Assembly (NCBI RefSeq): GCF_041261445.1
Contig: NZ_JBGCCU010000015.1
Location: 124,001-188,000, forward strand
Source: Catenulispora sp. EB89
Lineage (GTDB): Bacteria; Actinomycetota; Actinomycetes; Streptomycetales; Catenulisporaceae
Direction of reading: 5' to 3'
Length of the DNA: 64,000 nucleotides
Within the stretch, counting starts at the first letter, position 1, and each line of letters starts with the position of its first letter. Below the pieces are notes generated by a model that searched no databases, had not been told where the DNA came from, and worked only from the letters and a program-made list of their open reading frames with translations. Positions 1 to 64,000 of the stretch are shown here, piece by piece. Made by a program: the position numbers and the translations under genes.

Positions 1-418
1 AGGCGCCGGTGCCGGAGCCCGTCACGACCGGCACGTGCTGCGTCACGGCGATGTGGCCCGAGCAGGTGGCCGGGTCCGACGGGAACTGGTGGGCCATCGC
101 CGAGACGAAGGCCTTGTCGATCGAGGCGATGTCGAGGCGGAAGCTGCCGCGCTGGAGCTGGAGTTCCAGCTGGCTGTTGTGCTCGGGGTTGACCGAGCCG
201 TCCGGGTTGACGCTGACGCCCTGGCCCCAGTCGCCGACCGCGCCGGAGAGGGTCACCTGCTCGGTGGGGCCGTCGTTTGTGGTGAAGCCGGTCAGGTGGG
301 CCGCGGTGATGGCGGGCTTCGCGGCGGAGGCGTCGGCGGTCGCCGCCGAGCAGCCGAGGATGGTCAGGACGCCCAGGGCGGCCGCGGCGGTGGTGGCGGT
401 GAAGGTCTTGTTCGTCAT
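1..418 (-). CDS. Putative secreted lipoprotein, C-terminus outside window
   Basis: The reading frame opens with ATG at 418 (minus strand) and stays open to the window edge, so only the first 139 residues are visible. The N-terminus is a signal peptide of lipoprotein type: MTNKTFTATTAAAALGVLTI followed by LGC, a lipobox-like cleavage site with Cys at residue 23. The exported part has no family that I recognise; it is polar with alternating hydrophobic residues (for example QLELQLQRGSFRLDI), which suggests a beta-rich domain. One further Cys lies near residue 120. It is probably a surface-anchored protein of unknown function. The gene is preceded by about 125 bases without coding signal that should hold its promoter. 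Confidence 0.7.
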   Translation of the reverse strand, partial: MTNKTFTATTAAAALGVLTILGCSAATADASAAKPAITAAHLTGFTTNDGPTEQVTLSGAVGDWGQGVSVNPDGSVNPEHNSQLELQLQRGSFRLDIASIDKAFVSAMAHQFPSDPATCSGHIAVTQHVPVVTGSGTGA

Positions 419-545
419 GGCTTCAACTGTGGCCGCGCCGCAGGAAGCGGGGGTCCGGGGCGGACCCTGGGATTGCCCTGATCGAACCCTGACAGGGGGC
501 GGGCCAGGGTCGGCGCGGGGGCGGCGCTGTCGAAACTCACGCCGA

Positions 546-870
546 TCAGGCGGACACGCCGAGAATCAGGTAGGCGAAGCCGAACACACCGTGCGTGCCG
601 CGCAGCCAGATCGACAGGTGCTCGTCGAGCTTCGCGCGGAGCTCGGCGGCCGCACGCGGCCGCGCAGGGCCTCCAGAGCCTCGGGGATCGAGCCGAACGC
701 CTGATACGCACCGATGGCTCAGGACGAGGTCTGCGGGCTCGGTGTGGTCCGCGGCAGGGCCTTCGACGAACGCGGCCCGGTCCGCCAGCCCGCGCTCGGC
801 GGCCGGCACGCGTCCCCGGACGAGGTCGGGCCCGTGGACGTCGATGATTCGTTTTTCGCACCGGCCACCG
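546..870 (-). pseudogene. Decayed class I SAM-dependent methyltransferase fragment
   Basis: Three reading frames of the minus strand carry consecutive pieces of one methyltransferase-like protein. The first piece reads IIDVHGPDLVRGRV, then VEGPAAD and DLVLS, ending near 720. A second frame continues with AIGAYQAFGSIPEALEALRG from 718 to about 655. The third frame supplies AELRAKLDEHLSIWLRGTHG and FAYLILGVSA, stopping at 546. The last part resembles the C-terminus of small Streptomyces methyltransferases, from memory. At least two frameshifts, and no glycine-rich SAM-binding N-terminus before the terminator at 878-914, show that the gene is broken. The strength of the frame-to-frame continuity is the main evidence; the family name is less certain. 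Confidence 0.55.
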
Positions 871-877
871 AAAAACC

Positions 878-914
878 AAGCGTCGCCCGACCGGAACCCG
901 GTCGGGCGACGCTT
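878..914 (-). terminator. Intrinsic terminator of the HNH gene
   Basis: A perfect 17-bp inverted repeat (878-894 and 898-914, arm AAGCGTCGCCCGACCGG on the plus strand) has a 3-base loop. On the minus strand it is followed by GGTTTTT. It begins 11 bases past the stop of the HNH gene, so it should end that transcript before the methyltransferase remnant. Confidence 0.88.
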
Positions 915-924
915 TATAAGAACC

Positions 925-1734
925 CTACTTCGCCGTCTTCTTCGCGGCCGCCTTCGCCGCCGGCTTCTCGTCGTCCCCGCTGCCCGCGGCCGTGTTGGCT
1001 TCGACGTCGTCGGCGGGCACGAACTCGGCCGCGGGTCCGGTGCCGGTCTTGTGGAAGCGCAGCGCCTCCCACAGCGGGCCGGGTATGACGTGGATGCCGT
1101 AGTGCGCACGGTGGTGGTTGGCGCACAGCACTTCCAGGTTGCCGGGGGACTCGGCCCACTTCTGGAAGTCCTCGTCGGTCTCGAAGTGCAGACCCAGGGC
1201 CTGCATGATCTTCTTCTCGTCGACCTGGTTGATCTGCGAGAACTCCACGTGGGTGTGGTGCAGCTCCGGCTGGCCGTCGCAGAGGTCGTCGTCGATGATG
1301 CACTTCCACATGCCCTGCCGCTTCAGGCGGGCCTTGGCCTGCTCGAAGAGGTGGTAGTGCGGGTCGTCCTCGCGCGGGGAGTGCTCGGGGACGTGGGTGA
1401 GGATGTGGACGGTGAGCATCTGGTCGTGCTCGAGCGTCTTGCCCGTGCCCTTGGACACCGTCGGGTGCGTCGGGGAGCCGCTCTGGACCGGCGCGTGCGT
1501 GTGCGCGGCGGCCGGGGCCGCGGCGGCACGGGGAGCGGGCACGGCGGCGGCCTTCTTCGCGGCCGGCTCGTGCTCGGCGTGCTCGTGCTCGCTGGAGGCG
1601 GCCTTCTTCGCAGGAGCCTTCTTGGCCGGAGCCTTCGACTCCGCCTCGGCCTTCTCAGCCTCCAGAGTGCGGCGGTGCGCCTCCTCCGGACCGACTTCCT
1701 CCTCGGAACCGAACAGCTTGTTCATCCAGCCCAT
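925..1734 (-). CDS. HNH-type nuclease domain protein with Lys/Ala-rich linker
   Basis: About 269 residues. The first 30 are acidic (MGWMNKLFGSEEEVGPEEAH), then come roughly 70 residues rich in Ala, Lys and Pro with AKKAPAKKA-type repeats, and then a compact domain. That domain has WKCIIDDDLCDG with two cysteines, ELHHTHVEF, and NLEVLCANHHRAHYG, the pattern of an HNH zinc-nuclease fold in which HH, N and H are the catalytic and metal-binding positions. A short Ala/Lys tail closes the protein. The family cuts DNA or RNA; the basic linkers could aid nucleic-acid binding. ATG at 1734 is preferred over the GTG at 1749 because GGGGAGAAG precedes it at good spacing. The substrate is unknown. Confidence 0.75.
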   Translation of the reverse strand: MGWMNKLFGSEEEVGPEEAHRRTLEAEKAEAESKAPAKKAPAKKAASSEHEHAEHEPAAKKAAAVPAPRAAAAPAAAHTHAPVQSGSPTHPTVSKGTGKTLEHDQMLTVHILTHVPEHSPREDDPHYHLFEQAKARLKRQGMWKCIIDDDLCDGQPELHHTHVEFSQINQVDEKKIMQALGLHFETDEDFQKWAESPGNLEVLCANHHRAHYGIHVIPGPLWEALRFHKTGTGPAAEFVPADDVEANTAAGSGDDEKPAAKAAAKKTAK

Positions 1735-1791
1735 CGGGCTTCTCCCCACCTTGCTCGCTGCTTGCGACGACCGGCTTAGCCGGGGCCGACC

Positions 1792-2838
1792 CTAGCCCCT
1801 CTCAGGGGATTGCATCAAGACGGAGGAAACCACGTCGGCGGCGGTGTCACAGTCCTGCGCCGACACGTCCAAATGCGTCACGATCCGCAGCAGTTTCGGC
1901 CCGAAGGGCGAGATGCGCACACCCAGGGCGAAACATTCCTTTGCGACGTTCGGGGCGTCGTCGACGTCGACGAGGACGATGTTCGTCTCCGGTTCACGAA
2001 CCGAGGCCCCGGCCGCGCGCAGCGCCGCCGCGATGCGCGTGGCGTTCTCATGGTCCTGCGACAGCCGGTCGAGGTTGTTCTCCAGGGCGTACTGCGCGCC
2101 GGCGGCCAGGATCCCGACCTGGCGCATCGAACCGCCGAGCCGGCGGCGCAGCGCCCGCGCCTCCTCGGAGCGGTCCGGCGGCAGCAGCACCAGCGAGCCG
2201 GCCGGGGCGCCGAGGCCCTTGGACATACAGACGGACATGGTGTGCCCGATGGCGCCGTAGTCCTTCAACGGGACGCCGCTGGCCTTGTGGGCGTTCCAGA
2301 TCCGCGCGCCGTCCAGATGTACCCCGAGGTTGAAGGAGTCCGCCAGAGCCCTGATTTCCCGCAGGGTGTCGATGGGATACACGGCGCCGCCGCCCCGGTT
2401 ATGCGTGTTCTCGACCTCCAGTGCGCGGGTACCAACCGTGTAGCGGTCGCCGACGCGGATCATCGCGGCGAGGGCGGCGGGGTCCAGGAGCCCGCGCGTC
2501 GAGGGCAGGGTGCGGGTCTGGATCCCGGCGTGCGCCGCCAGGCCGCCGTTCTCGTGCGCCACGATGTGCGCGTCGGCGTCGCAGATCACCTCCTCGCCGG
2601 GGGCGACCTGCAGGCGGATCCCGATGTGGTTGGCCATCACGCCGGTCGGGACGAACATCGCGTCCGGGTACCCGAACAGGGCCGCGACGGTCTCCTCCAG
2701 CCGCCGGACGGTGGGGTCCTCGCCGTACTGGTCGTCGCCGACCTCGGCGGCGGCCATCGCCTCGCGCATCGGCACGGAGGGCTTGGTGACGGTGTCGCTG
2801 CGGAGGTCGATGGGGTGCTGGATGCTCAGAGTCGCCAT
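1792..2838 (-). CDS. ltaE: Low-specificity L-threonine aldolase
   Basis: 348 residues, the usual length for this fold-type I PLP enzyme that splits L-threonine or L-allo-threonine to glycine and acetaldehyde. Diagnostic stretches are DLRSDTVTKPSVPMREAM at the N-terminus, DDQYGEDPTVRRLEE, ENTHNRGGG, HLDGARIWNAH (PLP-contacting Asp and Arg) and SVCMSKGLGAPAGS, which carries the Schiff-base lysine. The frame is open far upstream, into the DAHP synthase gene, but family alignment puts the start at the ATG at 2838 (MATLSIQHPIDLRSDT). It follows the DAHP synthase gene on the same strand with an 86-base gap, so the two may share a transcript. Confidence 0.92.
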   Translation of the reverse strand: MATLSIQHPIDLRSDTVTKPSVPMREAMAAAEVGDDQYGEDPTVRRLEETVAALFGYPDAMFVPTGVMANHIGIRLQVAPGEEVICDADAHIVAHENGGLAAHAGIQTRTLPSTRGLLDPAALAAMIRVGDRYTVGTRALEVENTHNRGGGAVYPIDTLREIRALADSFNLGVHLDGARIWNAHKASGVPLKDYGAIGHTMSVCMSKGLGAPAGSLVLLPPDRSEEARALRRRLGGSMRQVGILAAGAQYALENNLDRLSQDHENATRIAAALRAAGASVREPETNIVLVDVDDAPNVAKECFALGVRISPFGPKLLRIVTHLDVSAQDCDTAADVVSSVLMQSPERG

Positions 2839-2924
2839 GCTCTGAAACGTATCGCTCCCGCCCCGGGGAGGCCGGGACGGGAGCCGTGTGGTCGATTCGG
2901 AAGTGTTCGGTGTGCGGAAACGGC

Positions 2925-4289
2925 TCAGCGCTTGGCGCGCAGCATCTCCGCGACGAGGAACGCCAGGTCCAGCGACTGGCTGCGGTTCAGCCGGGGGTCG
3001 CACAGCGTCTCGTAGCGCTGGTGCAGCGCGTCGAACGCGATCTCCGCGCCGCCGCCGACGCACTCGGTGACGTCCTCGCCGGTGAGCTCGACGTGGATGC
3101 CGCCGGGGTGCGAGCCCAGGCCGTGGTGCACTTCGAAGAAGCCCTTGACCTCGTCGAGCACGTCGTCGAAGCGCCGGGTCTTGTGGCCCGAGGGCGCCTC
3201 GAAGGTGTTGCCGTGCATCGGGTCGCAGATCCAGGCCACCTTGTGGCCCTCGCTGCGGACCTTCTCCACCAGCGCCGGCAGCTTCTCGCGCACCTGCCCG
3301 GCGCCCATGCGGACGATGAACGACAGCCGGCCGGGCTCGCGCTCGGGGTCCAGCCGGTCCAGGTACGCCAGGGCGTCCTCGGGCCGGGTGCCCGGGCCCA
3401 GCTTGATCCCGATCGGGTTGCTGATCCGGCTGAAGTACTCGACGTGCGCGCCGTTCAGGTCCCGGGTGCGCTCGCCGATCCAGACGTAGTGGCCGCTGGT
3501 CGCGTAGGGCTTGCCGGTGCGCGAGTCGATGCGGGTCAGCGCCGACTCGTACGGGAGCACCAGGCCCTCGTGCGCGGCGTAGAACTCGACGGTGCGCAGC
3601 TCCTCCGGGTCGGTGCCGCACGCGCGCATGAACTGCAGGGCGCGGTCGATCTCGCCGGCCAGCACCTCGTAGCGCTCGCCGGACGGCGACCCGGCCACGA
3701 AGTCCTGGTTCCAGGCGTGCACCTGCCGCATGTCGGCGTAGCCGCCGGTGGTGAACGCGCGGACCAGGTTCAGTGTGGAGGCGCTGGACTGGTACATGCG
3801 CAGCAGCCGCTTGGGGTCCGGGGTGCGGGCCTCGGGGGTGAAGTCGAAGCCGTTGACCGAGTCCCCGCGGTACGCCGGAAGCGTGATCCCGTCGCGGGTC
3901 TCCGTGGAGCTGGAGCGGGGCTTGGAGTACTGCCCGGCGATGCGGCCGACCTTCACCACCGGCAGCGAGGCCGCGTAGGTGAGAACGACGGCCATCTGCA
4001 GCAGCGTCTTCAGCTTCGCCCGGATCGCGTCGGCGGTGTTGCCGGCGAACGTCTCGGCGCAGTCGCCGCCGGTGAGCATGAAGGCCTCGCCCCGGGACAC
4101 CGCGGCGATCCGGTCCTTGAGCTGGTCGGCCTCACCGGCGAAGACCAGCGGCGGATACGAGCGGAGCTCGGAGACGACGGTGGACAGCTCGGCGGCGTCC
4201 GGCCAGTCCGGCTGCTGGCCCGCGGGAAGCGCGGACCATGTGTCTTCGATGGGTCCGGTACCGGCCGGATTCCCGACAACTTCGCTCAT
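2925..4289 (-). CDS. aroG: Class II 3-deoxy-D-arabino-heptulosonate-7-phosphate synthase
   Basis: 454 residues, full length for the plant-like (class II) DAHP synthase that actinomycetes use for the first shikimate step, joining phosphoenolpyruvate and erythrose 4-phosphate. Visible family blocks include LTGGDCAETF (the metal-binding Cys), KVGRIAGQYSKPRS, YRGDSVNGFDFT, GLVLPYESALTR, SNPIGIKLGPGTRPED, CDPMHGNTFEA (metal-binding His) and GSHPGGIHVELTGEDVTECVGG. The start ATG at 4289 gives MSEVVGNPAG. Apparent longer frames that join it to the response-regulator region are artefacts of high GC. The gene lies upstream of threonine aldolase. The 194 bases between it and the regulator gene at 4484 hold no gene that I can see. 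Confidence 0.95.
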   Translation of the reverse strand: MSEVVGNPAGTGPIEDTWSALPAGQQPDWPDAAELSTVVSELRSYPPLVFAGEADQLKDRIAAVSRGEAFMLTGGDCAETFAGNTADAIRAKLKTLLQMAVVLTYAASLPVVKVGRIAGQYSKPRSSSTETRDGITLPAYRGDSVNGFDFTPEARTPDPKRLLRMYQSSASTLNLVRAFTTGGYADMRQVHAWNQDFVAGSPSGERYEVLAGEIDRALQFMRACGTDPEELRTVEFYAAHEGLVLPYESALTRIDSRTGKPYATSGHYVWIGERTRDLNGAHVEYFSRISNPIGIKLGPGTRPEDALAYLDRLDPEREPGRLSFIVRMGAGQVREKLPALVEKVRSEGHKVAWICDPMHGNTFEAPSGHKTRRFDDVLDEVKGFFEVHHGLGSHPGGIHVELTGEDVTECVGGGAEIAFDALHQRYETLCDPRLNRSQSLDLAFLVAEMLRAKR

Positions 4290-4483
4290 TGAGCCAGAGT
4301 ACGCGAAACCGGGGTGCGTCCTGTGCGCGCGTCCAGTGCGTGGGACCGCCCGGTCCGAGCCGCAGAACCGATGTAATAGCAGGTCCTGGCGTTGTAGCGG
4401 GGTGTATTGGTGCAGTGCTGGCGAGTGCCGTGGGCGGGGTTGCGACCGTGTTTCGGCCGGTTCAGCCGCCCCGGCCAGTACAG

Positions 4484-5158
4484 CTAGTCCAGCCAGCCCG
4501 GCCGGGCCAGTCCCGACTCGTACGCCAGCACTACCAGCTGCGCCCGGTCGCGCGCGCCGAGCTTGACCATGCTGCGGCTGACGTGCGTCTTTGCGGTGAG
4601 CGGGCTGAGCACCAGGCGGTCGGCGATCTCCTCGTTGCTCAGCCCGGCCGCGACCAGCGCCAGGACCTCGCGTTCGCGGTCGGTCAGGGCCTTGATCTGC
4701 TCGGCGGCCGGGTTGGGGCCGGTGCGCTTGCTGCGGACCGCGAACTCCTCGATCAGCCGACGGGTGACGCTGGGTGCGAGCAGGGCCTCGCCGGCGGCCA
4801 CCGCGCGCAGGCCGCGCAGCAGGTCGGCGGGCTCGGTGTCCTTCAGCAGGAAGCCGCTGGCGCCGGCCCGGATCGCCTCGAAGACGTACTCGTCGAGCTC
4901 GAAGGTGGTCAGGATGAGGATGCGGACGCCGGAGAGCTTCTCGTCGGCAGTGATCAGGCGGGTGGCCTCCAGGCCGTCGGTGCCGGGCATGCGGATGTCC
5001 ATCAGGATGACGTCCGGGGCCAGGTCGGCGGCCAGGCGGTAGGCCTCGGCGCCGTCGGCGGCCTCGCCGGCCACCTCGATGCCGTCCTGCACCTCCAAAA
5101 GTGCGCGAAAACCCGCGCGCACCAGCGCCTGGTCGTCGGCGAGCAGGACTCTGATCAT
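4484..5158 (-). CDS. NarL/FixJ-family response regulator
   Basis: 224 residues with a receiver domain and a LuxR-type DNA-binding domain. The receiver shows the acidic pair at residues 8-9 (LLADDQALVRAGF), the phosphoacceptor Asp in DVILMDIRMPG near residue 54 and the conserved Lys in GFLLKDTEP near residue 104. The C-terminal helix-turn-helix is marked by LTDREREVLALVAAGLSNEE and IADRLVLSPLTAKTHVSR. It overlaps the upstream histidine kinase by 4 bases (ATGA), so the two are translationally coupled and form a cognate pair. Target genes are not evident from the sequence. Confidence 0.93.
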   Translation of the reverse strand: MIRVLLADDQALVRAGFRALLEVQDGIEVAGEAADGAEAYRLAADLAPDVILMDIRMPGTDGLEATRLITADEKLSGVRILILTTFELDEYVFEAIRAGASGFLLKDTEPADLLRGLRAVAAGEALLAPSVTRRLIEEFAVRSKRTGPNPAAEQIKALTDREREVLALVAAGLSNEEIADRLVLSPLTAKTHVSRSMVKLGARDRAQLVVLAYESGLARPGWLD

Positions 5159-6465
5159 GACTGCTCCTCGGCAAGGGGGGATTCTGCGGTTTCGGTGGGT
5201 TCGGTGGTTTCAATGGGTTCGGCGGGTTCGGCGGTGTCGCCGGACCAATCGGCGGCCGACGCCCGGAAGGGGATGCGGGCGTCGACCCGGAAGCCGCCGC
5301 CGGGGTTCGGACCGGCGGTGAGCGTGCCGCCGAAGGCCGTGGCCCGCTCCCGCATGCCGGGCAGGCCGTTGCCGGTCCCGGTCTCCCCCAGCGGACAGCC
5401 GCGGCCGTCGTCGGTGACCCGCAGGTGCAGGCCGTCGGAGGACTCCACGAGGATCGCGGCGCGCTCGGCCCCGGCGTGCCGCACCACGTTGGTCAGCGAC
5501 TCCTGCACGATCCGGTACCCGGCCTGGCTCACCGCCAGCGGCACGTGCGCGACGTCCCCGACCATGCTGAGCGCCACCTTCAACCCGGCGGCCTCGGCCA
5601 GGTCCACCAGGTGCCCCAGCCGCCCCAGGTCCGGGGCCGGGTCACGGGGCGCGGCCCGATCGCCGCGCAGCACGGTCAGCACCGAGCGCACCTCGCCGAG
5701 CGCCGAGCGGCTGGCGTCCTTGATCGCGGACAGCGCGATCCGGGCCTGCTCGGGGCGGCGGTCCATGACCTCCAGCGCCACGTTGGCCTGCACCGCGATC
5801 AGCGAGATCGAGTGCGCCAGCACGTCGTGCAGCTCCCGGGCGATCTCCAGCCGCTCCTCGCTGGCCTGCCGCCGCGACTCCTGCTCCCGGGCCTTCTCCT
5901 CCTGGTAGCGGGCCTTCTGCGCCTCCAGCGCACGCTGCCGCAGCAGCCGGAACAACTCGGCCAGCATCAGCAGCGCGAGCAGCCAGCCGGCGGTGAACAG
6001 GATCTCGGTGGGACTGCTGCGCAGCTGGCCCTTGGCACTGTGCGTCGGCACGAAGATCATCCCGATCGCGAACAGCAGGGACCCGACCCACATCTCCCGC
6101 CGGTAGCCGGTGCCGCCGATGACGATCACCGCGAGCAGGGCGTTCAGGAAGATCGGCCCGTAGGCGTAGCCCATAAGGAGGTACAGCAGGGTGGCACCGA
6201 GGCACACCGCCAACGCGACCCGCGGCGCCCGCCGCCGATGGTGCAGCGCGACGGGGCCGGCGACCACCAGCACCCAGCCGAACCAGTCCAGCGACCGGAC
6301 CCCGTACTCGACGGTCTTGCTCGCGGTGTCGTGCCAGTGACCGTAGGCGCCCCAGGTCCCGAGCACGTCGACGACGAGCAGGATCAACGGCAGCGCGACC
6401 GTGGAGCGCTCCATCCACAGCCACGCCAGCCAGGGGCGCGAAGGCGGATGCGGCTGCTCGGTCAT
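5155..6465 (-). CDS. Membrane histidine kinase, HisKA_3/NarX-like
   Basis: 436 residues. The N-terminal half holds several hydrophobic segments ([54 protein letters not shown]), then a coiled stretch LRQRALEAQKARYQEEKARE. The phosphoacceptor His is in ERLEIARELHDVLAHSI and the ATP-binding domain has ESLTNVVRHAG and DDGRGCPLGETGTGNGL. It partners the response regulator that it overlaps by 4 bases. The last 40 residues are a low-complexity acidic tail of EP, ET and TE repeats, reflected in ggttcgg-type repeats at 5180-5240; this is not part of the family core. The stimulus is unknown. Confidence 0.92.
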   Translation of the reverse strand: MTEQPHPPSRPWLAWLWMERSTVALPLILLVVDVLGTWGAYGHWHDTASKTVEYGVRSLDWFGWVLVVAGPVALHHRRRAPRVALAVCLGATLLYLLMGYAYGPIFLNALLAVIVIGGTGYRREMWVGSLLFAIGMIFVPTHSAKGQLRSSPTEILFTAGWLLALLMLAELFRLLRQRALEAQKARYQEEKAREQESRRQASEERLEIARELHDVLAHSISLIAVQANVALEVMDRRPEQARIALSAIKDASRSALGEVRSVLTVLRGDRAAPRDPAPDLGRLGHLVDLAEAAGLKVALSMVGDVAHVPLAVSQAGYRIVQESLTNVVRHAGAERAAILVESSDGLHLRVTDDGRGCPLGETGTGNGLPGMRERATAFGGTLTAGPNPGGGFRVDARIPFRASAADWSGDTAEPAEPIETTEPTETAESPLAEEQS

Positions 6466-6570
6466 GCTTGAACGCTAGATCAGATCGCCGTGCGCGGGTA
6501 TCCGTCCAGCGGAGGCTGTGCGGACCGAACGGGTACTCCGGGGGGAGTAGGCGCTGGTCCCGGGGCAGCG

Positions 6571-7590
6571 CTATAGAGAGCCGAGTTCGACGACGCCTAT
6601 AGCGTGTTCCGTGAGGCTCCCGAGATATAGCGTCTCCCCGCTACGGCGCGCTGCGGTGACCGCCTTATAACCGACGCCCCACGCACGCAGCTCACGTACT
6701 TGCTCCCCCTCAGCGTTGACCGCGATGGCCCACGCCATGTCCTTCTCCCCCGGCTGGAGACGCTGCGGCGTAGCCCAGACGAGCGAACGCAGCCGCGGGT
6801 GCCGGGGCAGGAGCCAGTCGAGCGCCGGGTCGCGGGGTGTGACCATGGCGATCCAGATCAGGCCTTCGGCGTCGCGGGTGAGGTTGTCGGGGAAGCCGGG
6901 CAGCGGCGGGCCGAAGGGCGACTTGCGGCCGGTGTCGGGGCCTTCGAGTTCGACGCGGGTCAGGCAGTAGCCGCCGGTCTCGGCCACGACAGCGGCGGCG
7001 CCGTCGCCGTCGTCGTCGTCGTCGACGAGCACGATGCCGTTGGCGAACGCGAAGCCGTCCGCGATGACCTCGACAGCGCCGTCGCGGTAGCGGAACAGAC
7101 GGCCGGTCGTGGAGTGCTCGAACAGGTCGCCACGGTAGGAGTCGATGTTGTAGCGGCGCGAGGACTGCGTGAAGTAGGTGCTCCCGTCGGCGGCGACGGC
7201 GGCGTTGCTGCAGAAGGTCAGCGGCTCGCCCTCGACCTCGGACACGAGCACCCGGACCGTCGCGTCGGAGAGCTGAACCTCCAGCAACCCGCGATAAGCG
7301 TCGCAGACCACGAGCGCGTCCTCGCCGAGCATCTCCAGCCCGAGCGGACGGCCGCCGGTATCGGCGACGGTGCGCGCCTCGCCCTCCGGCGTCACCCGCA
7401 GGATGCGGCCGTCGGCGAGGCCGGTGAACAGCGTCCCCGCCGCATCGACCGCGATGTGCTCCGGGCCGGCTCCCGGCAGTTCGATGCGCCGCGGTTCCGG
7501 CAGCGTCCGCGCATCACCGCGGCGCCGCACCGGACGCGGATTCGCCGGCGGCGTCCACCGCACCGCGGCCATCTTCGTGCGCTGAGCCAT
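6571..7590 (-). CDS. SMP-30/gluconolactonase-like six-bladed propeller protein
   Basis: 339 residues. The repeated beta-propeller pattern can be followed: GPEHIAVDAAGTLFTGLADG, GRPLGLEMLGEDALVVCDAY, FCSNAAVAADGSTYFTQSS, GFAFANGIVLVDD, GFPDNLTRDAEGLIWIAM. This matches the SMP-30/strictosidine-synthase-like (APMAP) group, which includes lactonases and esterases; the substrate cannot be told. ATG at 7590 (MAQRTKMAAVRW) is chosen because AGGGGGCG lies just upstream, although the frame is open to 7710. A run of five aspartates (VDDDDDGDG) is unusual. The ribosome-binding site lies inside the inverted repeat at 7595-7642. Confidence 0.82.
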   Translation of the reverse strand: MAQRTKMAAVRWTPPANPRPVRRRGDARTLPEPRRIELPGAGPEHIAVDAAGTLFTGLADGRILRVTPEGEARTVADTGGRPLGLEMLGEDALVVCDAYRGLLEVQLSDATVRVLVSEVEGEPLTFCSNAAVAADGSTYFTQSSRRYNIDSYRGDLFEHSTTGRLFRYRDGAVEVIADGFAFANGIVLVDDDDDGDGAAAVVAETGGYCLTRVELEGPDTGRKSPFGPPLPGFPDNLTRDAEGLIWIAMVTPRDPALDWLLPRHPRLRSLVWATPQRLQPGEKDMAWAIAVNAEGEQVRELRAWGVGYKAVTAARRSGETLYLGSLTEHAIGVVELGSL

Positions 7591-7594
7591 AAAA

Positions 7595-7642
7595 CGCCCC
7601 CTGCCACCGGTCCGAAATGAGGACGTTAGTGGGCAGGGGGCG
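7595..7642 (-). promoter_or_regulatory. Inverted repeat covering the SMP-30 gene ribosome-binding site
   Basis: Arms CGCCCCCTGCC (7595-7605) and GGCAGGGGGCG (7632-7642) are perfectly complementary with a 26-base loop. On the minus strand the second arm contains the AGGGGG ribosome-binding site and is followed by TTTTATG, the start of the SMP-30 gene. The structure could act as a weak terminator after the PFK gene or mask the ribosome-binding site. Confidence 0.6.
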
Positions 7643-7681
7643 CAAGCACCAGATGTCGGCCGGTTCAGCCGAACCGCAGGC

Positions 7682-8710
7682 TTAGCCGAAGAACACCTTC
7701 GCTTCGTCATACAAAGACATCGGCACCGTCTTCAGCGTCGTCGTCGCGTCCTTCAGCGGCACCCGGATGATGTCCGTCCCGCGCAGCGCGACCATCTTCC
7801 CGAAGTCCCCGTCGTGCACCGCGTCGATGGCGTGCAGGCCGAAGCGCGTCGCCAGCCACCGGTCGAACGGCGAGGGCGTCCCGCCGCGCTGCGTGTGGCC
7901 CAGGACCGTGGTGCGGGCCTCCTTCTTCGTGCGGCGCTCGATCTCGGCGGCGAGGCGTTCGCCGATGCCGCCGAGGCGGACGTGGCCGAAGGCGTCCAGT
8001 TCGCCGGACTGGATCTGCATCTGGCCGTCCTTCGGGTGCGCGCCCTCGGCGACGACCACGATCGGGGCGTAGCCGCGCGCGAAGCGCGACTCGATCCAGC
8101 CGCAGACCTCCTCGATGTCGAAGGTGACCTCGGGGATCAGGATCACGTTGGCGCCGCCGGCCATGCCCGAGTGCAGGGCGATCCAGCCCGCGTGCCGGCC
8201 CATCACTTCCACGATCAGGGCGCGGGAGTGCGACTCGGCGGTGGTGTGCAGGCGGTCGATGGCCTCGGTCGCGACGTGGACCGCGGTGTCGAAGCCGAAG
8301 GTGTAGTCGGTGGCGTTCAGGTCGTTGTCGATGGTCTTCGGGACGCCCACGACGTGGACCCCGTGCTCGTCGCCGAGGATGGTCGCGACGCCGAGGGTGT
8401 CCTCGCCGCCGATCGCGATCAGCGCGTCCACGCCCTCGGCCTGCAAGTTCTCCTTGATCCGCTCGACGCCGCCGTCCACCTTCAACGGGTTGGTCCGCGA
8501 GGATCCGAGGATGGTGCCGCCGCGGGGCAGGATGCCGCGCACCGCCTCGACGTCCAGCGGCTTCGTCATGCGTTCCAACGGCCCCTTCCAGCCGTCCCGG
8601 AAACCCACGAACTCAAAGCCGTAGAACTGCACGCCCTTGCGGACCGCGGCGCGGATCACCGCGTTCAGGCCCGGGCAGTCCCCGCCGCCGGTCAGCACTC
8701 CGATGCGCAT
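7682..8710 (-). CDS. pfp: 6-phosphofructokinase, PPi-type active-site signature
   Basis: 342 residues beginning MRIGVLTGGGDCPGLNAVI. Family blocks are GGTILGSSRTNP, IGGEDTLGVA, GVPKTIDNDLNATDYTFGFD, EVMGRHAGWIALH and LGHTQRGGTPSPFDR. In this family Gly at the position equivalent to E. coli 104 goes with ATP use, whereas Asp104 together with Lys124 marks pyrophosphate-dependent enzymes such as that of Amycolatopsis methanolica. Here the motifs read GGED and PKTIDND, so PPi dependence is inferred. ATG at 8710 is chosen over the GTG at 8716 because AGGGAG sits 7 bases upstream of it. The product would act in glycolysis, possibly reversibly. Confidence 0.88.
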   Translation of the reverse strand: MRIGVLTGGGDCPGLNAVIRAAVRKGVQFYGFEFVGFRDGWKGPLERMTKPLDVEAVRGILPRGGTILGSSRTNPLKVDGGVERIKENLQAEGVDALIAIGGEDTLGVATILGDEHGVHVVGVPKTIDNDLNATDYTFGFDTAVHVATEAIDRLHTTAESHSRALIVEVMGRHAGWIALHSGMAGGANVILIPEVTFDIEEVCGWIESRFARGYAPIVVVAEGAHPKDGQMQIQSGELDAFGHVRLGGIGERLAAEIERRTKKEARTTVLGHTQRGGTPSPFDRWLATRFGLHAIDAVHDGDFGKMVALRGTDIIRVPLKDATTTLKTVPMSLYDEAKVFFG

Positions 8711-8943
8711 GGCCACACTCCCTGATGTTCACGATGTGATCTGGGTCACCGTACGATCACCGCCACCGTAACCGCTACGAGACGGTAACGAGAAGCCGAC
8801 GATCACCTGACGAGACACGCCAGTCACATGAGGTGATCTTCGTCCCGGCGGTGTCGCAGGCCGTGCCGTCGCGGCGGTGCCACCCTGGGGCTTACGCCTG
8901 GGAGCCGATGTGCGCCGATGCCGTCGGCTGACAGGGTTCGAAC
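8711..8943. promoter_or_regulatory. Divergent promoter region with inverted repeat
   Basis: The 233 bases separate the divergent PFK and hydrolase genes. An 8-bp inverted repeat, GATCACCT at 8801-8808 and AGGTGATC at 8831-8838, lies in the middle and could be an operator. No coding sequence is convincing here. Confidence 0.4.
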
Positions 8944-10209
8944 ATGACGACCACACAGTTCACCGGCCGCAACGCACCGACCCGCCGAACACTGCTGGGA
9001 GCCACACTGGCGGCCGGGGTGGCGGCGCCCCTGGCCCTGACCGGCCGCGCCTCGGCGGCGACAACCCCGAGCGGTACGACGACCGCGACGGACCCGACCG
9101 GCACGACCGTCACGACCGGCACGACCGGCACGACCGCCCCGGCGCAGCTCGTCATCCCGCCGCCGACCGGCCCGCACCAGGTCGGCACCGTGGACCTGCA
9201 CCTCGTCGACACCGCCCGCCCGGACCCCCTGAACCCCGGCCAGCCCTACCCGCTGATGGCCAGCATCTGGTACCCGGCCCGCGACGCCGACCGCTACCCG
9301 GTCGCGCCCTGGATGACCACCGGCACCTTCCAGGCCTGGCTCGCGAACGTCGGCTTCGACCCGACCAGCCTGCCGGTCCCGGTCACCGCCGGGCACCTCG
9401 GCGCCCCGGTGCACCGCGGCGGACGCCCGCGACCGGTCATCGTGTTCTCGCACGGCGCGCACGACCACCGCTCCGACACGACCACCGTCGTGCAGCAGCT
9501 CGCCAGCCACGGTTACGTCGTGGTCACCGTGGACCACACCTACGACGCCTACACCCAGTTCCCCGGCGGCCCGGTCCTGTCCCCCGACTTCGCCGACCGC
9601 GTCCCGATGTCCCCGAGCGACTTCGCGGCCGACGCCCACTTCATCCTGGACCGCGTCGAGGACATCGCCGCCGGCCGCAACCCCGACGTCGACCGCAAGC
9701 CGCTGCCCGAGGGCCTGCACGCCGCCCTGGACCTGGACCGGATCGGCATGTTCGGCTGGTCCAAAGGCGGCACCGCGACCGCCCTGGCGACCATCGCCGA
9801 CGACCGCATCCGCGCCGCCATGACCTTCGACGGCCTGACCGGCACCTCCGTCGACACCGATGTGGACAAGCCGTTCTTGATGCTGGCGGCCGCCTACACC
9901 AGGGCGAACGACCCCTTCGCCGCGGAGTTCTGGGCTCACCTGCGGGGCTGGCGACGCTACTTCCAGCTCAACGGCGCCGAGCACATCTCGTTCACCGATG
10001 CCGAGGGCATAATCCTCCAGGCGGCGAAGATCCTCGGGATGAGCCAGGCGACCGTCCAGGGCTTCGTCGGCACCATGGACCCGAACGAAGGCGTGCGGAT
10101 CCAGCAGGCCTACCCGCTCGCCTTCTTCGACCTGCACCTGCGCCACCGGCACAGCACGCTGCTCGACGGACCGTCGCCGGACTTCCCGGACGTGCAGTTC
10201 ATCCCGTGA
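8944..10209 (+). CDS. Tat-exported alpha/beta hydrolase, PAF-acetylhydrolase-like
   Basis: 421 residues. The N-terminus has a twin-arginine signal (TRRTLLGATLAAGVAAPLA, cleavage after RASA), then a Thr/Gly-rich linker of about 40 residues with TGTT repeats. The catalytic domain shows PVIVFSHGAHDHRSDTTTVV (oxyanion-hole region), GYVVVTVDHTYD, and the nucleophile elbow MFGWSKGGTATA with Ser inside GxSxG. A His in GAEHISF is the likely last member of the triad. The layout matches PAF-acetylhydrolase or dienelactone-hydrolase-like esterases. It would be folded in the cytoplasm and act outside the cell; the substrate is not known. It is divergent from the PFK gene. Confidence 0.82.
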   Translation: MTTTQFTGRNAPTRRTLLGATLAAGVAAPLALTGRASAATTPSGTTTATDPTGTTVTTGTTGTTAPAQLVIPPPTGPHQVGTVDLHLVDTARPDPLNPGQPYPLMASIWYPARDADRYPVAPWMTTGTFQAWLANVGFDPTSLPVPVTAGHLGAPVHRGGRPRPVIVFSHGAHDHRSDTTTVVQQLASHGYVVVTVDHTYDAYTQFPGGPVLSPDFADRVPMSPSDFAADAHFILDRVEDIAAGRNPDVDRKPLPEGLHAALDLDRIGMFGWSKGGTATALATIADDRIRAAMTFDGLTGTSVDTDVDKPFLMLAAAYTRANDPFAAEFWAHLRGWRRYFQLNGAEHISFTDAEGIILQAAKILGMSQATVQGFVGTMDPNEGVRIQQAYPLAFFDLHLRHRHSTLLDGPSPDFPDVQFIP

Positions 10210-10230
10210 CGCTCGGAGCATGAGGGCTGG

Positions 10231-10944
10231 TCAGGGCACCAGCGGCGCCTTGACGACCCGCTCCCCCGCCGCCCGGTCGCCGCTCCACTCCAACCCGGCG
10301 GCGTCCACCCCGACCCGGTTCCACAGCATCAGCGCCAGGTCCGAGGCCGCACCGGCGACCTCGGACACCGGCTCGCCAGGCCCGTACTCCCAGGACCGGC
10401 CGACGTCGGTCGCGGTCAGCCGCAGCGCGCTGGCCGGCTCGGCCGCGAGCCCCCGCTGGATCATGCGCGGCGCGAACAGCTCGAACACCTCGGTGACCGC
10501 GTCGGCGGCGAACGCCGGGTCGAGCGGGTCGGCCGTGCCGAGCGCGTGCTGCGCGTCCCAGCGGTGCATCCGCGTCTCGTGCGCGCGCCGGCGCTGCCAG
10601 AAGCCGACGGTGCGGGGCATCAGACTGCTGAAGGTCCAGGCCTCGGTCGCGGCGTCGGCGGACAGGGCGGTGGTGATCTGGTCGACGGTGCTGAGATACC
10701 AGGTGTGCAGGGACGCCGGGTCGTGCGGCGCGGTGCGCTCCTTGTCGTTGCGGCCGTGGCCCTCCTGGACCGCCGTGGTGACCCACAGGTTGCCGTTGCC
10801 GAGGTGGTCGGTCAGCTCGTAGAGGGTCCACGGGGCGCACGCCGACACCTGCCGCTCCAGGTCCGCCTTGGTCAGACCGACGAGCAGCGCGCCGTAGGTG
10901 TCCAGCTCGGAGCGCAGGACGCTGAAGAAGTCGAAATCACCCAT
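10231..10944 (-). CDS. DinB/mycothiol-dependent maleylpyruvate isomerase-like protein
   Basis: 237 residues from the ATG at 10944 (MGDFDFFSVLRSELDTYGAL). The N-terminal helical bundle includes CAPWTLYELTDHLGNGNLWV, with the metal-ligand His of this family, and later HTWYLSTVDQITTAL and HETRMHRWDAQHA, where further His ligands sit. The C-terminal third (SALRLTATDVGRSWEYG, DLALMLWNRV) fits the SCP-2-like second domain of actinobacterial TIGR03083 proteins. Such proteins are thought to be mycothiol-linked transferases, but most have no known substrate. The frame opens further upstream (GTG at 10977), which I rejected because family members begin at this ATG and no ribosome-binding site supports the longer form. 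Confidence 0.8.
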   Translation of the reverse strand: MGDFDFFSVLRSELDTYGALLVGLTKADLERQVSACAPWTLYELTDHLGNGNLWVTTAVQEGHGRNDKERTAPHDPASLHTWYLSTVDQITTALSADAATEAWTFSSLMPRTVGFWQRRRAHETRMHRWDAQHALGTADPLDPAFAADAVTEVFELFAPRMIQRGLAAEPASALRLTATDVGRSWEYGPGEPVSEVAGAASDLALMLWNRVGVDAAGLEWSGDRAAGERVVKAPLVP

Positions 10945-11014
10945 GGGGCGGAAGCTACCCAGCGGCTCCCGCCTCACGTCCGATTACCGCCGGTCGAGAT
11001 GAACCGGCGGCGGG

Positions 11015-11464
11015 TCAGTCGAGGCGCTTGAACATGTGCACGTCTTCGGCGTCGCCGGGGATGCCCAGCGTGCGGCCGGTCTCGACGTAGCCGTGGCGCT
11101 TGTAGAAGTCCGGCGCCTGGAAGGTGAACGAGGACACCGCGACCCGGTCGCAGCCACGCCGCCGGGCCTCGGTTTCGGCGGCCAGCAGGATCTTCGAGCC
11201 CCAGCCGTCCTTGCGCGCATCCGCACGGACCCACAGCATGCTGATGCCGCACAGGCCGGCCCAGGTCCAGGCGGTCAGGCCGCCGACGATCACGCCGGCC
11301 TCGTCGGTCACCCTCACCGAGAAGGCGTCCTGGTCCTTCTTCGAGGTGCCGGTGGCGGCGAAGTTGTACTCGTCCAGTCCGGCGTCCAGCGCCGCGCTGA
11401 GCTCCGGATCGCGGCCGCCGGTGGTCAGGCCAGCCGGGTGGTTCAGGTCGTTCGGGTGGTTCAT
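11015..11464 (-). CDS. GNAT-family N-acetyltransferase
   Basis: 149 residues. The acetyl-CoA binding region reads VRADARKDGWGSKILLAAET, a variant of the Q/RxxGxG/A loop, followed by ARRRGCDRVAVSSFTFQAPD and FYKRHGYVETG, both typical of the GNAT fold. The start ATG overlaps the stop of the upstream response regulator (ATGA), so it is the last gene of a PlsC, kinase, regulator, acetyltransferase operon on the minus strand. The first ten residues contain a small duplication (NHPNDLNHP). The acceptor substrate is unknown. Confidence 0.88.
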   Translation of the reverse strand: MNHPNDLNHPAGLTTGGRDPELSAALDAGLDEYNFAATGTSKKDQDAFSVRVTDEAGVIVGGLTAWTWAGLCGISMLWVRADARKDGWGSKILLAAETEARRRGCDRVAVSSFTFQAPDFYKRHGYVETGRTLGIPGDAEDVHMFKRLD

Positions 11465-12135
11465 TCTTCGTCCTCGTCGAGCCCTTGGGCTATCGCGTAG
11501 CGCACCAGCTCCACACGGTTGTGCAGCTGGAGCTTGTTGAGCGTGTTCTGTACGTGGTTCTGCACGGTCCGGTGCGAGAGCACCAGGCGGTCGGCGATCT
11601 GCTTGTACGACAAGCCCTTGGCGACCAGCCGCAGGACCTCGGTCTCGCGCTCGGTGAGCCGCGGCGCGTCGTCGGCGGCCCCCGCGCCGGGGCTCGACGG
11701 CACCATCGCCAGCTTGCGGAACTCCCCGAGCACCAGCCCGGCCAGGCCGGGGGTGAACACCGGGTCGCCGACCGCGATGCGCTCCACGGCCGCCAGCAGC
11801 TCCTCGCGGCTGGCGGACTTCACCAGGTAGCCGATCGCGCCGGCCTTCACCGCCTGCAGCACGTCCTGCTGCTCGCCGGAGGCCGACAACACCAATACCT
11901 TGACATCCGGGTCGGCGGCCACCAGGCGGGCCGTCACCTCCGCCCCGGACAGCCGGGGCATCTGCATGTCCAGCACGACGACCTGCGGATGCGCGACCGT
12001 CCCGCGCCGCACCGCCTCCTCGCCGTCCCCCGCCGTGGCCACCACGTCGTACCCGGCCTCGGCGAGGTCGCGGGCCACCGCGTCCCGCCACATCGGGTGG
12101 TCGTCGGCGACCATGACCCTGACCTGAGTGTTCAC
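11461..12135 (-). CDS. macR: MacR-like response regulator
   Basis: 224 residues from a GTG at 12135 (VNTQVRVMVADDHPMWRDAV) with GGGTCGGGG just upstream; an ATG at 12180 would add 15 residues but has a poor ribosome-binding site. The receiver has the DD pair, phospho-Asp in VVVLDMQMPRLSG and Lys in GYLVKSASREE. The output domain is of LuxR/NarL type (LTERETEVLRLVAKGLSYKQ). Its kinase lies directly upstream. Gene neighbourhood (PFK upstream, PlsC and glucokinase nearby) and domain build match the MacRS system of Streptomyces, which controls morphogenetic membrane-protein genes; this orthology is from memory. Confidence 0.88.
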   Translation of the reverse strand: MNTQVRVMVADDHPMWRDAVARDLAEAGYDVVATAGDGEEAVRRGTVAHPQVVVLDMQMPRLSGAEVTARLVAADPDVKVLVLSASGEQQDVLQAVKAGAIGYLVKSASREELLAAVERIAVGDPVFTPGLAGLVLGEFRKLAMVPSSPGAGAADDAPRLTERETEVLRLVAKGLSYKQIADRLVLSHRTVQNHVQNTLNKLQLHNRVELVRYAIAQGLDEDEE

Positions 12136-12229
12136 GGTCCCCGACCCTACCGAGGCCGGGCCACTCATCGCACTCGCCATATCGGCCTGTGGTCGGAAGA
12201 GCAGATGACGTCGGCGCCGCGACGCCCGC

Positions 12230-13606
12230 TCACCGCAGGGCCTTGCGCAACGCCGACACCGAACTCGCAGCCGCGCGCGGCACCGGCAGCCGCGGCACCC
12301 ACATCTCGACCTCGGTGCCCTGGCCCGGGATGGAGACCACGTCGACCCGGCCCCCGACGTCCTGCACGCGGCCCTGGATCGAGTGCGCGACCCCGAGCCG
12401 CCCGGTGCCGCGCGCCTCCTCCAGCCGGCCCTCGGGGATGCCGGGGCCGTCGTCGCGGACCGTCACCGTCACTCCTTCGGGCTCATCCTCGACGAGGATC
12501 CAGGCGCGGGCCCCGAGGCCGTCGGCGCCGGGCCCGCCGTGCCGGCGGACGTTGTCCAGCGCCGCCGCGACCGCCGCGGCCACCTCCCGCGCCACCGGAC
12601 TGGGCAGCGGCACCGCGGTCCCCGGCCCGGCCAGCGTCACCCGGGGCCCGGCCAGCCGGCCGAGCAGCGCGCTCAGGTCCAGGTCCACCGGGTCGCCGGC
12701 GTCCTGGTCAACCTGGTCGACCTGGTGCCAGCTGTTCACCAGCGACCGCAGTGCCAGCTCCTGCTCGCCGGCCATGCGGCCCAGGTCCCGGCCGGCGCCG
12801 CCGATCTCCGCGCCGCGCCGCTGGACCAGCGCGAGGACCTGGAGCACGCCGTCGTGGATGTCGCGGGCCAGGCGCTGGCGCTCGCGGGTGGCGGCCTCCA
12901 GGCGCTGGGCCCGCACCAGGGTGAGCTCGGCGGTACGGCCGAGCTCGGTGACGTAGCCGACGGCCGCGCCGGTCAGGCCCATCAGCACGATGTTGTGGAT
13001 CAGGTCCTGGCTCAGCGCGCCGCGCTCCAGCAGGTCCACGCAGCCCATCAGCGCGGCCGCCGCCACGCCGCCGCGCCAGCCCAGCGCGATGGCGACGGCG
13101 ATCACCGGGGCCGCGGACCAGACCGTGGGCAGCGTCAGGGCGCCGGCGTCGATGCGCGCGGCGGTGTCGACCAGGTCGGTGCTCAGGACGGACGCCGCGC
13201 CGACCGCGAAGTCGGTGGCGAGGAAGGCCAGCAGCGCGCGCCGGGTCGTGGTGGGGCGGTGGTAGACGATGCCGGTCCAGGCTGTCCAGACAGCCATGGT
13301 GAACAGGATCGCGATCGCGCCGCCGGTGTGCGCGTAGTGGTCGTAGGACGCGGCGAAGCGGGCGATCGCGTAGAGGAGCGCGAGAGAGCGGAAGAAGCCG
13401 AGCGCGCGCCACATCGCGGTGTCGACGGCTCCGCGTTCCTGCGGCTGCGGCTGCGGCTGCGAGTTCTGGGGGCTCTGGGGGCTCTGCACGTTCTGGGCGC
13501 TCTGCAAGCTTTGCGCACTCTGCAAGCTCTGCGTGCTCTGCAAGCTCTGCGGCTGCGGATCCTGCGACAGCGCAGCAGCCGACGACGGATCCCCCGGCGC
13601 GCTCAT
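12230..13606 (-). CDS. macS: MacS-like sensor histidine kinase with Gln-rich N-terminus
   Basis: 458 residues. Residues 1-60 are a cytoplasmic low-complexity segment with SLQSAQ repeats. Five or six membrane helices follow (for example LALLYAIARFAAS, GGAIAILFTMAVWTAW, VIAVAIALGWRGGVAAAAL), then the dimerisation domain with phospho-His in RERQRLARDIHDGVLQVLAL and a HATPase domain with AALDNVRRHGG and RDDGPGIPEG. The start at 13606 overlaps the PlsC stop by 4 bases, which supports including the Gln-rich segment. The kinase should phosphorylate the adjacent MacR-like regulator. The membrane core is MacS-like; the N-terminal repeat is not part of that family as I know it. Confidence 0.88.
   Translation of the reverse strand: MSAPGDPSSAAALSQDPQPQSLQSTQSLQSAQSLQSAQNVQSPQSPQNSQPQPQPQERGAVDTAMWRALGFFRSLALLYAIARFAASYDHYAHTGGAIAILFTMAVWTAWTGIVYHRPTTTRRALLAFLATDFAVGAASVLSTDLVDTAARIDAGALTLPTVWSAAPVIAVAIALGWRGGVAAAALMGCVDLLERGALSQDLIHNIVLMGLTGAAVGYVTELGRTAELTLVRAQRLEAATRERQRLARDIHDGVLQVLALVQRRGAEIGGAGRDLGRMAGEQELALRSLVNSWHQVDQVDQDAGDPVDLDLSALLGRLAGPRVTLAGPGTAVPLPSPVAREVAAAVAAALDNVRRHGGPGADGLGARAWILVEDEPEGVTVTVRDDGPGIPEGRLEEARGTGRLGVAHSIQGRVQDVGGRVDVVSIPGQGTEVEMWVPRLPVPRAAASSVSALRKALR
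13439..13546 (-). repeat. Tandem repeat coding for Ser/Gln-rich segment of MacS-like kinase
   Basis: Degenerate 18- and 9-base units (plus-strand form close to tgcaagctctgcg) run through codons 21-56 of the kinase. They encode SLQSTQ, SLQSAQ, SLQSAQ, NVQSPQ, SPQNSQ and then a PQPQPQ tail. Slippage of the units could change its length between strains. Confidence 0.8.
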
Positions 13607-14457
13607 TGCCGCTGGGCGTCCTCGTCAGCCTCGAGCTGCCGCTGCTCCTCGATCGCGGCCCGGCGCTCCTCGGCGGCGGCCTTCTTCGCCTCGGCGCGCT
13701 GCTCGGCGCGTTCGGCCGCCTTCTCGGCGGCCAGGATCTTCTTGGCGTCGGTGGCGTACATGTCGACGTACTCCTGGCCCGACAGGTCCATCAGCGCGTA
13801 CATGATCTCGTCGGTGATGGAGCGCAGGATGTAGCGGTCGTCGACGGCGCCGGGCACCTCGCGGTAGCGGGAGAAGTCCAGCGGCTCGCCGAAGCGCACG
13901 CCGACCCGCTTGATCTTCGGCATCACCTGGCCGGTGGGCTGGATCTCGTAGGTCCCGACCATCGCGCAGGGCACCACCGGGATGCCGGACTCCAGGGCGA
14001 TGCGCGCGATGCCGGTGCGGCCCTTGTACAGGCGGCCGTCGGGCGAGCGCGTGCCCTCCGGGTACAGGCCCAGGGCCTTGCCCTCGGACAGGATCTTCAG
14101 CGCGGTCTTCAGCGCCGGGTCGGCGGTCTTGGCGCTGGCGCGGTCGATCGGGACCGAGCGCACGCCGCGGAAGAACGCCGCGGTCAGCCGTCCCTTGACG
14201 CCCTTGCCGGTGAAGTAGTCGCTCTTGGCCAGGAAGTACACCGGCCGCGGGACCATCAACGGCATGAAGAAGGAGTCGGAGAAGGACAGGTGGTTGCTGG
14301 CCAGGATCACCGGACCGTCGGCCGGGATGTGCTCAAGCCCCTTGGCCCACGGCCGGAAGAGCACCCGGAGAAGCGGCCCCAGGAAGATGACCTTGAGCAA
14401 GCCGTAGAACAACCGTCTGCCTCTCCGTAGGGCGGTATACGCGTACAGTGACTTCAT
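13603..14457 (-). CDS. plsC: 1-acyl-sn-glycerol-3-phosphate acyltransferase (PlsC family)
   Basis: 284 residues from ATG at 14457 (MKSLYAYTALRRGRRLF). A hydrophobic N-terminal segment (FYGLLKVIFLGPLLRVLF) anchors it to the membrane. The acyltransferase motifs are present: ILASNHLSFSDSFF (NHxxxxD catalytic pair), RGVRSVPIDR, LGLYPEGTRSPDGRLYKGR (EGTR) and IPVVPCAMVGT. It acylates lysophosphatidate or a related lysolipid in phospholipid synthesis. The last 45 residues form a charged Ala/Glu/Arg coiled coil (AEKAAERAEQRAEAKKAAAE), an addition often seen in actinomycete members. It is the first gene of the operon with the MacRS-like pair and is divergent from the esterase at 14547. Confidence 0.9.
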   Translation of the reverse strand: MKSLYAYTALRRGRRLFYGLLKVIFLGPLLRVLFRPWAKGLEHIPADGPVILASNHLSFSDSFFMPLMVPRPVYFLAKSDYFTGKGVKGRLTAAFFRGVRSVPIDRASAKTADPALKTALKILSEGKALGLYPEGTRSPDGRLYKGRTGIARIALESGIPVVPCAMVGTYEIQPTGQVMPKIKRVGVRFGEPLDFSRYREVPGAVDDRYILRSITDEIMYALMDLSGQEYVDMYATDAKKILAAEKAAERAEQRAEAKKAAAEERRAAIEEQRQLEADEDAQRQ

Positions 14458-14546
14458 ACCTGCAACGCGCGGGGTTATCTTCGGGTTTCCGAAGCGAACA
14501 CTACTGCGTGCGGCGTCGCTGTACTCCCCCCGTCCGCCGTGGAACG

Positions 14547-15341
14547 ATGGTGACCATGACCGCGCCCGTGCTCCCCGGTGCCGAACCGTTTTCGCACGAC
14601 CAGAGCGAGCCGGCCGGCCAGGCCGCACCGCGGATCGGCGTGCTTTTGTGCCACGGCTTCACCGGCTCGCCGCAGTCGCTGCGCCCCTGGGCGGAGTACC
14701 TGGCGGAGGCCGGGTTCGGGGTGCGGCTGCCGCGGCTGCCCGGACACGGCACCGACTGGCACGACATGCAGGTCACCACCTGGGACGACTGGTACGCCGA
14801 GGTGGACCGGGCGTTCCACGAGCTGCAGGCCGGGTACGACCGGGTGTTCGTCATGGGCCTGTCGATGGGCGGCACGCTCACCCTGCGGCTGGCCGAGCGG
14901 CACGGGGCCGACGTCGCGGGGATCGTGCTGGTCAACGCCTCGGTCAAGCCCGACAAGGCGGTGATCAGACTGGTGCCGGTGCTCAAGCACCTGGTGCCCA
15001 GCGTCCCCGGGATCGGGAACGCGATCAACAAGCAGGGTGTCAGCGAACTGGCCTACGACCGGGTGCCCCTGAAGGCCCTGGACTCCTTCGCCGGGGGCTG
15101 GCGCACCGTCCAGGCCGACCTGCCCAAGGTCACGCAGCCGACCCTGCTGTACCGGTCGGCGCAGGACCCGGTCGTCCATCCGTCGAACAGCGCCGTGATC
15201 CTGTCCCGCGTCTCCTCCACCGACGTGACCGAGAAGGTGCTGGAGAAGAGCTCGCACGTGGCCACCCTGGACCACGACGCGGAACAGATCTATGCCGGAA
15301 GCGTGGAATTCGTCCGGCGGGTCGCCGGGTTGGGGAATTGA
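14547..15341 (+). CDS. Carboxylesterase/lysophospholipase-like alpha/beta hydrolase
   Basis: 264 residues. Motifs are GVLLCHGFTGSPQSLRPWAE (oxyanion-hole HG), LPRLPGHGTDWHDMQVTTWD, the nucleophile elbow FVMGLSMGGTLTLRL (Ser in GLSMG), SAQDPVVHPSN (catalytic Asp) and SSHVATLDHD (catalytic His). This pattern is that of the Est30-type carboxylesterases and monoacylglycerol lipases, so it probably cleaves short-chain esters in the cytoplasm. ATG at 14547 is taken; a second ATG at 14556 is nearly as good. The neighbouring PlsC and acyl-CoA ligase genes suggest a lipid context. The next gene begins 1 base after its stop. Confidence 0.88.
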   Translation: MVTMTAPVLPGAEPFSHDQSEPAGQAAPRIGVLLCHGFTGSPQSLRPWAEYLAEAGFGVRLPRLPGHGTDWHDMQVTTWDDWYAEVDRAFHELQAGYDRVFVMGLSMGGTLTLRLAERHGADVAGIVLVNASVKPDKAVIRLVPVLKHLVPSVPGIGNAINKQGVSELAYDRVPLKALDSFAGGWRTVQADLPKVTQPTLLYRSAQDPVVHPSNSAVILSRVSSTDVTEKVLEKSSHVATLDHDAEQIYAGSVEFVRRVAGLGN

Positions 15342-15342
15342 T

Positions 15343-16035
15343 GTGAGCACCGCCAGCGAACAACCGGGGCCCGGCCTGCCCGAGGAGCCCGCCGAGTCGA
15401 GGGAGCCGGCCGACGCGCCCGCCGAGGAGGTGGCGACCGCCGAGGCCGCCGCCGACGGCGCGGAGTCGGACCGGCCCGAGCTGAACGATCTGACCGATCT
15501 ACCGGACCTGGTGGATCTGTCCGGCCTGTCCGGCGGGTCCGACACGCCCGACGAGCCCGCCTCCGACGAGCCCGAGACCGAGGACGAACGCATCGCGCGC
15601 GAGCGCGTGGAGTTCGACAAGCTGGTCGTCGCCTTCCACGGCGAGTCCGCCCCCGACCCGCAGCCGCAGGGACCGCAGGCCCCGGCACCGCGCAAGATCG
15701 TGCGCTACCCGGTCCTCGACCCGCAGCCGGCCTGGCACCCGGAGATCGTCGAACCGACCGACGAGACCACGGTCGACCCCCTGGACCACGTCGAGCACTA
15801 CGAGCCGCCGGACCCGCCGCTGCCGCAGGTCGCCGCGGCCACGCTGGCGTCGTGGACGCTGCTGCTGGGCGGCGTGGGGTTCCTGGTGCTGCACACGCTG
15901 CTGAAGTGGGACACGCCGGACTACTTCGGGTGGCTGGCCATCATCGGGGTGTTCGGCGGGATCATCAGCCTGGTGGCGCGGATGAAGCCGGACCGGGATG
16001 AGTATGACGATCCGGACAATGGTGCGGTGGTCTGA
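15343..16035 (+). CDS. Two-helix membrane protein with acidic cytoplasmic N-terminus
   Basis: 230 residues from a GTG at 15343; GGGG lies 7 bases upstream, inside the esterase gene end, so the two genes are coupled. Residues 1-155 are polar, acidic and Pro-rich (LPEEPAESREPADAPAEEVA and similar) and look disordered. Two membrane helices follow near residues 165-185 (LASWTLLLGGVGFLVLHTLL) and 195-212 (YFGWLAIIGVFGGIISLVAR), ending in a short acidic tail DEYDDPDNGAVV. Proteins of this build occur next to PlsC and MacRS in Streptomyces; none has a function known to me. Confidence 0.8.
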   Translation: MSTASEQPGPGLPEEPAESREPADAPAEEVATAEAAADGAESDRPELNDLTDLPDLVDLSGLSGGSDTPDEPASDEPETEDERIARERVEFDKLVVAFHGESAPDPQPQGPQAPAPRKIVRYPVLDPQPAWHPEIVEPTDETTVDPLDHVEHYEPPDPPLPQVAAATLASWTLLLGGVGFLVLHTLLKWDTPDYFGWLAIIGVFGGIISLVARMKPDRDEYDDPDNGAVV

Positions 16036-16429
16036 GGGGCTGCGGGGCTGAGCGAATTGCGGGCCCGAGTAGCCGGCGGGCTCGGCATTTTGTGGCGCTG
16101 CTGACCTATGTGTGGGTGCTGGTGGCGGCTGCGGTTTGTTTGTGGGTTGACAGTCAAAGGCGTTTTTTGACGGCTTCGCCTAAGGTTTGGTGACCTCGCT
16201 GGGGACGCAGTTTGGTGGTGCCCCGCAGGTGGCGCTGGCGACCGGCGGTGATGCTGGACACGACCGCGCGCGGGTCCGAGTCACTGCGCACACGTCGGGC
16301 GGGCGGCTGGCGGCCGCGTATGGGGGGCACCGAAGATCAAAGGCAGGGGCTTTCAGCCGGAGCCTCTGCTCGGAGGGATGGGGGGTCGCGTAGTCTGCCG
16401 CCGGACGCTGCTTGTGGTCGCCGAGTCCC

Positions 16430-16581
16430 GGATCCCTCGTCGCTGTCGTCGCCCTAAAGGGAACCATCCCGGCCTGGCGGGGTAAAGCCGCATCACACGC
16501 TGCTGTGGTCCAGCCTCATCCGGCTTGACCCCGCCAGTCCGGGATGGTTGTGCAAGCACCGCCGACAGCGACGAGGGATCC
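16430..16581. repeat. Hairpin h1 of element 1
   Basis: Terminal stem of 19 perfect pairs, GGATCCCTCGTCGCTGTCG (16430-16448) with its complement at 16563-16581. Inner stems are AACCATCCCGG/CCGGGATGGTT (16462-16472, 16539-16549), CTGGCGGGGT/ACCCCGCCAG (16474-16483, 16528-16537) and AAGCC/GGCTT (16485-16489, 16522-16526). The loop carries GCTGCTGTGG. Confidence 0.8.
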
Positions 16582-16693
16582 GGGACAACCCCACCTGTGG
16601 GAAGGATTCCCACCCCTTGGGCACGCCACGTCACCACCCGCAGGTGTACGCACCCGAGTGGACCGTGTCCACACCACAGGCCGGGGTTGTCCC
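16582..16693. repeat. 112-bp core of element 1, bounded by 11-bp inverted repeats
   Basis: Bounded by GGGACAACCCC (16582-16592) and GGGGTTGTCCC (16683-16693). Contains TGTGGGAAGGATTCCC and CACGCCACGTCACCACCCGC, both shared in the same orientation with the core of element 2 at 63191-63301. Confidence 0.75.
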
Positions 16694-16843
16694 GGGTTCC
16701 CCGTCGCGTCGGCGGGCGCAGCCAAGCTGACCGGGCCGGTGGTGTCAAGTCGCACGAAACCACACCACAGCAGCAGGGGTCCGACTTGATACCACCGGAC
16801 CGGTCTGCTTCCTTCCAGGCGACGACGCGACGGGGAACCCGGG
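16691..16843. repeat. Hairpin h2 of element 1
   Basis: Terminal stem of 21 perfect pairs (16691-16711 with 16823-16843; it starts CCCGGGTTCCCCGTCG). The inner stem is CCGGTGGTGTCAAGTCG (16736-16752) with 16782-16798, one G-T pair. The loop holds CCACAGCAGC, the complement of the h1 loop motif. The arrangement parallels h1 read on the other strand. Confidence 0.8.
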
Positions 16844-17276
16844 ACACAGGCGACCACAAGCAACGACCGGCAGCACACAGCGCGGCCCCCCATCCCCGGA
16901 GCGAGGCCGCTCGCCGCGCAGGCGCCGCCGGAGGCCCTGCCCTTGACTTTCAGGCACCCACCACACGCGGCCGCCAGCCGCCAGACCAAACGTGTGCGCA
17001 GTGACTCGGACCCGCGCGCGGTCGTGCACACGGACACCCGCCGGCCGCCAACGCAACCTGCGGGGCACCACCGAACTGCGCCACCCAGCGGATCCTTCTT
17101 AAAACCCTGCGAAGCCGTAAAAAGCCCTTAAAACCACCAACAAACTGCACCCGTTGCACCCGCCACACCCCAGCCACCCACACCCACACCCACACATCAA
17201 GCAAGGGCGCCCATTTTGTTAGGTGCTTTCGCCCCCTAGCACATGTGTACAGCAGGCCGCCGACACCGCCGTCCCC

Positions 17277-17984
17277 TCAGATCCGCACCACCGCCAGCAC
17301 CGGCCGGTGGTCGGTCGCCTGCGCCTCGTCGGCCTTCGAGATCAGGTCCGTCGGCACGCCGGCGCGCACCACGTGGATGTCCCTGGACACGAACACCGCG
17401 TCCAGGCGCTGGTAGGGGTTCACCCCGGTCGAGGTGAACTCGTCGCCCACCGGGGCCAGCATCCAGGCGTCGTTCAGCCGCTCGGTGATGATGTTCCACT
17501 CGATGCTGCCGGGGTAGCTGTTGAAGTCCCCGGCGAGGATGCGGGCCTTCGTGCGGTTGCGTTCGGCGAAGCCGTCGAGGTGTCCCAGGACCTCGCCGGC
17601 CTGGTAGACGCGTTGTTCCAGGTTCATGCTCAGGTGCGTCGAGGCGAGGGTGAAGCGGCTGTCGCCGATCCGGAGTGCGGCCAGCGCCATTCCTCGCAGG
17701 TGGTAGCCGCGGCGGTGCTTCAGGTAGAGCACCCGGGTGGCTTCCACCTTGACGTCGGGGCCGGCAAGCAGCAGGTTGCCGGAGGCGTCGGCGCCGCCGG
17801 TCACGACCCGCAGTCCGAAGGACGCCGCCATCACCAGGGCGGCACGGCGCCAGCCGAAGAAGCGGGGTGCCTCCTGGACGCAGACCACGTCAGGGGCACA
17901 GGAACGCACGACACGTGCGAGCGCTGCGCGGTCGTCTCTTAAGGACCGCACGTTATAAGTGAGTATGCGTACTGTCTCCTCCAT
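17277..17984 (-). CDS. Endonuclease/exonuclease/phosphatase-fold protein
   Basis: 235 residues from ATG at 17984 (MEETVRILTYNVRSLRDD). Metal-dependent nuclease-phosphatase motifs are in order: LTYNVRSLRDD (Asn), PDVVCVQEAPRF (catalytic Glu in QE), STHLSMN, ILAGDFNSYPGS (GDFN) and ATDHRPVLAVV (DH at the end). Small members of this superfamily cut DNA or remove phosphates from sugar or lipid phosphates; the substrate cannot be decided. Length agrees with actinomycete members next to glucokinase. A GTG at 17996 would add four residues. The start codon lies in one arm of the hairpin at 17983-18015. The gene follows glucokinase on the same strand and stops beside element 1. Confidence 0.87.
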   Translation of the reverse strand: MEETVRILTYNVRSLRDDRAALARVVRSCAPDVVCVQEAPRFFGWRRAALVMAASFGLRVVTGGADASGNLLLAGPDVKVEATRVLYLKHRRGYHLRGMALAALRIGDSRFTLASTHLSMNLEQRVYQAGEVLGHLDGFAERNRTKARILAGDFNSYPGSIEWNIITERLNDAWMLAPVGDEFTSTGVNPYQRLDAVFVSRDIHVVRAGVPTDLISKADEAQATDHRPVLAVVRI

Positions 17985-18015
17985 AGCGATCACCACGCTA
18001 GGCGGTGATCGCTAT
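17983..18015 (-). promoter_or_regulatory. Inverted repeat over the endonuclease-fold gene start
   Basis: Arms ATAGCGATCACC (17983-17994) and GGTGATCGCTAT (18004-18015) are a perfect 12-bp inverted repeat with a 9-base loop. The minus-strand distal arm includes the ATG of the gene at 17277-17984. There is no T-run, so a start-masking hairpin or an operator is likelier than a terminator. Confidence 0.55.
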
Positions 18016-18027
18016 AGAGGAAAGCGC

Positions 18028-18966
18028 TCACACCCGTGCGAGGTCGGCTGCGCCGATGAGACCGGCGTCCGGTCCCAGGGTCGCGGTGAGGACCTGCGCG
18101 TAGGGGCGGTGCCCCTGGCCGGCCAGCTTGCGGCGGTAGGCCTCGGCGGCCGGGGCGCGGAGCAGGTCGCCGGCCTCGGAGACGCCGCCGGCCAGGACGA
18201 AGGCGCTGGGGTCGAGCAGGGCGGCGATGTCCGACATGCCCTGGCCGAGCCAGTCGGCGATCTCGTTGAAGGCGGCCAGGGCGATGACGTCGTCGTTGCG
18301 GGCGGCCTCGGTGACGTGCGCGCCCTGGATGCCCTCGACGGTGCCGTCGCCGAGGGCGAGCAGCTCCTTGGCCCGGCCCGGGGCCGCGGCGGCGCGCTCG
18401 CGGGCCGCGCGGACCAGGGCGTTGCCGGAGGCGTACTGCTCGAAGCAGCCGCGGTTGCCGCAGCCGCAGGGCCGGCCGTCGGGCACCACGCGGTAGTGCC
18501 CGGGCTCGCCGCCGATGCCGAAGCGGCCGCGGTACAGCGAGCCGCCGAGGATCAGGCCGCCGCCGATGCCGGTGCCGACGGTTATCACCACCACGTCGTC
18601 GTGCCCGGCGGCAGCGCCGAACTTGGCCTCGCCCCAGGCCGCGGCGTTGGCGTCGTTCTCCACCACCACCGGCAGGCCGATGCGCTCCTCGATGCGGGTC
18701 TTCAGCGGCTCGTTGACCCACGAGACGTTCGGGGCGAACAGCACGGTGGCGCGGTCGGCGTCGATGAAGCCGGCGGCGCCCAGGCCCACGGCGCCGATCT
18801 CGTAGTCCGCGCGGACCTTGCGTACCGCCTCGGCGATGGCGTCGGCGGTCAGGTCGGAGTTCTCCGGAGTGGAGACTTTGACCGAGTCGAGGATCTTCCC
18901 CGTCTCGTCGACCACGCCGGCCAAGATCTTCGTGCCGCCGATGTCTACGCCGATGGTGAGAGTCAT
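18028..18966 (-). CDS. glkA: ROK-family glucokinase
   Basis: 312 residues. Phosphate-binding motif TIGVDIGGTKILAGVVDE opens the protein. NDANAAAWGEAKFGAA carries the catalytic Asp, and VVITVGTGIGGGLILGG is the second ATP loop. The ROK zinc signature is seen as GEPGHYRVVPDGRPCGCGNRG with the expected His and Cys residues. It phosphorylates glucose to glucose 6-phosphate; in Streptomyces the orthologue GlkA is also needed for carbon catabolite repression. The ATG overlaps the stop codon of the upstream DUF gene by one base (TAATG), so the pair is translationally coupled. Confidence 0.95.
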   Translation of the reverse strand: MTLTIGVDIGGTKILAGVVDETGKILDSVKVSTPENSDLTADAIAEAVRKVRADYEIGAVGLGAAGFIDADRATVLFAPNVSWVNEPLKTRIEERIGLPVVVENDANAAAWGEAKFGAAAGHDDVVVITVGTGIGGGLILGGSLYRGRFGIGGEPGHYRVVPDGRPCGCGNRGCFEQYASGNALVRAARERAAAAPGRAKELLALGDGTVEGIQGAHVTEAARNDDVIALAAFNEIADWLGQGMSDIAALLDPSAFVLAGGVSEAGDLLRAPAAEAYRRKLAGQGHRPYAQVLTATLGPDAGLIGAADLARV

Positions 18967-19496
18967 TAGTCCCTGTTCTTCTGTTCGGGCGGATCGATCC
19001 GGTCCACCCGCTCGACGGTGATGTTCTCCTGCTGCCGCGCCTTGTCGCCGTCGGGCCCGCCGGTCCGCCAGGACTGCTCGGAGCCGCGTACCGCCGACCG
19101 GAGCGCCGCGGCGACCTCCCGGCCGGCGGCGCCCAGATGGCGCGCCACCTCAGGGTACGACTGGACCGCGGGGGCCACGACGCGCGCCTCCAGCGTCGCC
19201 CAGAGCTTGCGCGCCTCCTCGGCGAGCGTCCCGAGATCCTCGCGCACGCCGGTGGGCCCTGTCGAGCCGGGGCCGGGGGGTGTCCGCTCCTCGGAAGCCT
19301 TCGCGTTCGGCTCCGCGGACCCGGCATCCGGGTTGCCGGATTCGGGATCCTTGTGCCCCTGATCTGCGGTGTCCGCGCCGCCGGCGTGATCAGCGCCGGC
19401 GTGATCTGTACCAGCATGATCTGTACCAGCATGATCAGTGCCGGCGGGTCGTGGCGGACTGTCCTCGAAGGGGATGTCTTTCTGGTCGTCGCTCAC
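18966..19496 (-). CDS. DUF5304-like hypothetical protein
   Basis: 176 residues from a GTG at 19496 (VSDDQKDIPFEDSPPRPAG); GGGAGGG about 9 bases upstream favours this over the longer frame to 19544. Residues 20-75 are polar and repetitive with AGTDH three times and AGADH once, and look disordered. The C-terminal half (VREDLGTLAEEARKLWATLE, HLGAAGREVAAALRSAVRGS) is helical and amphipathic, and the end is ITVERVDRIDPPEQ. It resembles the DUF5304 proteins that sit between glucokinase and the ArsA-like gene in Streptomyces; that name is from memory and the function is unknown. It is tightly coupled to glkA. Confidence 0.75.
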   Translation of the reverse strand: MSDDQKDIPFEDSPPRPAGTDHAGTDHAGTDHAGADHAGGADTADQGHKDPESGNPDAGSAEPNAKASEERTPPGPGSTGPTGVREDLGTLAEEARKLWATLEARVVAPAVQSYPEVARHLGAAGREVAAALRSAVRGSEQSWRTGGPDGDKARQQENITVERVDRIDPPEQKNRD

Positions 19497-19512
19497 GGCT
19501 GTGTCCCTCCCG

Positions 19513-20745
19513 TCACCGGTCGCCGTTTTGTGTGTCTTCTTCACTATGGTCCGTGAGAAAGCGCTCGGGCCACAGGCTCTCGTCCGGCTTGAAACCGACG
19601 CGCAGCACGCCGTCGGCGATGCGCGCGGTGGCGATCCGGCAGCGCCGCAGCGCGGCCGGCAGCGGGAACGCCCGGCGGTGCGCGGCGACCCCCGGCACCT
19701 CGATGCTGACCACCAGCTCGTCGCCGGAGCGCACCAGGCCGAGCTGGTCCCGCTCGACCCCGGGCAGCGGCACGTCGTAGCGGTAGCCCTCGGCCTCGGT
19801 GATCATGGTCGGCTCGGGCGGGTCGACCAGCCCCGGGCCGGGGTCGGCGTCCTTGTAGACGAGCGCGCCGAGGGCTTCGAGCGCCGCGACGCCCAGCGGC
19901 TCGTCCGGGACCCGGCCGACGTCGGCGAGTGTGCCGAGATCGGCGCGCAGGCCCTGCAGCGCGAGCAGCGTCGGAGTCGCCTGCAGCAGCGGCTGGGCGG
20001 CGGCCGAGGACGAGCCCACGACCCGCACCACGCTGCCGGGGTGCACCAGCGCCGCGCGCACGGCGGCGATCTCGGCGGCGGCGTTGTCGGTCCACTGCGT
20101 GACCATCGCGAACGGCGTCGGCAACCCGACCAGCCCGGCCAGCAGCGGACGCAGCGCGCGGGCCGCCTGGCCCTCGATCGGCCGCACCCGGCGCAGCGCC
20201 GCCGCGGCGGTCTCCGGCCAGGCCAGCATCGCCAGCGCGGCCTTCAGCGGCGGGCCGTCGACCACGACGGTGTCCCACTCGGCGGAGGCCACGGCGGTCG
20301 AGATCTCCCGCAGCGCGAGGATGTCCGGCAGGCCGGGCACCGGGCCCAGCTCGGCGGCGTCCGGCGCGGACAGCCCCGCCGCGGCCAGCGGACCGGACAG
20401 CAGCTTCGCGAGGTCGGCCAGGGCGGTCTCGGTGGCCGCGGCAGGGTCGAAGCGGCGGACGGTCAGCCGGGCCAGCGTCTCCCGGCGGGCGGCGCGCTCG
20501 GCGCCGGTGCCCTGTTCGGAATGGGTTTCGAGCCCTTCTTCGAGGTCGAATCCTTCGTCGATATCGAGGACGTTTCCGTCCCCCGACACGCCCGAAGCAC
20601 CGAGCACCGCGGCTAGTTCCCCGGCGTCGGAAACCCCGAGCAGCAGCACTCTGTGCCCCTCGGCGGCAGCCCGCAACGCGGTGGCCGCGGCCAGCGTCGT
20701 GGTGCCCGCGCCGCCGGGGCCGGTCAGGAAGAGCAGACGCGTCAC
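19513..20745 (-). CDS. ArsA-like ATPase with altered P-loop
   Basis: 410 residues. The N-terminus MTRLLFLTGPGGAGTTTLAA is an ArsA/SIMIBI P-loop in which the usual signature and Walker A lysines of GKGGVGKTT are missing (GPGGAGTTT). Further family features are WDTVVVDGPP (switch region, D in DGPP), PFAMVTQWTDNAAAEIAAV and a C-terminal ArsA-HSP20-like beta domain (GYRYDVPLPGVERDQLGLVR, DELVVSIEVPGV). In this position Streptomyces has an ArsA-family protein of unknown role; arsenite export is unlikely as there is no ArsB. It overlaps the SRPBCC gene by 4 bases. Loss of the lysines makes normal ATP turnover doubtful. Confidence 0.8.
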   Translation of the reverse strand: MTRLLFLTGPGGAGTTTLAAATALRAAAEGHRVLLLGVSDAGELAAVLGASGVSGDGNVLDIDEGFDLEEGLETHSEQGTGAERAARRETLARLTVRRFDPAAATETALADLAKLLSGPLAAAGLSAPDAAELGPVPGLPDILALREISTAVASAEWDTVVVDGPPLKAALAMLAWPETAAAALRRVRPIEGQAARALRPLLAGLVGLPTPFAMVTQWTDNAAAEIAAVRAALVHPGSVVRVVGSSSAAAQPLLQATPTLLALQGLRADLGTLADVGRVPDEPLGVAALEALGALVYKDADPGPGLVDPPEPTMITEAEGYRYDVPLPGVERDQLGLVRSGDELVVSIEVPGVAAHRRAFPLPAALRRCRIATARIADGVLRVGFKPDESLWPERFLTDHSEEDTQNGDR

Positions 20746-21182
20746 GCGGAGATCGCCTCGACACGCTTCTTCAGTCCGGACAGCGCCCGGTCGATGATCA
20801 GCTTCTCCACCTTGCGCTTGAGCAGCCCCACCATCGGCAGCTTCACGTCCACCGCGAGCTGGTAGGTGACGTGGCTGCCGGCGTCGGTGGCCTCCAGGAC
20901 GTACGAGCCGTCCAGCGCGCGCATCATGTTCGAGGACACCAGGGACCAGCGAACCTCAACGTCGGAGGGGTACTCGTAGGCCAGCGTGTGCTCGTCGCGC
21001 AGCGCGCCGGCGTCCATGCGGTACCAGGCCTTGGTGGCCCGACCTGCGTCGTCCCGCTCTTCGATGCGCACTTCCTTCACTTCCGAGGTCCACTGTGGGT
21101 AGGCCTCGAAGTCGGTGATCACCCGCATCACGGCCTCAGGCTGAGCCGCGATGTCGATGCTGGACTTCGTGCGCTCGGACAT
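20742..21182 (-). CDS. SRPBCC-family lipid-binding-like protein
   Basis: 146 residues, a single START/polyketide-cyclase fold: MSERTKSSIDIAAQPEAVM, RVITDFEAYPQWTSEVKEV, then beta strands and the long C-terminal helix KRKVEKLIIDRALSGLKKRV. Such proteins bind hydrophobic ligands in a deep cavity or act as cyclases; here no polyketide genes are near. Its stop overlaps the start of the ArsA-like gene (ATGA), so both are made together, and the operon runs on through DUF5304 and glucokinase. It is divergent from the fatty acyl-CoA ligase, which makes a lipid ligand reasonable, though unproven. Confidence 0.87.
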   Translation of the reverse strand: MSERTKSSIDIAAQPEAVMRVITDFEAYPQWTSEVKEVRIEERDDAGRATKAWYRMDAGALRDEHTLAYEYPSDVEVRWSLVSSNMMRALDGSYVLEATDAGSHVTYQLAVDVKLPMVGLLKRKVEKLIIDRALSGLKKRVEAISA

Positions 21183-21331
21183 GGCCCGCCTCCTCGCCGT
21201 CGGTGGTTGCGGCCAAGGCTATCGCGTACACCACACCTGACGACCGGCCGAGGGTCGAGGCAGGGCATGATGGTGTCCAGCAACACCTGCATGGCCAGGA
21301 GTCATACAGGTTACGAAACAGCATCAAGTAC

Positions 21332-21347
21332 TACCTACCGGTTGGTA
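21332..21347. promoter_or_regulatory. Candidate TetR-type operator upstream of acyl-CoA ligase
   Basis: TACCTACCGGTTGGTA is a near-perfect 16-bp palindrome (one mismatched pair) centred on ACCGGT, about 90 bases before the ligase start and 150 before the SRPBCC start. The shape resembles ACCGACCGGTCGGT-like sites of fatty-acid-responsive TetR regulators. No regulator gene is adjacent. Confidence 0.5.
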
Positions 21348-21436
21348 ATAAGCAGTAGCGTCAGGGCGCGCCTCGACCCCACGCGGCGCCCGGCCGCCCC
21401 GTCGTCCGGCCTCGAAGACGAGGAGTCAAGACAACC

Positions 21437-23284
21437 GTGCGTGAGTTCAGCGTCCCGCCGCTTTACGAGGTCGGAGCCACCGGCAACCTGACCGACGTGG
21501 TGCACAACGCGGCCGAGCAGGCCCCCGCCGCGGCACTGCTGGGCCGCAAGGTCGACGGCGTGTGGCGCGATGTCACCGCCAAGGACTTCCTCGGCGAGGT
21601 CACCGCCCTGGCCAAGGGCATCGCCGCCGCCGGCATCGCGGTCGGCGACCGCGTGGCCCTGATGTCCCGCACCCGCTACGAATGGACGCTGCTGGACTTC
21701 GCGCTGTTCGAAGCCGGCGCGGTCGTGGTGCCGGTCTACGAGACCTCCTCGGCCGAGCAGGTCGAGTGGATCCTGTCGGACTCCGGCGCGGTCGCGGTGT
21801 TCGCCGAGACCAGCGCCAACGCCGCCTGCGTAGAGACCGCGCGCACCGGCGAGACCAGCTCGGGCCTGGGCGGCGCGCCGCTGGTCCGGCAGGTCTGGGT
21901 GATCGAGCCGGACAGCGGCAAGACCGCGGTCGAGGAGCTCACCGCGGCCGGCAGTGCGATCAGCGACGAGGACCTGGCCGAACGCCGCCGCGCCGCCACC
22001 CCGGAGTCGCTGGCCTCGATCATCTACACCTCGGGCACCACCGGCCGGCCCAAGGGCTGCGTGCTGACCCACGGCACGTTCCTCGCCGAGTGCGAGAACG
22101 TGACGCGGATGGCGGCCGCGGCGTTCAACGACTCCGGCTCCACGCTGCTGTTCCTGCCGCTGGCGCACGTGCTGGCCCGGGTCATCCAGACCGCCGCGCT
22201 GACCGCGCGGGTGAAGCTGGGGCACTGTTCGGACACCAAGAAGATCGTCGAGGAGCTGGGCGGCTTCAAGCCGACCTTCATCCTGTCGGTGCCGCGGGTG
22301 TTCGAGAAGGTCTACAACGGCGCGTCGCAGAAGGCGCACGCCGAGGGCAAGGGCGCCATCTTCGACAAGGCCGCGGCCACCGCGATCGCCTGGTCCCGCG
22401 CCGAGTACGCGGGCAAGGTGCCGCTGGGCCTGAAGGTCCGGCACGCGGTGTTCGACAAGCTGGTCTACGGCAAACTGCGCGCGGCCCTGGGCGGCAACGC
22501 GACGCTGGCGGTCTCCGGCGGCGCGCCGCTGGGCACCCGGCTGGTGCACTTCTTCCACGGCATCGGCCTGCAGGTGCAGGAGGGCTACGGCCTGACCGAG
22601 ACGTGCGCGGCGATCACGCTGAACCCGATCGGCAAGGCCCGCCCCGGCACCGTCGGCGTCCCGGTCCCCGGCGCCTCGATCCGCATCGCCGAGGACGGCG
22701 AGATCCTGGTCAAGGGCCCGATGCTGTTCTCCGGGTACTACCACAACGACGCCGCCACGGCCGAGGCCATGGAAGACGGCTGGTTCGCCACCGGCGACAT
22801 CGGCTCCCTGGACACCGAGGGCTACCTGTCCATCACCGGCCGCAAGAAGGAGATCCTGGTCACCGCCGGCGGCAAGAACGTCGCCCCGGCCGTGCTGGAG
22901 GACCGGATCAACGCGCACCCGCTGGTGAACCTGTCGATGGTGGTCGGCGACAAGCAGCCGTTCATCGGCGCCCTGGTGACCCTGGACCCGGAGTCCCTGC
23001 CGACCTGGGCCGCGGCCCACGGCAAGCCGGCGGACTGGAGCATCGCCGACGCCGCCGCCGACCCTGAGGTGCGCGACGAGGTGCAGAAGGCGGTCGACGA
23101 CGCCAACCGCGCGGTGAGCCACGCCGAGGCGATCAAGAAGTTCACGGTGCTCGGCACGGAGTGGAGCGTCGAGGGCGGGCAGGTGACGCCGTCGATGAAG
23201 CTCAAGCGGAACGTGGTGATGCTGGAGAACGCCGCGGACGTGGAGGAGCTTTACGCCGGGGTCGGCTCGACGACCGGGCAGTAG
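21437..23284 (+). CDS. fadD: Long-chain fatty acyl-CoA ligase (AMP-forming)
   Basis: 615 residues from GTG at 21437 with GAGGAG 11 bases upstream. Adenylate-forming signatures: SIIYTSGTTGRPKGCVLTHG (P-loop), FLPLAHVLARV, QEGYGLTETCAAITLNP, DGWFATGDIG and GYLSITGRKKEILVTAGGKN, with the conserved lysine region LKRNVVM at the C-terminus. Length and the block FLPLAHVLAR fit FAA1/FadD15-type ligases that activate long-chain fatty acids with ATP and CoA at the membrane. It is divergent from the SRPBCC/ArsA/glucokinase operon and ends in a strong terminator. The candidate operator at 21332 suggests control by a fatty-acid-sensing repressor elsewhere. Confidence 0.93.
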   Translation: MREFSVPPLYEVGATGNLTDVVHNAAEQAPAAALLGRKVDGVWRDVTAKDFLGEVTALAKGIAAAGIAVGDRVALMSRTRYEWTLLDFALFEAGAVVVPVYETSSAEQVEWILSDSGAVAVFAETSANAACVETARTGETSSGLGGAPLVRQVWVIEPDSGKTAVEELTAAGSAISDEDLAERRRAATPESLASIIYTSGTTGRPKGCVLTHGTFLAECENVTRMAAAAFNDSGSTLLFLPLAHVLARVIQTAALTARVKLGHCSDTKKIVEELGGFKPTFILSVPRVFEKVYNGASQKAHAEGKGAIFDKAAATAIAWSRAEYAGKVPLGLKVRHAVFDKLVYGKLRAALGGNATLAVSGGAPLGTRLVHFFHGIGLQVQEGYGLTETCAAITLNPIGKARPGTVGVPVPGASIRIAEDGEILVKGPMLFSGYYHNDAATAEAMEDGWFATGDIGSLDTEGYLSITGRKKEILVTAGGKNVAPAVLEDRINAHPLVNLSMVVGDKQPFIGALVTLDPESLPTWAAAHGKPADWSIADAAADPEVRDEVQKAVDDANRAVSHAEAIKKFTVLGTEWSVEGGQVTPSMKLKRNVVMLENAADVEELYAGVGSTTGQ

Positions 23285-23315
23285 ACGACCGGCAGTAACG
23301 GTTCTCACAAGCTGG

Positions 23316-23341
23316 AAGGGCGCCCCCTGTGGGGCGCCCTT
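23316..23341. terminator. Bidirectional terminator between fadD and marR-like gene
   Basis: Arms AAGGGCGCCCC (23316-23326) and GGGGCGCCCTT (23331-23341) form a perfect 11-bp stem with a 4-base loop, ending in TTTC on the plus strand. It sits between two converging genes. The same 11-bp arms recur in the murC terminator at 63588-63614. Confidence 0.85.
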
Positions 23342-23348
23342 TCGGCGT

Positions 23349-23813
23349 TCAGAAAGGTCCTTCCTCGGCGAACCGGCGCAGCCCGCGCGCGAAAGCCTCA
23401 GCCTCGCCGGGAGGCCACGCCGAAAGAGCCGACGCCACGCGCTCGGCGAAGCGGCCGCGCATCGTGTCGACCGCCGCCGCGCCGTCATCCGTGAGGACGA
23501 GCAGCACCGAGCGGCGGTCGGCGGGATCGGCCTCGCGGCGGATCAGGCCGGCCGCCTCCAGGCGCGAGGCGTGCCGGCTGACGCCGGAGCGGTCCAGGCC
23601 GATCACCGCGGCCAGGTCGGCGGCGTTGCGGGGGCCGGTGCGGGCCAGGCCGCTCAGGACCGGGTAGGCGTTCTCGTCGAGGCCGTCGGCGACGTCCTCG
23701 ACGAGCGCCGCGTAGAGCCCGGCGCGGGTGCCGCGCTGGATGAGGAGGCCGAGGGATTCGGCGATCTCGCGGCCGAGGTCGGGGCTGGGGTCAGGTCCTG
23801 GGTCATCGTGCAC
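23349..23813 (-). CDS. MarR-family transcriptional regulator
   Basis: 154 residues from a GTG at 23813 (VHDDPGPDPSPDLGREIAES). The winged-helix core reads AYPVLSGLARTGPRNAADLA, AVIGLDRSGVSRHASRLEAA and GLIRREADPADRRSVLLVLT, typical of MarR proteins including the DRRS wing. Two similar palindromes lie directly upstream in the gap to the divergent SnoaL-like gene, and both are candidate binding sites for this protein. It therefore probably represses itself and the neighbour, with a small ligand as inducer. The ribosome-binding site is weak. Confidence 0.87.
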   Translation of the reverse strand: MHDDPGPDPSPDLGREIAESLGLLIQRGTRAGLYAALVEDVADGLDENAYPVLSGLARTGPRNAADLAAVIGLDRSGVSRHASRLEAAGLIRREADPADRRSVLLVLTDDGAAAVDTMRGRFAERVASALSAWPPGEAEAFARGLRRFAEEGPF

Positions 23814-23825
23814 GGTTTCAGAATA

Positions 23826-23842
23826 GCGTGCATCGCGCACGC
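23826..23842. promoter_or_regulatory. Operator palindrome 1 for the MarR-like regulator
   Basis: GCGTGC-ATCGC-GCACGC, two 6-bp arms with a 5-base spacer, 13 bases before the regulator start. It matches the second site at 23866-23888 in arm sequence and spacer length. Confidence 0.65.
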
Positions 23843-23865
23843 ATCTGCTACAGTTCGAGACACGA

Positions 23866-23888
23866 GATGCGTGCACGGCGCACGCATC
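23866..23888. promoter_or_regulatory. Operator palindrome 2 for the MarR-like regulator
   Basis: GATGCGTGC (23866-23874) and GCACGCATC (23880-23888) with a 5-base spacer. Its centre is 43 bases from that of site 1, close to four helical turns, so two dimers would bind the same DNA face. It is just upstream of the SnoaL-like gene. Confidence 0.7.
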
Positions 23889-23912
23889 GTCTCCTCGGAA
23901 GGACCCCTTGCC

Positions 23913-24317
23913 ATGACTGCGACCGTGCCCACGACCATCGCCACCGCCCTGACCGACCTGCTGCTCACCCCCGGCCTGCCGCTGGACGAAGCCCTCGACC
24001 GGCACTTCGCGCCGGAGTACCGCCAGCGCACCGACGGCGCGTGGATCGACCGCACCGGGTTCGCCGAGCACATCGCGCACCTGCGGGGCGTCGTCGCCGA
24101 CGGCACGATCCGGGTGCACGACGAGCTCTCCGCAGGCCCGTCGTACGCCGAGCGGCACACGATCGACGTGGTGAAGGCCGACGGCTCGACGGCGTCGCAC
24201 GAGGTGTACGTCTTCGCCGAGCGCGCGCCCGACGGCCGCTTCGTCCGCCTGGAGGAGGTCACGCTGATGGTGGCCGGGAGCGAGGCGGACCGCGGTCTGG
24301 GCAGCGCGCGCGGCTGA
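23913..24317 (+). CDS. SnoaL/NTF2-like protein
   Basis: 134 residues from ATG at 23913 with GGAAGG about 10 bases upstream. The pattern LTDLLLTPGLPLDEALDRHF, YRQRTDGAWIDRTGFAEHIA HL, then alternating strands (HTIDVVKADG, HEVYVFAERAPDGRFVRLEE) fits the small cone-shaped SnoaL-like fold. Members are isomerases, cyclases, hydrolases or binding proteins; no catalytic residues can be assigned here. It is the evident target of the divergent MarR regulator, which fits a role in handling the compound that the regulator senses. The following 90 bases contain a CTGAGCGG-type short repeat and a GC-rich hairpin. Confidence 0.72.
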   Translation: MTATVPTTIATALTDLLLTPGLPLDEALDRHFAPEYRQRTDGAWIDRTGFAEHIAHLRGVVADGTIRVHDELSAGPSYAERHTIDVVKADGSTASHEVYVFAERAPDGRFVRLEEVTLMVAGSEADRGLGSARG

Positions 24318-24406
24318 ACGCCTGAGCGGCTGAGCGGCTGAGTGGCTGAACTGCCGAGCCGGGCGCCCCGGGCCGGACGGCACCGGGCCGGGCACCCGCC
24401 CGGCGG

Positions 24407-24829
24407 CTACGCCATCTCGCGCAGCGTGGTGATCCGGATGTGGTTGCCGGACGGGTCGCGGAACGAGCAGTCCCGGCCGTAGGGCTGGTCCGTCGGCTTC
24501 TCGATGAACTCCACGCCGCGCCCGGACAGGTCGGCGTAGTCGGCGTCCACGTCCTCGCTGGTGAGGAAGATCGTCCCGGCGAAGCCCTTCCCGGTGAGCT
24601 CCTCGACCTTGGCCTTGGTGGCCGCGTCCATGATCGGCTCGCCCGGGATCGCCATCAGCACGACGGCGATGTCGGGCTGGTGCGCCGGCCCCACGGCCAG
24701 CCAGCGGAAGTTCCCCATCTCCGGCACCGTGATGTCCGTCCGGACCACGAAGCCGATCTTGGTCGTGTAGAAGTCGAGGGCCGCGTCCTGATCGTGGACC
24801 CAGAGCTGCGCACTGGCGAAGGTAATCAT
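24407..24829 (-). CDS. VOC/glyoxalase-family protein
   Basis: 140 residues with two beta-alpha-beta-beta-beta modules. Module 1 starts ITFASAQLWVHDQDAALDFY, continuing TTKIGFVVRTDI; module 2 has GTIFLTSEDVDADYADLSGR and ends GRDCSFRDPSGNHIRITTL, where the late Asp/Asn-His region holds metal ligands in the superfamily. Sequence is close to the many actinomycete VOC proteins annotated as glyoxalase or bleomycin-resistance-like, whose substrates are mostly unknown. It lies 4 bases after the AraC-type regulator gene, forming a two-gene operon; that regulator probably controls it. Confidence 0.88.
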   Translation of the reverse strand: MITFASAQLWVHDQDAALDFYTTKIGFVVRTDITVPEMGNFRWLAVGPAHQPDIAVVLMAIPGEPIMDAATKAKVEELTGKGFAGTIFLTSEDVDADYADLSGRGVEFIEKPTDQPYGRDCSFRDPSGNHIRITTLREMA

Positions 24830-24833
24830 GGCT

Positions 24834-25274
24834 TCACGCTAGGCCGCCCGGATCGGCGCCGTCTTCTCGAAACGTCCGGTTCTTCGGCCGCCCGTAGGCC
24901 CGCAGCACACACCCCGGCACCAGCGCGAAGTCCGCCGCCGGCGGATACGCGGCGCGGTACGCGGCCGGCGGCAGGCCGTAGACCCGGGTGAAGCTGGTCG
25001 TGAAGGACCCGACGCTGGTCAGCCCGACCGCGCAGCAGATGTCGGCGACGGCGTAGTCGGTGAAGCGCAGCAACGCGGCGGCCCGCTCCAACCGCCGCGT
25101 GAGCAGGTAGGCGTGCGGCGACTCCCCGAACGCCCGCCGGAACTCCCGCGAGAAGTGCGCCCGCGACAGCCGCGCCGCCTCGGCGAGGTCGGCGACGGTC
25201 AGCGGCTCGGCGTAGCGCGAGTCGGCGAGGTCTTTGGCGCGCTGCAGGTGGCGGGCGGGAGGAACGGGGGCCAC
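24834..25274 (-). CDS. AraC-family transcriptional regulator, DNA-binding domain only
   Basis: 146 residues from a GTG at 25274. The whole protein is little more than the double helix-turn-helix: LADSRYAEPLTVADLAEAAR, LSRAHFSREFRRAFGESPHA and ADICCAVGLTSVGSFTTSFT, RVYGLPPAAYR. There is no ligand-binding N-terminal domain, as in SoxS-like or other short AraC proteins. The partner VOC gene starts 4 bases downstream. This gene-pair arrangement is frequent in actinomycetes. The effector is unknown. Confidence 0.88.
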   Translation of the reverse strand: MAPVPPARHLQRAKDLADSRYAEPLTVADLAEAARLSRAHFSREFRRAFGESPHAYLLTRRLERAAALLRFTDYAVADICCAVGLTSVGSFTTSFTRVYGLPPAAYRAAYPPAADFALVPGCVLRAYGRPKNRTFREDGADPGGLA

Positions 25275-25384
25275 GGGGCGAGCGTAACCGGGGCGGGTGA
25301 CATCCGCGGAGCGAAGTCGGGGCCGGTCAGGCTCTTCGTCCCGCCAGACATGCGTCCCCGGCCGCCCGCCGATACCGTGATCGC

Positions 25385-27907
25385 ATGGTCGACACGCCCG
25401 CTGAGCAGCCGAGCGCGGGCTCCGACCCGATGATCCGCGTCCACGACGCCACCGAGCACAACCTCCGCCACGTCGACCTCGCGGTGCCGCGCGACCGGGT
25501 GGTGGCGTTCACCGGGGTGTCGGGGTCGGGCAAGTCGTCGCTGGCGTTCGCGACGATCTACGCCGAGGCACAGCGCCGCTACCTCGAATCCGTCGCCCCC
25601 TACGCGCGCCGCCTGATCGAGCAGGCCGGGGCGCCGCGGGTCGGGGGCATCAGCGGGTTGCCGCCGGCGGTGGCGCTGCGGCAGCAGTACGGCGCGGGCA
25701 GCGCGCGCTCCAGCGTCGGGACCGTCAGCCGGGTCTCGAACGTGCTGCGCATGCTCTACTCGCGCGCCGGCACCTATCCGGCCGGGGCCGAGCCGGTCGA
25801 CTCCGACTGGTTCTCGCCGAACACCGCGGTCGGCGCCTGCCCGACCTGCCACGGGCTCGGGCGCCGCTACACCGTCGAGGAGGACCGGCTGGTCGGCGAT
25901 CCGGAGCTGAGCATCCGGCAGGGGGCGGTCGCGGCGTGGCCCGGGGCGTGGCAGGGCAAGAACTACCGCGACATCCTCGGCGAGCTGGGCATCGACATCG
26001 ACGCGCCGTTCCGGACGCTGCCGGCCGAGCGCCGGCACTGGCTGCTGACCACCGAGGAGCAGCCGGTGGTGACGGTGCACCCGGTCCGCGAGGCGCACCG
26101 GATCACCCGGCCGTATCAGGGGACGTACATGTCGCCGCGCAGTTGGGTGCTGCACACGTACGCCACCACGAAGAGCGCTTCGCTGCGGGCCAAGGCCGCG
26201 TCCTTCCTGACCGAGGAACCGTGCCCGACCTGCGAGGGGCGGCGCCTGAACCCCTTCGCGCTGAGCGTCACCATCGCAGGGGTCGATATCGCGCGCGCCA
26301 CCGCGCTCCCCCTGGCCGACCTGGCCGATCTGCTGCGCCGGGCTCGTGTCCATCCCGACACCGAGGCGCTTTCGCCGGAGCGGCGGCAGGCTGCCGTGGC
26401 ACTGATCGGGAACCTCGAGGATCATCTCAAAACCCTGATCGAGCTGGGTCTGGGCTATCTCGGCACCGACCGGGCGACGTCCACGCTGTCCGGCGGCGAG
26501 TCCCAGCGCCTGCATCTGGCCACGCAGCTCGGCAGCGGCCTGTTCGGGGTCTTGTACGTGCTCGACGAGCCCTCGGCCGGCCTGCATCCCGCCGACACCG
26601 AGCTGTTGCTGACCGCGCTGCGCCGGCTGCGTGCCGCCGGGAACTCCGTCTTCGTGGTCGAACACAACCCGCGGGTGATCGCCGACGCCGACTGGCTCGT
26701 CGACCTCGGGCCCGGGGCCGGGACGCACGGCGGCCGCGTGTTGTACAGCGGGCCGGAGGCGGGGTTGAAGGACATCGCGGAGTCGGCGACCGCGCGCTAC
26801 CTGTTCGGGAACGCGCCGAACATCGCGCCGGCCGATGTCCGCTCGCCGTCGTCGTGGCTGACGCTGCATGACGTCACCCGGCACAACCTCGACGGTCTTA
26901 CCGTGCGCTTCCCGCTCGGCACGTTGACCGCGGTGACCGGGGTTTCCGGCTCGGGCAAGTCGACGCTCGTCGGGCAGGTGCTGGCAGCGACGGTGCGGGA
27001 CCACCTCGGTACTTCGGAGGCGGCCGAAAACGATGCGGAATCCTCGGATGAGGACTCCGCCGCACTGGACGACGACCGCATCGTCGCCATCCCGAAGGCC
27101 GAGGGGTTGGAGGCCGTTCAGCGGCTGGTCCAGGTGGACCAGAAGCCGATCGGGCGCACGCCGCGTTCGAACCTGGCGACGTACACAGGGCTCTTCGACG
27201 CCGTCCGCAAACTCTTCGCGGCCCAGCCGCTGGCCAAGTCGCGCGGCTATACGGCCAGCCGCTTCAGCTTCAACCTCCCCGACGGCCGCTGCCCGAACTG
27301 CCAGGGCGAGGGCGTGGTGAGCGTGGAACTCCTTTTCCTGCCTACGGAATCCGCGCCGTGCCCGGTGTGCCACGGCGCGAGGTACAACCCTGAGACACTG
27401 CAGGTTCTGGTCGACGGCAAGTCGGTCGCGGACGTCCTCGCGCTGAGCGTCGAGGACGCGCTGGGCTTCTTCGAAGCGCTCGGCGAACTCCCGGCCGTGC
27501 ACCGCATCCTGCGCCTGCTGGACGACATCGGCCTGGGCTACCTGACGCTCGGCCAGAGCGCGACGACCCTGTCCGGCGGCGAGGCGCAGCGGATCAAGCT
27601 GGTCAGCGAGCTGCACCGGGCGCGGCGGGGGCACACGTTGTACCTGCTGGACGAGCCGACCAGCGGCTTGCACCCCGCCGACTCCGACCTGCTGCTGGCG
27701 CGGTTGCAGGAGCTCGTCGACCAGGGCAACACGGTCGTGGTCGTCGAGCACGACCTACGGGTCGCGGCGGCCGCCGACTGGCTCCTGGACCTCGGGCCCG
27801 GAGCCGGCAGCGACGGCGGTCGGATCGTGGCCCAGGGGACGCCGGCCCAAGTATCCGGTGGCGGGTCCGGGCTCACCGCGCGATTCTTGGCTGCGTACAC
27901 CTCCTAG
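25385..27907 (+). CDS. UvrA-like ABC ATPase (UvrA2 type)
   Basis: 840 residues, about 100 shorter than housekeeping UvrA. It has two ABC modules: Walker [21 protein letters not shown] and [15 protein letters not shown]; signatures [18 protein letters not shown] and [18 protein letters not shown]; Walker [15 protein letters not shown] and [14 protein letters not shown]. Zinc-finger cysteines are kept ([41 protein letters not shown]). The shorter length and lack of a long UvrB-binding insert suggest the UvrA2/DrrC-like clade linked to DNA-damage or drug tolerance, not the main UvrABC repair protein. An acidic stretch [20 protein letters not shown] sits after the second Walker A. The aldo/keto reductase begins 6 bases downstream. 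Confidence 0.9.
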
Positions 27908-27913
27908 AGAGGA

Positions 27914-28906
<993 letters not shown>

Positions 28907-28974
28907 AACCGCCGCTGTATCAGGGTGCTGCCGGGCGTGGCTGGGTGACTCAGCCGCGCTCGGCTCGCCGACGG

Positions 28975-29220
28975 TCAGCCGGTGGCGCCGTCGACGACAG
29001 CCGCCCGGGCCGGAGCCGTAGTGGTGACCGTGACGGCGAACGTGGCCGTTTTCGTTGTGCCGACGGCAGGACCGCCCGCCGAGCTGGCGTCGTTCGCCTT
29101 CGAACTATTCCCCGCACCGGCACCGATGAGCAGTCCCAGCAGCAGCGTGCCCGCACTCACGAGAACCGCCGTACGCCGACGGACGGTATGCCGCTGCCGC
29201 ACCGACCACCTTGATCGCAC
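28975..29220 (-). CDS. Small membrane-anchored or secreted protein
   Basis: 81 residues. A basic N-terminus (MRSRWSVRQRHTVRRR) is followed by one hydrophobic segment, TAVLVSAGTLLLGLLIGAGA, then a short Ser/Thr/Ala-rich exterior ending TFAVTVTTTAPARAAVVDGA. Small proteins with this build occur widely in Streptomyces without known function. An alternative GTG at 29202 has AAGGTGG before it. It stops 69 bases from the converging aldo/keto reductase gene and starts 23 bases after the YCII-like gene on the same strand. Moderate support only. Confidence 0.5.
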   Translation of the reverse strand: MRSRWSVRQRHTVRRRTAVLVSAGTLLLGLLIGAGAGNSSKANDASSAGGPAVGTTKTATFAVTVTTTAPARAAVVDGATG

Positions 29221-29242
29221 CGCACAGCGCGAAGCGCCCCGC

Positions 29243-29620
29243 TCACGCCTCCGGCGCCGCGCCCATCCCGAACCAGTCGTGGATCGGCCGGACCTCGACG
29301 GCCACCACGTGAAAGTCCAGCACCCGGGCCGCGATCTCCTTCGCCCGGTCCGCGCTCTCGCATTCGACCACGTAGTAGGCCGTCACGTGCTCCGCCGCGG
29401 CTGCGTGCGGGCCGTCCGACGCCGCCGGTGCGGCGTCGCGCTGCCAGCGCAGTGTCGTGGTGTCGGCGGGGAGGGCCAGGCCGGCGCCGTTCAGCATCTC
29501 GCCGGTGCCCTCCAGGTCCTTGTGGAGGGCCTCGTGGCGGGTGAAGACGTCGGTGCGTTCGGCGGGGGTCAGCGCCGCGGTGGTCGCGGGGTCGGCGTAC
29601 ATCAGGACCATGAACTTCAT
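29243..29620 (-). CDS. YCII/DGPF-domain protein
   Basis: 125 residues starting MKFMVLMYADPATTAALTPA, the usual opening of DGPF/YCII-like ferredoxin-fold proteins. The middle includes LHKDLEGTGEMLNGAGLALP and TTTLRWQRDAAP, followed by AYYVVECESADRAKEIAARV and a PIHDWFGMG end. This family is often linked to extracytoplasmic-function sigma factors, but none is seen here. Its start overlaps the stop of the glycosyltransferase gene by 4 bases (ATGA). The role is unknown. Confidence 0.87.
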   Translation of the reverse strand: MKFMVLMYADPATTAALTPAERTDVFTRHEALHKDLEGTGEMLNGAGLALPADTTTLRWQRDAAPAASDGPHAAAAEHVTAYYVVECESADRAKEIAARVLDFHVVAVEVRPIHDWFGMGAAPEA

Positions 29621-30774
29621 GCCGCGACGGTAGCGGTCGGGTCCAACAGGCGGCGGAGGATGGCGGCGATGGAGTCCCACTGCCACTTCTCCTCGACCCA
29701 TGCTCGGCCGCGTTCGCCCATCGCCTTGGCCTTCACCGGGTCCTGCAGCAGCTCCACGCAGCGGGTCGCGGTGCGCTCGACCGAGTCGCCGGGGACCACG
29801 TAGCCGGTCTCGCCCTCCAGGACGGCCTCCGGGGCGCCGCCGCTGTCGCCGGCGATCACCGGCAGGCCGACCGCCGAGGCCTCCAGGTACACGATGCCGA
29901 GGCCTTCGACGTCCAGGCCGAAGCGGCGGGTGCGGCAGGGCATCGCGAAGACGTCGCCGACCGCGAACAGGGTCGGCAGTTGCTCCCAGGGGACTGAGTC
30001 GGTGAACACCACGTGGTCGGCTACGCCTTCGGCGGCAGCCAGTTTCTGGAGGGTCTGCTTGTACGGGCCGCCGCTGCCGATCAGCAGTGCGGCGTCGGGG
30101 ACAGCGCGGCGGATCAGTGGCAGGGCCCTGATCAGGGTGTCCTGGCCCTTGCGCGGCACCAGCCGCGACACGCAAGCCACGACCGGGCGGTCGGCCAGGC
30201 CGAGGGAGGCGCGCAGCTCGGCTGCGCCGGCCGGGTGCGGGTGGAACATGTCGACGTCCACACCCGGCGTGAGCTGCACCATGCGGGACGCCGCCGCAGG
30301 GCTCAGCGCCGAGGCGATCCGCGCGCGGTGGTACTCGTTGAGGTACGTGACGCAGTCCACCTCGTTGGCGATCTTGCGCAGGAGGTCGCGCGCGCCGGGG
30401 AGCTTGGCCCAGCCGGACTCGTGGCCGTGGGTGGTGGCGACCAAGCGCTGGACGCCAGCCTTGCGGAGTGCGGGTGCCATCAGGCCCAGAGGGGCTGCTG
30501 CGCCGAACCACACCGATTCCGCGCCGATCTCCTTGGCGATCGCCACGGCGCGCTTGGTGCGGTCCGGGGTCGGGAGGAGCATGCCGGTCTTCTCGCGGAT
30601 CACCCGGTGCTTCTGCTGGGAGTCGAACTCCCGGCAGCGCGCCGGGTCGCCGTGCCAGGACGAGGCGTAGACCACGGTCTGCTCGGCGGGCAGCCGCTCG
30701 ACCATGTTCTGCACGAACTGCTGGATCCCGCCGGGCCGGGGCGGATAGTCGTTCGTGACCACGAGAATCGTCAA
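29617..30774 (-). CDS. pimB: GT4 mannosyltransferase, PimB-like
   Basis: 385 residues in two Rossmann domains. N-terminal domain: TILVVTNDYPPRPGGIQQFV (acceptor loop with GGIQ), WFGAAAPLGLMAPALRKAG, ATTHGHESGWAKLPGARDLL. C-terminal domain: VACVSRLVPRKGQDTLIRAL (sugar-nucleotide phosphate contacts R and K), GSGGPYKQTL, and the E-x7-E region GLDVEGLGIVYLEASAVGLP with GAPEAV. This agrees with actinobacterial PimB', which adds the second mannose of phosphatidylinositol mannosides at the inner membrane face from GDP-mannose. It is divergent from the GT87 gene. Specific assignment to PimB' is by recognition of the motifs, without an alignment. Confidence 0.85.
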   Translation of the reverse strand: MTILVVTNDYPPRPGGIQQFVQNMVERLPAEQTVVYASSWHGDPARCREFDSQQKHRVIREKTGMLLPTPDRTKRAVAIAKEIGAESVWFGAAAPLGLMAPALRKAGVQRLVATTHGHESGWAKLPGARDLLRKIANEVDCVTYLNEYHRARIASALSPAAASRMVQLTPGVDVDMFHPHPAGAAELRASLGLADRPVVACVSRLVPRKGQDTLIRALPLIRRAVPDAALLIGSGGPYKQTLQKLAAAEGVADHVVFTDSVPWEQLPTLFAVGDVFAMPCRTRRFGLDVEGLGIVYLEASAVGLPVIAGDSGGAPEAVLEGETGYVVPGDSVERTATRCVELLQDPVKAKAMGERGRAWVEEKWQWDSIAAILRRLLDPTATVAA

Positions 30775-30945
30775 AATACAGTCCTTCGTCCCTGGTCACT
30801 GCGACAGCCCGATGACTCAACGGAGTTTAGCCGGTGCGCGGTGCCGCTCCTGACGCGCCGGGCCGGGCGGCACGGCGGCCGCCGGCGAGCCCGCCGAGCC
30901 GCCGCCCCCGAGCCCGCCGCGAAGCCGATTAGGATGGCACCCACC

Positions 30946-32343
30946 ATGAGGATCGCCCGCCGCCAGCCCGTCGTGCCCTGGTACGCGGCCACCCGCGCCC
31001 TGCTGCTCCTGCTGGCCCTGAACGTCCTCCCGTACTTCAACCGCGGCGCGGTCACCGGCGACGTCAAGCTGTACCACCAGTGGATCACCGGGTCGTTCGA
31101 CCACGGACGGTTCCCGCTCGACGACCAGAAGTGGCAGTACCCGCCCGGCGCCGCCGCCCCCCTGCTGCTCCCGCACTGGCTGCCCGGCAGCTACTACGTG
31201 CTGTTCTTCCTGATGTGCCTGGCGGCCGACGTCGCGGTGTTCGCGATGCTGCTGCGGGCCGCCGAGCGCGCCGACCCCGACGACCCGTCGCAGGCCGGCC
31301 CCTGGCTGTGGACGCTCGGCGTCGCCGCCATCGGGCCGATGGCCTACGGCCGCTACGACCTGGTCGTCACCGCGACCGCCGTCGCCGCGCTGACCGTGAC
31401 GCTGCGGTCCAAGCGCTCCACGGCCGTGGCGCGCGGCGTCCTGATCGGCGTCGGCGCGTTCCTCAAGCTGTGGCCCGCGGCGTTCGTCGCCGGGGCGCCG
31501 AAGCGGCGCAACGGCCGGCTGCTGGTCGGCGTGGCGGCGGTCACGGCCGCGGTACCCACGCTGGCGCTGGAGCTGTTCTTCCCCGGAGTGCTGTCCTTCC
31601 TCACCAACCAGAAGAGCCGCGGGATCCAGATCGAGTCGGTGTTCGCCACGCCGTTCCTGGGCGGGAAGTGGTTCGGCTGGTCCGGACACATCGAGAACAC
31701 CCAGTACGGCGCGTACGAGTACATCGGACCCGGCGTCTCGTTGGCCGGCAAAGCAGCGCTGGCCTCGACCGCGGTCGGGATGGTCGTGCTGCTGCTGATC
31801 CGCCGGCGCGCGGCCGTGCGCGGCGGTTTCCCGTTCCCGGCGATGCTGGCCGACGTGGGCTTCGCGGCCGTGCTGGTCTTCGTCGTCACCAGCCGCGTCC
31901 TGTCCCCGCAGTACTTGGTGTGGCTGCTCGGCGTGGCCGCCGTGTGCCTGGCCCGCCGCGAGACCCTGATGCGCACGCCGGCCTGGCTGGTCCTCGGCGC
32001 GGTCTCGGTGACCCAGCTGATCTTCCCGCTCTTCTACCACTCGCTGCGCGGCGGCCAGATCTACTCCGGCCTGATCCTGATGGGACGCAACGCGGCGCTG
32101 GTGGTCGCGGCGGTGCTGGCGCTGCGCGCGCTCTGGCGCGCGACCGGACCGGCGTCCGGGCTGCTGTCAGGGGTGCTTCTTGGCGAGGATCGCCGTGACG
32201 GTGTGCGCCTCGTTCAGGACGAAGGCGCGCCACTTGACGGTGAACTCGGCGGTGGTGGTGTCGAGGACGGTCCGGAACGCGTGGTCGACGGGGTCGGCGG
32301 CCCCGGACGAGTCGGTGCCGACAGCCTTGTAGAACGCGACTAG
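30946..32343 (+). CDS. GT87-family integral membrane glycosyltransferase
   Basis: 465 residues from ATG at 30946 (MRIARRQPVVPWYAATRALL); AGGATGG precedes it and an ATG at 30934 is possible. About ten membrane helices run through residues 15-405. The first outer loop has GDVKLYHQWITGSF and WQYPPGAAAPLL (acidic pair GDxxLY, and YPP), the hallmark of polyprenyl-phosphate-mannose-using GT-C enzymes of the GT87/DUF2029 type; SPQYLVWLLG is a later conserved stretch. It probably adds mannose to a cell-envelope lipid or glycan. The last 59 codons lie antisense to the end of the convergent peptidase gene and read as low-complexity Gly/Asp-rich sequence, so the true C-terminus may have been extended. 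Confidence 0.8.
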   Translation: MRIARRQPVVPWYAATRALLLLLALNVLPYFNRGAVTGDVKLYHQWITGSFDHGRFPLDDQKWQYPPGAAAPLLLPHWLPGSYYVLFFLMCLAADVAVFAMLLRAAERADPDDPSQAGPWLWTLGVAAIGPMAYGRYDLVVTATAVAALTVTLRSKRSTAVARGVLIGVGAFLKLWPAAFVAGAPKRRNGRLLVGVAAVTAAVPTLALELFFPGVLSFLTNQKSRGIQIESVFATPFLGGKWFGWSGHIENTQYGAYEYIGPGVSLAGKAALASTAVGMVVLLLIRRRAAVRGGFPFPAMLADVGFAAVLVFVVTSRVLSPQYLVWLLGVAAVCLARRETLMRTPAWLVLGAVSVTQLIFPLFYHSLRGGQIYSGLILMGRNAALVVAAVLALRALWRATGPASGLLSGVLLGEDRRDGVRLVQDEGAPLDGELGGGGVEDGPERVVDGVGGPGRVGADSLVERD

Positions 32344-33498
32344 CTTCGCCTGTCCGTACTTCTGCGCGATCAACGCGCATGCCAGATTGCTGATCTGGTA
32401 GGTCCGCGACACCGAGTCGCCCGATCCGGCGAAGTCGTCGGTGGTCGGCAGCTCCTGCGGCCGCCAGCCGTCCTTCGACACCGCGCTCGCCAGTTCCTCG
32501 AACCGCCGGTCGACGGAGATGGACGAGCCGAGGTAGCCGGTGTAGTCGGCCGCCCCCTCGGAGATCCACAGCGGCACCGCCGGCGTGGTCCAGGCCCGCG
32601 TGGCGACGTGCGTGAGCTCGTGGTCGAAGAAGAACTGCCAGGCGTCCGGCGCCTCGCCGTTGAACGCGTCCGGGTTGACCAGCACCCGGCTGGCCGGGGC
32701 CGCGGTCAGCGCCTGCCCGCCCTCGCCGGCGGTGATCGCGACCACCCCGGTCAGGCTCCCGGCAGCGCTGTTCAACAGCGTCTCGACCTGCGCCTGGGTA
32801 TTGGGGACGACGACCACGACGGTCCCCTTCCAGCCCGCCGCGCCCCACACCGACGCCGCCTTCGTCGCGGCGTGGTCGGCCAGGTCCGCGAACGGCTTGA
32901 GCCGCTGCTCGCCGCCGAGCCCGAGGACCAGCGACCGCGAGCCGTGCACCACCGAGACCGCGCCCTGATCCCAAATCTGGGTGTCCGAGTGGAGACCCGC
33001 GGCCGCGCCGTCGCTGTCGGAGGACAGCAGCCACTTGTCTCCGCGCTCGACGAACGTCAGATACCGGGTGTCGGTCACCGGCTTGTAGTCGACGCCGGAG
33101 AGCTCATAGGACTCGGTCACCTGGTACAGGCGCGCCGAGCCGAGCTTCCTCGCCGCCGTGCTCTGGCCGGCGGTCAGCGTCACGGTCCACGAGGCCAGCG
33201 GCAGCGCCGTCAGGTTGTCGAAGACCTGCGCGTCGGCGGCGCCGAACGTCCGGCCGACGTCGGTGGCGAGGTAGGCGGCCTTGTCATGGGCGGCGACGGC
33301 GGCGGTCCGGGCGGCCAGGGTGGCGGCCACGGCCGCCTGCACCTTCGCCTCGGGCTGCGCCGCCGAGGAGTCGATGGCGCAGCGGGCGGCGACCGCGACG
33401 ATCACGACCGCCAGCAGCGCCGCACCGGCGCGCACCGCTCCCCGGCCCGGGCGGGAGGTGGCCCCGTCCGGTCGCCGCAGCCCTGCTATGCCCGCCAT
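32167..33498 (-). CDS. Membrane-anchored gluzincin-type metallopeptidase
   Basis: 443 residues. One N-terminal membrane segment (GAALLAVVIVAVAARCAI) follows a basic start, so the body is outside the cell. An NTF2-like region (about 60-160) precedes the catalytic part, where WQFFFDHELTHVATRAWT gives the HExxH-type zinc site as HELTH and WISEGAADYTGYLG supplies the third ligand Glu. This arrangement fits the peptidase MA clan of small actinomycete secreted peptidases. Substrates are unknown. The 3' end overlaps the GT87 gene by 177 bases tail to tail, and the tail of this gene (LDTTTAEFTVKWRAFVLNEA) looks genuine. Upstream, 66 bases separate it from the P450 gene stop. Confidence 0.82.
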   Translation of the reverse strand: MAGIAGLRRPDGATSRPGRGAVRAGAALLAVVIVAVAARCAIDSSAAQPEAKVQAAVAATLAARTAAVAAHDKAAYLATDVGRTFGAADAQVFDNLTALPLASWTVTLTAGQSTAARKLGSARLYQVTESYELSGVDYKPVTDTRYLTFVERGDKWLLSSDSDGAAAGLHSDTQIWDQGAVSVVHGSRSLVLGLGGEQRLKPFADLADHAATKAASVWGAAGWKGTVVVVVPNTQAQVETLLNSAAGSLTGVVAITAGEGGQALTAAPASRVLVNPDAFNGEAPDAWQFFFDHELTHVATRAWTTPAVPLWISEGAADYTGYLGSSISVDRRFEELASAVSKDGWRPQELPTTDDFAGSGDSVSRTYQISNLACALIAQKYGQAKLVAFYKAVGTDSSGAADPVDHAFRTVLDTTTAEFTVKWRAFVLNEAHTVTAILAKKHP

Positions 33499-33564
33499 AG
33501 CGGACCATGCTAAGCCTTGCGGTCGAACATCCGGGCCACCCAGGCGACACCGCAGGCAGCCTGC

Positions 33565-34830
33565 TCACCTGCCGGTCTCACGCACCGTCACCGGCAGGAC
33601 CGCCAGCCCTCGCAGGTTGATCCGGCCGTTCCACACCGGTTCCCCGGCCAGCCCCAGGCCCGGGAAACGCGCGACCATCCGCTCGACCGCGACCCGGGCC
33701 TCCAAGCGGGCCAGCGCCGCGCCGAGGCAGTGGTGCGGGCCGCCGCCGAAGGCCACGTGGTTGCGGGCGTTGGCGCGGTCCAGGCGCAGCTCGCCGGCGT
33801 CCGGGCCCCAGTACGCCTCGTCGCGGTTGGCCGCGGCCAGGCCGGCGATGACGAACGCGCCCTTCGGGATCAGCTTGCCGCGCACTTCGTACGGCTCCAG
33901 GATGATCCGCCGCGACTGCTGCACCGGGCTGTCGTAGCGCAGCATTTCCTCAACGGCGTTGACGGCCAGCTGCGGCGCCGCGCGCAGATTCTTCAGCTCC
34001 TCGGGGGCGTTCAGCAGGGCCAGCGTGCCGTTGCCGATCAGATTGACCGTGGTCTCGTGGCCGGCGACGTACAGCAGCACCACCTGCGCCACCAGCTCCT
34101 CGTCGGAGAGCCGGTCGCCGTCCTGCTCGGCGGCGATCAGCGCGGTCAGCAGGTCCTCGCCGGGGTGCTCGCGCTTGTAGGCGATCAGGCCCCGGACGAT
34201 GTCCTGCATCTCCAGGCGCGCCCGGTTGATCTCCCCGAGCAGATCCGGGTCGCCTATCGGCTCCAGCGTGCGGACCAGCAGGCCGCTCAGCTCCCTGATC
34301 CGCACGTGGTCGGTGTCCGGGATGCCGAGCATCCGGGAGATGACGGCGAACGGGATCGGGAAGGCCACGGCCTCGATCAGGTCGCCGCCGCCGGCCTCGG
34401 CGAGCCGGTCCAGAGCGGCGTCCACGAGCTCGGTGACGAACGGCTCCAGCGCGGCCACCGAGCGCGGGGTGAAGACCTTCGAGACCAGGCCGCGCAGCCG
34501 GGTGTGGTCCGGCGGGTCGCGGTCGAGCATGGACATGCCGTAGGCGTCGAGGGTGTCCCCGGTCGCCGGACCCGCGGCCTCGATCATGGCGTCGGCCTGG
34601 AGCCGCGCCGCGCTGTCCTCGGCGGAGTTGCGGTAGTCGACGGAGTTGGCCGAGCGCAGCAGCGCGGAGACGTCGTCGTGCCGGGACAGGACCCAGAAGC
34701 CGAACGGGTGCTCGTGGACCGGTTCCTCGGCCCGGAGCCGGCCGTACGCCGGATAGGGGTTGTCGGTGTATCCCGGGGCGAACGGGTTGAACAGCGGTTC
34801 GGGCGGTTCGAGCGTGTCGAGATCGGTCAT
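33565..34830 (-). CDS. Cytochrome P450
   Basis: 421 residues, the usual size for a soluble bacterial P450. Diagnostic motifs are YVAGHETTVNLIGNGTLALL (I-helix oxygen-binding AGxxT), EEMLRYDSPVQQSRRI (ExxR region with R later), and the haem loop HVAFGGGPHHCLGAALARLE with the Cys thiolate ligand. The sequence resembles CYP107-type actinomycete enzymes that hydroxylate small organic compounds, often in secondary metabolism. No ferredoxin gene is next to it. It is divergent from a TetR regulator, and a 17-bp palindrome lies between them, so repression by that TetR is likely. Confidence 0.93.
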   Translation of the reverse strand: MTDLDTLEPPEPLFNPFAPGYTDNPYPAYGRLRAEEPVHEHPFGFWVLSRHDDVSALLRSANSVDYRNSAEDSAARLQADAMIEAAGPATGDTLDAYGMSMLDRDPPDHTRLRGLVSKVFTPRSVAALEPFVTELVDAALDRLAEAGGGDLIEAVAFPIPFAVISRMLGIPDTDHVRIRELSGLLVRTLEPIGDPDLLGEINRARLEMQDIVRGLIAYKREHPGEDLLTALIAAEQDGDRLSDEELVAQVVLLYVAGHETTVNLIGNGTLALLNAPEELKNLRAAPQLAVNAVEEMLRYDSPVQQSRRIILEPYEVRGKLIPKGAFVIAGLAAANRDEAYWGPDAGELRLDRANARNHVAFGGGPHHCLGAALARLEARVAVERMVARFPGLGLAGEPVWNGRINLRGLAVLPVTVRETGR

Positions 34831-34896
34831 GCGGACTCCCCTCGGTCTCCGGGTCCGTCGGAGCCCGGACGACCTCTCGGATACTCAGAGTCGGAA

Positions 34897-34913
34897 ACAT
34901 ACACTGTGTATGT
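34897..34913. promoter_or_regulatory. TetR operator between P450 and tetR genes
   Basis: ACATACAC (34897-34904) and GTGTATGT (34906-34913) form a perfect palindrome around a single central T. It lies 15 bases upstream of the TetR start (34928) and 67 from the P450 start. It covers an alternative ATG at 34910, which argues for the 34928 start. Confidence 0.75.
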
Positions 34914-34927
34914 CGTATGCTCTGGGC

Positions 34928-35560
34928 ATGTCCGGTGTCAAGAGCAGGCGCGAGCAGTACTCGGAAGCGACCCGCGCGGCTCTGCTGGAGGCCGCCGCGC
35001 GCCGCTTCGCAGAGCACGGCTTCGCCGGGACGGCGCTGGAGGACGTCGCCGCCGACATCCAGGCCACGCGCGGCGCGGTGTACCACCACTTCGCCAACAA
35101 GACGGCGCTGTTCCGCGCGGTGCACGAGCAGGCCGAGGGCGAGATGCTCAAGCGCGTCGAGGCCGCGGCCGCGGTGCACGCCGACGACGTCCGCGCCGCC
35201 GCCGAGGCGGCGCTGGAGGAGTTCCTGGAGTGCTGCTGCGAGCCGGAGTACGGCCGGCTGGTGTGGCAGGAGGCGCCGGTGGCGCTGGGCTGGTCGGACT
35301 GGAAGGCCAGCGAGGAGCAGTACGCCTTCGGGCTGATCGAGCGGACCATCAAAGCCCTGATCGACGCCGGCGCGCTGCCTCCGCTTCCGGCCGGCACGAT
35401 GGCGCGCGCGGTGTTCCAGCTGCTCGGCGCGGCCGGGATCGAGCTGGCGCTGACGCCGGAGCCGGACAAGGCCCGGGTGAAGGACGAGTACGCGCAAGTG
35501 CTGCGCTTCATGCTCGGCGACGCGAACGAGCGCAGCCGGGCGCGGGAGAACACCCTCTGA
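34928..35560 (+). CDS. TetR-family repressor
   Basis: 210 residues from ATG at 34928. The N-terminal DNA-binding region is canonical: SEATRAALLEAAARRFAEHG, FAGTALEDVAADIQATRGAV and YHHFANKTALFRAVHEQAEG. The remaining helices form a ligand pocket; two adjacent Cys in EFLECCCEPEYGRLVWQEAP are a possible redox or ligand feature. It is divergent from the P450 gene with a shared palindrome, so it probably represses that gene and itself until a substrate of the P450 is bound. It ends 13 bases before the DUF4429 gene. Confidence 0.9.
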   Translation: MSGVKSRREQYSEATRAALLEAAARRFAEHGFAGTALEDVAADIQATRGAVYHHFANKTALFRAVHEQAEGEMLKRVEAAAAVHADDVRAAAEAALEEFLECCCEPEYGRLVWQEAPVALGWSDWKASEEQYAFGLIERTIKALIDAGALPPLPAGTMARAVFQLLGAAGIELALTPEPDKARVKDEYAQVLRFMLGDANERSRARENTL

Positions 35561-35573
35561 TGTAATCGGGGCC

Positions 35574-36461
35574 ATGGCCGAGCTCATCGGGAAGAACGGG
35601 ACGTGGACCTTCGACGGCGACGTGGTCCGCATCGTGCCCGGTCATGAGAAGGACGTGGCGCGGCTGCGCTCGGCGCTGGGTGAGGTCGCGGTACCGCTGG
35701 AGGCGTTGACCGGAGTCGCTTTCGAGGCCGGGAAGAAGGCGAAGAACGGAGCGGGGCGCATCCGCCTCCGCTTACGCGTCGGCGCCGATCCGCTGCTCCA
35801 GGCCTGCGACGGCCGGCTCTCCGACGAGGCCGACCCCTACCAGCTGGACGTACCGGTCGAGCGCGGCGGGGTCGCGGAGTACTTCGCCGACGAGGTGCGC
35901 GACGCGCTGAGCGTGGCGCGGATCCCCGCCGAGCCCACCGACCGCTACCTGATCGCGCCGCCGCCGGTGCCGATCTCGGCCACCGGGAACGACGGCACCG
36001 CCTCCTTCGACGGCGACACCGTCCGCCTGGAGTGGGGCTGGCTGGCCGACGGGAAGAAGCGCACGGCCGGGAACCGCACGTGGTCGCTGGCGGCGCTGGA
36101 GAGTGTGGAGTGGCGGCCGGCGGTCGGGATGGACTGGGGCTGGATCCGGTTCCGGGTGCGCGGGGACGCCGGGATCGTCTCGCCGAACCCGCGGCTGGAC
36201 CCGAACTGCCTGGCGCTGTGGGGGACGAAGAAGGAGAGCGGGAACAGCGCGGTGCTGGCCGCCGCGATCGTGGGGCGGATGCCGCATCCGAATGCGAGCC
36301 CTGAGACGCCGGCGCTCGCCGCGCCGGCCGCGCCCGCCGCCGCTTCGGATCACGACGCACTGCTGCGGCGGCTGCGGGAGCTGGGCGATCTGCACCGCGA
36401 CGGCATCCTCACCGACGAGGAGTTCGCGACGGCCAAGCAGGCCGTGCTGAAGCAGATGTGA
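35574..36461 (+). CDS. DUF4429 protein with C-terminal SHOCT domain
   Basis: 295 residues. Two related beta-rich DUF4429 units are visible: MAELIGKNGTWTFDGDVVRI to about residue 110, and SATGNDGTASFDGDTVRLEW to about 225, each containing a FDGDxVR strand. The C-terminus is a SHOCT-like short helical motif, DALLRRLRELGDLHRDGILT plus DEEFATAKQAVL, which often mediates oligomerisation. DUF4429 proteins are frequent in Streptomyces with no known biochemical role. The start ATG follows GGGGCC; the gene may be co-transcribed with tetR. Confidence 0.85.
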   Translation: MAELIGKNGTWTFDGDVVRIVPGHEKDVARLRSALGEVAVPLEALTGVAFEAGKKAKNGAGRIRLRLRVGADPLLQACDGRLSDEADPYQLDVPVERGGVAEYFADEVRDALSVARIPAEPTDRYLIAPPPVPISATGNDGTASFDGDTVRLEWGWLADGKKRTAGNRTWSLAALESVEWRPAVGMDWGWIRFRVRGDAGIVSPNPRLDPNCLALWGTKKESGNSAVLAAAIVGRMPHPNASPETPALAAPAAPAAASDHDALLRRLRELGDLHRDGILTDEEFATAKQAVLKQM

Positions 36462-36477
36462 GCGCGGCGGGCGCCGC

Positions 36478-38175
36478 TCAGCAGCCGATGGACTTGCGGA
36501 CGTCGGAGGGCGCCCCGCGCACCACGCCTTCGCAGATCGCTGATCCGAGATCGACCGCGGTCCATTGGGCGCCGTCGTATTCGTAGACTACCACGGCGTT
36601 GCCGAAGCTCACCGACGTGAGTCGGCCCCCTGCCCAGCCCTGGTCGCACTTCTCGACGGTGACCTTCGCGTCGGAGGGCAGCGCGGCGCCGTTCTTCTGC
36701 CCGGCGAGGGTGAAAGCCTCCTTGTTGTCCAGACACGGCGGGTTCGGCCCCGTGTCCTTCGACGACGGAGCCGTCGACGTCGGAGCCGTCACCGGAAGGT
36801 CCGTCGGCGGCGCGCTCGCGCTCTTCGAGCCGGAGGTCGCCGGCGCCGGGGTCGGGGCCTGCGAATCCGACCGGGACACCGACGGGGTGCCCGCCGAGTC
36901 CGACGTCCCGCCACCGGGCTCAGGGCCCGCCGAGTCGGACGTCGGCGCGTCCGCGCCGGTCTGCGAGGAGGCGGAGGTCGTGGTCGTCACCAGGGCTGCC
37001 GCCGTGCCGCCGACGGCGAGCGCCGCCACGGCCAGAACCGCGGTCAGGGCCCGCCTCGGACGGCGGGCGCGGCGATCACCGCGTCCACCGTGCCTGCCGA
37101 CGACCGTCGAGCCCTCCGGTGCGCCGGACCGGATCGAGGTCGGGGGTTCGGCGGGCCCGGCTCCGGTGTCGGCTATCGCGCCCGCGGCCCAGCCGGTCGC
37201 CAGGTCCGCGGCCGGGCCCGTCGTCGTTCCGGACGCCGCGTCCGCGTCCAGCAGCGGCACCACGGCGACGTCCTCGGGCGCGCCGCCGTCGCGCAGCGCG
37301 GCCACCACCGCCTCGTGCTGCTCGGTGATCAGCGCGTGCACGGCGTCCGGCCAGGTCCGGGTCACCGCCGGCACGTCGCCGAGCCGCTCCAGCACCTGCT
37401 CCGGCGTCGGGCGCGCGGCCGGGTCCTTGGCCAGGCAGCCGGCGATGACCTCGCGCAACTGCTCGGGCACGGCCTCCAGGTCGGGCTCGGCGTGCACGAC
37501 GTTGTACAGCGTGGCCGGGGTCGAGGCGCCCATGAACGGCTCGGTGCCGGTGCACGCCATGTACACCACCGCGCCGAGGGAGAAGACGTCGCTGGCCGGG
37601 GTCAGCGGCTTGCTCTCGGCCTGCTCCGGCGACATGTAGCCGGGCGAGCCGACCAGCCAGCCGGTGTGCGTGAGCTCGCTGGTGTTGCCGTCGGTGACCC
37701 GGGCCACGCCGAAGTCGATGACCCGCGGGCCGTCGGCGGCCAGCAGCACGTTGGAGGGCTTCAGGTCGCGGTGCACGAGCCCGGCGGCGTGGATCTCGCC
37801 GAGCGCGGTGGCCAGCCCGGCGGCCAGCCGGACGGCGGTGTCCGGGGGCAGGGCTCCGGCGGCGTCGATCGCCTCGCGCAGCGACGGGCCCGGCACGAAC
37901 ACCGTGACCAGCCACGGGATCTCGGTCTCGACGTCGGCGTCGACCACCGGCGCGGTGTAGGCGCCGGAGACCCGGCGCGAGGCGGCCACCTCACGCCGGA
38001 AGCGCTCCCGGAACCCGGGCTCCTCGACGTGCTGCACGTGCACGAGCTTGAGCGCCACGAGCCGCCCGTCCGGCGCCCCGGCCAGGAAGACCCTCCCCAT
38101 ACCGCCGCGCCCGAGCTGAGCGAAGATCCGGTAGGGTCCGATCCGCCGCGGATCGGGTAACCCCAGTGGCTTCAT
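36478..38175 (-). CDS. Membrane Ser/Thr protein kinase (PknB family)
   Basis: 565 residues. The kinase domain (about 12-270) has the Gly loop AQLGRGGMGRVFLAG, the Lys in LVALKLVH, catalytic loop GLVHRDLKPSNVLLAADG, DFGVARVTDGN, activation segment end GSPGYMSPEQAES and DVFSLGAVVYMACTG. A polar juxtamembrane region follows, then one membrane helix near residue 385 (ALTAVLAVAALAVGGTAAAL). Outside the cell there is a Ser/Thr/Pro-rich linker of about 75 residues and a small C-terminal domain with Cys pairs (PCLDNKEAFTLA, VEKCDQGWAGG, GSAICEGVV, SIGC) that probably form disulfides and could be the sensor. No PASTA repeats are present, so this is not the division kinase PknB itself. Confidence 0.92.
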   Translation of the reverse strand: MKPLGLPDPRRIGPYRIFAQLGRGGMGRVFLAGAPDGRLVALKLVHVQHVEEPGFRERFRREVAASRRVSGAYTAPVVDADVETEIPWLVTVFVPGPSLREAIDAAGALPPDTAVRLAAGLATALGEIHAAGLVHRDLKPSNVLLAADGPRVIDFGVARVTDGNTSELTHTGWLVGSPGYMSPEQAESKPLTPASDVFSLGAVVYMACTGTEPFMGASTPATLYNVVHAEPDLEAVPEQLREVIAGCLAKDPAARPTPEQVLERLGDVPAVTRTWPDAVHALITEQHEAVVAALRDGGAPEDVAVVPLLDADAASGTTTGPAADLATGWAAGAIADTGAGPAEPPTSIRSGAPEGSTVVGRHGGRGDRRARRPRRALTAVLAVAALAVGGTAAALVTTTTSASSQTGADAPTSDSAGPEPGGGTSDSAGTPSVSRSDSQAPTPAPATSGSKSASAPPTDLPVTAPTSTAPSSKDTGPNPPCLDNKEAFTLAGQKNGAALPSDAKVTVEKCDQGWAGGRLTSVSFGNAVVVYEYDGAQWTAVDLGSAICEGVVRGAPSDVRKSIGC

Positions 38176-38301
38176 AGAGGCCCACCCTAAAGGGGATACT
38201 TTCTCTGGGGAAACGCCAGGGGGCGGATCCGGGCGGATGCCGCGCGCGAATCCGGTGGTCGTCGGGCAGGTCCGGATTGAGGTTCAGCGACGTCAGCGGC
38301 G

Positions 38302-39246
38302 TCAGCGGTGGCTGGCGGGGTGCAGATCTCTGACCGCCTCGACCACGGCGTCCGGGCGTTGCATCACCAGCGTCACGTGCCCGACGCCCTCGACCTGGCG
38401 GTTCTCCCCCTGCGAGAACGACGCGGCCACCTCGTCGTAGAGGCGCAGTTTGCCGGCGGTCTCGGCCGCCAGCAGTTCCTCCAGCATGCCGGTCGAGACC
38501 GCGCGCTTGAACGCGTCGATTCCCGTCGCGGTCAGGATCACCGTGGGGACATCCGGGACGCGATCCGCCACGGAACGCATCTCCTCCCCCAACGCCTTGA
38601 CGTTCGAGGCCTCCTGGATGCCGATCCGCAGCCAGCCGGGATGGACGTGGTTCGCGACCAGCGGTTCGCGGATCTCGTCCGGGAAGTCCGCCATCGCGTC
38701 TTGAAACAGGCCACGGTAGAAGTCCCGGATTTCCTGCGGGATCTCGCCGGGCACGACGCTGTCGGGATCGAAGGAGTCCCAGAGGTCGGTCAGCTCCTTG
38801 GGCATGTACTTGCGGAAGTCCTCGTGCCCCGGCTCGACCAGGACCAGGCCCGCGACCTGCTCGGGGTGGCGCGCGGCGAAGTACCGCGCGTACAGGCCGC
38901 CGAGTGAGTGGCCGACGAGGATGCAGGGTCCTGTGATGTCGGCGACGCGGAGGAGTTCGTGCATTTCGTCGGTGACTTCTCGTAGACCGCGCGGGAGCTT
39001 CACTTCGCGGCTGCTCCAGCCGGTGCCGCCCCGGTCGTAGTTCAGGACGGTCGCGAACTGCGCGATCCCCTCCTGCACGCGCCACATGTCCAGACCGACG
39101 GAGCCGCCTCCGGGCAGGAGTACGACGGTGGCGTCCCCCTCGCCGGTGCGGTACGTCTGCAAGCCGTGGCCGTTCACCTGGTAACGCTCGCCGAACGGCG
39201 CGGGCATCTGCATCGTCGTGTCCGGATCAGCGGTCTGATCGGTCAT
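38302..39246 (-). CDS. Alpha/beta hydrolase, proline iminopeptidase-like
   Basis: 314 residues. Motifs are ATVVLLPGGGSVGLDMWRVQ (oxyanion-hole region), VLNYDRGGTGWSSRE, the nucleophile elbow CILVGHSLGGLYARYFA (GHSLG), and GVGHVTLVMQRPDAV with the catalytic His. The RG(G/A)xG strand-turn is typical of peptidases and lactonases of this fold, but the substrate is unknown. It is divergent from an ArsR-type regulator gene, and the intergenic region has a 6-bp inverted repeat with 4-base spacer, so the regulator very probably controls this gene. Confidence 0.87.
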   Translation of the reverse strand: MTDQTADPDTTMQMPAPFGERYQVNGHGLQTYRTGEGDATVVLLPGGGSVGLDMWRVQEGIAQFATVLNYDRGGTGWSSREVKLPRGLREVTDEMHELLRVADITGPCILVGHSLGGLYARYFAARHPEQVAGLVLVEPGHEDFRKYMPKELTDLWDSFDPDSVVPGEIPQEIRDFYRGLFQDAMADFPDEIREPLVANHVHPGWLRIGIQEASNVKALGEEMRSVADRVPDVPTVILTATGIDAFKRAVSTGMLEELLAAETAGKLRLYDEVAASFSQGENRQVEGVGHVTLVMQRPDAVVEAVRDLHPASHR

Positions 39247-39267
39247 CGTGGGCTCCCCTCGTCTGCA

Positions 39268-39283
39268 TTCCCAACTATGGGAA
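39268..39283. promoter_or_regulatory. Inverted repeat between hydrolase and ArsR-type regulator
   Basis: TTCCCA (39268-39273) and TGGGAA (39278-39283) are separated by 4 bases. A partial second copy, ATATGGAAAC, lies 14 bases on. The site is 22 bases from the hydrolase start and 29 from the regulator start. Confidence 0.5.
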
Positions 39284-39311
39284 CGGTACCAGATATGGAA
39301 ACATACAGCAT

Positions 39312-39953
39312 GTGGACACGCTCACGCTCCTGCTGCACCCCGTCCGGCTCCGCATCGTGCACGCCATGGCCGGCGGCCGGGTCCGCACCACGGCCGACCT
39401 GTGCGAGCAGCTGCCGGACGTACCGAAGACGACGATCTACCGCCACGTCGGCCTGCTCGCCGACCACGGCGTCCTGGACGTGGTCGACGAACAGCGCGTC
39501 CACGGCGCGGTCGAACGCCGCTACCGCCTGCGCGGCGCCCGCACCCGCATCGGGCCCGAAGACGCCGCCGGCATGACCGTGGACGACCACCGCCGGGCCT
39601 TCGCCGCCGCGGTCGCGGCGCTGCTCGCGTCGTTCAACGGCTACCTCGACGGCGACGGCGCGGACCCCGCCGCCGACTCGGTCGGCTACCGCCAGATCCC
39701 GTTGTGGCTCAACCCCGCGGAGCTGGCGGAGATGATCGAGGAGTTGCAGGCCGGCATCCTGGCGCGGGCCGAGAACCAGCCGGCGCCGGATCGCGGGCTG
39801 TACCTGCTCAGCCCGGTCTTCTTCCCGATCGAGAAGGCGGAGGGCGACGCGGCGGCAGCGGAACTGGCGGCAGGCGACACAGCGGCCGACCCAGTGGCGC
39901 GCGACCCGGCGGCGAACGACCCGGCGGCAGCAGGCGACGGATCAGCCGGCTGA
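39312..39953 (+). CDS. ArsR/winged-helix regulator
   Basis: 213 residues from a GTG at 39312 (VDTLTLLLHPVRLRIVHAMA). The DNA-binding domain is TADLCEQLPDVPKTTIYRHV plus GLLADHGVLDVVDEQRVHGA. ERRYRLRG forms the wing. The C-terminal half (DDHRRAFAAAVAALLASFNG, YRQIPLWLNPAELAEMIEEL) is a helical ligand domain as in many actinomycete regulators of this type. The last 40 residues are Ala/Asp-rich repeats (AAGDTAADPVARDPAANDPA) from a gcggc-rich tract. It is divergent from the hydrolase gene. The gene for an XRE regulator converges 16 bases downstream. Confidence 0.85.
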   Translation: MDTLTLLLHPVRLRIVHAMAGGRVRTTADLCEQLPDVPKTTIYRHVGLLADHGVLDVVDEQRVHGAVERRYRLRGARTRIGPEDAAGMTVDDHRRAFAAAVAALLASFNGYLDGDGADPAADSVGYRQIPLWLNPAELAEMIEELQAGILARAENQPAPDRGLYLLSPVFFPIEKAEGDAAAAELAAGDTAADPVARDPAANDPAAAGDGSAG

Positions 39954-39969
39954 CCGGCGGCCGGCCCTC

Positions 39970-40860
39970 TCAGCCGATCGGCACGTCGGCGGGAGAGGCG
40001 GTCGCGGCGCCGGCGATCACCGCGAGCCGCAGCTTGGTCTCGTCCTCGCTGCCCGGCGCCGCCGTCATGACCACGATCTTCAGCTCGGTGTCGCCGTCGC
40101 CCAACACATCGCAGTTCACTGTCACCGTGCCCACCGACGGATGCTCGATCGCCTTGTGGTCCTCGCGGTGCGCGCCGACCGTGCCGGACGCCCACAGCTC
40201 CGCGAACCGCGCGTTGCCCGCGTTCAGATCCGCGATCAGCCCGGCCAGCCGCCGGTCCTTCGGGAACCTCCCGGTGGCGCGCCGCAGATCGGCGACCACC
40301 GCGCGCTCGACCATGCCGGGATCGGACTCGAGCACCGGCCAGTGCGCCAGGCGTGCCGACCCGGCGCCGACCGGGAACTTGCTGCGCGCGAAGTTGCGCA
40401 GCCGGGGCGCGGTCGCGGCCGGGTCGCCGAGCAGCGCGGCCCAGCCCCGGTTCCACCACACCAGCTCCCAGTCCGCGGCGAACACCGCGACCGCGGTGTC
40501 CCCGAGGCGGCTGAGCACGCGGTGCACGCCGGGCGGGATGTGGTCGCTGATCATGTCGTCGGTCGGCGGGACGAGGTGCGCCAGACGGTACAGGTGGTCG
40601 CGTTCGGCGACCGTCAGTTGCAGGGCGCGTGCCAGGGACGCCACGACCGGGGCCGACGGCGTCGTGGCCCGGCCCTGCTCCAGCCGGACCAGGTAGTCCA
40701 CGGACACCCCGGCCAGATCGGCGAGCTCTTCGCGGCGCAGGCCGGCGGCGCGGCGTGCGCGGCCCGACGGGAGCGCCAGCGCGGAGGGCGGCAGGCGGTC
40801 GCGCCAGGTGCGGATCGTCGCGCCGAGGTCGGCTGCCGGTGAGGTGCTCACGTACTCCAT
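39970..40860 (-). CDS. XRE-family regulator with MmyB-like ligand domain
   Basis: 296 residues. The Cro/C1 helix-turn-helix reads RRAAGLRREELADLAGVSVD, then YLVRLEQGRATTPSAPVVAS and LARALQL. The rest is the PAS-like MmyB domain found in actinomycete members, with VFAADWELVWWNRGWAALLG and RNFARSKF and HREDHKAIEHPSVGTV. These regulators typically sit divergent from a short-chain dehydrogenase gene that they control, as here. The ligand may be a fatty acid or metabolite; this is family knowledge. GTG and ATG alternatives exist nearby, but the chosen ATG at 40860 starts MEYVSTSPAADL. Confidence 0.9.
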   Translation of the reverse strand: MEYVSTSPAADLGATIRTWRDRLPPSALALPSGRARRAAGLRREELADLAGVSVDYLVRLEQGRATTPSAPVVASLARALQLTVAERDHLYRLAHLVPPTDDMISDHIPPGVHRVLSRLGDTAVAVFAADWELVWWNRGWAALLGDPAATAPRLRNFARSKFPVGAGSARLAHWPVLESDPGMVERAVVADLRRATGRFPKDRRLAGLIADLNAGNARFAELWASGTVGAHREDHKAIEHPSVGTVTVNCDVLGDGDTELKIVVMTAAPGSEDETKLRLAVIAGAATASPADVPIG

Positions 40861-40964
40861 AGTCGCTCACCGCCGAGCCGCGCGACCTGCCCAAGGGTGG
40901 TACTGCCGTTCCTACCGTTGAGCTGATCCTGGCCGCCGCATCGCCGCGGGCGAATCATGAAGCC

Positions 40965-41660
40965 ATGGCAATCATCTTCATCACCGGGGCGAACAAGGGA
41001 CTCGGCCACGAGGCGGCCCGGCGCCTCATCGGGCTCGGCCACACGGTGCTGCTCGGTGCCCGGGACCCTCAGTCGGGCCAGGTCGCGGCCGATGCGCTCG
41101 GTGCGCGGTTCGTGCGCATCGACGTGACCGACGACGCGTCGGTCACGGCCGCGGCGGCGGACGTCGCAGGCCGCGAAGGCCGGATCGACGTGCTGATCAA
41201 CAACGCCGGGATCCACGGGCCCTTCGGCGATCCCGGTTCGCTGACCGGGGCCGACGCGCTCGGCGTGCTCGACACCAACGTGGCCGGGGCGGTGCGGACG
41301 ATCTCGGCGTTCCTGCCGTTGCTGCGCGAGTCGGCGGACCCGGCGGTCGTCAACGTCAGCAGCGGGATGGGTTCGTTGTCGTTCACGCATGATCCGGAGC
41401 GCGTCGAGTCGAAGGTGATCGCACCGCTGTACTGCGCTTCGAAGGCGGCGCTGACGATGCTCACCACGCAGTACGCCAAGGCGCTGCCGGACATCCGGAT
41501 CAACGCGGCCGACCCCGGGTACACGGCGACGGATCTGAACGACAACCGCGGTTTCCAGACGGTGACCGAGGGCACCGACGCGATCGTCGCGCTCGCCACC
41601 GAGGGGCCGGGGGCCGGGTCGGGGCGGTTCGTCGATCGCGAGGGCGACCTCGGTTGGTGA
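40965..41660 (+). CDS. Short-chain dehydrogenase/reductase
   Basis: 231 residues. The nucleotide-binding TGxxxGxG motif is IFITGANKGLGHEAARRL; INNAGIHGPFG, VVNVSSGMGS (catalytic Ser) and YCASKAALTMLTTQYAKAL (Tyr-x3-Lys) follow, and DPGYTATDLN is the typical loop before the C-terminus. Basic residues after the second strand (GARDPQSG) suggest NADP(H). It is divergent from the XRE/MmyB regulator and probably its target, reducing an unknown carbonyl compound. Its stop is 6 bases from the converging PPOX gene, with no room for separate terminators. Confidence 0.93.
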   Translation: MAIIFITGANKGLGHEAARRLIGLGHTVLLGARDPQSGQVAADALGARFVRIDVTDDASVTAAAADVAGREGRIDVLINNAGIHGPFGDPGSLTGADALGVLDTNVAGAVRTISAFLPLLRESADPAVVNVSSGMGSLSFTHDPERVESKVIAPLYCASKAALTMLTTQYAKALPDIRINAADPGYTATDLNDNRGFQTVTEGTDAIVALATEGPGAGSGRFVDREGDLGW

Positions 41661-41666
41661 CCCGGG

Positions 41667-42053
41667 TCAGCCCACTCCCACGGTCTGCCGCTCGGGCTCG
41701 ATGAGCAGGACGACGCGGTCCATGCTGTGGTCGTAGGGCTGGCCGATGTACTTCATCGCGATCGGGTCGATGATCGCCCAGGCCGCGTCACCCTCGACCC
41801 ACTCCACCACCCGGCCGCGGATGGCGACCGGCGTGTTGGGGGCGTCGGCCGGGGTCAGCGACAGCGCCACCCGCGGGTCGCGGCGGATGTTGCGGGCCTT
41901 GAGGCTGTCCGGGCCGGTGAGGATCGCGATGCGGTCGCCGTGCGGGGCGGCCCAGATGGTGACCGAGTGCGGGGCGCCGTCGGGCAGGACCGTGGCGAGG
42001 TGCACCAGCGGGGCGTCGTCGAGGATGCTGCGGATTTCCGGGTCGAGCTTCAT
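41667..42053 (-). CDS. PPOX-class flavin/F420-binding protein
   Basis: 128 residues of split-barrel fold: PLVHLATVLPDGAPHSVTIW, HGDRIAILTGPDSLKARNIR (the phosphate-contacting KxRN element), DPRVALSLTPADAPNTPVAI and RGRVVEWVEGDAAWAIIDPI. Actinobacterial members use F420 or FMN for reductions; which of the two cannot be told by eye. The gene starts inside the end of the DHFR-family gene (ATGA overlap), so the two are translated together under the HxlR-type regulator. Confidence 0.87.
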   Translation of the reverse strand: MKLDPEIRSILDDAPLVHLATVLPDGAPHSVTIWAAPHGDRIAILTGPDSLKARNIRRDPRVALSLTPADAPNTPVAIRGRVVEWVEGDAAWAIIDPIAMKYIGQPYDHSMDRVVLLIEPERQTVGVG

Positions 42054-42640
42054 TTCTGGACCTCGTATCGCAAGTGGGTGACGCCGGGAGCCGGGACGGC
42101 CTCGACGAGGTTCAGCCGGATGTGCTTCGGCAGTTCCCGGAAGAAGGGACGGCCCGCGCCGAGCAGGATCGGCACCTGGTGCAGGATCAGCTCGTCGACC
42201 ACACCGGCCTTCAGCGCCTCGGTGGTCACGCCGCCGCCCATGAGGCCGACGTCCTTGCCGCCGGCGAGCTTCTTCGCGGCGGCGACGGCGTCCGCGACAC
42301 CGGTGGTGACCACCGTCTGGCGGTCGGAGACGCCGTCGGTCCGGTGGCTGAGCAGGACCAGCGGCACGTTCTCGTGCGGGCTGCCGCCGCCGAAGCGGTC
42401 GGAGTCCTCGAACGTGGTGCGGCCGACGACCACCGCGCCGAGCCGCCCCGCGACCTCGTCGAAGACCCGGGCGCTGGGTTCGCTGAGGTGGAAGGCGGGC
42501 AGCACGCGGCTCTGCGTGCCGCCGTCGAAGTACCAGTCGAAGAGCGTCCCGCCATCGCCGAGACCGTGGCCGGGCCCGGGATCGCGGCCGGTGATGTAGC
42601 CGTCGACCGAGACGGCGAGGGCGGTGAAGACCTTGCCCAT
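42050..42640 (-). CDS. Dihydrofolate-reductase-family protein (RibD C-terminal fold)
   Basis: 196 residues opening MGKVFTALAVSVDGYITGRD, which is the signature of the DHFR/RibD-C family. Further stretches are GAVVVGRTTFEDSDRFGGGS, VPLVLLSHRTDG, KDVGLMGGGVTTEALKAGVV and DELILHQVPILLGAGRPFF. These match the YyaP-like subgroup of NADPH-binding reductases of unknown substrate, not folA itself. It is the first gene of a pair with the PPOX gene and is divergent from an HxlR regulator with a 19-bp palindrome between them. Confidence 0.9.
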   Translation of the reverse strand: MGKVFTALAVSVDGYITGRDPGPGHGLGDGGTLFDWYFDGGTQSRVLPAFHLSEPSARVFDEVAGRLGAVVVGRTTFEDSDRFGGGSPHENVPLVLLSHRTDGVSDRQTVVTTGVADAVAAAKKLAGGKDVGLMGGGVTTEALKAGVVDELILHQVPILLGAGRPFFRELPKHIRLNLVEAVPAPGVTHLRYEVQK

Positions 42641-42702
42641 GGCGGTGTTCCCCTCTGGAGTTCCTTTAAGAGACCCTGTCGTTGAGTGAACCGTAGCACT
42701 TT

Positions 42703-42721
42703 GGGTTCCCTGAGGGAACCC
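42703..42721. promoter_or_regulatory. 19-bp perfect palindrome, HxlR operator candidate
   Basis: GGGTTCCCT (42703-42711) and AGGGAACCC (42713-42721) flank a single G. It lies 20 bases before the HxlR-type gene and 63 bases from the DHFR-family start, in the divergent promoter. Confidence 0.75.
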
Positions 42722-42740
42722 CGAGCGCTAAACTGTTCAT

Positions 42741-43247
42741 ATGCAGCGCACGAACTTCAGCGAGGAACTGGCCGCGTGCTCGGTCGCCCGCACGCTCGAC
42801 GTGATCGGCGAGCCCTGGTCACCGCTGGTCCTGCGGGACGTGTGGGTCGGAATGCGGCGCTTCGACCAGATCCAGGCCGATCTGGGCATCTCCCGCAAGG
42901 TGCTGACCGAGCGGCTGGGCTACCTCGTCGAGCAGGGGGTGCTGGAGCGACGGCCGTACGACCAGCGGCCGCGGTACGAGTACCACCTGACGCAGAAGGG
43001 GACCGAGCTGGTCGACCTGCTGATGCTGATGACGGCGTGGGGCGACAAGTGGCTGGCCGGCGAGGCCGGGCCGCCGGTGCTGTACCGGCATCACGCGTGC
43101 GGGGAGATCAGCCATGTGGAGCTGCGGTGCGCGCACTGCGGTGAGGCGATGCACGCGGATGACATCGATGCTTTGCCGGGTCCGGGGGCTGCGGCCGCTC
43201 CTGCGGCTGCTGCCGGCCCTGCGGCTACTGCCGGCTCTGCCGCTTAA
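42741..43247 (+). CDS. HxlR-family transcriptional regulator
   Basis: 168 residues. The winged-helix domain is SVARTLDVIGEPWSPLVLRD, VWVGMRRFDQIQADLGISRK and VLTERLGYLVEQGVLERRPY, followed by PRYEYHLTQKGTELVDLLML, the standard HxlR layout. A C-terminal extension has a probable zinc knuckle (CGEISHVELRCAHCGEAM, three Cys and a His) and then an Ala/Gly/Pro repeat tail of about 20 residues. HxlR proteins respond to aldehydes or redox change; the divergent DHFR-family/PPOX reductase pair is the likely target through the palindrome at 42703. Confidence 0.9.
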   Translation: MQRTNFSEELAACSVARTLDVIGEPWSPLVLRDVWVGMRRFDQIQADLGISRKVLTERLGYLVEQGVLERRPYDQRPRYEYHLTQKGTELVDLLMLMTAWGDKWLAGEAGPPVLYRHHACGEISHVELRCAHCGEAMHADDIDALPGPGAAAAPAAAAGPAATAGSAA

Positions 43248-43274
43248 TACTGGTGCGCGGCACACTGAGTTCTC

Positions 43275-43291
43275 GGCGCAATAATTGCGCC
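43275..43291. promoter_or_regulatory. 17-bp perfect palindrome, MarR operator candidate
   Basis: GGCGCAAT (43275-43282) and ATTGCGCC (43284-43291) around a single A, 49 bases before the MarR-family gene. Its AT-rich centre stands out from the GC-rich surroundings. Confidence 0.7.
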
Positions 43292-43340
43292 ACACAACAT
43301 CTTTCCGTAAGCTGAGCCACCTCGAAGAGGGGGCCGGCTG

Positions 43341-43805
43341 ATGGCGCGTACCACACGACGCGAACTCGAGCAGCGCGTGCTGACCGCGCTGCCGAGCTGG
43401 GTGAACACCATCTCGCAGCTGAACCGCGTGATCGCGGAGCGGATGGGCGTGACCGCCAGCGACCTGGACTGCCTGCACGTACTGCACATGCAGGGCCCTG
43501 CGACAGCCGCCGAGCTGGCGCGCGAGGTCGGACTGACCCCGGGGTCGGTGTCGCGGATGATCGACCGACTCGACGCGGCCGGCTGCATCACGCGCACGGA
43601 CGACCCCGAGGACCGGCGGCGCGTGCTGATCGAGGCCTCCAGCGAGGGGCTGGCGCGGATCGCGGCGTACTACGACGGGCTCACGGCACGGTCGCACGAC
43701 GATCTCGCCGAGTTCACTGTCGACGAGATGCGGGTGCTACTGCAGTTCATCGAGCGATCGCAGGTCGGCGCCACGGAGGAACTGGCTCGGTTGCGGAGGA
43801 GGTAG
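43341..43805 (+). CDS. MarR-family transcriptional regulator
   Basis: 154 residues from ATG at 43341 with GAGGGGGCC upstream. Core motifs: SDLDCLHVLHMQGPATAAEL, AREVGLTPGSVSRMIDRLDA and AGCITRTDDPEDRRRVLIEA (the wing with DRRR), then dimerisation helices. The perfect palindrome at 43275-43291 in its promoter suggests autoregulation. A PEBP-family gene starts 4 bases after the stop and probably belongs to the same transcript. The ligand is unknown. Confidence 0.9.
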   Translation: MARTTRRELEQRVLTALPSWVNTISQLNRVIAERMGVTASDLDCLHVLHMQGPATAAELAREVGLTPGSVSRMIDRLDAAGCITRTDDPEDRRRVLIEASSEGLARIAAYYDGLTARSHDDLAEFTVDEMRVLLQFIERSQVGATEELARLRRR

Positions 43806-43809
43806 GACA

Positions 43810-44334
43810 GTGGAACTGGCATGGGACGCGGAGGGTCTTCAGTCCTCTGACACACTTATATTGACGAGCCCTGATTTCGCCGATGGAGAGCCGATCCCGC
43901 AGATCCACGCCGGAAAGCGGCTCGGCGGCCAGGAGCTGTCGCCGGCGTTGGCGTGGTCGGCGGTGCCGTCGGGCACGGCGGAGTTGTTGCTCGTGATCGA
44001 GGACCCTGATGCGCCGATGGCGACGCCGTACATCCACGGCCTCGCGCTGATCGAGCCTTCCGTAACCGCTTTGGCGCACGGCGCGCTTTCGCCGGAACGC
44101 CCTGGTCGCGGCGTACGATTGCTGCGGTCGAGCTCGGGACGCGGCTGGATCGGGATGGCGCCGCCGAAGGGCCACGGACCGCATCGGTACGTCTTCCAGC
44201 TCTTCGCTTTGGCCAAACCGCTGGCCATCGGCTCCAAGGGCGGCGCAGAAGAAGCACAGCCCCGCAAGGTGTTGGCGTCCGCCGGACCGGTGCTGGCCCG
44301 TGGCCGAATCGACGGTTTGTATCAGCGCCCGTAG
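43810..44334 (+). CDS. YbhB/YbcL-type PEBP (Raf kinase inhibitor-like) protein
   Basis: 174 residues from a GTG at 43810 with GAGGAGGT well placed upstream. PEBP features: LILTSPDFADGEPIPQIHAG, QELSPALAWSAVPSGTAELL, the anion-pocket motif IEDPDAPMATPYIHGLAL (DPDAP and H), and PPKGHGPHRYVFQLFALAKP (GxHRY). Bacterial PEBPs bind phosphate or carboxylate ligands; their roles are mostly unclear. The central part around SSSGRGWIGMAPPKG is somewhat diverged from the usual G-x-x-xY-xGPxPP. It is coupled to the MarR gene. Confidence 0.88.
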   Translation: MELAWDAEGLQSSDTLILTSPDFADGEPIPQIHAGKRLGGQELSPALAWSAVPSGTAELLLVIEDPDAPMATPYIHGLALIEPSVTALAHGALSPERPGRGVRLLRSSSGRGWIGMAPPKGHGPHRYVFQLFALAKPLAIGSKGGAEEAQPRKVLASAGPVLARGRIDGLYQRP

Positions 44335-44354
44335 TAACCGGTAGCCGCCGCGCT

Positions 44355-44679
44355 TCACTTCGCATAGGCACGCTTGGCGCGGCGGCTCACGCGCTCCCAG
44401 CCCTCGCCAACGCGGCATGCGCACCTCGAGCGGCCGGACGGCCATCTTCGTACCCTTCTGCCACTCGGTGAAGACGTCGTGATGCGTCTGGCCGATCTGG
44501 TCGCGGCCCAACATGGCGTCACCCATGAAGATGAAGCCGCCGCCAAAAGCGGCCACCACCCCCCGCTCACCAAACCCGCGCACCTGCGGCGCCTCCCGCC
44601 GCTCCACGAAGCCGAGCGGTTCATCAGCCGCCACACGGCGCATAGCAGGGGCTTTCCTAGCAAGCCTCACGTGTCGCAT
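44355..44679 (-). pseudogene. Possible broken ORF of unknown family
   Basis: Two overlapping minus-strand frames appear to be parts of one protein. One runs from 44679 with AADEPLGFVERREAPQVRGF, GERGVVAAFGGGFIFMGDAM and HHDVFTEWQKGTKMAVRPLE, then loses sense near 44410. The other frame supplies VGEGWERVSRRAKRAYAK and stops at 44355. Joined, they would make a globular protein of about 105 residues. No family is recognised. The alternative is that this is plain intergenic DNA with chance open frames; support is weak. Confidence 0.3.
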
Positions 44680-44703
44680 TCCCGCCAGAAAAGTACGCGA
44701 GGA

Positions 44704-45027
44704 TCACACCGAATGCGAGTCGGTGACAGGAGGAGCAGCCACGCTCAGGTAGAGCGTGTCCCGCTTCAACGCCACGACCCGCGCACCGAAACGCTCTTCC
44801 CAGGTCCGCAGCACCTGGACGTGTGCCAGGAAGTTGTCCTCCTCGGACGGCGCCCACCGCGCCGCCGCCAACGCCTCGTAGCTGCTCGCACCCTCGAACA
44901 ACGCCAGTCTCGGCCGCCCGAGCCGGCCCTCGTCCAGCATCATCGCCGCATGCCAGTCCGCGATCGCCAGCGGATCACCCGGCGGGACTCTCCAGGCGCC
45001 GTCATGACCATCCGCGAAGCTTAGAGT
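44704..45027 (-). pseudogene. Truncated DUF4253-like gene fragment
   Basis: A minus-strand frame from a stop codon just above 45027 to a stop at 44704 reads WRVPPGDPLAIADWHAAMML, continues through RPRLALFEGASSYEALAAAR, and ends VLRTWEERFGARVVALKRDT, LYLSVAAPP. The last part resembles the C-terminal domain of DUF4253 proteins (LRSWEERFGARVV), which are about 200 residues or more. There is no start before the internal ATG at 44943, and the end is cut after SVAAPP, so both ends are missing. It is probably a decayed remnant; a short expressed protein of 79 residues cannot be excluded. Confidence 0.45.
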
Positions 45028-45057
45028 TCAGCGGCGACAGTCCCGATCAGCGAGACC

Positions 45058-46173
45058 TCAAACCCGCACCACCGTATTCACCGGCATCGACATCAGCGGA
45101 GCCATCCGCACCTGGGCCCCCGGATGCGGAGCATGAATGATCTTGCCGTCCCCCACGTACATCCCGATGTGGCTGCGCCCCGCGTAGTAGATCACCAGGT
45201 CGCCCGGCTGGATCTGGGACAGCGGGACCTGCTCGCCGGCCTGCGCCTGCTCCGAGGAGGTGCGCGGCAGCTCCACTCCCGCCTGGCGCCAGACCTGCTG
45301 GATCAGGCCGCTGCAGTCGAAGGCGTCGGGGCCTTCGGCGCCGAAGACGTAGGGCTTGCCTAGGTCGGCGAGGGCGGCTTCGATTGCCGCGCGGGCTCGG
45401 TCGGAGGGGGCCGGCTGCGTGTGGTCGATGGTGGCGGGGTCCACTTGCTGGCCGGCGAAGGCGGAGGTGGGGTCGGCGCCGAGTTCGGCTTGGGCCGCGG
45501 CTGCGCGCTGGGAGGCGGAGAGGGTGTTCAGGAGCGCTTGGGCCTTGTGCAGTTGCTGGGTTACCTGGGTGCGGGACTGGGCTGCGGCGGTGCGGGTCTC
45601 GTCCAGGGCGGAGAGTTGGTCGGCGGCGGCGTGTTGGAGTTGGACGATCTGCCGGCGCTCCTCGACCACCTCGGCGATCTTGCGGCGTTGTTCGTCGGAG
45701 AGGCGGGTGGCCATGGCCTCGTTGCTCAGGAAGGAGTCCGGGTGGTCGGCGAGCATCAGGGTCAGCTCTTCGTCGACGCCGCCGGCTCGGTACTGCTCGG
45801 CGGCGATGCTGCCGAGGGTGGCGCGCTGGCGCTGGTAGTCGGCCTGCATCGCCTGGAGTGCGGACTGGGAGCGCTGGACCGCCAGGGTGAGCTTGCCGGC
45901 CTGCTCCTGCGCGGCGTCGTAGGTCTGCGTCAGCTGGTCGGCCTGGCGGTACAGCGCGGCGATCTGGCCCTTCACCGTCTGCTGCTGCACCGTCGAGCGG
46001 TCGCCGTCCGGGCCGCCGGACGGCGGCCCCGGTACCGGGGCGGCGGCGGCCGTGCCGACCACGCCCGCGGCGGCGGCCACGGCGGTCAGCGCCGCGGCGG
46101 CGACGGTGCGGCCCCGGGTGGGCAGGGCCGTGGCGCGGTGCCTCTTTAATCGCTTCGTACTGTGATGCGCCAT
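45058..46173 (-). CDS. Secreted NlpC/P60 peptidoglycan endopeptidase
   Basis: 371 residues. Signal peptide: KRLKRHRATALPTRGRTVAA plus AAALTAVAAAAGVVGTAAAA. Residues 60-230 form a long coiled coil (QIAALYRQADQLTQTYDAAQ, QLHKAQALLNTLSASQRAAA). The C-terminal NlpC/P60 domain has the catalytic Cys in GPDAFDCSGLIQQVWRQAGV, His in GRSHIGMYVGDG and a third residue in IIHAPHPGAQV. The protein cleaves stem peptides in the cell wall, as RipA-like and SCO2136-like enzymes do; the coiled coil may block or localise it. GGAGG 9 bases before the ATG supports the start. The upstream 146 bases were checked for a c-di-AMP riboswitch and none was seen. Confidence 0.93.
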   Translation of the reverse strand: MAHHSTKRLKRHRATALPTRGRTVAAAALTAVAAAAGVVGTAAAAPVPGPPSGGPDGDRSTVQQQTVKGQIAALYRQADQLTQTYDAAQEQAGKLTLAVQRSQSALQAMQADYQRQRATLGSIAAEQYRAGGVDEELTLMLADHPDSFLSNEAMATRLSDEQRRKIAEVVEERRQIVQLQHAAADQLSALDETRTAAAQSRTQVTQQLHKAQALLNTLSASQRAAAAQAELGADPTSAFAGQQVDPATIDHTQPAPSDRARAAIEAALADLGKPYVFGAEGPDAFDCSGLIQQVWRQAGVELPRTSSEQAQAGEQVPLSQIQPGDLVIYYAGRSHIGMYVGDGKIIHAPHPGAQVRMAPLMSMPVNTVVRV

Positions 46174-46319
46174 TCTGTGATGACCTCCGCATCAGGGAAC
46201 GCCGGACATTACCGGCAGAACAGCGCACGAACCTAAACCCACCAGACACTGATGAGCAAGGATCTACCACTCAAATAGGTGAGCGGATCAGAGAAGGGAC
46301 ATCTCCGACAAAATCGACG

Positions 46320-47645
46320 TCAGGACCGCGCGAGCCTGTTGAGCAGCATCGACGCCGGCACCGGCCGCGCCCCCGAGCGCCGCACCCCCTCGGCCACCTC
46401 GCGGTCCGAGGACACCACCACCACCGGCCGCCCGGCCGGCTCGGCGGCCACCAGCCTCCGGATCAGCTCGTCGGCGATCTCCCCCGGCGCGGAGAACAGC
46501 ACGCGCACGCCGCGCGGCTGCGTGAGCCGCACCGGCCCGTCCAGCGCCGCGCCGTCGAAGACGCACGTCACCTCGGCCCCGGTCCGCGCGGCCAGCGCCG
46601 CCAGCCCGCCGACCAGCCGCACCCGCTGCTCGGCCAGCGACAGCGTCGGGTAGCCGGTCTTGGTGACGTTGTATCCGTCGACCACCAGGTGCACCATCGG
46701 CAGAGCCAAGTACTGGTCCAACAGTGCGGGATCGTCCTTAGCGCGCCCCTGCATGGACATGTCAGAGGGCGCTACAGAGTCTGGAGACGCCGCCCCGACC
46801 GTGTCCGCCGGACGCGCCTCGGTCGGCGGCAGCGCCAACTCGCGCTCTATGCCCTTCACCGCCCCGGTCACCGTGTCCAGAAGCAGCCGCAGGCGCATGT
46901 CCCCTTCAGAGCGCCCTGAACGGGCCGAACGCCGCGCTGTGTCCAACGCGGACTCCGCGGCCGTCAGACGCGTCCGCAGGCGCCTTAGTTCGGCCTCTGA
47001 GGCCGACGCGGCAGAAGCCGCGGAGGCGCGTTCGGCTTCCAGCACTGTCTCCGCAGCCCGCGCGGCCGCCTGAGCGCGCCGCATGTCGGCTTCCAGCTGC
47101 CGCACCTTGCGGCGCAACTGGTCGCCCTCGCGGCGGGCCTCCTCCTGAGCGGCTCTCAGTCCGTCCGCCGCCAAGCGCGCCGTCTCCTGCACCTCTGCGA
47201 GTTCTGCAGAGAGCCGCGCGACTTCGTTCTCGGCAGCCTCTCCAGCGGCTAACCGCGCCCCCTGGGTAACCGCCTCCAGAGCGTCCTTAACGATCCCGGT
47301 CCAGCCGTGCGGACGCAGCACATAAGCAACCGCCGCGACCTCGTGCGGGTCCGCGGCGGCCGGTACCACCCCGGCGTACAGGGAGTCGGACAGGTCAGGA
47401 GAGCTTTCGCGCACCCGTTCGGCGACCCGGGCGCGGAACACTCCGTCGCCCTCCAGAGCCGCGGCCATGGGGATCGCCGCGGCTTTGGCGCGTTTGGCGG
47501 GGGCGAACTTGGCGAACGGACGCAGCGGGGCCGGCACGTCGGCGGCCGGGAGCTTGCCCAGCGCCTCGGAGGCGATCTCCACGACCCGCTGCCGGACCGA
47601 GTCCGGCAGTGTGATCGTGAGACGTTCGCCCTCCGGTGAGCTCAC
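46320..47645 (-). CDS. NYN-domain RNase-like protein with coiled coil
   Basis: 441 residues in three parts. Residues 1-130 are helical with LPAADVPAPLRPFAKFAPAK. Residues 135-240 are a long coiled coil (EVARLSAELAEVQETARLAA and similar). The C-terminal NYN/YacP-like PIN domain starts near residue 312: MVHLVVDGYNVTKTGYPTLS (catalytic Asp in DGYN), GAEVTCVFDGAALDGP (second acidic site) and ADELIRRLV, VVVVSSDREVAEGVRRSGA (SSD). Such domains cut RNA using metal ions. It is divergent from the rhomboid gene and upstream of NlpC/P60. A role in RNA decay is inferred from the fold only. Confidence 0.87.
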   Translation of the reverse strand: MSSPEGERLTITLPDSVRQRVVEIASEALGKLPAADVPAPLRPFAKFAPAKRAKAAAIPMAAALEGDGVFRARVAERVRESSPDLSDSLYAGVVPAAADPHEVAAVAYVLRPHGWTGIVKDALEAVTQGARLAAGEAAENEVARLSAELAEVQETARLAADGLRAAQEEARREGDQLRRKVRQLEADMRRAQAAARAAETVLEAERASAASAASASEAELRRLRTRLTAAESALDTARRSARSGRSEGDMRLRLLLDTVTGAVKGIERELALPPTEARPADTVGAASPDSVAPSDMSMQGRAKDDPALLDQYLALPMVHLVVDGYNVTKTGYPTLSLAEQRVRLVGGLAALAARTGAEVTCVFDGAALDGPVRLTQPRGVRVLFSAPGEIADELIRRLVAAEPAGRPVVVVSSDREVAEGVRRSGARPVPASMLLNRLARS

Positions 47646-47794
47646 GTCGCCCCACTCCCTCGCCTAGCCGGAGAGTCCTCCGGACATCGTTCCTGATCCG
47701 CCGACCTTATCGGCCGCGCTTATGCGTCCACACCAAGCTCTCCCTTAAAGGTAGGCCCTGCGCGCCGCGTTTCGGATCTCCCGCGCGCACGGTG

Positions 47795-48601
47795 ATGGGC
47801 CATGATGCAACAGTGGTGATCCCCATTCACGACAAGAACCCGGTGTCCCGGGCGCCCTTCGTCACCTACGGTCTGATCATCGCGAACGTCGTGGTGTTCC
47901 TTTCCGGGCCGATCGCGTTCGCCGGCATGAACCCGGACGCGGCACGAAAGGCCAGGGAGAACGCATACCTGTACCACTACGGCGCGATCCCGGCGCAGCT
48001 GCTGAACGGCCACGGGAATCCGGTCTGGCCGGTGTTCACCGCCATGTTCGTGCACGCCGGCTGGATCCACCTTCTGGGGAACATGCTCTTCCTGTACATC
48101 TTCGGGAACAACGTCGAAGACGTTCTGGGGCGCTTCCACTTCCTGGCGTTCTATGTCATCGGCGGCGCGGCGAGCACGTACGCCTTCGCCTGGGCGAACC
48201 CGACGGCCACCGGGCCGCTGGTCGGAGCCTCGGGAGCGATCGCGGCGGTATTGGGGGCGTACGTATACCTGTTCCCCCAGGCAAAGGTGACACTCCTGGT
48301 GCCGTTCCTGTGGTTCCTGCCTATACGGGTACCGGCATGGCTCGTCCTGGGGTTCTGGTTCGTGATGCAACTGCCGGAGTTCCAGCAGACGATCGGAGTG
48401 GCCGGCTCCACGGACGTCGCCTACTTCGCCCACGTCTCGGGCTTCGTCCTGGGTCTGCTGTATGTGGCACTGGTCATCGGCCGAGGACCCAGCGACCCAG
48501 CGCATCTCCCCGCCGCCGACACCCCTCCCGCGCCGCCCCCTCTGGCGCCGGACTACCGCTCTGCCGACCCGGAGGATCCCTACGGCCAATACCATCGCTA
48601 A
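47795..48601 (+). CDS. Rhomboid-family intramembrane serine protease
   Basis: 268 residues with about six membrane helices. The active site is seen in GPLVGASGAIAAVLGAYVYL (Ser in GASG) and DVAYFAHVSGFVLGLLYVAL (His), with HAGWIHLLGNMLFLYIFGNN as the conserved helix-2 segment carrying the oxyanion Asn. The protein cleaves membrane helices of unknown substrates. It ends in a Pro-rich cytoplasmic tail (ADTPPAPPPLAPDYRSADPE). ATG at 47795 is taken; the tandem GTG codons at 47813-47818 (MVIPIHDKNP-like start) are an equally likely start. The Lrp-like gene follows 36 bases downstream. Confidence 0.9.
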   Translation: MGHDATVVIPIHDKNPVSRAPFVTYGLIIANVVVFLSGPIAFAGMNPDAARKARENAYLYHYGAIPAQLLNGHGNPVWPVFTAMFVHAGWIHLLGNMLFLYIFGNNVEDVLGRFHFLAFYVIGGAASTYAFAWANPTATGPLVGASGAIAAVLGAYVYLFPQAKVTLLVPFLWFLPIRVPAWLVLGFWFVMQLPEFQQTIGVAGSTDVAYFAHVSGFVLGLLYVALVIGRGPSDPAHLPAADTPPAPPPLAPDYRSADPEDPYGQYHR

Positions 48602-48637
48602 AGGAGTCCCGGGAGAGTCCCGCCAGAAGGAGCCGCT

Positions 48638-48916
48638 GTGATCACTGCCATCGTCCTCATCAAGTCCGACGTGGACGCCATCCCCGAGGTCGCCGAGAAG
48701 ATCTCCCAGCTGCCGGGCGTCAGCGAGGTGTACTCGGTCACCGGCGAGTACGACCTGATCGCCATGGTCCGGGTGCGCGAGCACGAACAGCTCGCCGACG
48801 TGATCCCGGGCGGCGTGAACAAGGTGGCCGGGGTCAGCCACACGGTCACGCACGTGTCGTTCCGGACCTACAGCGCCATGGACCTGGAGGCGGCGTTCTC
48901 GCTCGGCCTGGACTGA
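48638..48916 (+). CDS. Stand-alone Lrp/AsnC ligand-binding (RAM) domain protein
   Basis: 92 residues from a GTG at 48638 with AAGGAG 6-7 bases upstream. The whole protein is one RAM domain: MITAIVLIKSDVDAIPEVAE, KISQLPGVSEVYSVTGEYDL and IAMVRVREHEQLADVIPGGV, with the Gly-rich turn where amino acids bind in Lrp. No helix-turn-helix is present, so it would modulate another Lrp protein or act as a small-molecule sensor. It is downstream of the rhomboid gene, an arrangement I also recall from Streptomyces. A strong terminator follows. Confidence 0.92.
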   Translation: MITAIVLIKSDVDAIPEVAEKISQLPGVSEVYSVTGEYDLIAMVRVREHEQLADVIPGGVNKVAGVSHTVTHVSFRTYSAMDLEAAFSLGLD

Positions 48917-48998
48917 GCCAGCCTGGCCCGAGCCACGCCGGAGGCGACCCCTAAGGGAAACTCCCTACCAACGCTGAGCCAACTCCCGGCAAACGCCG

Positions 48999-49028
48999 AG
49001 CCCCGCCTCCCCATCGGGAGGCGGGGCT
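48999..49028. terminator. Bidirectional terminator between Lrp-like gene and divIVA
   Basis: AGCCCCGCCTCCC (48999-49011) pairs perfectly with 49016-49028 over 13 bp with a 4-base loop. The genes on both sides converge on it. Confidence 0.8.
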
Positions 49029-49098
49029 TGTGACGCCACGTCATTGTGTGAGTGCGGGTGGTACACCCGGTGGGCCCGGGCGGCCTGCGATCAGGCCG

Positions 49099-50190
49099 TC
49101 AGGCGTCGGGGTCCTCGTCGATGAGGAAGCCGCGCATCGGGGAGGGCTGCGAGGGCACCGAGGGCTGGCCCAGACCGTTGCCCTGGCCCATGAACGGCGG
49201 CTGCTGCCCGCCGCCCATCGACTGCGGCGGCATCGGGGCCGGCATCTGCGGGCGGATCGGCGCCATGGTCTGCGTCAGCGCCGCGGCGTTGGTGCCGTTG
49301 TTGCCCTGGCTCTGGAAGGAGCCGGTCGAGCCGCCCTGGAAGGAGCCGGTCGAGCCGCTCTGGAACGAGCCCGTGCCACCGTTCAGACCCGCGCCGACCG
49401 GCGACGGCGCCGGCGGCATGCCCGGGGGCAGCGAGGCCTGCATCGGCATCGGCGGCGCCGAGGGGGCCGGCGGCGGGGCCGACAGGCCGGTGGAGCTCAG
49501 CTGCGGACGGCCGCCCATCGAGGAGCCCATGTTGGAGGCGATGTTGTCGTCGCCGCCGGAGGCCTCCAGCTGGCGCATCTGGCCGTCCAGGTACGACTTG
49601 AGCCGCTGCCGGTACTCGCGCTCGAAGGCGCGCAGGTCGTCGACCTTGCGCTCCAGGGCCGCGCGGGCGGTCTCCAGCGAGCCCATCGCGACGCGGTGCT
49701 TCTCCTGCGCGTCCCGCTCCAGGGCGTCGGCCTTGCCGCGCGCCTCGCGCTCCAGGCCGTCGGCCCGGCCGCGGGCCTCGCCGACGATCTTGTTGGCCTC
49801 GTTGCGGGCCTCGGCGATCGCCTGGTCGGCGGTCTGCTGGGCCAGGGCCAGGACGCGGGCCGCGGAGTCGCCGCCGGGGGCCTGGAACTGCGGGGCCTGC
49901 GGCACCGGCAGGGGCGCGGGCAGCGGAGCCGGAAGCGCCGGCTGCGGAGGCGCGGGCGCGGGTATCGGGGTCGGCTCCCGCCGCATCGGCACGGGCGCGG
50001 CGGCGGCGCTGGCCGCGGCACGGGTGGCGGCGGCCAGCTTGGCCCGCAGCTCCTCGTTCTCGCGGATCAAGCGGGTCAGCTCGGCCTCGACCTCGTCGAG
50101 GAAGGCGTCCACCTCTTCCTCGTCGTAGCCCTCACGCAGGCGTACGGTCGTGAACTGCTTGTTGTGGACGTCCTCGGGAGTCAACGGCAT
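49099..50190 (-). CDS. divIVA: Polar growth protein DivIVA (Wag31)
   Basis: 363 residues. The membrane-binding N-terminal domain is [20 protein letters not shown], then [21 protein letters not shown] first coiled coil ([20 protein letters not shown]) and a Pro/Ala linker ([20 protein letters not shown]) precede the long second coiled coil near residues 115-215 ([20 protein letters not shown]). The tail is disordered, rich in Gly, Ser, Pro, Met and Gln, with three FQSGSTGS-type repeats. DivIVA marks the growing cell pole in mycelial actinomycetes and recruits wall synthesis. It is the last gene of the minus-strand division cluster, 57 bases after yggT. Confidence 0.95.
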
Positions 50191-50246
50191 CTTTCATTCA
50201 CCTCAGGCGTGGCGTGGTCGTCGGCATTCGCACAGACATTACCCGG

Positions 50247-50531
50247 TCACAGCGTAGCCGCGACCCGGATCAGCAGTAAGACGATGATCACGAGGATCAT
50301 GAACGCCACGTCAAACCCCATCCCGCCGAGCCGCAACGGCGGGATGTACCGCCGCAACAGCTTCAGAGGGGGATCTGTGACCGTGTACGCCGTCTCCACG
50401 ACGACCAGCATGACACCACGCGGCTCCCATGACCGGGCGAATACCAAAACCCAGCCGATGATCAGGCGGATGATCAAGCACAGCGCGAAGAGGTAGAGCA
50501 CCCACAGGAGCAACGCCCCCACAACGCTCAT
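50247..50531 (-). CDS. yggT: YggT-family membrane protein
   Basis: 94 residues with two membrane helices, LLLWVLYLFALCLIIRLIIG and GFDVAFMILVIIVLLLIRVA, separated by a conserved loop with VTDPPLKLLRRYIPPLRLGG. This PxxPLLxxxRR-like loop is the family hallmark. YggT lies between sepF and divIVA in nearly all actinobacteria (SepG/YlmG region) and assists FtsZ placement during sporulation septation in Streptomyces; that role is carried over from the family. Start ATG at 50531. Confidence 0.93.
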   Translation of the reverse strand: MSVVGALLLWVLYLFALCLIIRLIIGWVLVFARSWEPRGVMLVVVETAYTVTDPPLKLLRRYIPPLRLGGMGFDVAFMILVIIVLLLIRVAATL

Positions 50532-50637
50532 AGCGCACTCCCCTTCCCACCTACGCCGGCGCCCCGCCGCGTGCGGTTCATCTCACCGCCACGGGACGCC
50601 GCCGGACCCGAAGTCTGACCGCCAAAGGCCGGCGGCG

Positions 50638-51249
50638 TCAGCTCTGGTTGAAGAAGCCGCCCTCGGCGATCCGGGCCTTGTCCTCGGCCGTCACATCGAC
50701 ATTAGCAGGCGACAGCAGGAACACCTTCTGCGTCACCCGCTCCATGTTCCCGCGCAGGCCGAAGATCAGCCCGGCCGCGAAGTCCACCAGGCGCTTGGCG
50801 TCGGCGTCCTCCATCTCGGTCAGGTTCATGATCACCGGGACGCCCTCCCGGAAGTGCTCGCCGATCGTGCGCGCCTCGTTGTAGGTGCGCGGATGCAGCG
50901 TCGTGATGCGGTAGGACGATTCGCGGTCCGCCGACCGGTCCGTCGGGACGCTGTACATCACCGGTCCACCTCTCTCGGCTCGGTCGGCTCGCGAGGACCG
51001 CTCGGAGCGGTCCGGCATCACCGTGACATTGGAAGGCGCCGCGAAAGCGCGGCGGTCGTTCTGCGCGACGACGAGCGCGCCGCCGCTAGCCGCTTCCGGC
51101 TCGCGGTGCGCGGTGTCCGGGGCCGCCGCGGGCTCGGCGGGCTCCGTCTCGTACTCGTCCTCGTAGTCGTCGTAGTACCGCTCGTCCTCGAACCGCTGTT
51201 CGTCAGTGAGCCCGAGGTAGACCGCTGCTCTGCGCATCATGCCGGCCAT
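50638..51249 (-). CDS. sepF: Cell division protein SepF
   Basis: 203 residues from ATG at 51249 with GGAGG 8 bases upstream; the ATG at 51291 gives an unnatural N-terminus. The amphipathic membrane-binding helix is [17 protein letters not shown]. Residues 20-100 are acidic and disordered ([20 protein letters not shown]). The C-terminal FtsZ-binding domain reads [60 protein letters not shown] and [17 protein letters not shown]. SepF anchors FtsZ rings to the membrane, and is the only such anchor in actinobacteria lacking FtsA and ZipA. The 151 bases upstream probably hold a promoter. Confidence 0.95.
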
Positions 51250-51400
51250 GGTGTTCGCCTCCGGACTGGGCCTGTTACGGCTGTCTTGCAACTGTCAACG
51301 AAAAAAGGTGCCGCGCAGGTTTCCCGATCGCGGTCGATGATGTGTGGCGCAGACGTGCGGTCGTCGTATCCGATGTTCGATAGATGCGACGTTACCGGAA

Positions 51401-52126
51401 TCACCGTCTGATACCGAGTATCGCGCTGCCGATGCGGACGTGTGTCGCGCCCGCCGCCACCGCTTCGCCCAGATCCCCACTCATCCCCGCCGAGATCATG
51501 GTGGCCGAAGGGTGTGTCGACCGCAACCGCATAGCCAGCAAGGACAACCGCTCGAAGGCCGGTCCCGGCTCGGCTCCCAGAGGTGCCACAGCCATCAGTC
51601 CCCCGAGCCTCAAACCGGGCGCCGCGGCGATCGCGTCAGCCAGTTCCGGCACCTGTGCGGGAACCACTCCGCCCCGAGCCGCGTTGTCATCCATGGGCTC
51701 TGCGTTACCCAGGTCGACCTGCACCAAACATGTCAATCCTTTGTCATACCGGACAGCTCCCTTGGACAGCGCGCCGACCAGCCGGAGGCGGTCCACCGAG
51801 TGCACGAAGGAGGCGTACTCGGCCACTGAGGCGGCCTTGTTGGTCTGCAGCTGGCCGATGAAGTGCCACCGCAGACCCAGGCCCGCGGTCTCCCGGGCCT
51901 TCGGCGCGGCTTCCTGGTCCCGGTTCTCGCCGACGTCCAGGACCCCGAGTCCGGCCAGGATCCGGACGTCGGAGGCCGGGTAGGTCTTGGTCACCGCGAT
52001 CAGGGAAACCTCGGAAGGGTCGCGGTTCGCCTTGCGGGCCGCGGCGGCGATGTCCTCGCGCACCGCGGCCAGATTCTCGGCGATCTGTACTCGTCGTTCG
52101 GAAATCTCCGTTTCACGGTCGGGCAT
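51401..52126 (-). CDS. yggS: PLP homeostasis protein, YggS/PROSC family
   Basis: 241 residues, an alanine-racemase-like TIM barrel without the second domain. The PLP lysine is in SLIAVTKTYPASDVRILAGL. Other blocks: GVLDVGENRDQEAAPKARET, LRWHFIGQLQTNKAASVAEY, VDLGNAEPMDDNAARGGVVP, MISAGMSGDLGEAVAAGATH and VRIGSAILGIRR. YggS proteins bind PLP and keep B6 pools balanced, with no known catalysis. The gene is between pgeF (3 bases upstream) and sepF, the standard position in the division cluster. Confidence 0.95.
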   Translation of the reverse strand: MPDRETEISERRVQIAENLAAVREDIAAAARKANRDPSEVSLIAVTKTYPASDVRILAGLGVLDVGENRDQEAAPKARETAGLGLRWHFIGQLQTNKAASVAEYASFVHSVDRLRLVGALSKGAVRYDKGLTCLVQVDLGNAEPMDDNAARGGVVPAQVPELADAIAAAPGLRLGGLMAVAPLGAEPGPAFERLSLLAMRLRSTHPSATMISAGMSGDLGEAVAAGATHVRIGSAILGIRR

Positions 52127-52129
52127 CGT

Positions 52130-52879
52130 TCAGTCCAGCCAGACGAACCCGGCGAACCGGCCGGTCGTGCCCTCGCCGCGGAAGGAGTAATAGTCCTCGG
52201 ACTCCTGCGTGCACACCCGCAGCCGCACCGACGTCTTCAGGTCGATCCCGGCCGCCTCCAGCTGCGCCCACACGCCCTCGGCGACGTCCAGGCCCGGCGT
52301 CCCCTGCCGGGTCACCGTGTAGCTGGCCGGCACCTTCTCGGCCACGTCCGCGCGCATCCGTTCGGGCACCTCGTAGCAGAGCCCGCACACCGAGGGCCCG
52401 GTGACCGCGATGATCCGCTCCGGCACGGCGCCGAGGGAGACCATGCGCTCGATCGCGGCCGGGACCACCCCGGCCTTCATCCCCGGACGCCCGGCGTGCG
52501 CCCCGGCGACCACCCCGGCCTGGGCGTCGGCCAGCAGCACCGGCACGCAGTCCGCGACCAGCACCGCCAGCGCCAGGTGCCGGCGGTCGGTGACCAGCGC
52601 GTCCACGTCCGGGGCCCGGCCCTGCCACTGCGCGGCGGCGTAGGCCACGTCCGCGCCGTGGATCTGGTTCATGTACACGACGTTCCCGGGGTCGGTGAAC
52701 CCCAGCTCGAAGGCCACCAGGGAACGGTTGGCGGCGACCGCCTCGGGGTCGTCGCCGACGTGCCCGCCGAGGTTGGTCGCGGTGTAAGGGGCCTTGGAGA
52801 CCCCGCCCCAGCGGTCGGAGAAGGCGAAGCGGGCCGTGCCGCCCTCACCCTCCGGACCGGTGTGCTGCCATATCGCCAC
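52130..52879 (-). CDS. pgeF: Peptidoglycan editing factor PgeF (YlmD/YfiH family)
   Basis: 249 residues. The zinc-site and active-site motifs of this laccase-like fold are present: FSDRWGGVSKAPYTATNLGG, YMNQIHGADVAY, LVADCVPVLLADAQAGVVAG, AHAGRPGMKAGVV (HAGxxG) and GPSVCGLCYEVPE with Cys. In E. coli YfiH removes wrongly incorporated serine from muropeptide precursors; related proteins act on purine nucleosides. Here the location directly after ftsZ agrees with an envelope role. ATG at 52879 gives MAIWQHTGPEGEGG; ftsZ stops 14 bases upstream. Confidence 0.93.
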   Translation of the reverse strand: MAIWQHTGPEGEGGTARFAFSDRWGGVSKAPYTATNLGGHVGDDPEAVAANRSLVAFELGFTDPGNVVYMNQIHGADVAYAAAQWQGRAPDVDALVTDRRHLALAVLVADCVPVLLADAQAGVVAGAHAGRPGMKAGVVPAAIERMVSLGAVPERIIAVTGPSVCGLCYEVPERMRADVAEKVPASYTVTRQGTPGLDVAEGVWAQLEAAGIDLKTSVRLRVCTQESEDYYSFRGEGTTGRFAGFVWLD

Positions 52880-52893
52880 GGAAGAACCCGCTC

Positions 52894-54075
52894 CTACTTC
52901 AGGAAGTCGGGGATGTCGAGCTCGTCGGCCGCCGACGGCGCCGGCTGCACCGGGATGACCGGGACGTTCTGCGTGTCGGCCATCGGGTCGTGCGCCGGGA
53001 GCGGGATGTTGTCCGTCGGCTTGGGCAGCGTGCCCAGCACCTGCTCGCGCATGCCGTCGCGGACGCTGGTCTCGTCCCGGAACGGGGAGTTCGCCGCGGC
53101 GTGCCCGGTGCTGCGGCGCTTGGCCGGCTCGCCGCCGTCGAAGCCGGCCGCGATGACCGTGACCCGGACCTCGTCGCCCAGGCCGTCGTCGATGACCGCG
53201 CCGAAGATGATGTTCGCCTCGGGGTGCGCGGCCTCGCTGACCAGCTGCGCCGCCTCGTTGATCTCGAACAGGCCGAGGTCGGAGCCGCCGGAGATGCTCA
53301 GCAGCACGCCGCGGGCGCCGTCGATGGAGGCCTCCAGCAGCGGCGAGGAGATCGCCATCTCGGCCGCGGCCACCGCGCGGTCGTCGCCGCGGGCCGAGCC
53401 GATGCCCATCAGCGCCGAGCCGGCCTCGCTCATCACCGACTTCACGTCGGCGAAGTCCAGGTTGATCAGGCCCGGGGTGGTGATCAGGTCGGTGATGCCC
53501 TGGACACCGGAGAGCAGCACCTGGTCGGCGGCCTTGAACGCGTCCAGCACCGAGACGTTCTTGTCCGAGATGGACAGCAGCCGGTCATTGGGGATGACGA
53601 TCAGGGTGTCGACTTCCTCGCGCAGCGCCGCGATGCCGTCCTCGGCCTGGTTCGCCCGGCGCCGGCCCTCGAAGGTGAACGGCCGGGTCACCACACCGAT
53701 GGTCAGCGCGCCGAGCTCGCGGGCGATCCGGGCCACCACCGGGGCCCCGCCGGTGCCCGTGCCGCCGCCCTCGCCGGCGGTGACGAACACCATGTCCGCG
53801 CCCTTGAGGACCTCCTCGATCTCCTCGGCGTGGTCCTCGGCCGCCTTGCGGCCCACATCGGGGTTGGCGCCGGCACCGAGTCCGCGGGTGAGCTCGCGGC
53901 CGACGTCCAGCTTGACGTCGGCGTCACTCATCAGCAGAGCCTGGGCGTCGGTGTTGACGGCGATGAACTCGACGCCCTTCAGACCGACCTCGATCATCCG
54001 GTTGATGGCGTTCACGCCGCCGCCGCCGATGCCGGCGACCTTGATGACGGCCAGGTAATTCTGCGGTGCTGCCAC
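52894..54075 (-). CDS. ftsZ: Cell division GTPase FtsZ
   Basis: 393 residues. Tubulin-like GTPase features: [27 protein letters not shown], the signature [20 protein letters not shown] (GGGTGTG), the T7 loop [20 protein letters not shown] and the polymer-interface stretch [21 protein letters not shown] linker of about 60 residues leads to the C-terminal tail [10 protein letters not shown], which in actinobacteria binds SepF and FtsW. It polymerises into the septal ring. The 282-base gap to ftsQ upstream is probably where developmentally controlled ftsZ promoters lie, as in Streptomyces. Confidence 0.98.
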
Positions 54076-54357
54076 GTCCGACGGCCTCTCCGTGGTATCC
54101 GGTAATCTTGTTGATCACCTTAGTCCCGCCCACACCGGCCGGGGACACGGCGGGGTCGTGCGACTGTGAAGTCTTTACAGGACATTAGGTCCCGCGACCT
54201 GTGAGGTTCAACGAACACGCCGAAACTGTCGGCAGGTTTTACTTCTCAGCGTTGTCCGACGACCCCGCCTGATCCGTGTGGATCCGATGAGGGGAATACG
54301 TATGTTGTTCGATAGCCCGCCAGATCTTAGCCGATCGGCGGGCCGGGATTCGAACGC
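54076..54357 (-). promoter_or_regulatory. ftsQ-ftsZ intergenic region, likely ftsZ promoters
   Basis: The 282 bases contain no gene and are less GC-rich than their surroundings (for example TTTACTTCTCAGCGTTG and TATGTTGTTCGATAG). In Streptomyces three ftsZ promoters sit in the equivalent gap; individual -35/-10 boxes are not assigned here. Confidence 0.5.
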
Positions 54358-55149
54358 TCACGAATACGCCGGAGCCGCCGGAGCACTCACGTCATAGTGC
54401 GCCGCGCCATTCCCGATCAGCGCGGCCAGTATCCGTGCCTTGAGATCCGGCTGGTCCGGTCCGCCCCACAGAACCGTCACCGATTTCTGTTTGGCCTTGG
54501 ACGGACTCAACGTCACGGTGATGGCGTAAGGCCCGGTCGCCGAGACGGTGAGCACCCGGGAGCGCACCGGGGCCGGCAGGGCCCGCAGAGCCGCGAGCGC
54601 CCCGGCCACGGTGCTCGCGCGGTCCTTCACCGCCGGATCGGCGAACTGCTCCAGGTGGATGACCGGGATGTGCGCCGGGATCGCCGAGGCGGTGGCGGCT
54701 GTGTCGAAGGCCACGCCGTCCGCGTCCACGATCTGGAAGGATCCGTCGGCCTGCGGCAACGCCGCGGCCGGGGTCCGCTCCACGACGTTGATGTCGATCG
54801 TGTGCGGCAGCGAGCGCTCCACCCACGCGTCCTTCACCCGCGGGAGCGCCATCAGCCGCGCCTTGACCGCCGAGGTGTCCACCGAGGCGACCGGGGTGTG
54901 CGCGGGGATCGCGGCGGCGGCCAGGATCTGTTGTCTGGTCAGCACTTTGACGCCGGAGACGGACGTGGACCGGACGTCGAAGACCTTGGTGTGCCACAGG
55001 ATCGAGTACCCGGTCAGGGTCAGCAGCGCGAGGAAGACGGTGATCGTCACCGAGAGCCGCCGCCACCGGCGCCGGCGCCGCAGCCGGTCGAGGTAGCGCT
55101 CGACCAATACCCTGCTGACCCGCGGGTGGCCGGCTTCGGTGGCGTTCAT
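54358..55149 (-). CDS. ftsQ: Cell division protein FtsQ
   Basis: 263 residues. A cytoplasmic arginine-rich segment (RYLDRLRRRRRWRRLS) precedes one membrane helix (VTITVFLALLTLTGYSILWH). The POTRA domain follows (VFDVRSTSVSGVKVLTRQQI, then HTPVASVDTSAVKARLMALP), and RVKDAWVERSLPHTIDINVV carries the family motif for the beta domain. FtsQ bridges FtsZ-ring proteins and the FtsL/FtsB/FtsW/FtsI septal synthases. In most actinobacteria murC lies just upstream; here murC is about 8.5 kb away, with foreign-looking cargo between. ftsZ follows after 282 bases. Confidence 0.95.
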   Translation of the reverse strand: MNATEAGHPRVSRVLVERYLDRLRRRRRWRRLSVTITVFLALLTLTGYSILWHTKVFDVRSTSVSGVKVLTRQQILAAAAIPAHTPVASVDTSAVKARLMALPRVKDAWVERSLPHTIDINVVERTPAAALPQADGSFQIVDADGVAFDTAATASAIPAHIPVIHLEQFADPAVKDRASTVAGALAALRALPAPVRSRVLTVSATGPYAITVTLSPSKAKQKSVTVLWGGPDQPDLKARILAALIGNGAAHYDVSAPAAPAYS

Positions 55150-55301
55150 GGGCTCCAGTTTCGCAGATGGGGACCATGGCTTCGGTCAGCGTGGCCACCT
55201 TTTAGTAGAACTGGGTCCGCTGGTTCTGGATCCCGTCCGGATGGAAACGAAGGGTTTTGGGATTCTCGGCGGATTTCTTGTTCATTAGTATTCGTCCGTA
55301 G

Positions 55302-55507
55302 TTGCGGTGGTTCATCAGTTTTGTACCACCCGCCGGAAGAACGGATATTCGGGTGCCGGGAGTGCGGATCGGCGACACGGTGCACCGCCAGTCGAACGTC
55401 TGGACGCCTTCGGGTACGACGGCGACCGGACCGCGTTCGGGGCCGACCCGGACCAGGCGGTCGTGGAGATCGAGGCCCTGCCGGAAACATTCCGGAAAGA
55501 GAACTGA
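55302..55507 (+). pseudogene. Fragment of aminoglycoside-phosphotransferase-like gene, frameshifted
   Basis: One plus-strand frame reads RTDIRVPGVRIGDTVHRQSN followed by VWTPS; from about 55395 the sense continues in another frame as VERLDAFGYDGDRTAFGADP, then DQAVVEIEALPETFRKEN and a stop at 55507. Together they resemble the N-terminal lobe of APH-fold proteins common in actinomycetes (VVRVGDTVRRPxGPWTPAVHALLxHLxxxGFDGAPRxLG), from memory. Only about 65 of some 250 residues remain, and a frameshift is needed, so this is a remnant. Surrounding bases (55200-55330) are unusually AT-rich for the window. A short expressed ORF from the ATG at 55307 is the alternative. Confidence 0.45.
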
Positions 55508-55605
55508 CGGTCGATCACAACCGCCTGACATCCGAGCCCGCGGCGCGATCCCCCATTCGGACCGCGCCGCGTGCGGCCCGGGATCGGCGGGCGTGAGATC
55601 GAGCC

Positions 55606-56211
55606 ATGGCACTCACCTCCAAGCAGAAGAAGCAGGGGGCCGTGGTGACCGCGGCCGTCGGCGCCCTGGCGCTCGGCGGCGTCGCGGTCTCGACCCTCGG
55701 CTCGTCGGCGGACTCGGCGGGCTCGGCGAACTCCGGGCCGGTCGCCGCCGCTGCCATGCCGGCGCCGGTTCCGGCGGCCGCGCCGGCCGCCACACCCAGC
55801 CCTTCGGGTTCTTCTTCGGCGGCGACCATCACGATCACCGCGAAGTCCGACAACGGCAAGCCCGCCGACGACACCGTGTTCACGGTCTCCGGCGAGGTCA
55901 AGGGCGCGAAGCCGGGCACGAAGATCCGGCTGCAGCGGCAGCAGACACCGACCTCGGCGAACGCCTCCCCGGCCTGGAGCACGCTGGCCTACACGGCTTT
56001 CACCGACAAGAGCAACAAGTTCTCCTTCCCGGTGAAGATGGAGACGGCCGGGTCCTACAACCTGCGCATCCTGCATCCGCAGGACCGGGAGGGGCCGGAG
56101 AGCGCGTACTCGAGCGCGTTCGCCGAGACCGTCAGCGCGACGTCGACGCCCGCCGCCAGCAGCTCGTCGACGAAGCACCCGTCCAGTTCCAGCAGCTCCA
56201 AGAAGAGCTGA
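55606..56211 (+). CDS. Secreted or membrane-tethered protein with Ser/Thr tail
   Basis: 201 residues. The N-terminus (MALTSKQKKQGAVVTAAVGA, then LALGGVAVSTLG) is a signal peptide or anchor. A Pro/Ala/Ser linker follows to about residue 68. Residues 72-165 look like one Ig-like beta sandwich: ATITITAKSDNGKPADDTVF, TVSGEVKGAKPGTKIRLQRQ, FTDKSNKFSFPVKMETAGSY, NLRILHPQD. The tail is Ser/Thr-rich (SSSTKHPSSSSSSKKS). It has no known enzymatic motif and may be a surface adhesion or substrate-binding domain. It is oriented away from ftsQ and opposite to the division cluster. Confidence 0.75.
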   Translation: MALTSKQKKQGAVVTAAVGALALGGVAVSTLGSSADSAGSANSGPVAAAAMPAPVPAAAPAATPSPSGSSSAATITITAKSDNGKPADDTVFTVSGEVKGAKPGTKIRLQRQQTPTSANASPAWSTLAYTAFTDKSNKFSFPVKMETAGSYNLRILHPQDREGPESAYSSAFAETVSATSTPAASSSSTKHPSSSSSSKKS

Positions 56212-56289
56212 CCGGAACCCTCGGACCGCCCGGCCACCTGAGGCGAGGAGTGGCCGGGCTTCTCGCTGTCCGGGATCAGTGCGGCCGGA

Positions 56290-57693
56290 TCAGAGGAACC
56301 GCGAGCTCGGCACCGGCCCCGGCGAGCCGACGTACTCCCGGCGCGCGCTCAGCCAGCTGTCGCCGACCGCTGAGACGAACGCCTCCAGCACCGCGTCCGG
56401 ATCCGGCGGCGTCTGCCCGTCGCCGGCGTCGTCGACCGGCTCCGTGCCGGCCAGTTCGGCGGCGATCTCCTCGGCCGGCCGCGCGTCGGGCTCGGTCTCG
56501 ACCACCTCGCCGTCGACCATGCGGAAGGCGGACCCCCACGGCTCGCGCACCGCCTGGCGCAGGAAGCCGATCACGTCGGCGGCGGCCAGCGGCGGATCGG
56601 TCCAGTCGGTGGCGCGCTCGAACAGGATCTGGCCCGGCTCGCGCTCCCGCAGCGCGGCCAGGATCTGCGGCTCAGCGGCGTTGAGGTCGTAGGCGACGAC
56701 CAGGGTGTCGGTGCGGTCCGGCTCGAACGGCACGGCCGGCAGGTCGAAGTACCGGGCCGCGGCCAGGCCGATGATCTCGCTGTCCCGGTCCGGCAGCAGC
56801 GAGACGGTCTGCGGCTTCAGGCCCCGCGCCGCCAGCACCACGCCGAGCCGGCGCAGCGCCTCGGCGCAGGCCTGGTAGGAGTCGCCGACCATGGCCCAGC
56901 GGCCGGTCATGCCGGCGTCGTAGCCGTAGGGCGAGACGGTCAGCAGGACGCCGCCGGTGAGCGCGAACTGCCAGCCGCGCAGGTCCTTCGGCCCGAGCCC
57001 GCCGCCGTCGCTGCCGCCAGCGCCGTCGCTGCCGCCGGCACCGGCCGACACGGTCGCGGCCGCAGCCGCCCGGACCAGCATCGCGCGCACCTTCTCGCGC
57101 AGCAGCCCGAGCTCCTTGCGGTCCTCGCCCTCGGGTTCGGGCAGCGCGGCGAACTCCTGCTCGGCGGTGGGCAGATCGCCGGCCAGCAGCGCATTGAACG
57201 CCACCTGGTAGCGCGCCAGCCAGGGCAGTTCGCCGTCGAAGCCGCGCAGCGCGGCGATCGCCTCGCGGTGCTGCCAGGACCGCTCGCAGGCCGCGGCCAG
57301 CTCGGTGCGGATCTGGATGACGCCGGGCTCGCGCTCGGCGGCCTCGCGCAGCGGCCGGACCGCCAGGTACGCGATGCCGTGCTCGACGCACTCGTAGCCG
57401 AACTCGTAGAGCGCGAGGGCCTGCTCCTCGGTTCCGGGCGCGTCGGCCTCGGCCGCTTCGGCAGCGGCCACGTCGGCCGGGGCCAGGGCCGCGAGCACCC
57501 GCTCGGCGGCGGCCACCATCTCCTCGAACCCCATGCCGCGCGCGGCGTCGCGCAGGACCCGCACGAAGTCCGGCAGGAGCAGCGCGTCGCCCTCGACGCG
57601 CAGGTGCCGGATCACCGCGGCTATGTCCCCGCCGGCCAGGAGATCTTCAGCGGTTGTCAGGGGGTCGGCAGCGGCCGACGCGTCGGAAGTCAC
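56290..57693 (-). CDS. TPR-like hypothetical protein
   Basis: 467 residues from a GTG at 57693. The N-terminal half is helical and TPR-like: AEDLLAGGDIAAVIRHLRVE, EEQALALYEFGYECVEHGIA, RPLREAAEREPGVIQIRTEL, YQVAFNALLAGDLPTAEQEF. A Gly/Ser/Asp linker (SAGAGGSDGAGGSDGGG) leads to a C-terminal domain starting GPKDLRGWQFALTGGVLLTV with GRWAMVGDSYQACAEALRRL and DRTDTLVVAYDLNAAEPQIL. I do not recognise that domain, although similar TPR-plus-domain proteins exist in Streptomyces. It lies on the opposite strand to both flanking secreted-protein genes. Cytoplasmic, since no signal is present. Confidence 0.72.
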   Translation of the reverse strand: MTSDASAAADPLTTAEDLLAGGDIAAVIRHLRVEGDALLLPDFVRVLRDAARGMGFEEMVAAAERVLAALAPADVAAAEAAEADAPGTEEQALALYEFGYECVEHGIAYLAVRPLREAAEREPGVIQIRTELAAACERSWQHREAIAALRGFDGELPWLARYQVAFNALLAGDLPTAEQEFAALPEPEGEDRKELGLLREKVRAMLVRAAAAATVSAGAGGSDGAGGSDGGGLGPKDLRGWQFALTGGVLLTVSPYGYDAGMTGRWAMVGDSYQACAEALRRLGVVLAARGLKPQTVSLLPDRDSEIIGLAAARYFDLPAVPFEPDRTDTLVVAYDLNAAEPQILAALREREPGQILFERATDWTDPPLAAADVIGFLRQAVREPWGSAFRMVDGEVVETEPDARPAEEIAAELAGTEPVDDAGDGQTPPDPDAVLEAFVSAVGDSWLSARREYVGSPGPVPSSRFL

Positions 57694-57899
57694 CGCTGCA
57701 CGGTAGCGACTCCGCCGTATGCCGCGCCCGGGATTTCCGCAGAGACCGTCTCGAATCCTTTAAATCAGTGAACGAATTTCAGGACACTTACAACCCGATC
57801 ACACCTCCGTGTCGTCGATAGTTCGCGAGAGCACAAGGCGCCGCGCGTGGTGCCCGAATCCGCGCGCCGGAGCCGTCCGACGATCTGGAGGAACCGCTT

Positions 57900-59891
57900 G
57901 TGCTAGCACGTACCCGCCGTGTCCCGACCCTGGCGGCGGCCCTGGCCCTGGGGCTGGCCACCGCCGCCGGAGCCGCCGCGGCGACCGCGCCGCCGACCGC
58001 CGCCGCCGGCCCGACGTCCCCGAACCCGAACCTGGCCGCGGTGCAGAGCACCCTGCTGCCCAACGGCGACCGCGTCCTGGTCTCCGGCAGCGGCCCGGCC
58101 GCGACCATCGTCGTGGAGTCCCCCGACGGCCGCACCGTCCCGGCCGTGCGCTACGCGCCGGACGCGCACCACACCTACGTCATCCCCGACTCGGTCCTGG
58201 CCCATCCGGCACAGCTGACGCAGTATCAGGTGCCGGCGCTGAGCAGCGCCGCCGCGCCGGCCGCGACGCCGTACTACCCGCTGAGCATCCTGCAGGTCAA
58301 CGCGCTCGGGCTGGACGGGAAGGCCGCGGACGCCTCGACGTTCCTGACCAACACCGACGACATCACCAAGTTCGACCAGCCGATCCCGGTGGCCGGCGGC
58401 GTCGCCCGGGTCGCGGTGCCGGCCGGGCACTACTCGGCGATCACCATCTTCAGCACCTTCGACACCACCACCCAGATCTCGACCCTGCACATCGTCACGC
58501 AGCTCGACGTGACCGTCGCCGCCGGCGGCGTCAGCACGCTGAACACCGACGAGCGCACGGCGACCGTGCAGACCACGGTGACGACGCCGAAGCCGGCCGT
58601 CGCCGACTTCAGCGACCAGAACTTCGTCTCGACCGACGCCAAGGGCGTGACCGCGTCCCTGGGCGTCGCCAACAACGGCGGGCCGACCTTCCTCAGCCCG
58701 ACCGGCACGGCGCCGGCCGGGAAGTTCTCGTTCCAGCTGCAGGCCTGGGGCGGCGAGAGCCCGGCCGGGACGAGCGGCGACCCGTACCGCTACGACGCGA
58801 TGTTCCCGGCCGCCGACCACATCGACGCGAACCAGTCCTACGCGGTCGACGCCTCGAAGCTGACCACGCTGCACAACGCGGTCGACACCGACGCCGGCGA
58901 GTCGGCCCGCCAGGGCGAGTTCATGATGGGCGCGTTCTCGCCGGAGGTCGGCGGGTTCCAGATCGGGCACGTCATCCCGGTGCCGGAGCATCTGACCACG
59001 TACATCGGCCAGCCGGTCGGCGACCAGTCGTGGCTGGGCGACTTCATCACCTCGCTGCCCGGACCCACGAACGGCTTCCCCGGCTCGCTGCTGCTGGGCC
59101 AGGACGGCCCGCTCTACCAGGGCAAGACCGAGGTGTGGCGGACCTGGGGCCACGGGCCGCTGACCGCGCAGGTCGGGCAGTACAACGACCCGACCGGCTG
59201 CCGCTCCTGCGCTGACGGCGGCACCGTCGACCTGAGCCTGAACCCGGTCGTGGACGGCAACCCGGACACCGACGCGCAGCTGTTCGGCCCGGCGACCGGC
59301 CACCTGAGCATCTACCGCGACGGCAACCAGGTCTTCTCCCAGGACAACACCTCCGGCGCCGAGCTCACCGGCCAGGCGCAGACCGCGGGCAAGTACCGCA
59401 TGGTGTTCGACCTGGACCTAAGCCAGTTCCCGATCACGCAGTCCACGGCCACGCACACCGACGTCACCGTGCCCTACACCCCGACGCCGGACCCGAAGTG
59501 GACGCTGCCCAGCGGTGACTTCTGCCAGGCGCAGGGCACCGGCACCGCGGCGTGCTCGATCCTGCCGGTGATCAACCTGAACTACCAGCTGGCCACCGAC
59601 GCCACCAACTCCACCCACGGCCCGGTGGCGGCGCTGCTGCTGACCGTGGGCCACCAGTCCTACAACGGGGCCGGCTCGAACGCCGCGGCCACCGGCGCCA
59701 CCGTCTCAGTGTCCTACGACAAGGGTGCGACCTGGACCCCGGCCTCGGTGATCCCGGCCGGCCAGAACCACTTCGTCGCGCTGTGGAAGAACGGCGCCAA
59801 GGGCAGCACGCCCTGGCTGAAGGTGACCGCCACCGACGCGCTCGGCGGGTCCATCACGCAGACCGTCGCCAACGCCTACACCACCGGCTGA
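57900..59891 (+). CDS. Large secreted protein, partner of S53 peptidase
   Basis: 663 residues from a GTG at 57900; GGAGG lies 8 bases upstream. Signal peptide: LARTRRVPTLAAALALGLAT, AAGAAAA. The mature part is beta-rich throughout, with ANPDGD-like strands (TLLPNGDRVLVSGSGPAATI, RVAVPAGHYSAITIFSTFD) that recall the non-catalytic regions of Streptomyces subtilisin-like exoproteins. No catalytic triad is seen. A Cys pair (TGCRSCADGG) near residue 435 may form a disulfide, as may two more near 545 (DFCQAQGTGTAACS). The S53 peptidase gene begins 14 bases after its stop, so the two are co-expressed and may act together as scaffold, substrate or chaperone; that is inference. Confidence 0.78.
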   Translation: MLARTRRVPTLAAALALGLATAAGAAAATAPPTAAAGPTSPNPNLAAVQSTLLPNGDRVLVSGSGPAATIVVESPDGRTVPAVRYAPDAHHTYVIPDSVLAHPAQLTQYQVPALSSAAAPAATPYYPLSILQVNALGLDGKAADASTFLTNTDDITKFDQPIPVAGGVARVAVPAGHYSAITIFSTFDTTTQISTLHIVTQLDVTVAAGGVSTLNTDERTATVQTTVTTPKPAVADFSDQNFVSTDAKGVTASLGVANNGGPTFLSPTGTAPAGKFSFQLQAWGGESPAGTSGDPYRYDAMFPAADHIDANQSYAVDASKLTTLHNAVDTDAGESARQGEFMMGAFSPEVGGFQIGHVIPVPEHLTTYIGQPVGDQSWLGDFITSLPGPTNGFPGSLLLGQDGPLYQGKTEVWRTWGHGPLTAQVGQYNDPTGCRSCADGGTVDLSLNPVVDGNPDTDAQLFGPATGHLSIYRDGNQVFSQDNTSGAELTGQAQTAGKYRMVFDLDLSQFPITQSTATHTDVTVPYTPTPDPKWTLPSGDFCQAQGTGTAACSILPVINLNYQLATDATNSTHGPVAALLLTVGHQSYNGAGSNAAATGATVSVSYDKGATWTPASVIPAGQNHFVALWKNGAKGSTPWLKVTATDALGGSITQTVANAYTTG

Positions 59892-59905
59892 GGGGAATCA
59901 GGGTT

Positions 59906-61171
59906 ATGAGTCGAATAGCTAACCACCGGGTGCTGGGCGTCCTCGGGGCCGCCGCGCTGGCGATCGGCACGATCGCGACGGCGGTCGCCCCGGCGAACGC
60001 CGCCGGCGCCGCACACTCCGCGGCCGCGAGCAACGTGAAGAACGTCTGCGGCGCGGCGAAGCCCGGCTTCGACCGCTGCTTCGCGCAGATCCGCACCGAC
60101 GTGCACGAGCCCGCGCACATCGGCCGCACCGCCGGCACCGCCGGCCGGGTGGCCGCGGCCACTCCGGCTCCGGCCGGCTTCGGCCCGGCGGACCTGCACT
60201 CCGCGTACAACCTGCCGACCACTGGCGGGGCGAATCAGACCGTTGCGATCGTCGACGCCGGGGACGACCCCACGGCCGAGGCCGACCTCGCGGTCTACCG
60301 CACCACCTACGGCCTGCCCGCGTGCACCACCGCGAACGGCTGCTTCACCAAGGTGAACGAGCGCGGCGCGGCCACCCCGCTCCCGGCCGACGTCGGCTGG
60401 GGCGTGGAGGAGGCGCTGGACCTGGACATGGTCTCGGCGGCGTGCCCGCAGTGCAAGATCCTGCTGGTGGAGGCCGACCAGCCCAGCGGCACCGACCTCG
60501 GCCTGTCGGTGGACACCGCGGTCAAGCTCGGCGCCACTGAGGTGTCGAACAGCTACGGCGCGACCGAGTCCAGCCTCACCCCGGGCGACGCCGCCTACTA
60601 CACGCACCCGGGCACCGCGATCGTGGCGTCCTCCGGCGACAGCGGCTACGGCATCCCGGCCGAGCCGGCTGTGTTCTCCTCGGTCGTCTCGGTCGGCGGC
60701 ACCTCGCTGACCAAGGCGACGAACGCCCGCGGCTGGAGCGAGACGGCGTGGTACGGCGCCAGCAGCGGCTGCTCGGCCTGGGTCGACAAGCCGACCTGGC
60801 AGACCGACCCGAACTGCCCCGGCCGCATGGTCGCCGACGTCTCCGCCGACGCCGACCCCCAGACCGGCCCGGCGATCTACGTCACCGACACCGCCGACCT
60901 GCAGGGCCTGCCCTCGGGGTGGAGCGTCGTCGGCGGCACCAGCGCGTCCTCGCCGTTCATCGCCGGCGTCATCGCCCTGGCCGGCAACCCGGCGAAGTAC
61001 TCCGACGCCTCGGCTTTCTACGCACCGTCCGCGCAGGCGGGGCTGAACGACGTGGTCGGCGGCTCGAACGGGATCTTCCAGGACTGTGGTGGCGACTACC
61101 AGTGCAACGCGGTGGTCGGGTACGACGGGCCGACGGGGTTGGGGACGCCGAACGGGCTCTCGGCGTTCTGA
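59906..61171 (+). CDS. Secreted S53 (sedolisin-family) serine-carboxyl peptidase
   Basis: 421 residues from ATG at 59906. A signal peptide (MSRIANHRVLGVLGAAALAI, cleavage near ANA) is followed by a short pro-region of about 60 residues, much shorter than the usual sedolisin prodomain. The catalytic Glu/Asp pair is in GWGVEEALDLDMVSAACPQC, the oxyanion Asp in VASSGDSGYGIPAEP, and the Ser in VVGGTSASSPFIAGVIALAG. The end, GYDGPTGLGTPNGLSAF, contains a calcium-site Asp region. Cys residues in CTTANGCF, CPQCK and CGGDYQCN suggest disulfides. Such enzymes act outside the cell, often at acid pH. It follows the large secreted protein gene after 14 bases. Confidence 0.9.
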   Translation: MSRIANHRVLGVLGAAALAIGTIATAVAPANAAGAAHSAAASNVKNVCGAAKPGFDRCFAQIRTDVHEPAHIGRTAGTAGRVAAATPAPAGFGPADLHSAYNLPTTGGANQTVAIVDAGDDPTAEADLAVYRTTYGLPACTTANGCFTKVNERGAATPLPADVGWGVEEALDLDMVSAACPQCKILLVEADQPSGTDLGLSVDTAVKLGATEVSNSYGATESSLTPGDAAYYTHPGTAIVASSGDSGYGIPAEPAVFSSVVSVGGTSLTKATNARGWSETAWYGASSGCSAWVDKPTWQTDPNCPGRMVADVSADADPQTGPAIYVTDTADLQGLPSGWSVVGGTSASSPFIAGVIALAGNPAKYSDASAFYAPSAQAGLNDVVGGSNGIFQDCGGDYQCNAVVGYDGPTGLGTPNGLSAF

Positions 61172-61219
61172 GGGGCTAGCGCTTCTCAAAGAACTGCGAT
61201 TGTGAACTAAGCGCACAAG

Positions 61220-61256
61220 AACCGGGCCGGTGCCTTTCATGGCACTCGGCCCGGTT
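61220..61256 (+). terminator. Intrinsic terminator after the S53 peptidase gene
   Basis: AACCGGGCCGGTGCC (61220-61234) pairs with 61241-61256 with a single-base bulge and a 6-base loop, followed by TTGCTTT. It lies between the peptidase gene and the converging monooxygenase gene. Confidence 0.82.
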
Positions 61257-61289
61257 TGCTTTCGCCTCCACGGAAGCATCCGGGCGCCG

Positions 61290-62489
61290 TCACACGGTCA
61301 CAGTCTCGTCCCACTCGACCCGGAACCGGTGCACCGGCCCGAACATCTTCTCGGGCTTCAGGAAAGTGCGGGTCGCGATCGGCATCATCAAGCCGAACAC
61401 GACCTTCGCGACCGGCCCGGCGGTCTTGCCGTTGTTCGTCTTCACCGCCTGCTCCGAAATCGCCTCCACCCGCGGCCGCCGCAGGCTTTCGTACTTGCCG
61501 AGCGCCGCCGGCAGATCGTCGATGTCCCGCAGGCACCGCGCCAATTCGATCGCGCTCTCCAGCGCCAGCGACGCACCCTGGCCGGAGCTCGACGACGGCG
61601 CATGCGCCGCGTCGCCGACCAGCACCATCCGGCCGCGCGACCAGTGCGGCAGCCTCGGCATGCGCTCCATCGGGCCGGTGAGCACCATCTCATCCTCGGT
61701 GGCGCCCTGGAACAGGCGGTTACCGGGCCGGTCAGCGGCATGCGCCGCGCGGAGCTCGGCCAGCCACTCGGACTTCGGCACGGCGCGCGCCTCGGCCAGC
61801 GTCATCGGCACCTCCTGCGGGTGATTGCTGAAGAAGACCTCTGATCCGTCCGGCTGGGTCCAGTAGCCGTAGAAGGAGTGCTTGCCGAAGGCGAAGCGCA
61901 TCTCGTCGATGTCGCCGGGGACGAAGGCGCCGGTGAGGTCGCCGAAGCCGAAGCTCATCAGGCCGGTGTACTCCGGGACCGGCGCGTCCGGGTCGATGAG
62001 GGTGCGGACGGTGGAGCGGATGCCGTCGGCGCCGATCAGCACGTCGGCGGTGGCGGTGGTGCCGTCGTCGAAGCGGGCCGTGATGCCGTCGGAGTGCTCC
62101 TCGACGCCGACCAGGCGCTTGCCGTCGTGGACAGTGACGCCCTGCTCCTTGGCCCCGGCGCGAATGGCGTCGAAGAGGTCGGCGCGGTACACGACGCGAC
62201 TCAGCGGCAGGTTCGGCAGCGCGGGCACGCGCATCAGGGTTCTGCCGCTGCCCTTCTCCATGACCATGGCGTGCAGCGGATTGCCGACGGCTTCGACCGC
62301 GGCGCGCAGGCCCACGGTCTCCAGGGCGGCCAGGCCGTTCGGGGCAACGGTGAGCATGGCGCCGGAGCGGTCGGTGCGGGCGTAGGCCTCGTGGACGGTG
62401 GCCTGGATCCCGGCCTTGGCCAGCGCGAGCGCGGTGACGGGGCCGGCGATGCCGCCGCCGATGACGATGGCGTTCTGGATGGCTGTCAT
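61290..62489 (-). CDS. FAD-dependent monooxygenase (PHBH-like)
   Basis: 399 residues from ATG at 62489 (MTAIQNAIVIGGGIAGPVTA). FAD-binding motifs are GGGIAGPVTALALAKAG (GxGxxG), the DG motif VLIGADGIRSTVRTLIDPDA and the GD motif GRMVLVGDAAHAPSSSSGQG. This is the class A flavoprotein monooxygenase pattern; related actinomycete enzymes hydroxylate aromatic compounds or inactivate drugs such as rifamycin or tetracycline, but the substrate here is unknown. A perfect 12-bp inverted repeat lies 19 bases upstream, probably an operator for a regulator that is not adjacent. The frame continues upstream to 62549, but that segment overlaps the palindrome and is rejected. Confidence 0.92.
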   Translation of the reverse strand: MTAIQNAIVIGGGIAGPVTALALAKAGIQATVHEAYARTDRSGAMLTVAPNGLAALETVGLRAAVEAVGNPLHAMVMEKGSGRTLMRVPALPNLPLSRVVYRADLFDAIRAGAKEQGVTVHDGKRLVGVEEHSDGITARFDDGTTATADVLIGADGIRSTVRTLIDPDAPVPEYTGLMSFGFGDLTGAFVPGDIDEMRFAFGKHSFYGYWTQPDGSEVFFSNHPQEVPMTLAEARAVPKSEWLAELRAAHAADRPGNRLFQGATEDEMVLTGPMERMPRLPHWSRGRMVLVGDAAHAPSSSSGQGASLALESAIELARCLRDIDDLPAALGKYESLRRPRVEAISEQAVKTNNGKTAGPVAKVVFGLMMPIATRTFLKPEKMFGPVHRFRVEWDETVTV

Positions 62490-62507
62490 GCGGAATATAG
62501 TCGCATG

Positions 62508-62534
62508 GGGACTAGTTGCTGTGCAACTAGTCCC
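62508..62534. promoter_or_regulatory. 27-bp operator palindrome of the monooxygenase gene
   Basis: GGGACTAGTTGC (62508-62519) and GCAACTAGTCCC (62523-62534), perfect 12-bp arms with a TGT spacer. TATAGT at 62496-62501 (plus strand) lies beside it. Arms of the form ACTAGTTGC are typical of TetR- or MarR-type sites. Confidence 0.75.
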
Positions 62535-63041
62535 GTTGCGGCGGGCCACCGGACCGCCAGCCCGCCGGCCGCGTGTCCCTGACCCCTGCGACCGTGGCGA
62601 TGCACTGCGATTGTGCGCTGCTTGCGCAGTAGAGGGGCGCTGCTGACCTGTGTGTGGGTGCTGGTGCTGGTGCTGGTGCTGGGTGTGGGGGGGGCGGGGG
62701 CGTGGTGGGTGTGGTGGGTGCGGTGGGTGTAGTGGGTGCGGTTTGCTTGTAGCTTTTAAGAGCTTTTTACGGCTTCGCAGGGCTTTAAGAAGGATCCGCT
62801 GGGTGGCGCAGTTCGGTGGTGCCCCGCAGGTTGCGCTGGCGGCTGGCGGTTGTTCGTGTGCACGACCGCGCGCGGGTCCGAGTCACTGCGCACGCGTTGC
62901 GTGGGCGGCAATCGTCGAGCGTGGTGGGTGCCTGAAAGTCAAAGACAGGGCCTCCGGCGGCGCCTGCGCGGCGAGCGGCACTCGCTCCGGGGAGGGGGGC
63001 CGCGCTGTCTGCCGGCGGACACTGCTTGTGGTCGCCTGTGT

Positions 63042-63193
63042 CCCGGGTTCCCCGTCGCATCGTCGCCTCACGGAAGCAGACCGGTCCGGTGGTATCAAGT
63101 CGGACCCCTGCTACTGTGGTGCGGTTTCGTGCGACTTGACACCACCGGCCCGGCCAGCTTGGCTACGCCCGCCGACGCGACGGGGAACCCGGG
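63042..63193. repeat. Hairpin of element 2, matching h2 of element 1
   Basis: A 21-bp terminal stem (63042-63062 with 63173-63193, one mismatched pair) and an inner stem CCGGTGGTATCAAGTCG (63086-63102) with CGACTTGACACCACCGG near 63132-63148. Read from the other strand it matches h2 of element 1, with scattered changes. Confidence 0.75.
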
Positions 63194-63301
63194 ACAACCC
63201 CGCCTGTGGGAAGGATTCCCGCGTCTTGAGCACGCCACGTCACCACCCGCACGTGTGGGCACCCGAGTGGACCCCGTCCACACCACAGTGGGGGTTGTCC
63301 C
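63191..63301. repeat. 111-bp core of element 2
   Basis: Bounded by GGGACAACCCC (63191-63201) and GGGGTTGTCCC (63291-63301). Shares TGTGGGAAGGATTCCC, CACGCCACGTCACCACCCGC and CACCCGAGTGGAC in the same order and strand with element 1; about nine positions in ten agree by eye. Confidence 0.75.
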
Positions 63302-63587
63302 GGATCGTTGGGGATCCCTCAGAGTCTCGAGTGCCCCCGCCGGAGGCGCCTGCTCTTGACCTTAGGCACCCACCACGCCCGACGATTGCCGCCTACGTAA
63401 CGCATGCGCAGTGACTCGGACCGGTGCGCGGTCGTGGACACCTACTCCGCCGGCCGCCAGCGTAGCCAGTGGGGCATCACGGAACTGCGTCCCCCTGCGA
63501 GGTCACCAAACCTTAGGCGAAGCCGTAAAAAGCTCCTAAAACCCACCAACAAACCGCACCCAACACACACCAAGCAGAAGCGCCCAA

Positions 63588-63614
63588 AAGGGCGCCCCGA
63601 AACGGGGCGCCCTT
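63588..63614 (-). terminator. Intrinsic terminator of murC
   Basis: AAGGGCGCCCC (63588-63598) and GGGGCGCCCTT (63604-63614), 11-bp stem with a 5-base loop, followed on the minus strand by TTTTGGGCGC. It starts 20 bases after the murC stop and separates murC from element 2. Confidence 0.85.
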
Positions 63615-63633
63615 CTACCGTTCGCTCGTACCA

Positions 63634-64000
63634 CTACGCCAGCAGCTTCAGCAGCCGCGGACCGATCTCGGTCACGTCGCCGGCCCCGACCGTCACCACC
63701 AGGTCCCCGGGGCCCGCCAGCTCGGCCAGCCGCTGCGGCACCCGGTCGAAGTCCGGCTCGAACACGCTGGCCTCGGCCGGGAGGCCGGTCTCGGCCGCGA
63801 TGACGTCGCCGCCGACGCCGGGGATCGGCTTCTCGCCGTGCGCGTACACGTCCAGTACCACGACCACGTCGGCGGCGCCGAGGGCCGGGCCGAACTCGTG
63901 CAGGAACGTGTTGGTGCGGTAGTACCGGTGCGGCTGGAAGGCGGCGATGACGCGCCCCTCCCCCGCCAGCTCGCGCGCCGCCGACAGGACCGAGGCGATC
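63634..64000 (-). CDS. murC: UDP-N-acetylmuramate-L-alanine ligase MurC, C-terminal part
   Basis: Only the last 121 codons are inside the window. The visible part reads IASVLSAARELAGEGRVIAA, FQPHRYYRTNTFLHEFGPAL (the FQPHRYxRT motif of MurC), ADVVVVLDVYAHGEKPIPGV and GDLVVTVGAGDVTEIGPRLL, all from the C-terminal ligase domain. MurC adds L-alanine to UDP-MurNAc in peptidoglycan precursor synthesis. It should be followed directly by ftsQ in a standard actinobacterial dcw cluster, but here a terminator, the palindromic element and about 7 kb of other genes follow. Confidence 0.93.
   Translation of the reverse strand, partial: IASVLSAARELAGEGRVIAAFQPHRYYRTNTFLHEFGPALGAADVVVVLDVYAHGEKPIPGVGGDVIAAETGLPAEASVFEPDFDRVPQRLAELAGPGDLVVTVGAGDVTEIGPRLLKLLA

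Follow-up and report, generated by a model that had tools for sequence, protein, structure and literature searches.

The window, a 64,000-nucleotide stretch from the genome of the soil actinomycete Catenulispora sp. EB89, carries at 16094–17211 of the forward strand a 1118-bp non-autonomous foldback transposon with ISL3-type ends, here called element 1, which lies between the convergent open frames 15292–16035 (+) and 17277–17996 (−). Its left and right terminal inverted repeats, GGCGCTGCTGACCTATGTGTGGGTG (16094–16118, +) and GGCGCCCTTGCTTGATGTGTGGGTG (17187–17211, −), were located in an end-pattern scan of the genome, and directly outside them the 8-bp target-site duplication CATTTTGT stands at 16086–16093 and, letter for letter, at 17212–17219. 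Between the ends, the forward strand reads through the left outer arm of a giant imperfect palindrome (16094–16423), hairpin A (16424–16581), the core or hairpin B (16582–16693), hairpin C (16694–16845), and the right outer arm (16846–17211), a segment order that BLAST returned as OL+ A+ B+ C+ OR+. The outer arms were assigned from the fold and the BLAST segment order, and hairpins A and C from the fold, comparison with shuffled sequences, and covarying pairs. The core measures 112 bp and is bounded by GGGACAACCCC, starting at 16582, and GGGGTTGTCCC, ending at 16693, exactly where the earlier note had placed them. Long inverted repeats make up most of the element, with both-strand matches spanning hundreds of base pairs. 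Folded as single-stranded DNA, element 1 is predicted to form a long outer stem with three hairpins, namely, A, the core, and C; the A–core–C block is far more stable than its shuffles (z −17, none of 100 equally stable), while the core alone is less extreme (z −4, none of 200).

The second copy, element 2, occupies 62636–63584 on the reverse strand, its left end coming from the scans for ends and duplications and its right end being set from the letters. It contains hairpin C at 63040–63190 (−) and a 111-bp core at 63191–63301 (+), and its segment order is OR− C− B+ OR+. The claim from which this analysis started, that the arms of the two elements are inverted with respect to each other and the core points the same way in both, was borne out by this order, so that the core of element 2 is opposite to that of element 1 relative to hairpin C. 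Hairpin A has no match in element 2 in the BLAST segment order, an absence that the earlier note did not mention, and the outermost 25 bp beside hairpin C are of the left type. A target duplication was sought at both ends of element 2, and no clear one was found. On its upstream side lies a gene that we take to be murC from its protein letters, followed, downstream of the element, by a gene on the same strand. The top three hits of the murC flank come from Catenulispora.

The sites of both elements were compared with those of related genomes. In the relative G001, with about 95% identity in the flank, the sequence runs uninterrupted through the site of element 1, straight through GGCATTTTGTTAGG, and no element match lies near this flank in any of the nine relatives' loci. 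Element 2 is missing at the aligned site in four relatives (G001, G007, G008, and G009), and BLAST returned no element match at its site in eight of the nine relatives' loci. These empty sites record past movement of the elements. Near the murC flank used by element 2, a locus of G002 (L203, 1951–3363) holds weak element-like matches of 61–63% identity arranged as an inverted pair, perhaps another insertion. In addition, GGCATTTTGTTAGG is a repeated target common to five elements, i.e., element 1, L012, L013, L018, and L022 (mutated in the last), which suggests that a small intergenic repeat attracts insertions.

Searched with the middle of element 1, the own genome gave at least 90 matches from the 40 places scored out of 106 candidates; merging produced about 40 loci, both window copies included, and the 38 others were fetched. 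The core itself is likewise present in many own-genome copies, with 40 of 83 candidate places scored. Element matches occur in all ten same-genus genomes searched, the own genome included, and the other genomes gave weak matches only, in 10 of 50 and with a best E value of 3.6e-6. The end pattern GGCGCYnnTGMYYnRTGTGTGGGTG was found at 48 sites of the genome at up to two mismatches, against none for the reversed control. An 8-bp direct repeat outside the ends was exact at 9, carried one mismatch at 4, and was lacking at 19 of the 32 loci with an end pair, although these pairs came from a looser pattern and some may be spurious.

The copies vary in their build. The outer arm beside hairpin A is of two sequence types and that beside hairpin C of one. 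Two loci, L176 (G000:C29:41858) and L171 (G000:C2:11862), are short internal-deletion derivatives, the end pair of the former being 260 bp apart. In L031, insertions of about 180 bp occupy the matching place in hairpins A and C (2541–2721 and 2990–3169) and are flanked by apparent 8–9-bp duplications. A related family (L034, L035, and L037–L041) has the C-like hairpin and pieces of the outer arm, some of them repeated, in common with the elements, and in the BLAST segment order it has no match to hairpin A or to the core type of element 1.

Core orientation was read from the BLAST segment order and then from motifs at the core ends, state 1 denoting the orientation of element 1 and state 2 that of element 2, and both states appeared in the BLAST segment order among copies with hairpins A and C intact. 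A comparison of orientations over the genomic copies had been proposed in the earlier note; among 16 classifiable own-genome copies, ten are in state 1 (L009–L014, L019, L020, L022, and element 1) and six in state 2 (L015–L018, L031, and element 2). Seven further own-genome copies retain part of a core beside hairpin A, oriented as in element 1 in L021, L023, L026, and L030 and as in element 2 in L024, L027, and L028, and the remaining loci of the 40 are without a usable core. In a second species, G009, 30 loci chosen among the top-ranking element 1 matches (of 119 candidates, 40 were scored) comprise 14 copies in state 1, one of them ambiguous, 9 in state 2, 3 with another core, and 4 with an incomplete A–core–C block. 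The six loci of G007 comprise three like element 2, one with another core, and two incomplete, and the six of G001 comprise one of each orientation, one with another core, and three incomplete. The ambiguous copies L128 and L148, in which both hairpins resemble one type, were entered as state 1 in the counts and trees and excluded from the covariation analysis, and L143, L147, L124, L126, and L129, with other core types, were left out of the classification. A flip of the whole A–core–C block against the outer arms was sought in the BLAST segment table and was not seen. The sequence in the window is thus a copy of a family of jumping DNA whose core sits either way in different copies; rather than one fixed orientation throughout, both are found in many copies of two species.

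In the only finished genome read, G004, 18 loci include five complete A–core–C blocks (L151–L153, L155, and L156), in which related hairpins A and C surround a different core of 186–189 bp, in a single orientation as judged by eye. The core seems to have been replaced as a unit between species.

Misjoining of repeated palindromes during assembly might in principle have produced the two junction types, since the own assembly (11.9 Mb) is divided into 70 contigs and several contig ends fall inside these elements. However, separately assembled genomes of two species each contain both types of junction, within species-specific sequence, which makes such an artefact highly improbable. The junctions are local, extending over only tens of base pairs, and therefore both probably exist in reads; it is chiefly the assignment of a junction to a given copy that is at risk.

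The letters adjoining the core agree with the idea, put forward in the earlier note, that the core alone had turned between short inverted repeats, since those diagnostic of the arms just outside the repeat remain with their arm. In the own genome, all 16 classified copies have GATCC outside the repeat on the A side, and 14 of them have GGGTTCC on the C side (L020 and L022 have lost hairpin C); neither motif differs between the two states. Of the 23 copies in G009, 14 (five in state 1 and nine in state 2) carry the variant TTTGTCCC beside hairpin C, and one carries its complement beside hairpin A. Letters specific to the core start past CTGTGG. With arm letters fixed outside the repeat and core letters inside it, the exchange is confined to roughly 12–24 bp of the repeat. 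This length is short for RecA-type recombination, and an exchange of 12–24 bp fits template switching or hairpin processing. In yeast, template switching between short inverted repeats is described in PMC8604942 as homogenising the arms and inverting the spacer.

The Catenulispora elements bear both of these marks, the stem matching being evident in the hairpins on either side of the core. Over 37 related rows, which are copies and hence not independent, and with RNA energy parameters, 10 of 46 predicted pairs in hairpin A and 8 of 51 in hairpin C have changed on both sides with pairing kept. Selection on structure predicts the same covariation, and the covariation therefore does not decide the mechanism. 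Selection could have kept the hairpins matched while a dedicated enzyme of the host or the element turned the cores, which would make this ISL3-derived, genome-wide set of cloverleaf elements a slow-switching, structured RNA or DNA signal at dozens of intergenic sites; we regard this as highly improbable.

The lineages of arms and cores differ in how orientation is distributed over them. On the arm tree (A plus C, 39 rows), 13 orientation changes are scattered, a scatter that misjoined contigs could inflate, whereas the core tree (44 rows, with cores turned one way) requires only 6 and includes a branch, with a support of 91, that has the state 1 cores of the own genome to one side. This scatter on the one tree and clustering on the other point to few inversions and to cores shuffled between arms; as orientation follows the core lineage and not the arm lineage, cores and arms have recombined. 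When the repeat ends were trimmed, the inner-core tree showed 8 orientation changes, of which 1 falls in the own genome and 4 in G009. For the inner cores, placing all flipped cores in one clade was rejected (p-AU 5.4e-8), and one flipped clade per species was not (p 0.295 and 0.445), which means that the core inverted at least twice in the genus and that the flips were few. The single flip in one copy that the earlier note had considered the simplest reading is not supported, given both orientations in many copies and a core tree that calls for a few inversions.

RecA-type homologous recombination or gene conversion might have swapped the arms around a core of fixed orientation, rendering a spacer-specific process unnecessary. 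Cores and arms do recombine, as the 13 against 6 changes on the two trees attest, several hundred base pairs of arm are common to the copies, and element 1 and L015 have arms that are 97% identical around opposite cores. However, turning the core alone by this route needs an exchange inside the 12–24-bp repeat, with the arm-diagnostic letters directly outside it unmoved, and the inner-core tree implies at least two origins of opposite cores, which the shuffling of one orientation cannot yield. We consider this explanation possible but rather unlikely as a full account. The recombination of arms that the earlier note had named as an alternative contributes to the pattern, and inversions of the core are also required.

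Inner cores of opposite orientation reach 93% identity in the own genome and, over about 70 bp, 97% in G009, and cores in the same state reach 97–100%. The 97% value in G009 means that some flips may be fairly recent. A further explanation dispenses with recent inversions: two ancient forms, one per orientation, would coexist in the genus, and gene conversion within each species would have homogenised the cores. It would account for both orientations in at least two species and for L018, a divergent flipped core of the own genome that the core tree places among other species. Cores oppositely oriented relative to their arms would need to undergo conversion with each other while the letters at the arm–core junctions were spared, and more events would be required than by two or more inversions, so that we hold this explanation to be decidedly unlikely.

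A reversible switch had also been offered in the earlier note, and the core tree does not support one that a site-specific recombinase would turn at the GGGACAACCCC and GGGGTTGTCCC repeats, in the manner of phase-variable segments: orientation clusters by core lineage, with 6 changes over 44 rows, instead of changing freely. The breakpoints do coincide with the repeat, and the 97% identity of opposite cores in G009 would be in keeping with switching; short inverted repeats around a segment, typically of 10–20 nucleotides, are given as a hallmark of such systems in PMC5903667. Against a switch, the inner-core tree has only the single change in the own genome and four in G009, and no identical core was found in both orientations within the own species or within G009. 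Moreover, no recombinase gene was seen by eye in the open-frame lists of elements 1 and 2, and, just as in A and C, the repeat is no more than a hairpin base. A switch is therefore very unlikely.

The reading that we prefer, with a probability of roughly two in three, is that of a genus-wide foldback family with ISL3-type ends, in which template switching has inverted the core and flipped cores have spread through transposition and recombination. The family consists of non-autonomous, giant MITE-like palindromes of about 1.0–1.1 kb when complete, in which two long imperfect inverted arms surround hairpin A, the core, and hairpin C, the core lying as spacer between the two halves of a short inverted repeat (GGGACAACCCC n CCTGTGG). 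The replication machinery would rarely switch template between the arms of this repeat, or an extruded hairpin would be processed, and either event could re-insert the spacer reversed and keep the stems matched. Transposition would then multiply flipped cores, and recombination in the arms would be the route by which cores, as the computed trees show, were swapped between elements. The core flips are most likely rare events in DNA copying and not the work of an active genetic switch.

The enzyme that moved the family was sought through the ends. A relic in G009 (L210) comprises the last part of a transposase, whose stop codon falls within GGCGCCTCTGACCTATGTGTGGGTGG when the opposite strand is read; it matches the Pfam model DDE_Tnp_ISL3 at 6e-28 and the NCBIfam ISL3 model under the whole-protein cut-off, as would be expected of a fragment. 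For comparison, five plasmid records were read among 40 with a relative. Three of the five elements have convincing end pairs (GGCTCTCCTGTCGCTTCCGT, GGCTCTACTGATCGATCTGT, and GGCTCTTCTGCTCCATCTGT) together with 8-bp AT-rich duplications, and one of the remaining two has a weak pair and the other no pair, with the right end GGCTCTCCTGTCGTATCCGTGGG. The foldback ends, GGCGCYnnTG...TGTGTGGG, correspond to GGCTCT..TG...YGTGGG in these three, and a fourth element bears the plasmid pattern at its right end only. Such ISL3-type ends, taken with the 8-bp duplications, indicate that an ISL3 transposase probably mobilised the foldback elements in trans; the ends are observed, and the mobilisation is deduced from them. 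Among the loci read, no intact autonomous element with foldback ends was found, the single truncated relic of G009 having one matching end.

Other candidates for the partner were set aside. The own genome has three ISL3 matches, and the one with a recognisable end pair bears other ends, GGCTCTTCGAAGTTAG. In G009, L206 encodes a 451-aa IS256 transposase between foldback arms (insert 1391–2935), and its target duplication is also exact; by eye, however, the gene sits in an apparent nested insertion, with terminal repeats of its own, inside the core. Relatives of this gene at E ≤ 1e-60 were found, besides the query, only in G007 (2 matches, 49% identity) among four genomes. IS6 elements produce 8-bp duplications and have GGnnCTGTTG ends, and no PF13610 match was obtained in five genomes.

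Foldback transposons are known mainly from eukaryotes, and among the open-access literature records viewed, none was seen to describe such a foldback element in bacteria or to report these repeats from Catenulispora. With ISL3 insertion sequences, the family shares the ends GGC.CY..TG.......YGTGGG, a target duplication of 8 bp, and a transposase relic whose sequence stops in the foldback terminus; however, the foldback copies read have no transposase, and self-complementary arms of 1.0–1.1 kb replace the gene. MITEs, such as the Tn3-derived TIMEs, are similar in being non-autonomous and multicopy, with IS-matching ends and a strong fold, and are about 30–300 bp in size according to PMC4133298, whereas the Catenulispora elements measure about 1.1 kb, have three nested hairpins, and hold the core in either orientation. 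Eukaryotic foldback-like transposons, exemplified by Galileo of Drosophila, have very long terminal inverted repeats and structurally diverse copies (PMC4168063); Galileo belongs to superfamily P and is eukaryotic, and the resemblance is one of working only. Recombinase-driven invertible segments, as characterised in PMC5903667, are likewise intergenic, bounded by short inverted repeats, and found in both orientations; in Catenulispora, by contrast, orientation is inherited with the core lineage.

A bacterial foldback family present dozens of times across related genomes provides a natural record of spacer inversion, stem matching, and hairpin swapping. Since several copies hold opposite cores between arms that are almost the same in sequence, they could allow a direct measurement of how fast, and at which breakpoint, a segment inverts between very short inverted repeats. 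Caution is warranted, as such elements break assemblies and can mimic regulatory switches.

Secondary insertions were also encountered in G009, in which a shared insert is present in the cores of L207 (988–1272), L208 (1161–1381), and L209 (1120–1399), and L221 runs out into other sequence. Such later insertions may favour the core.
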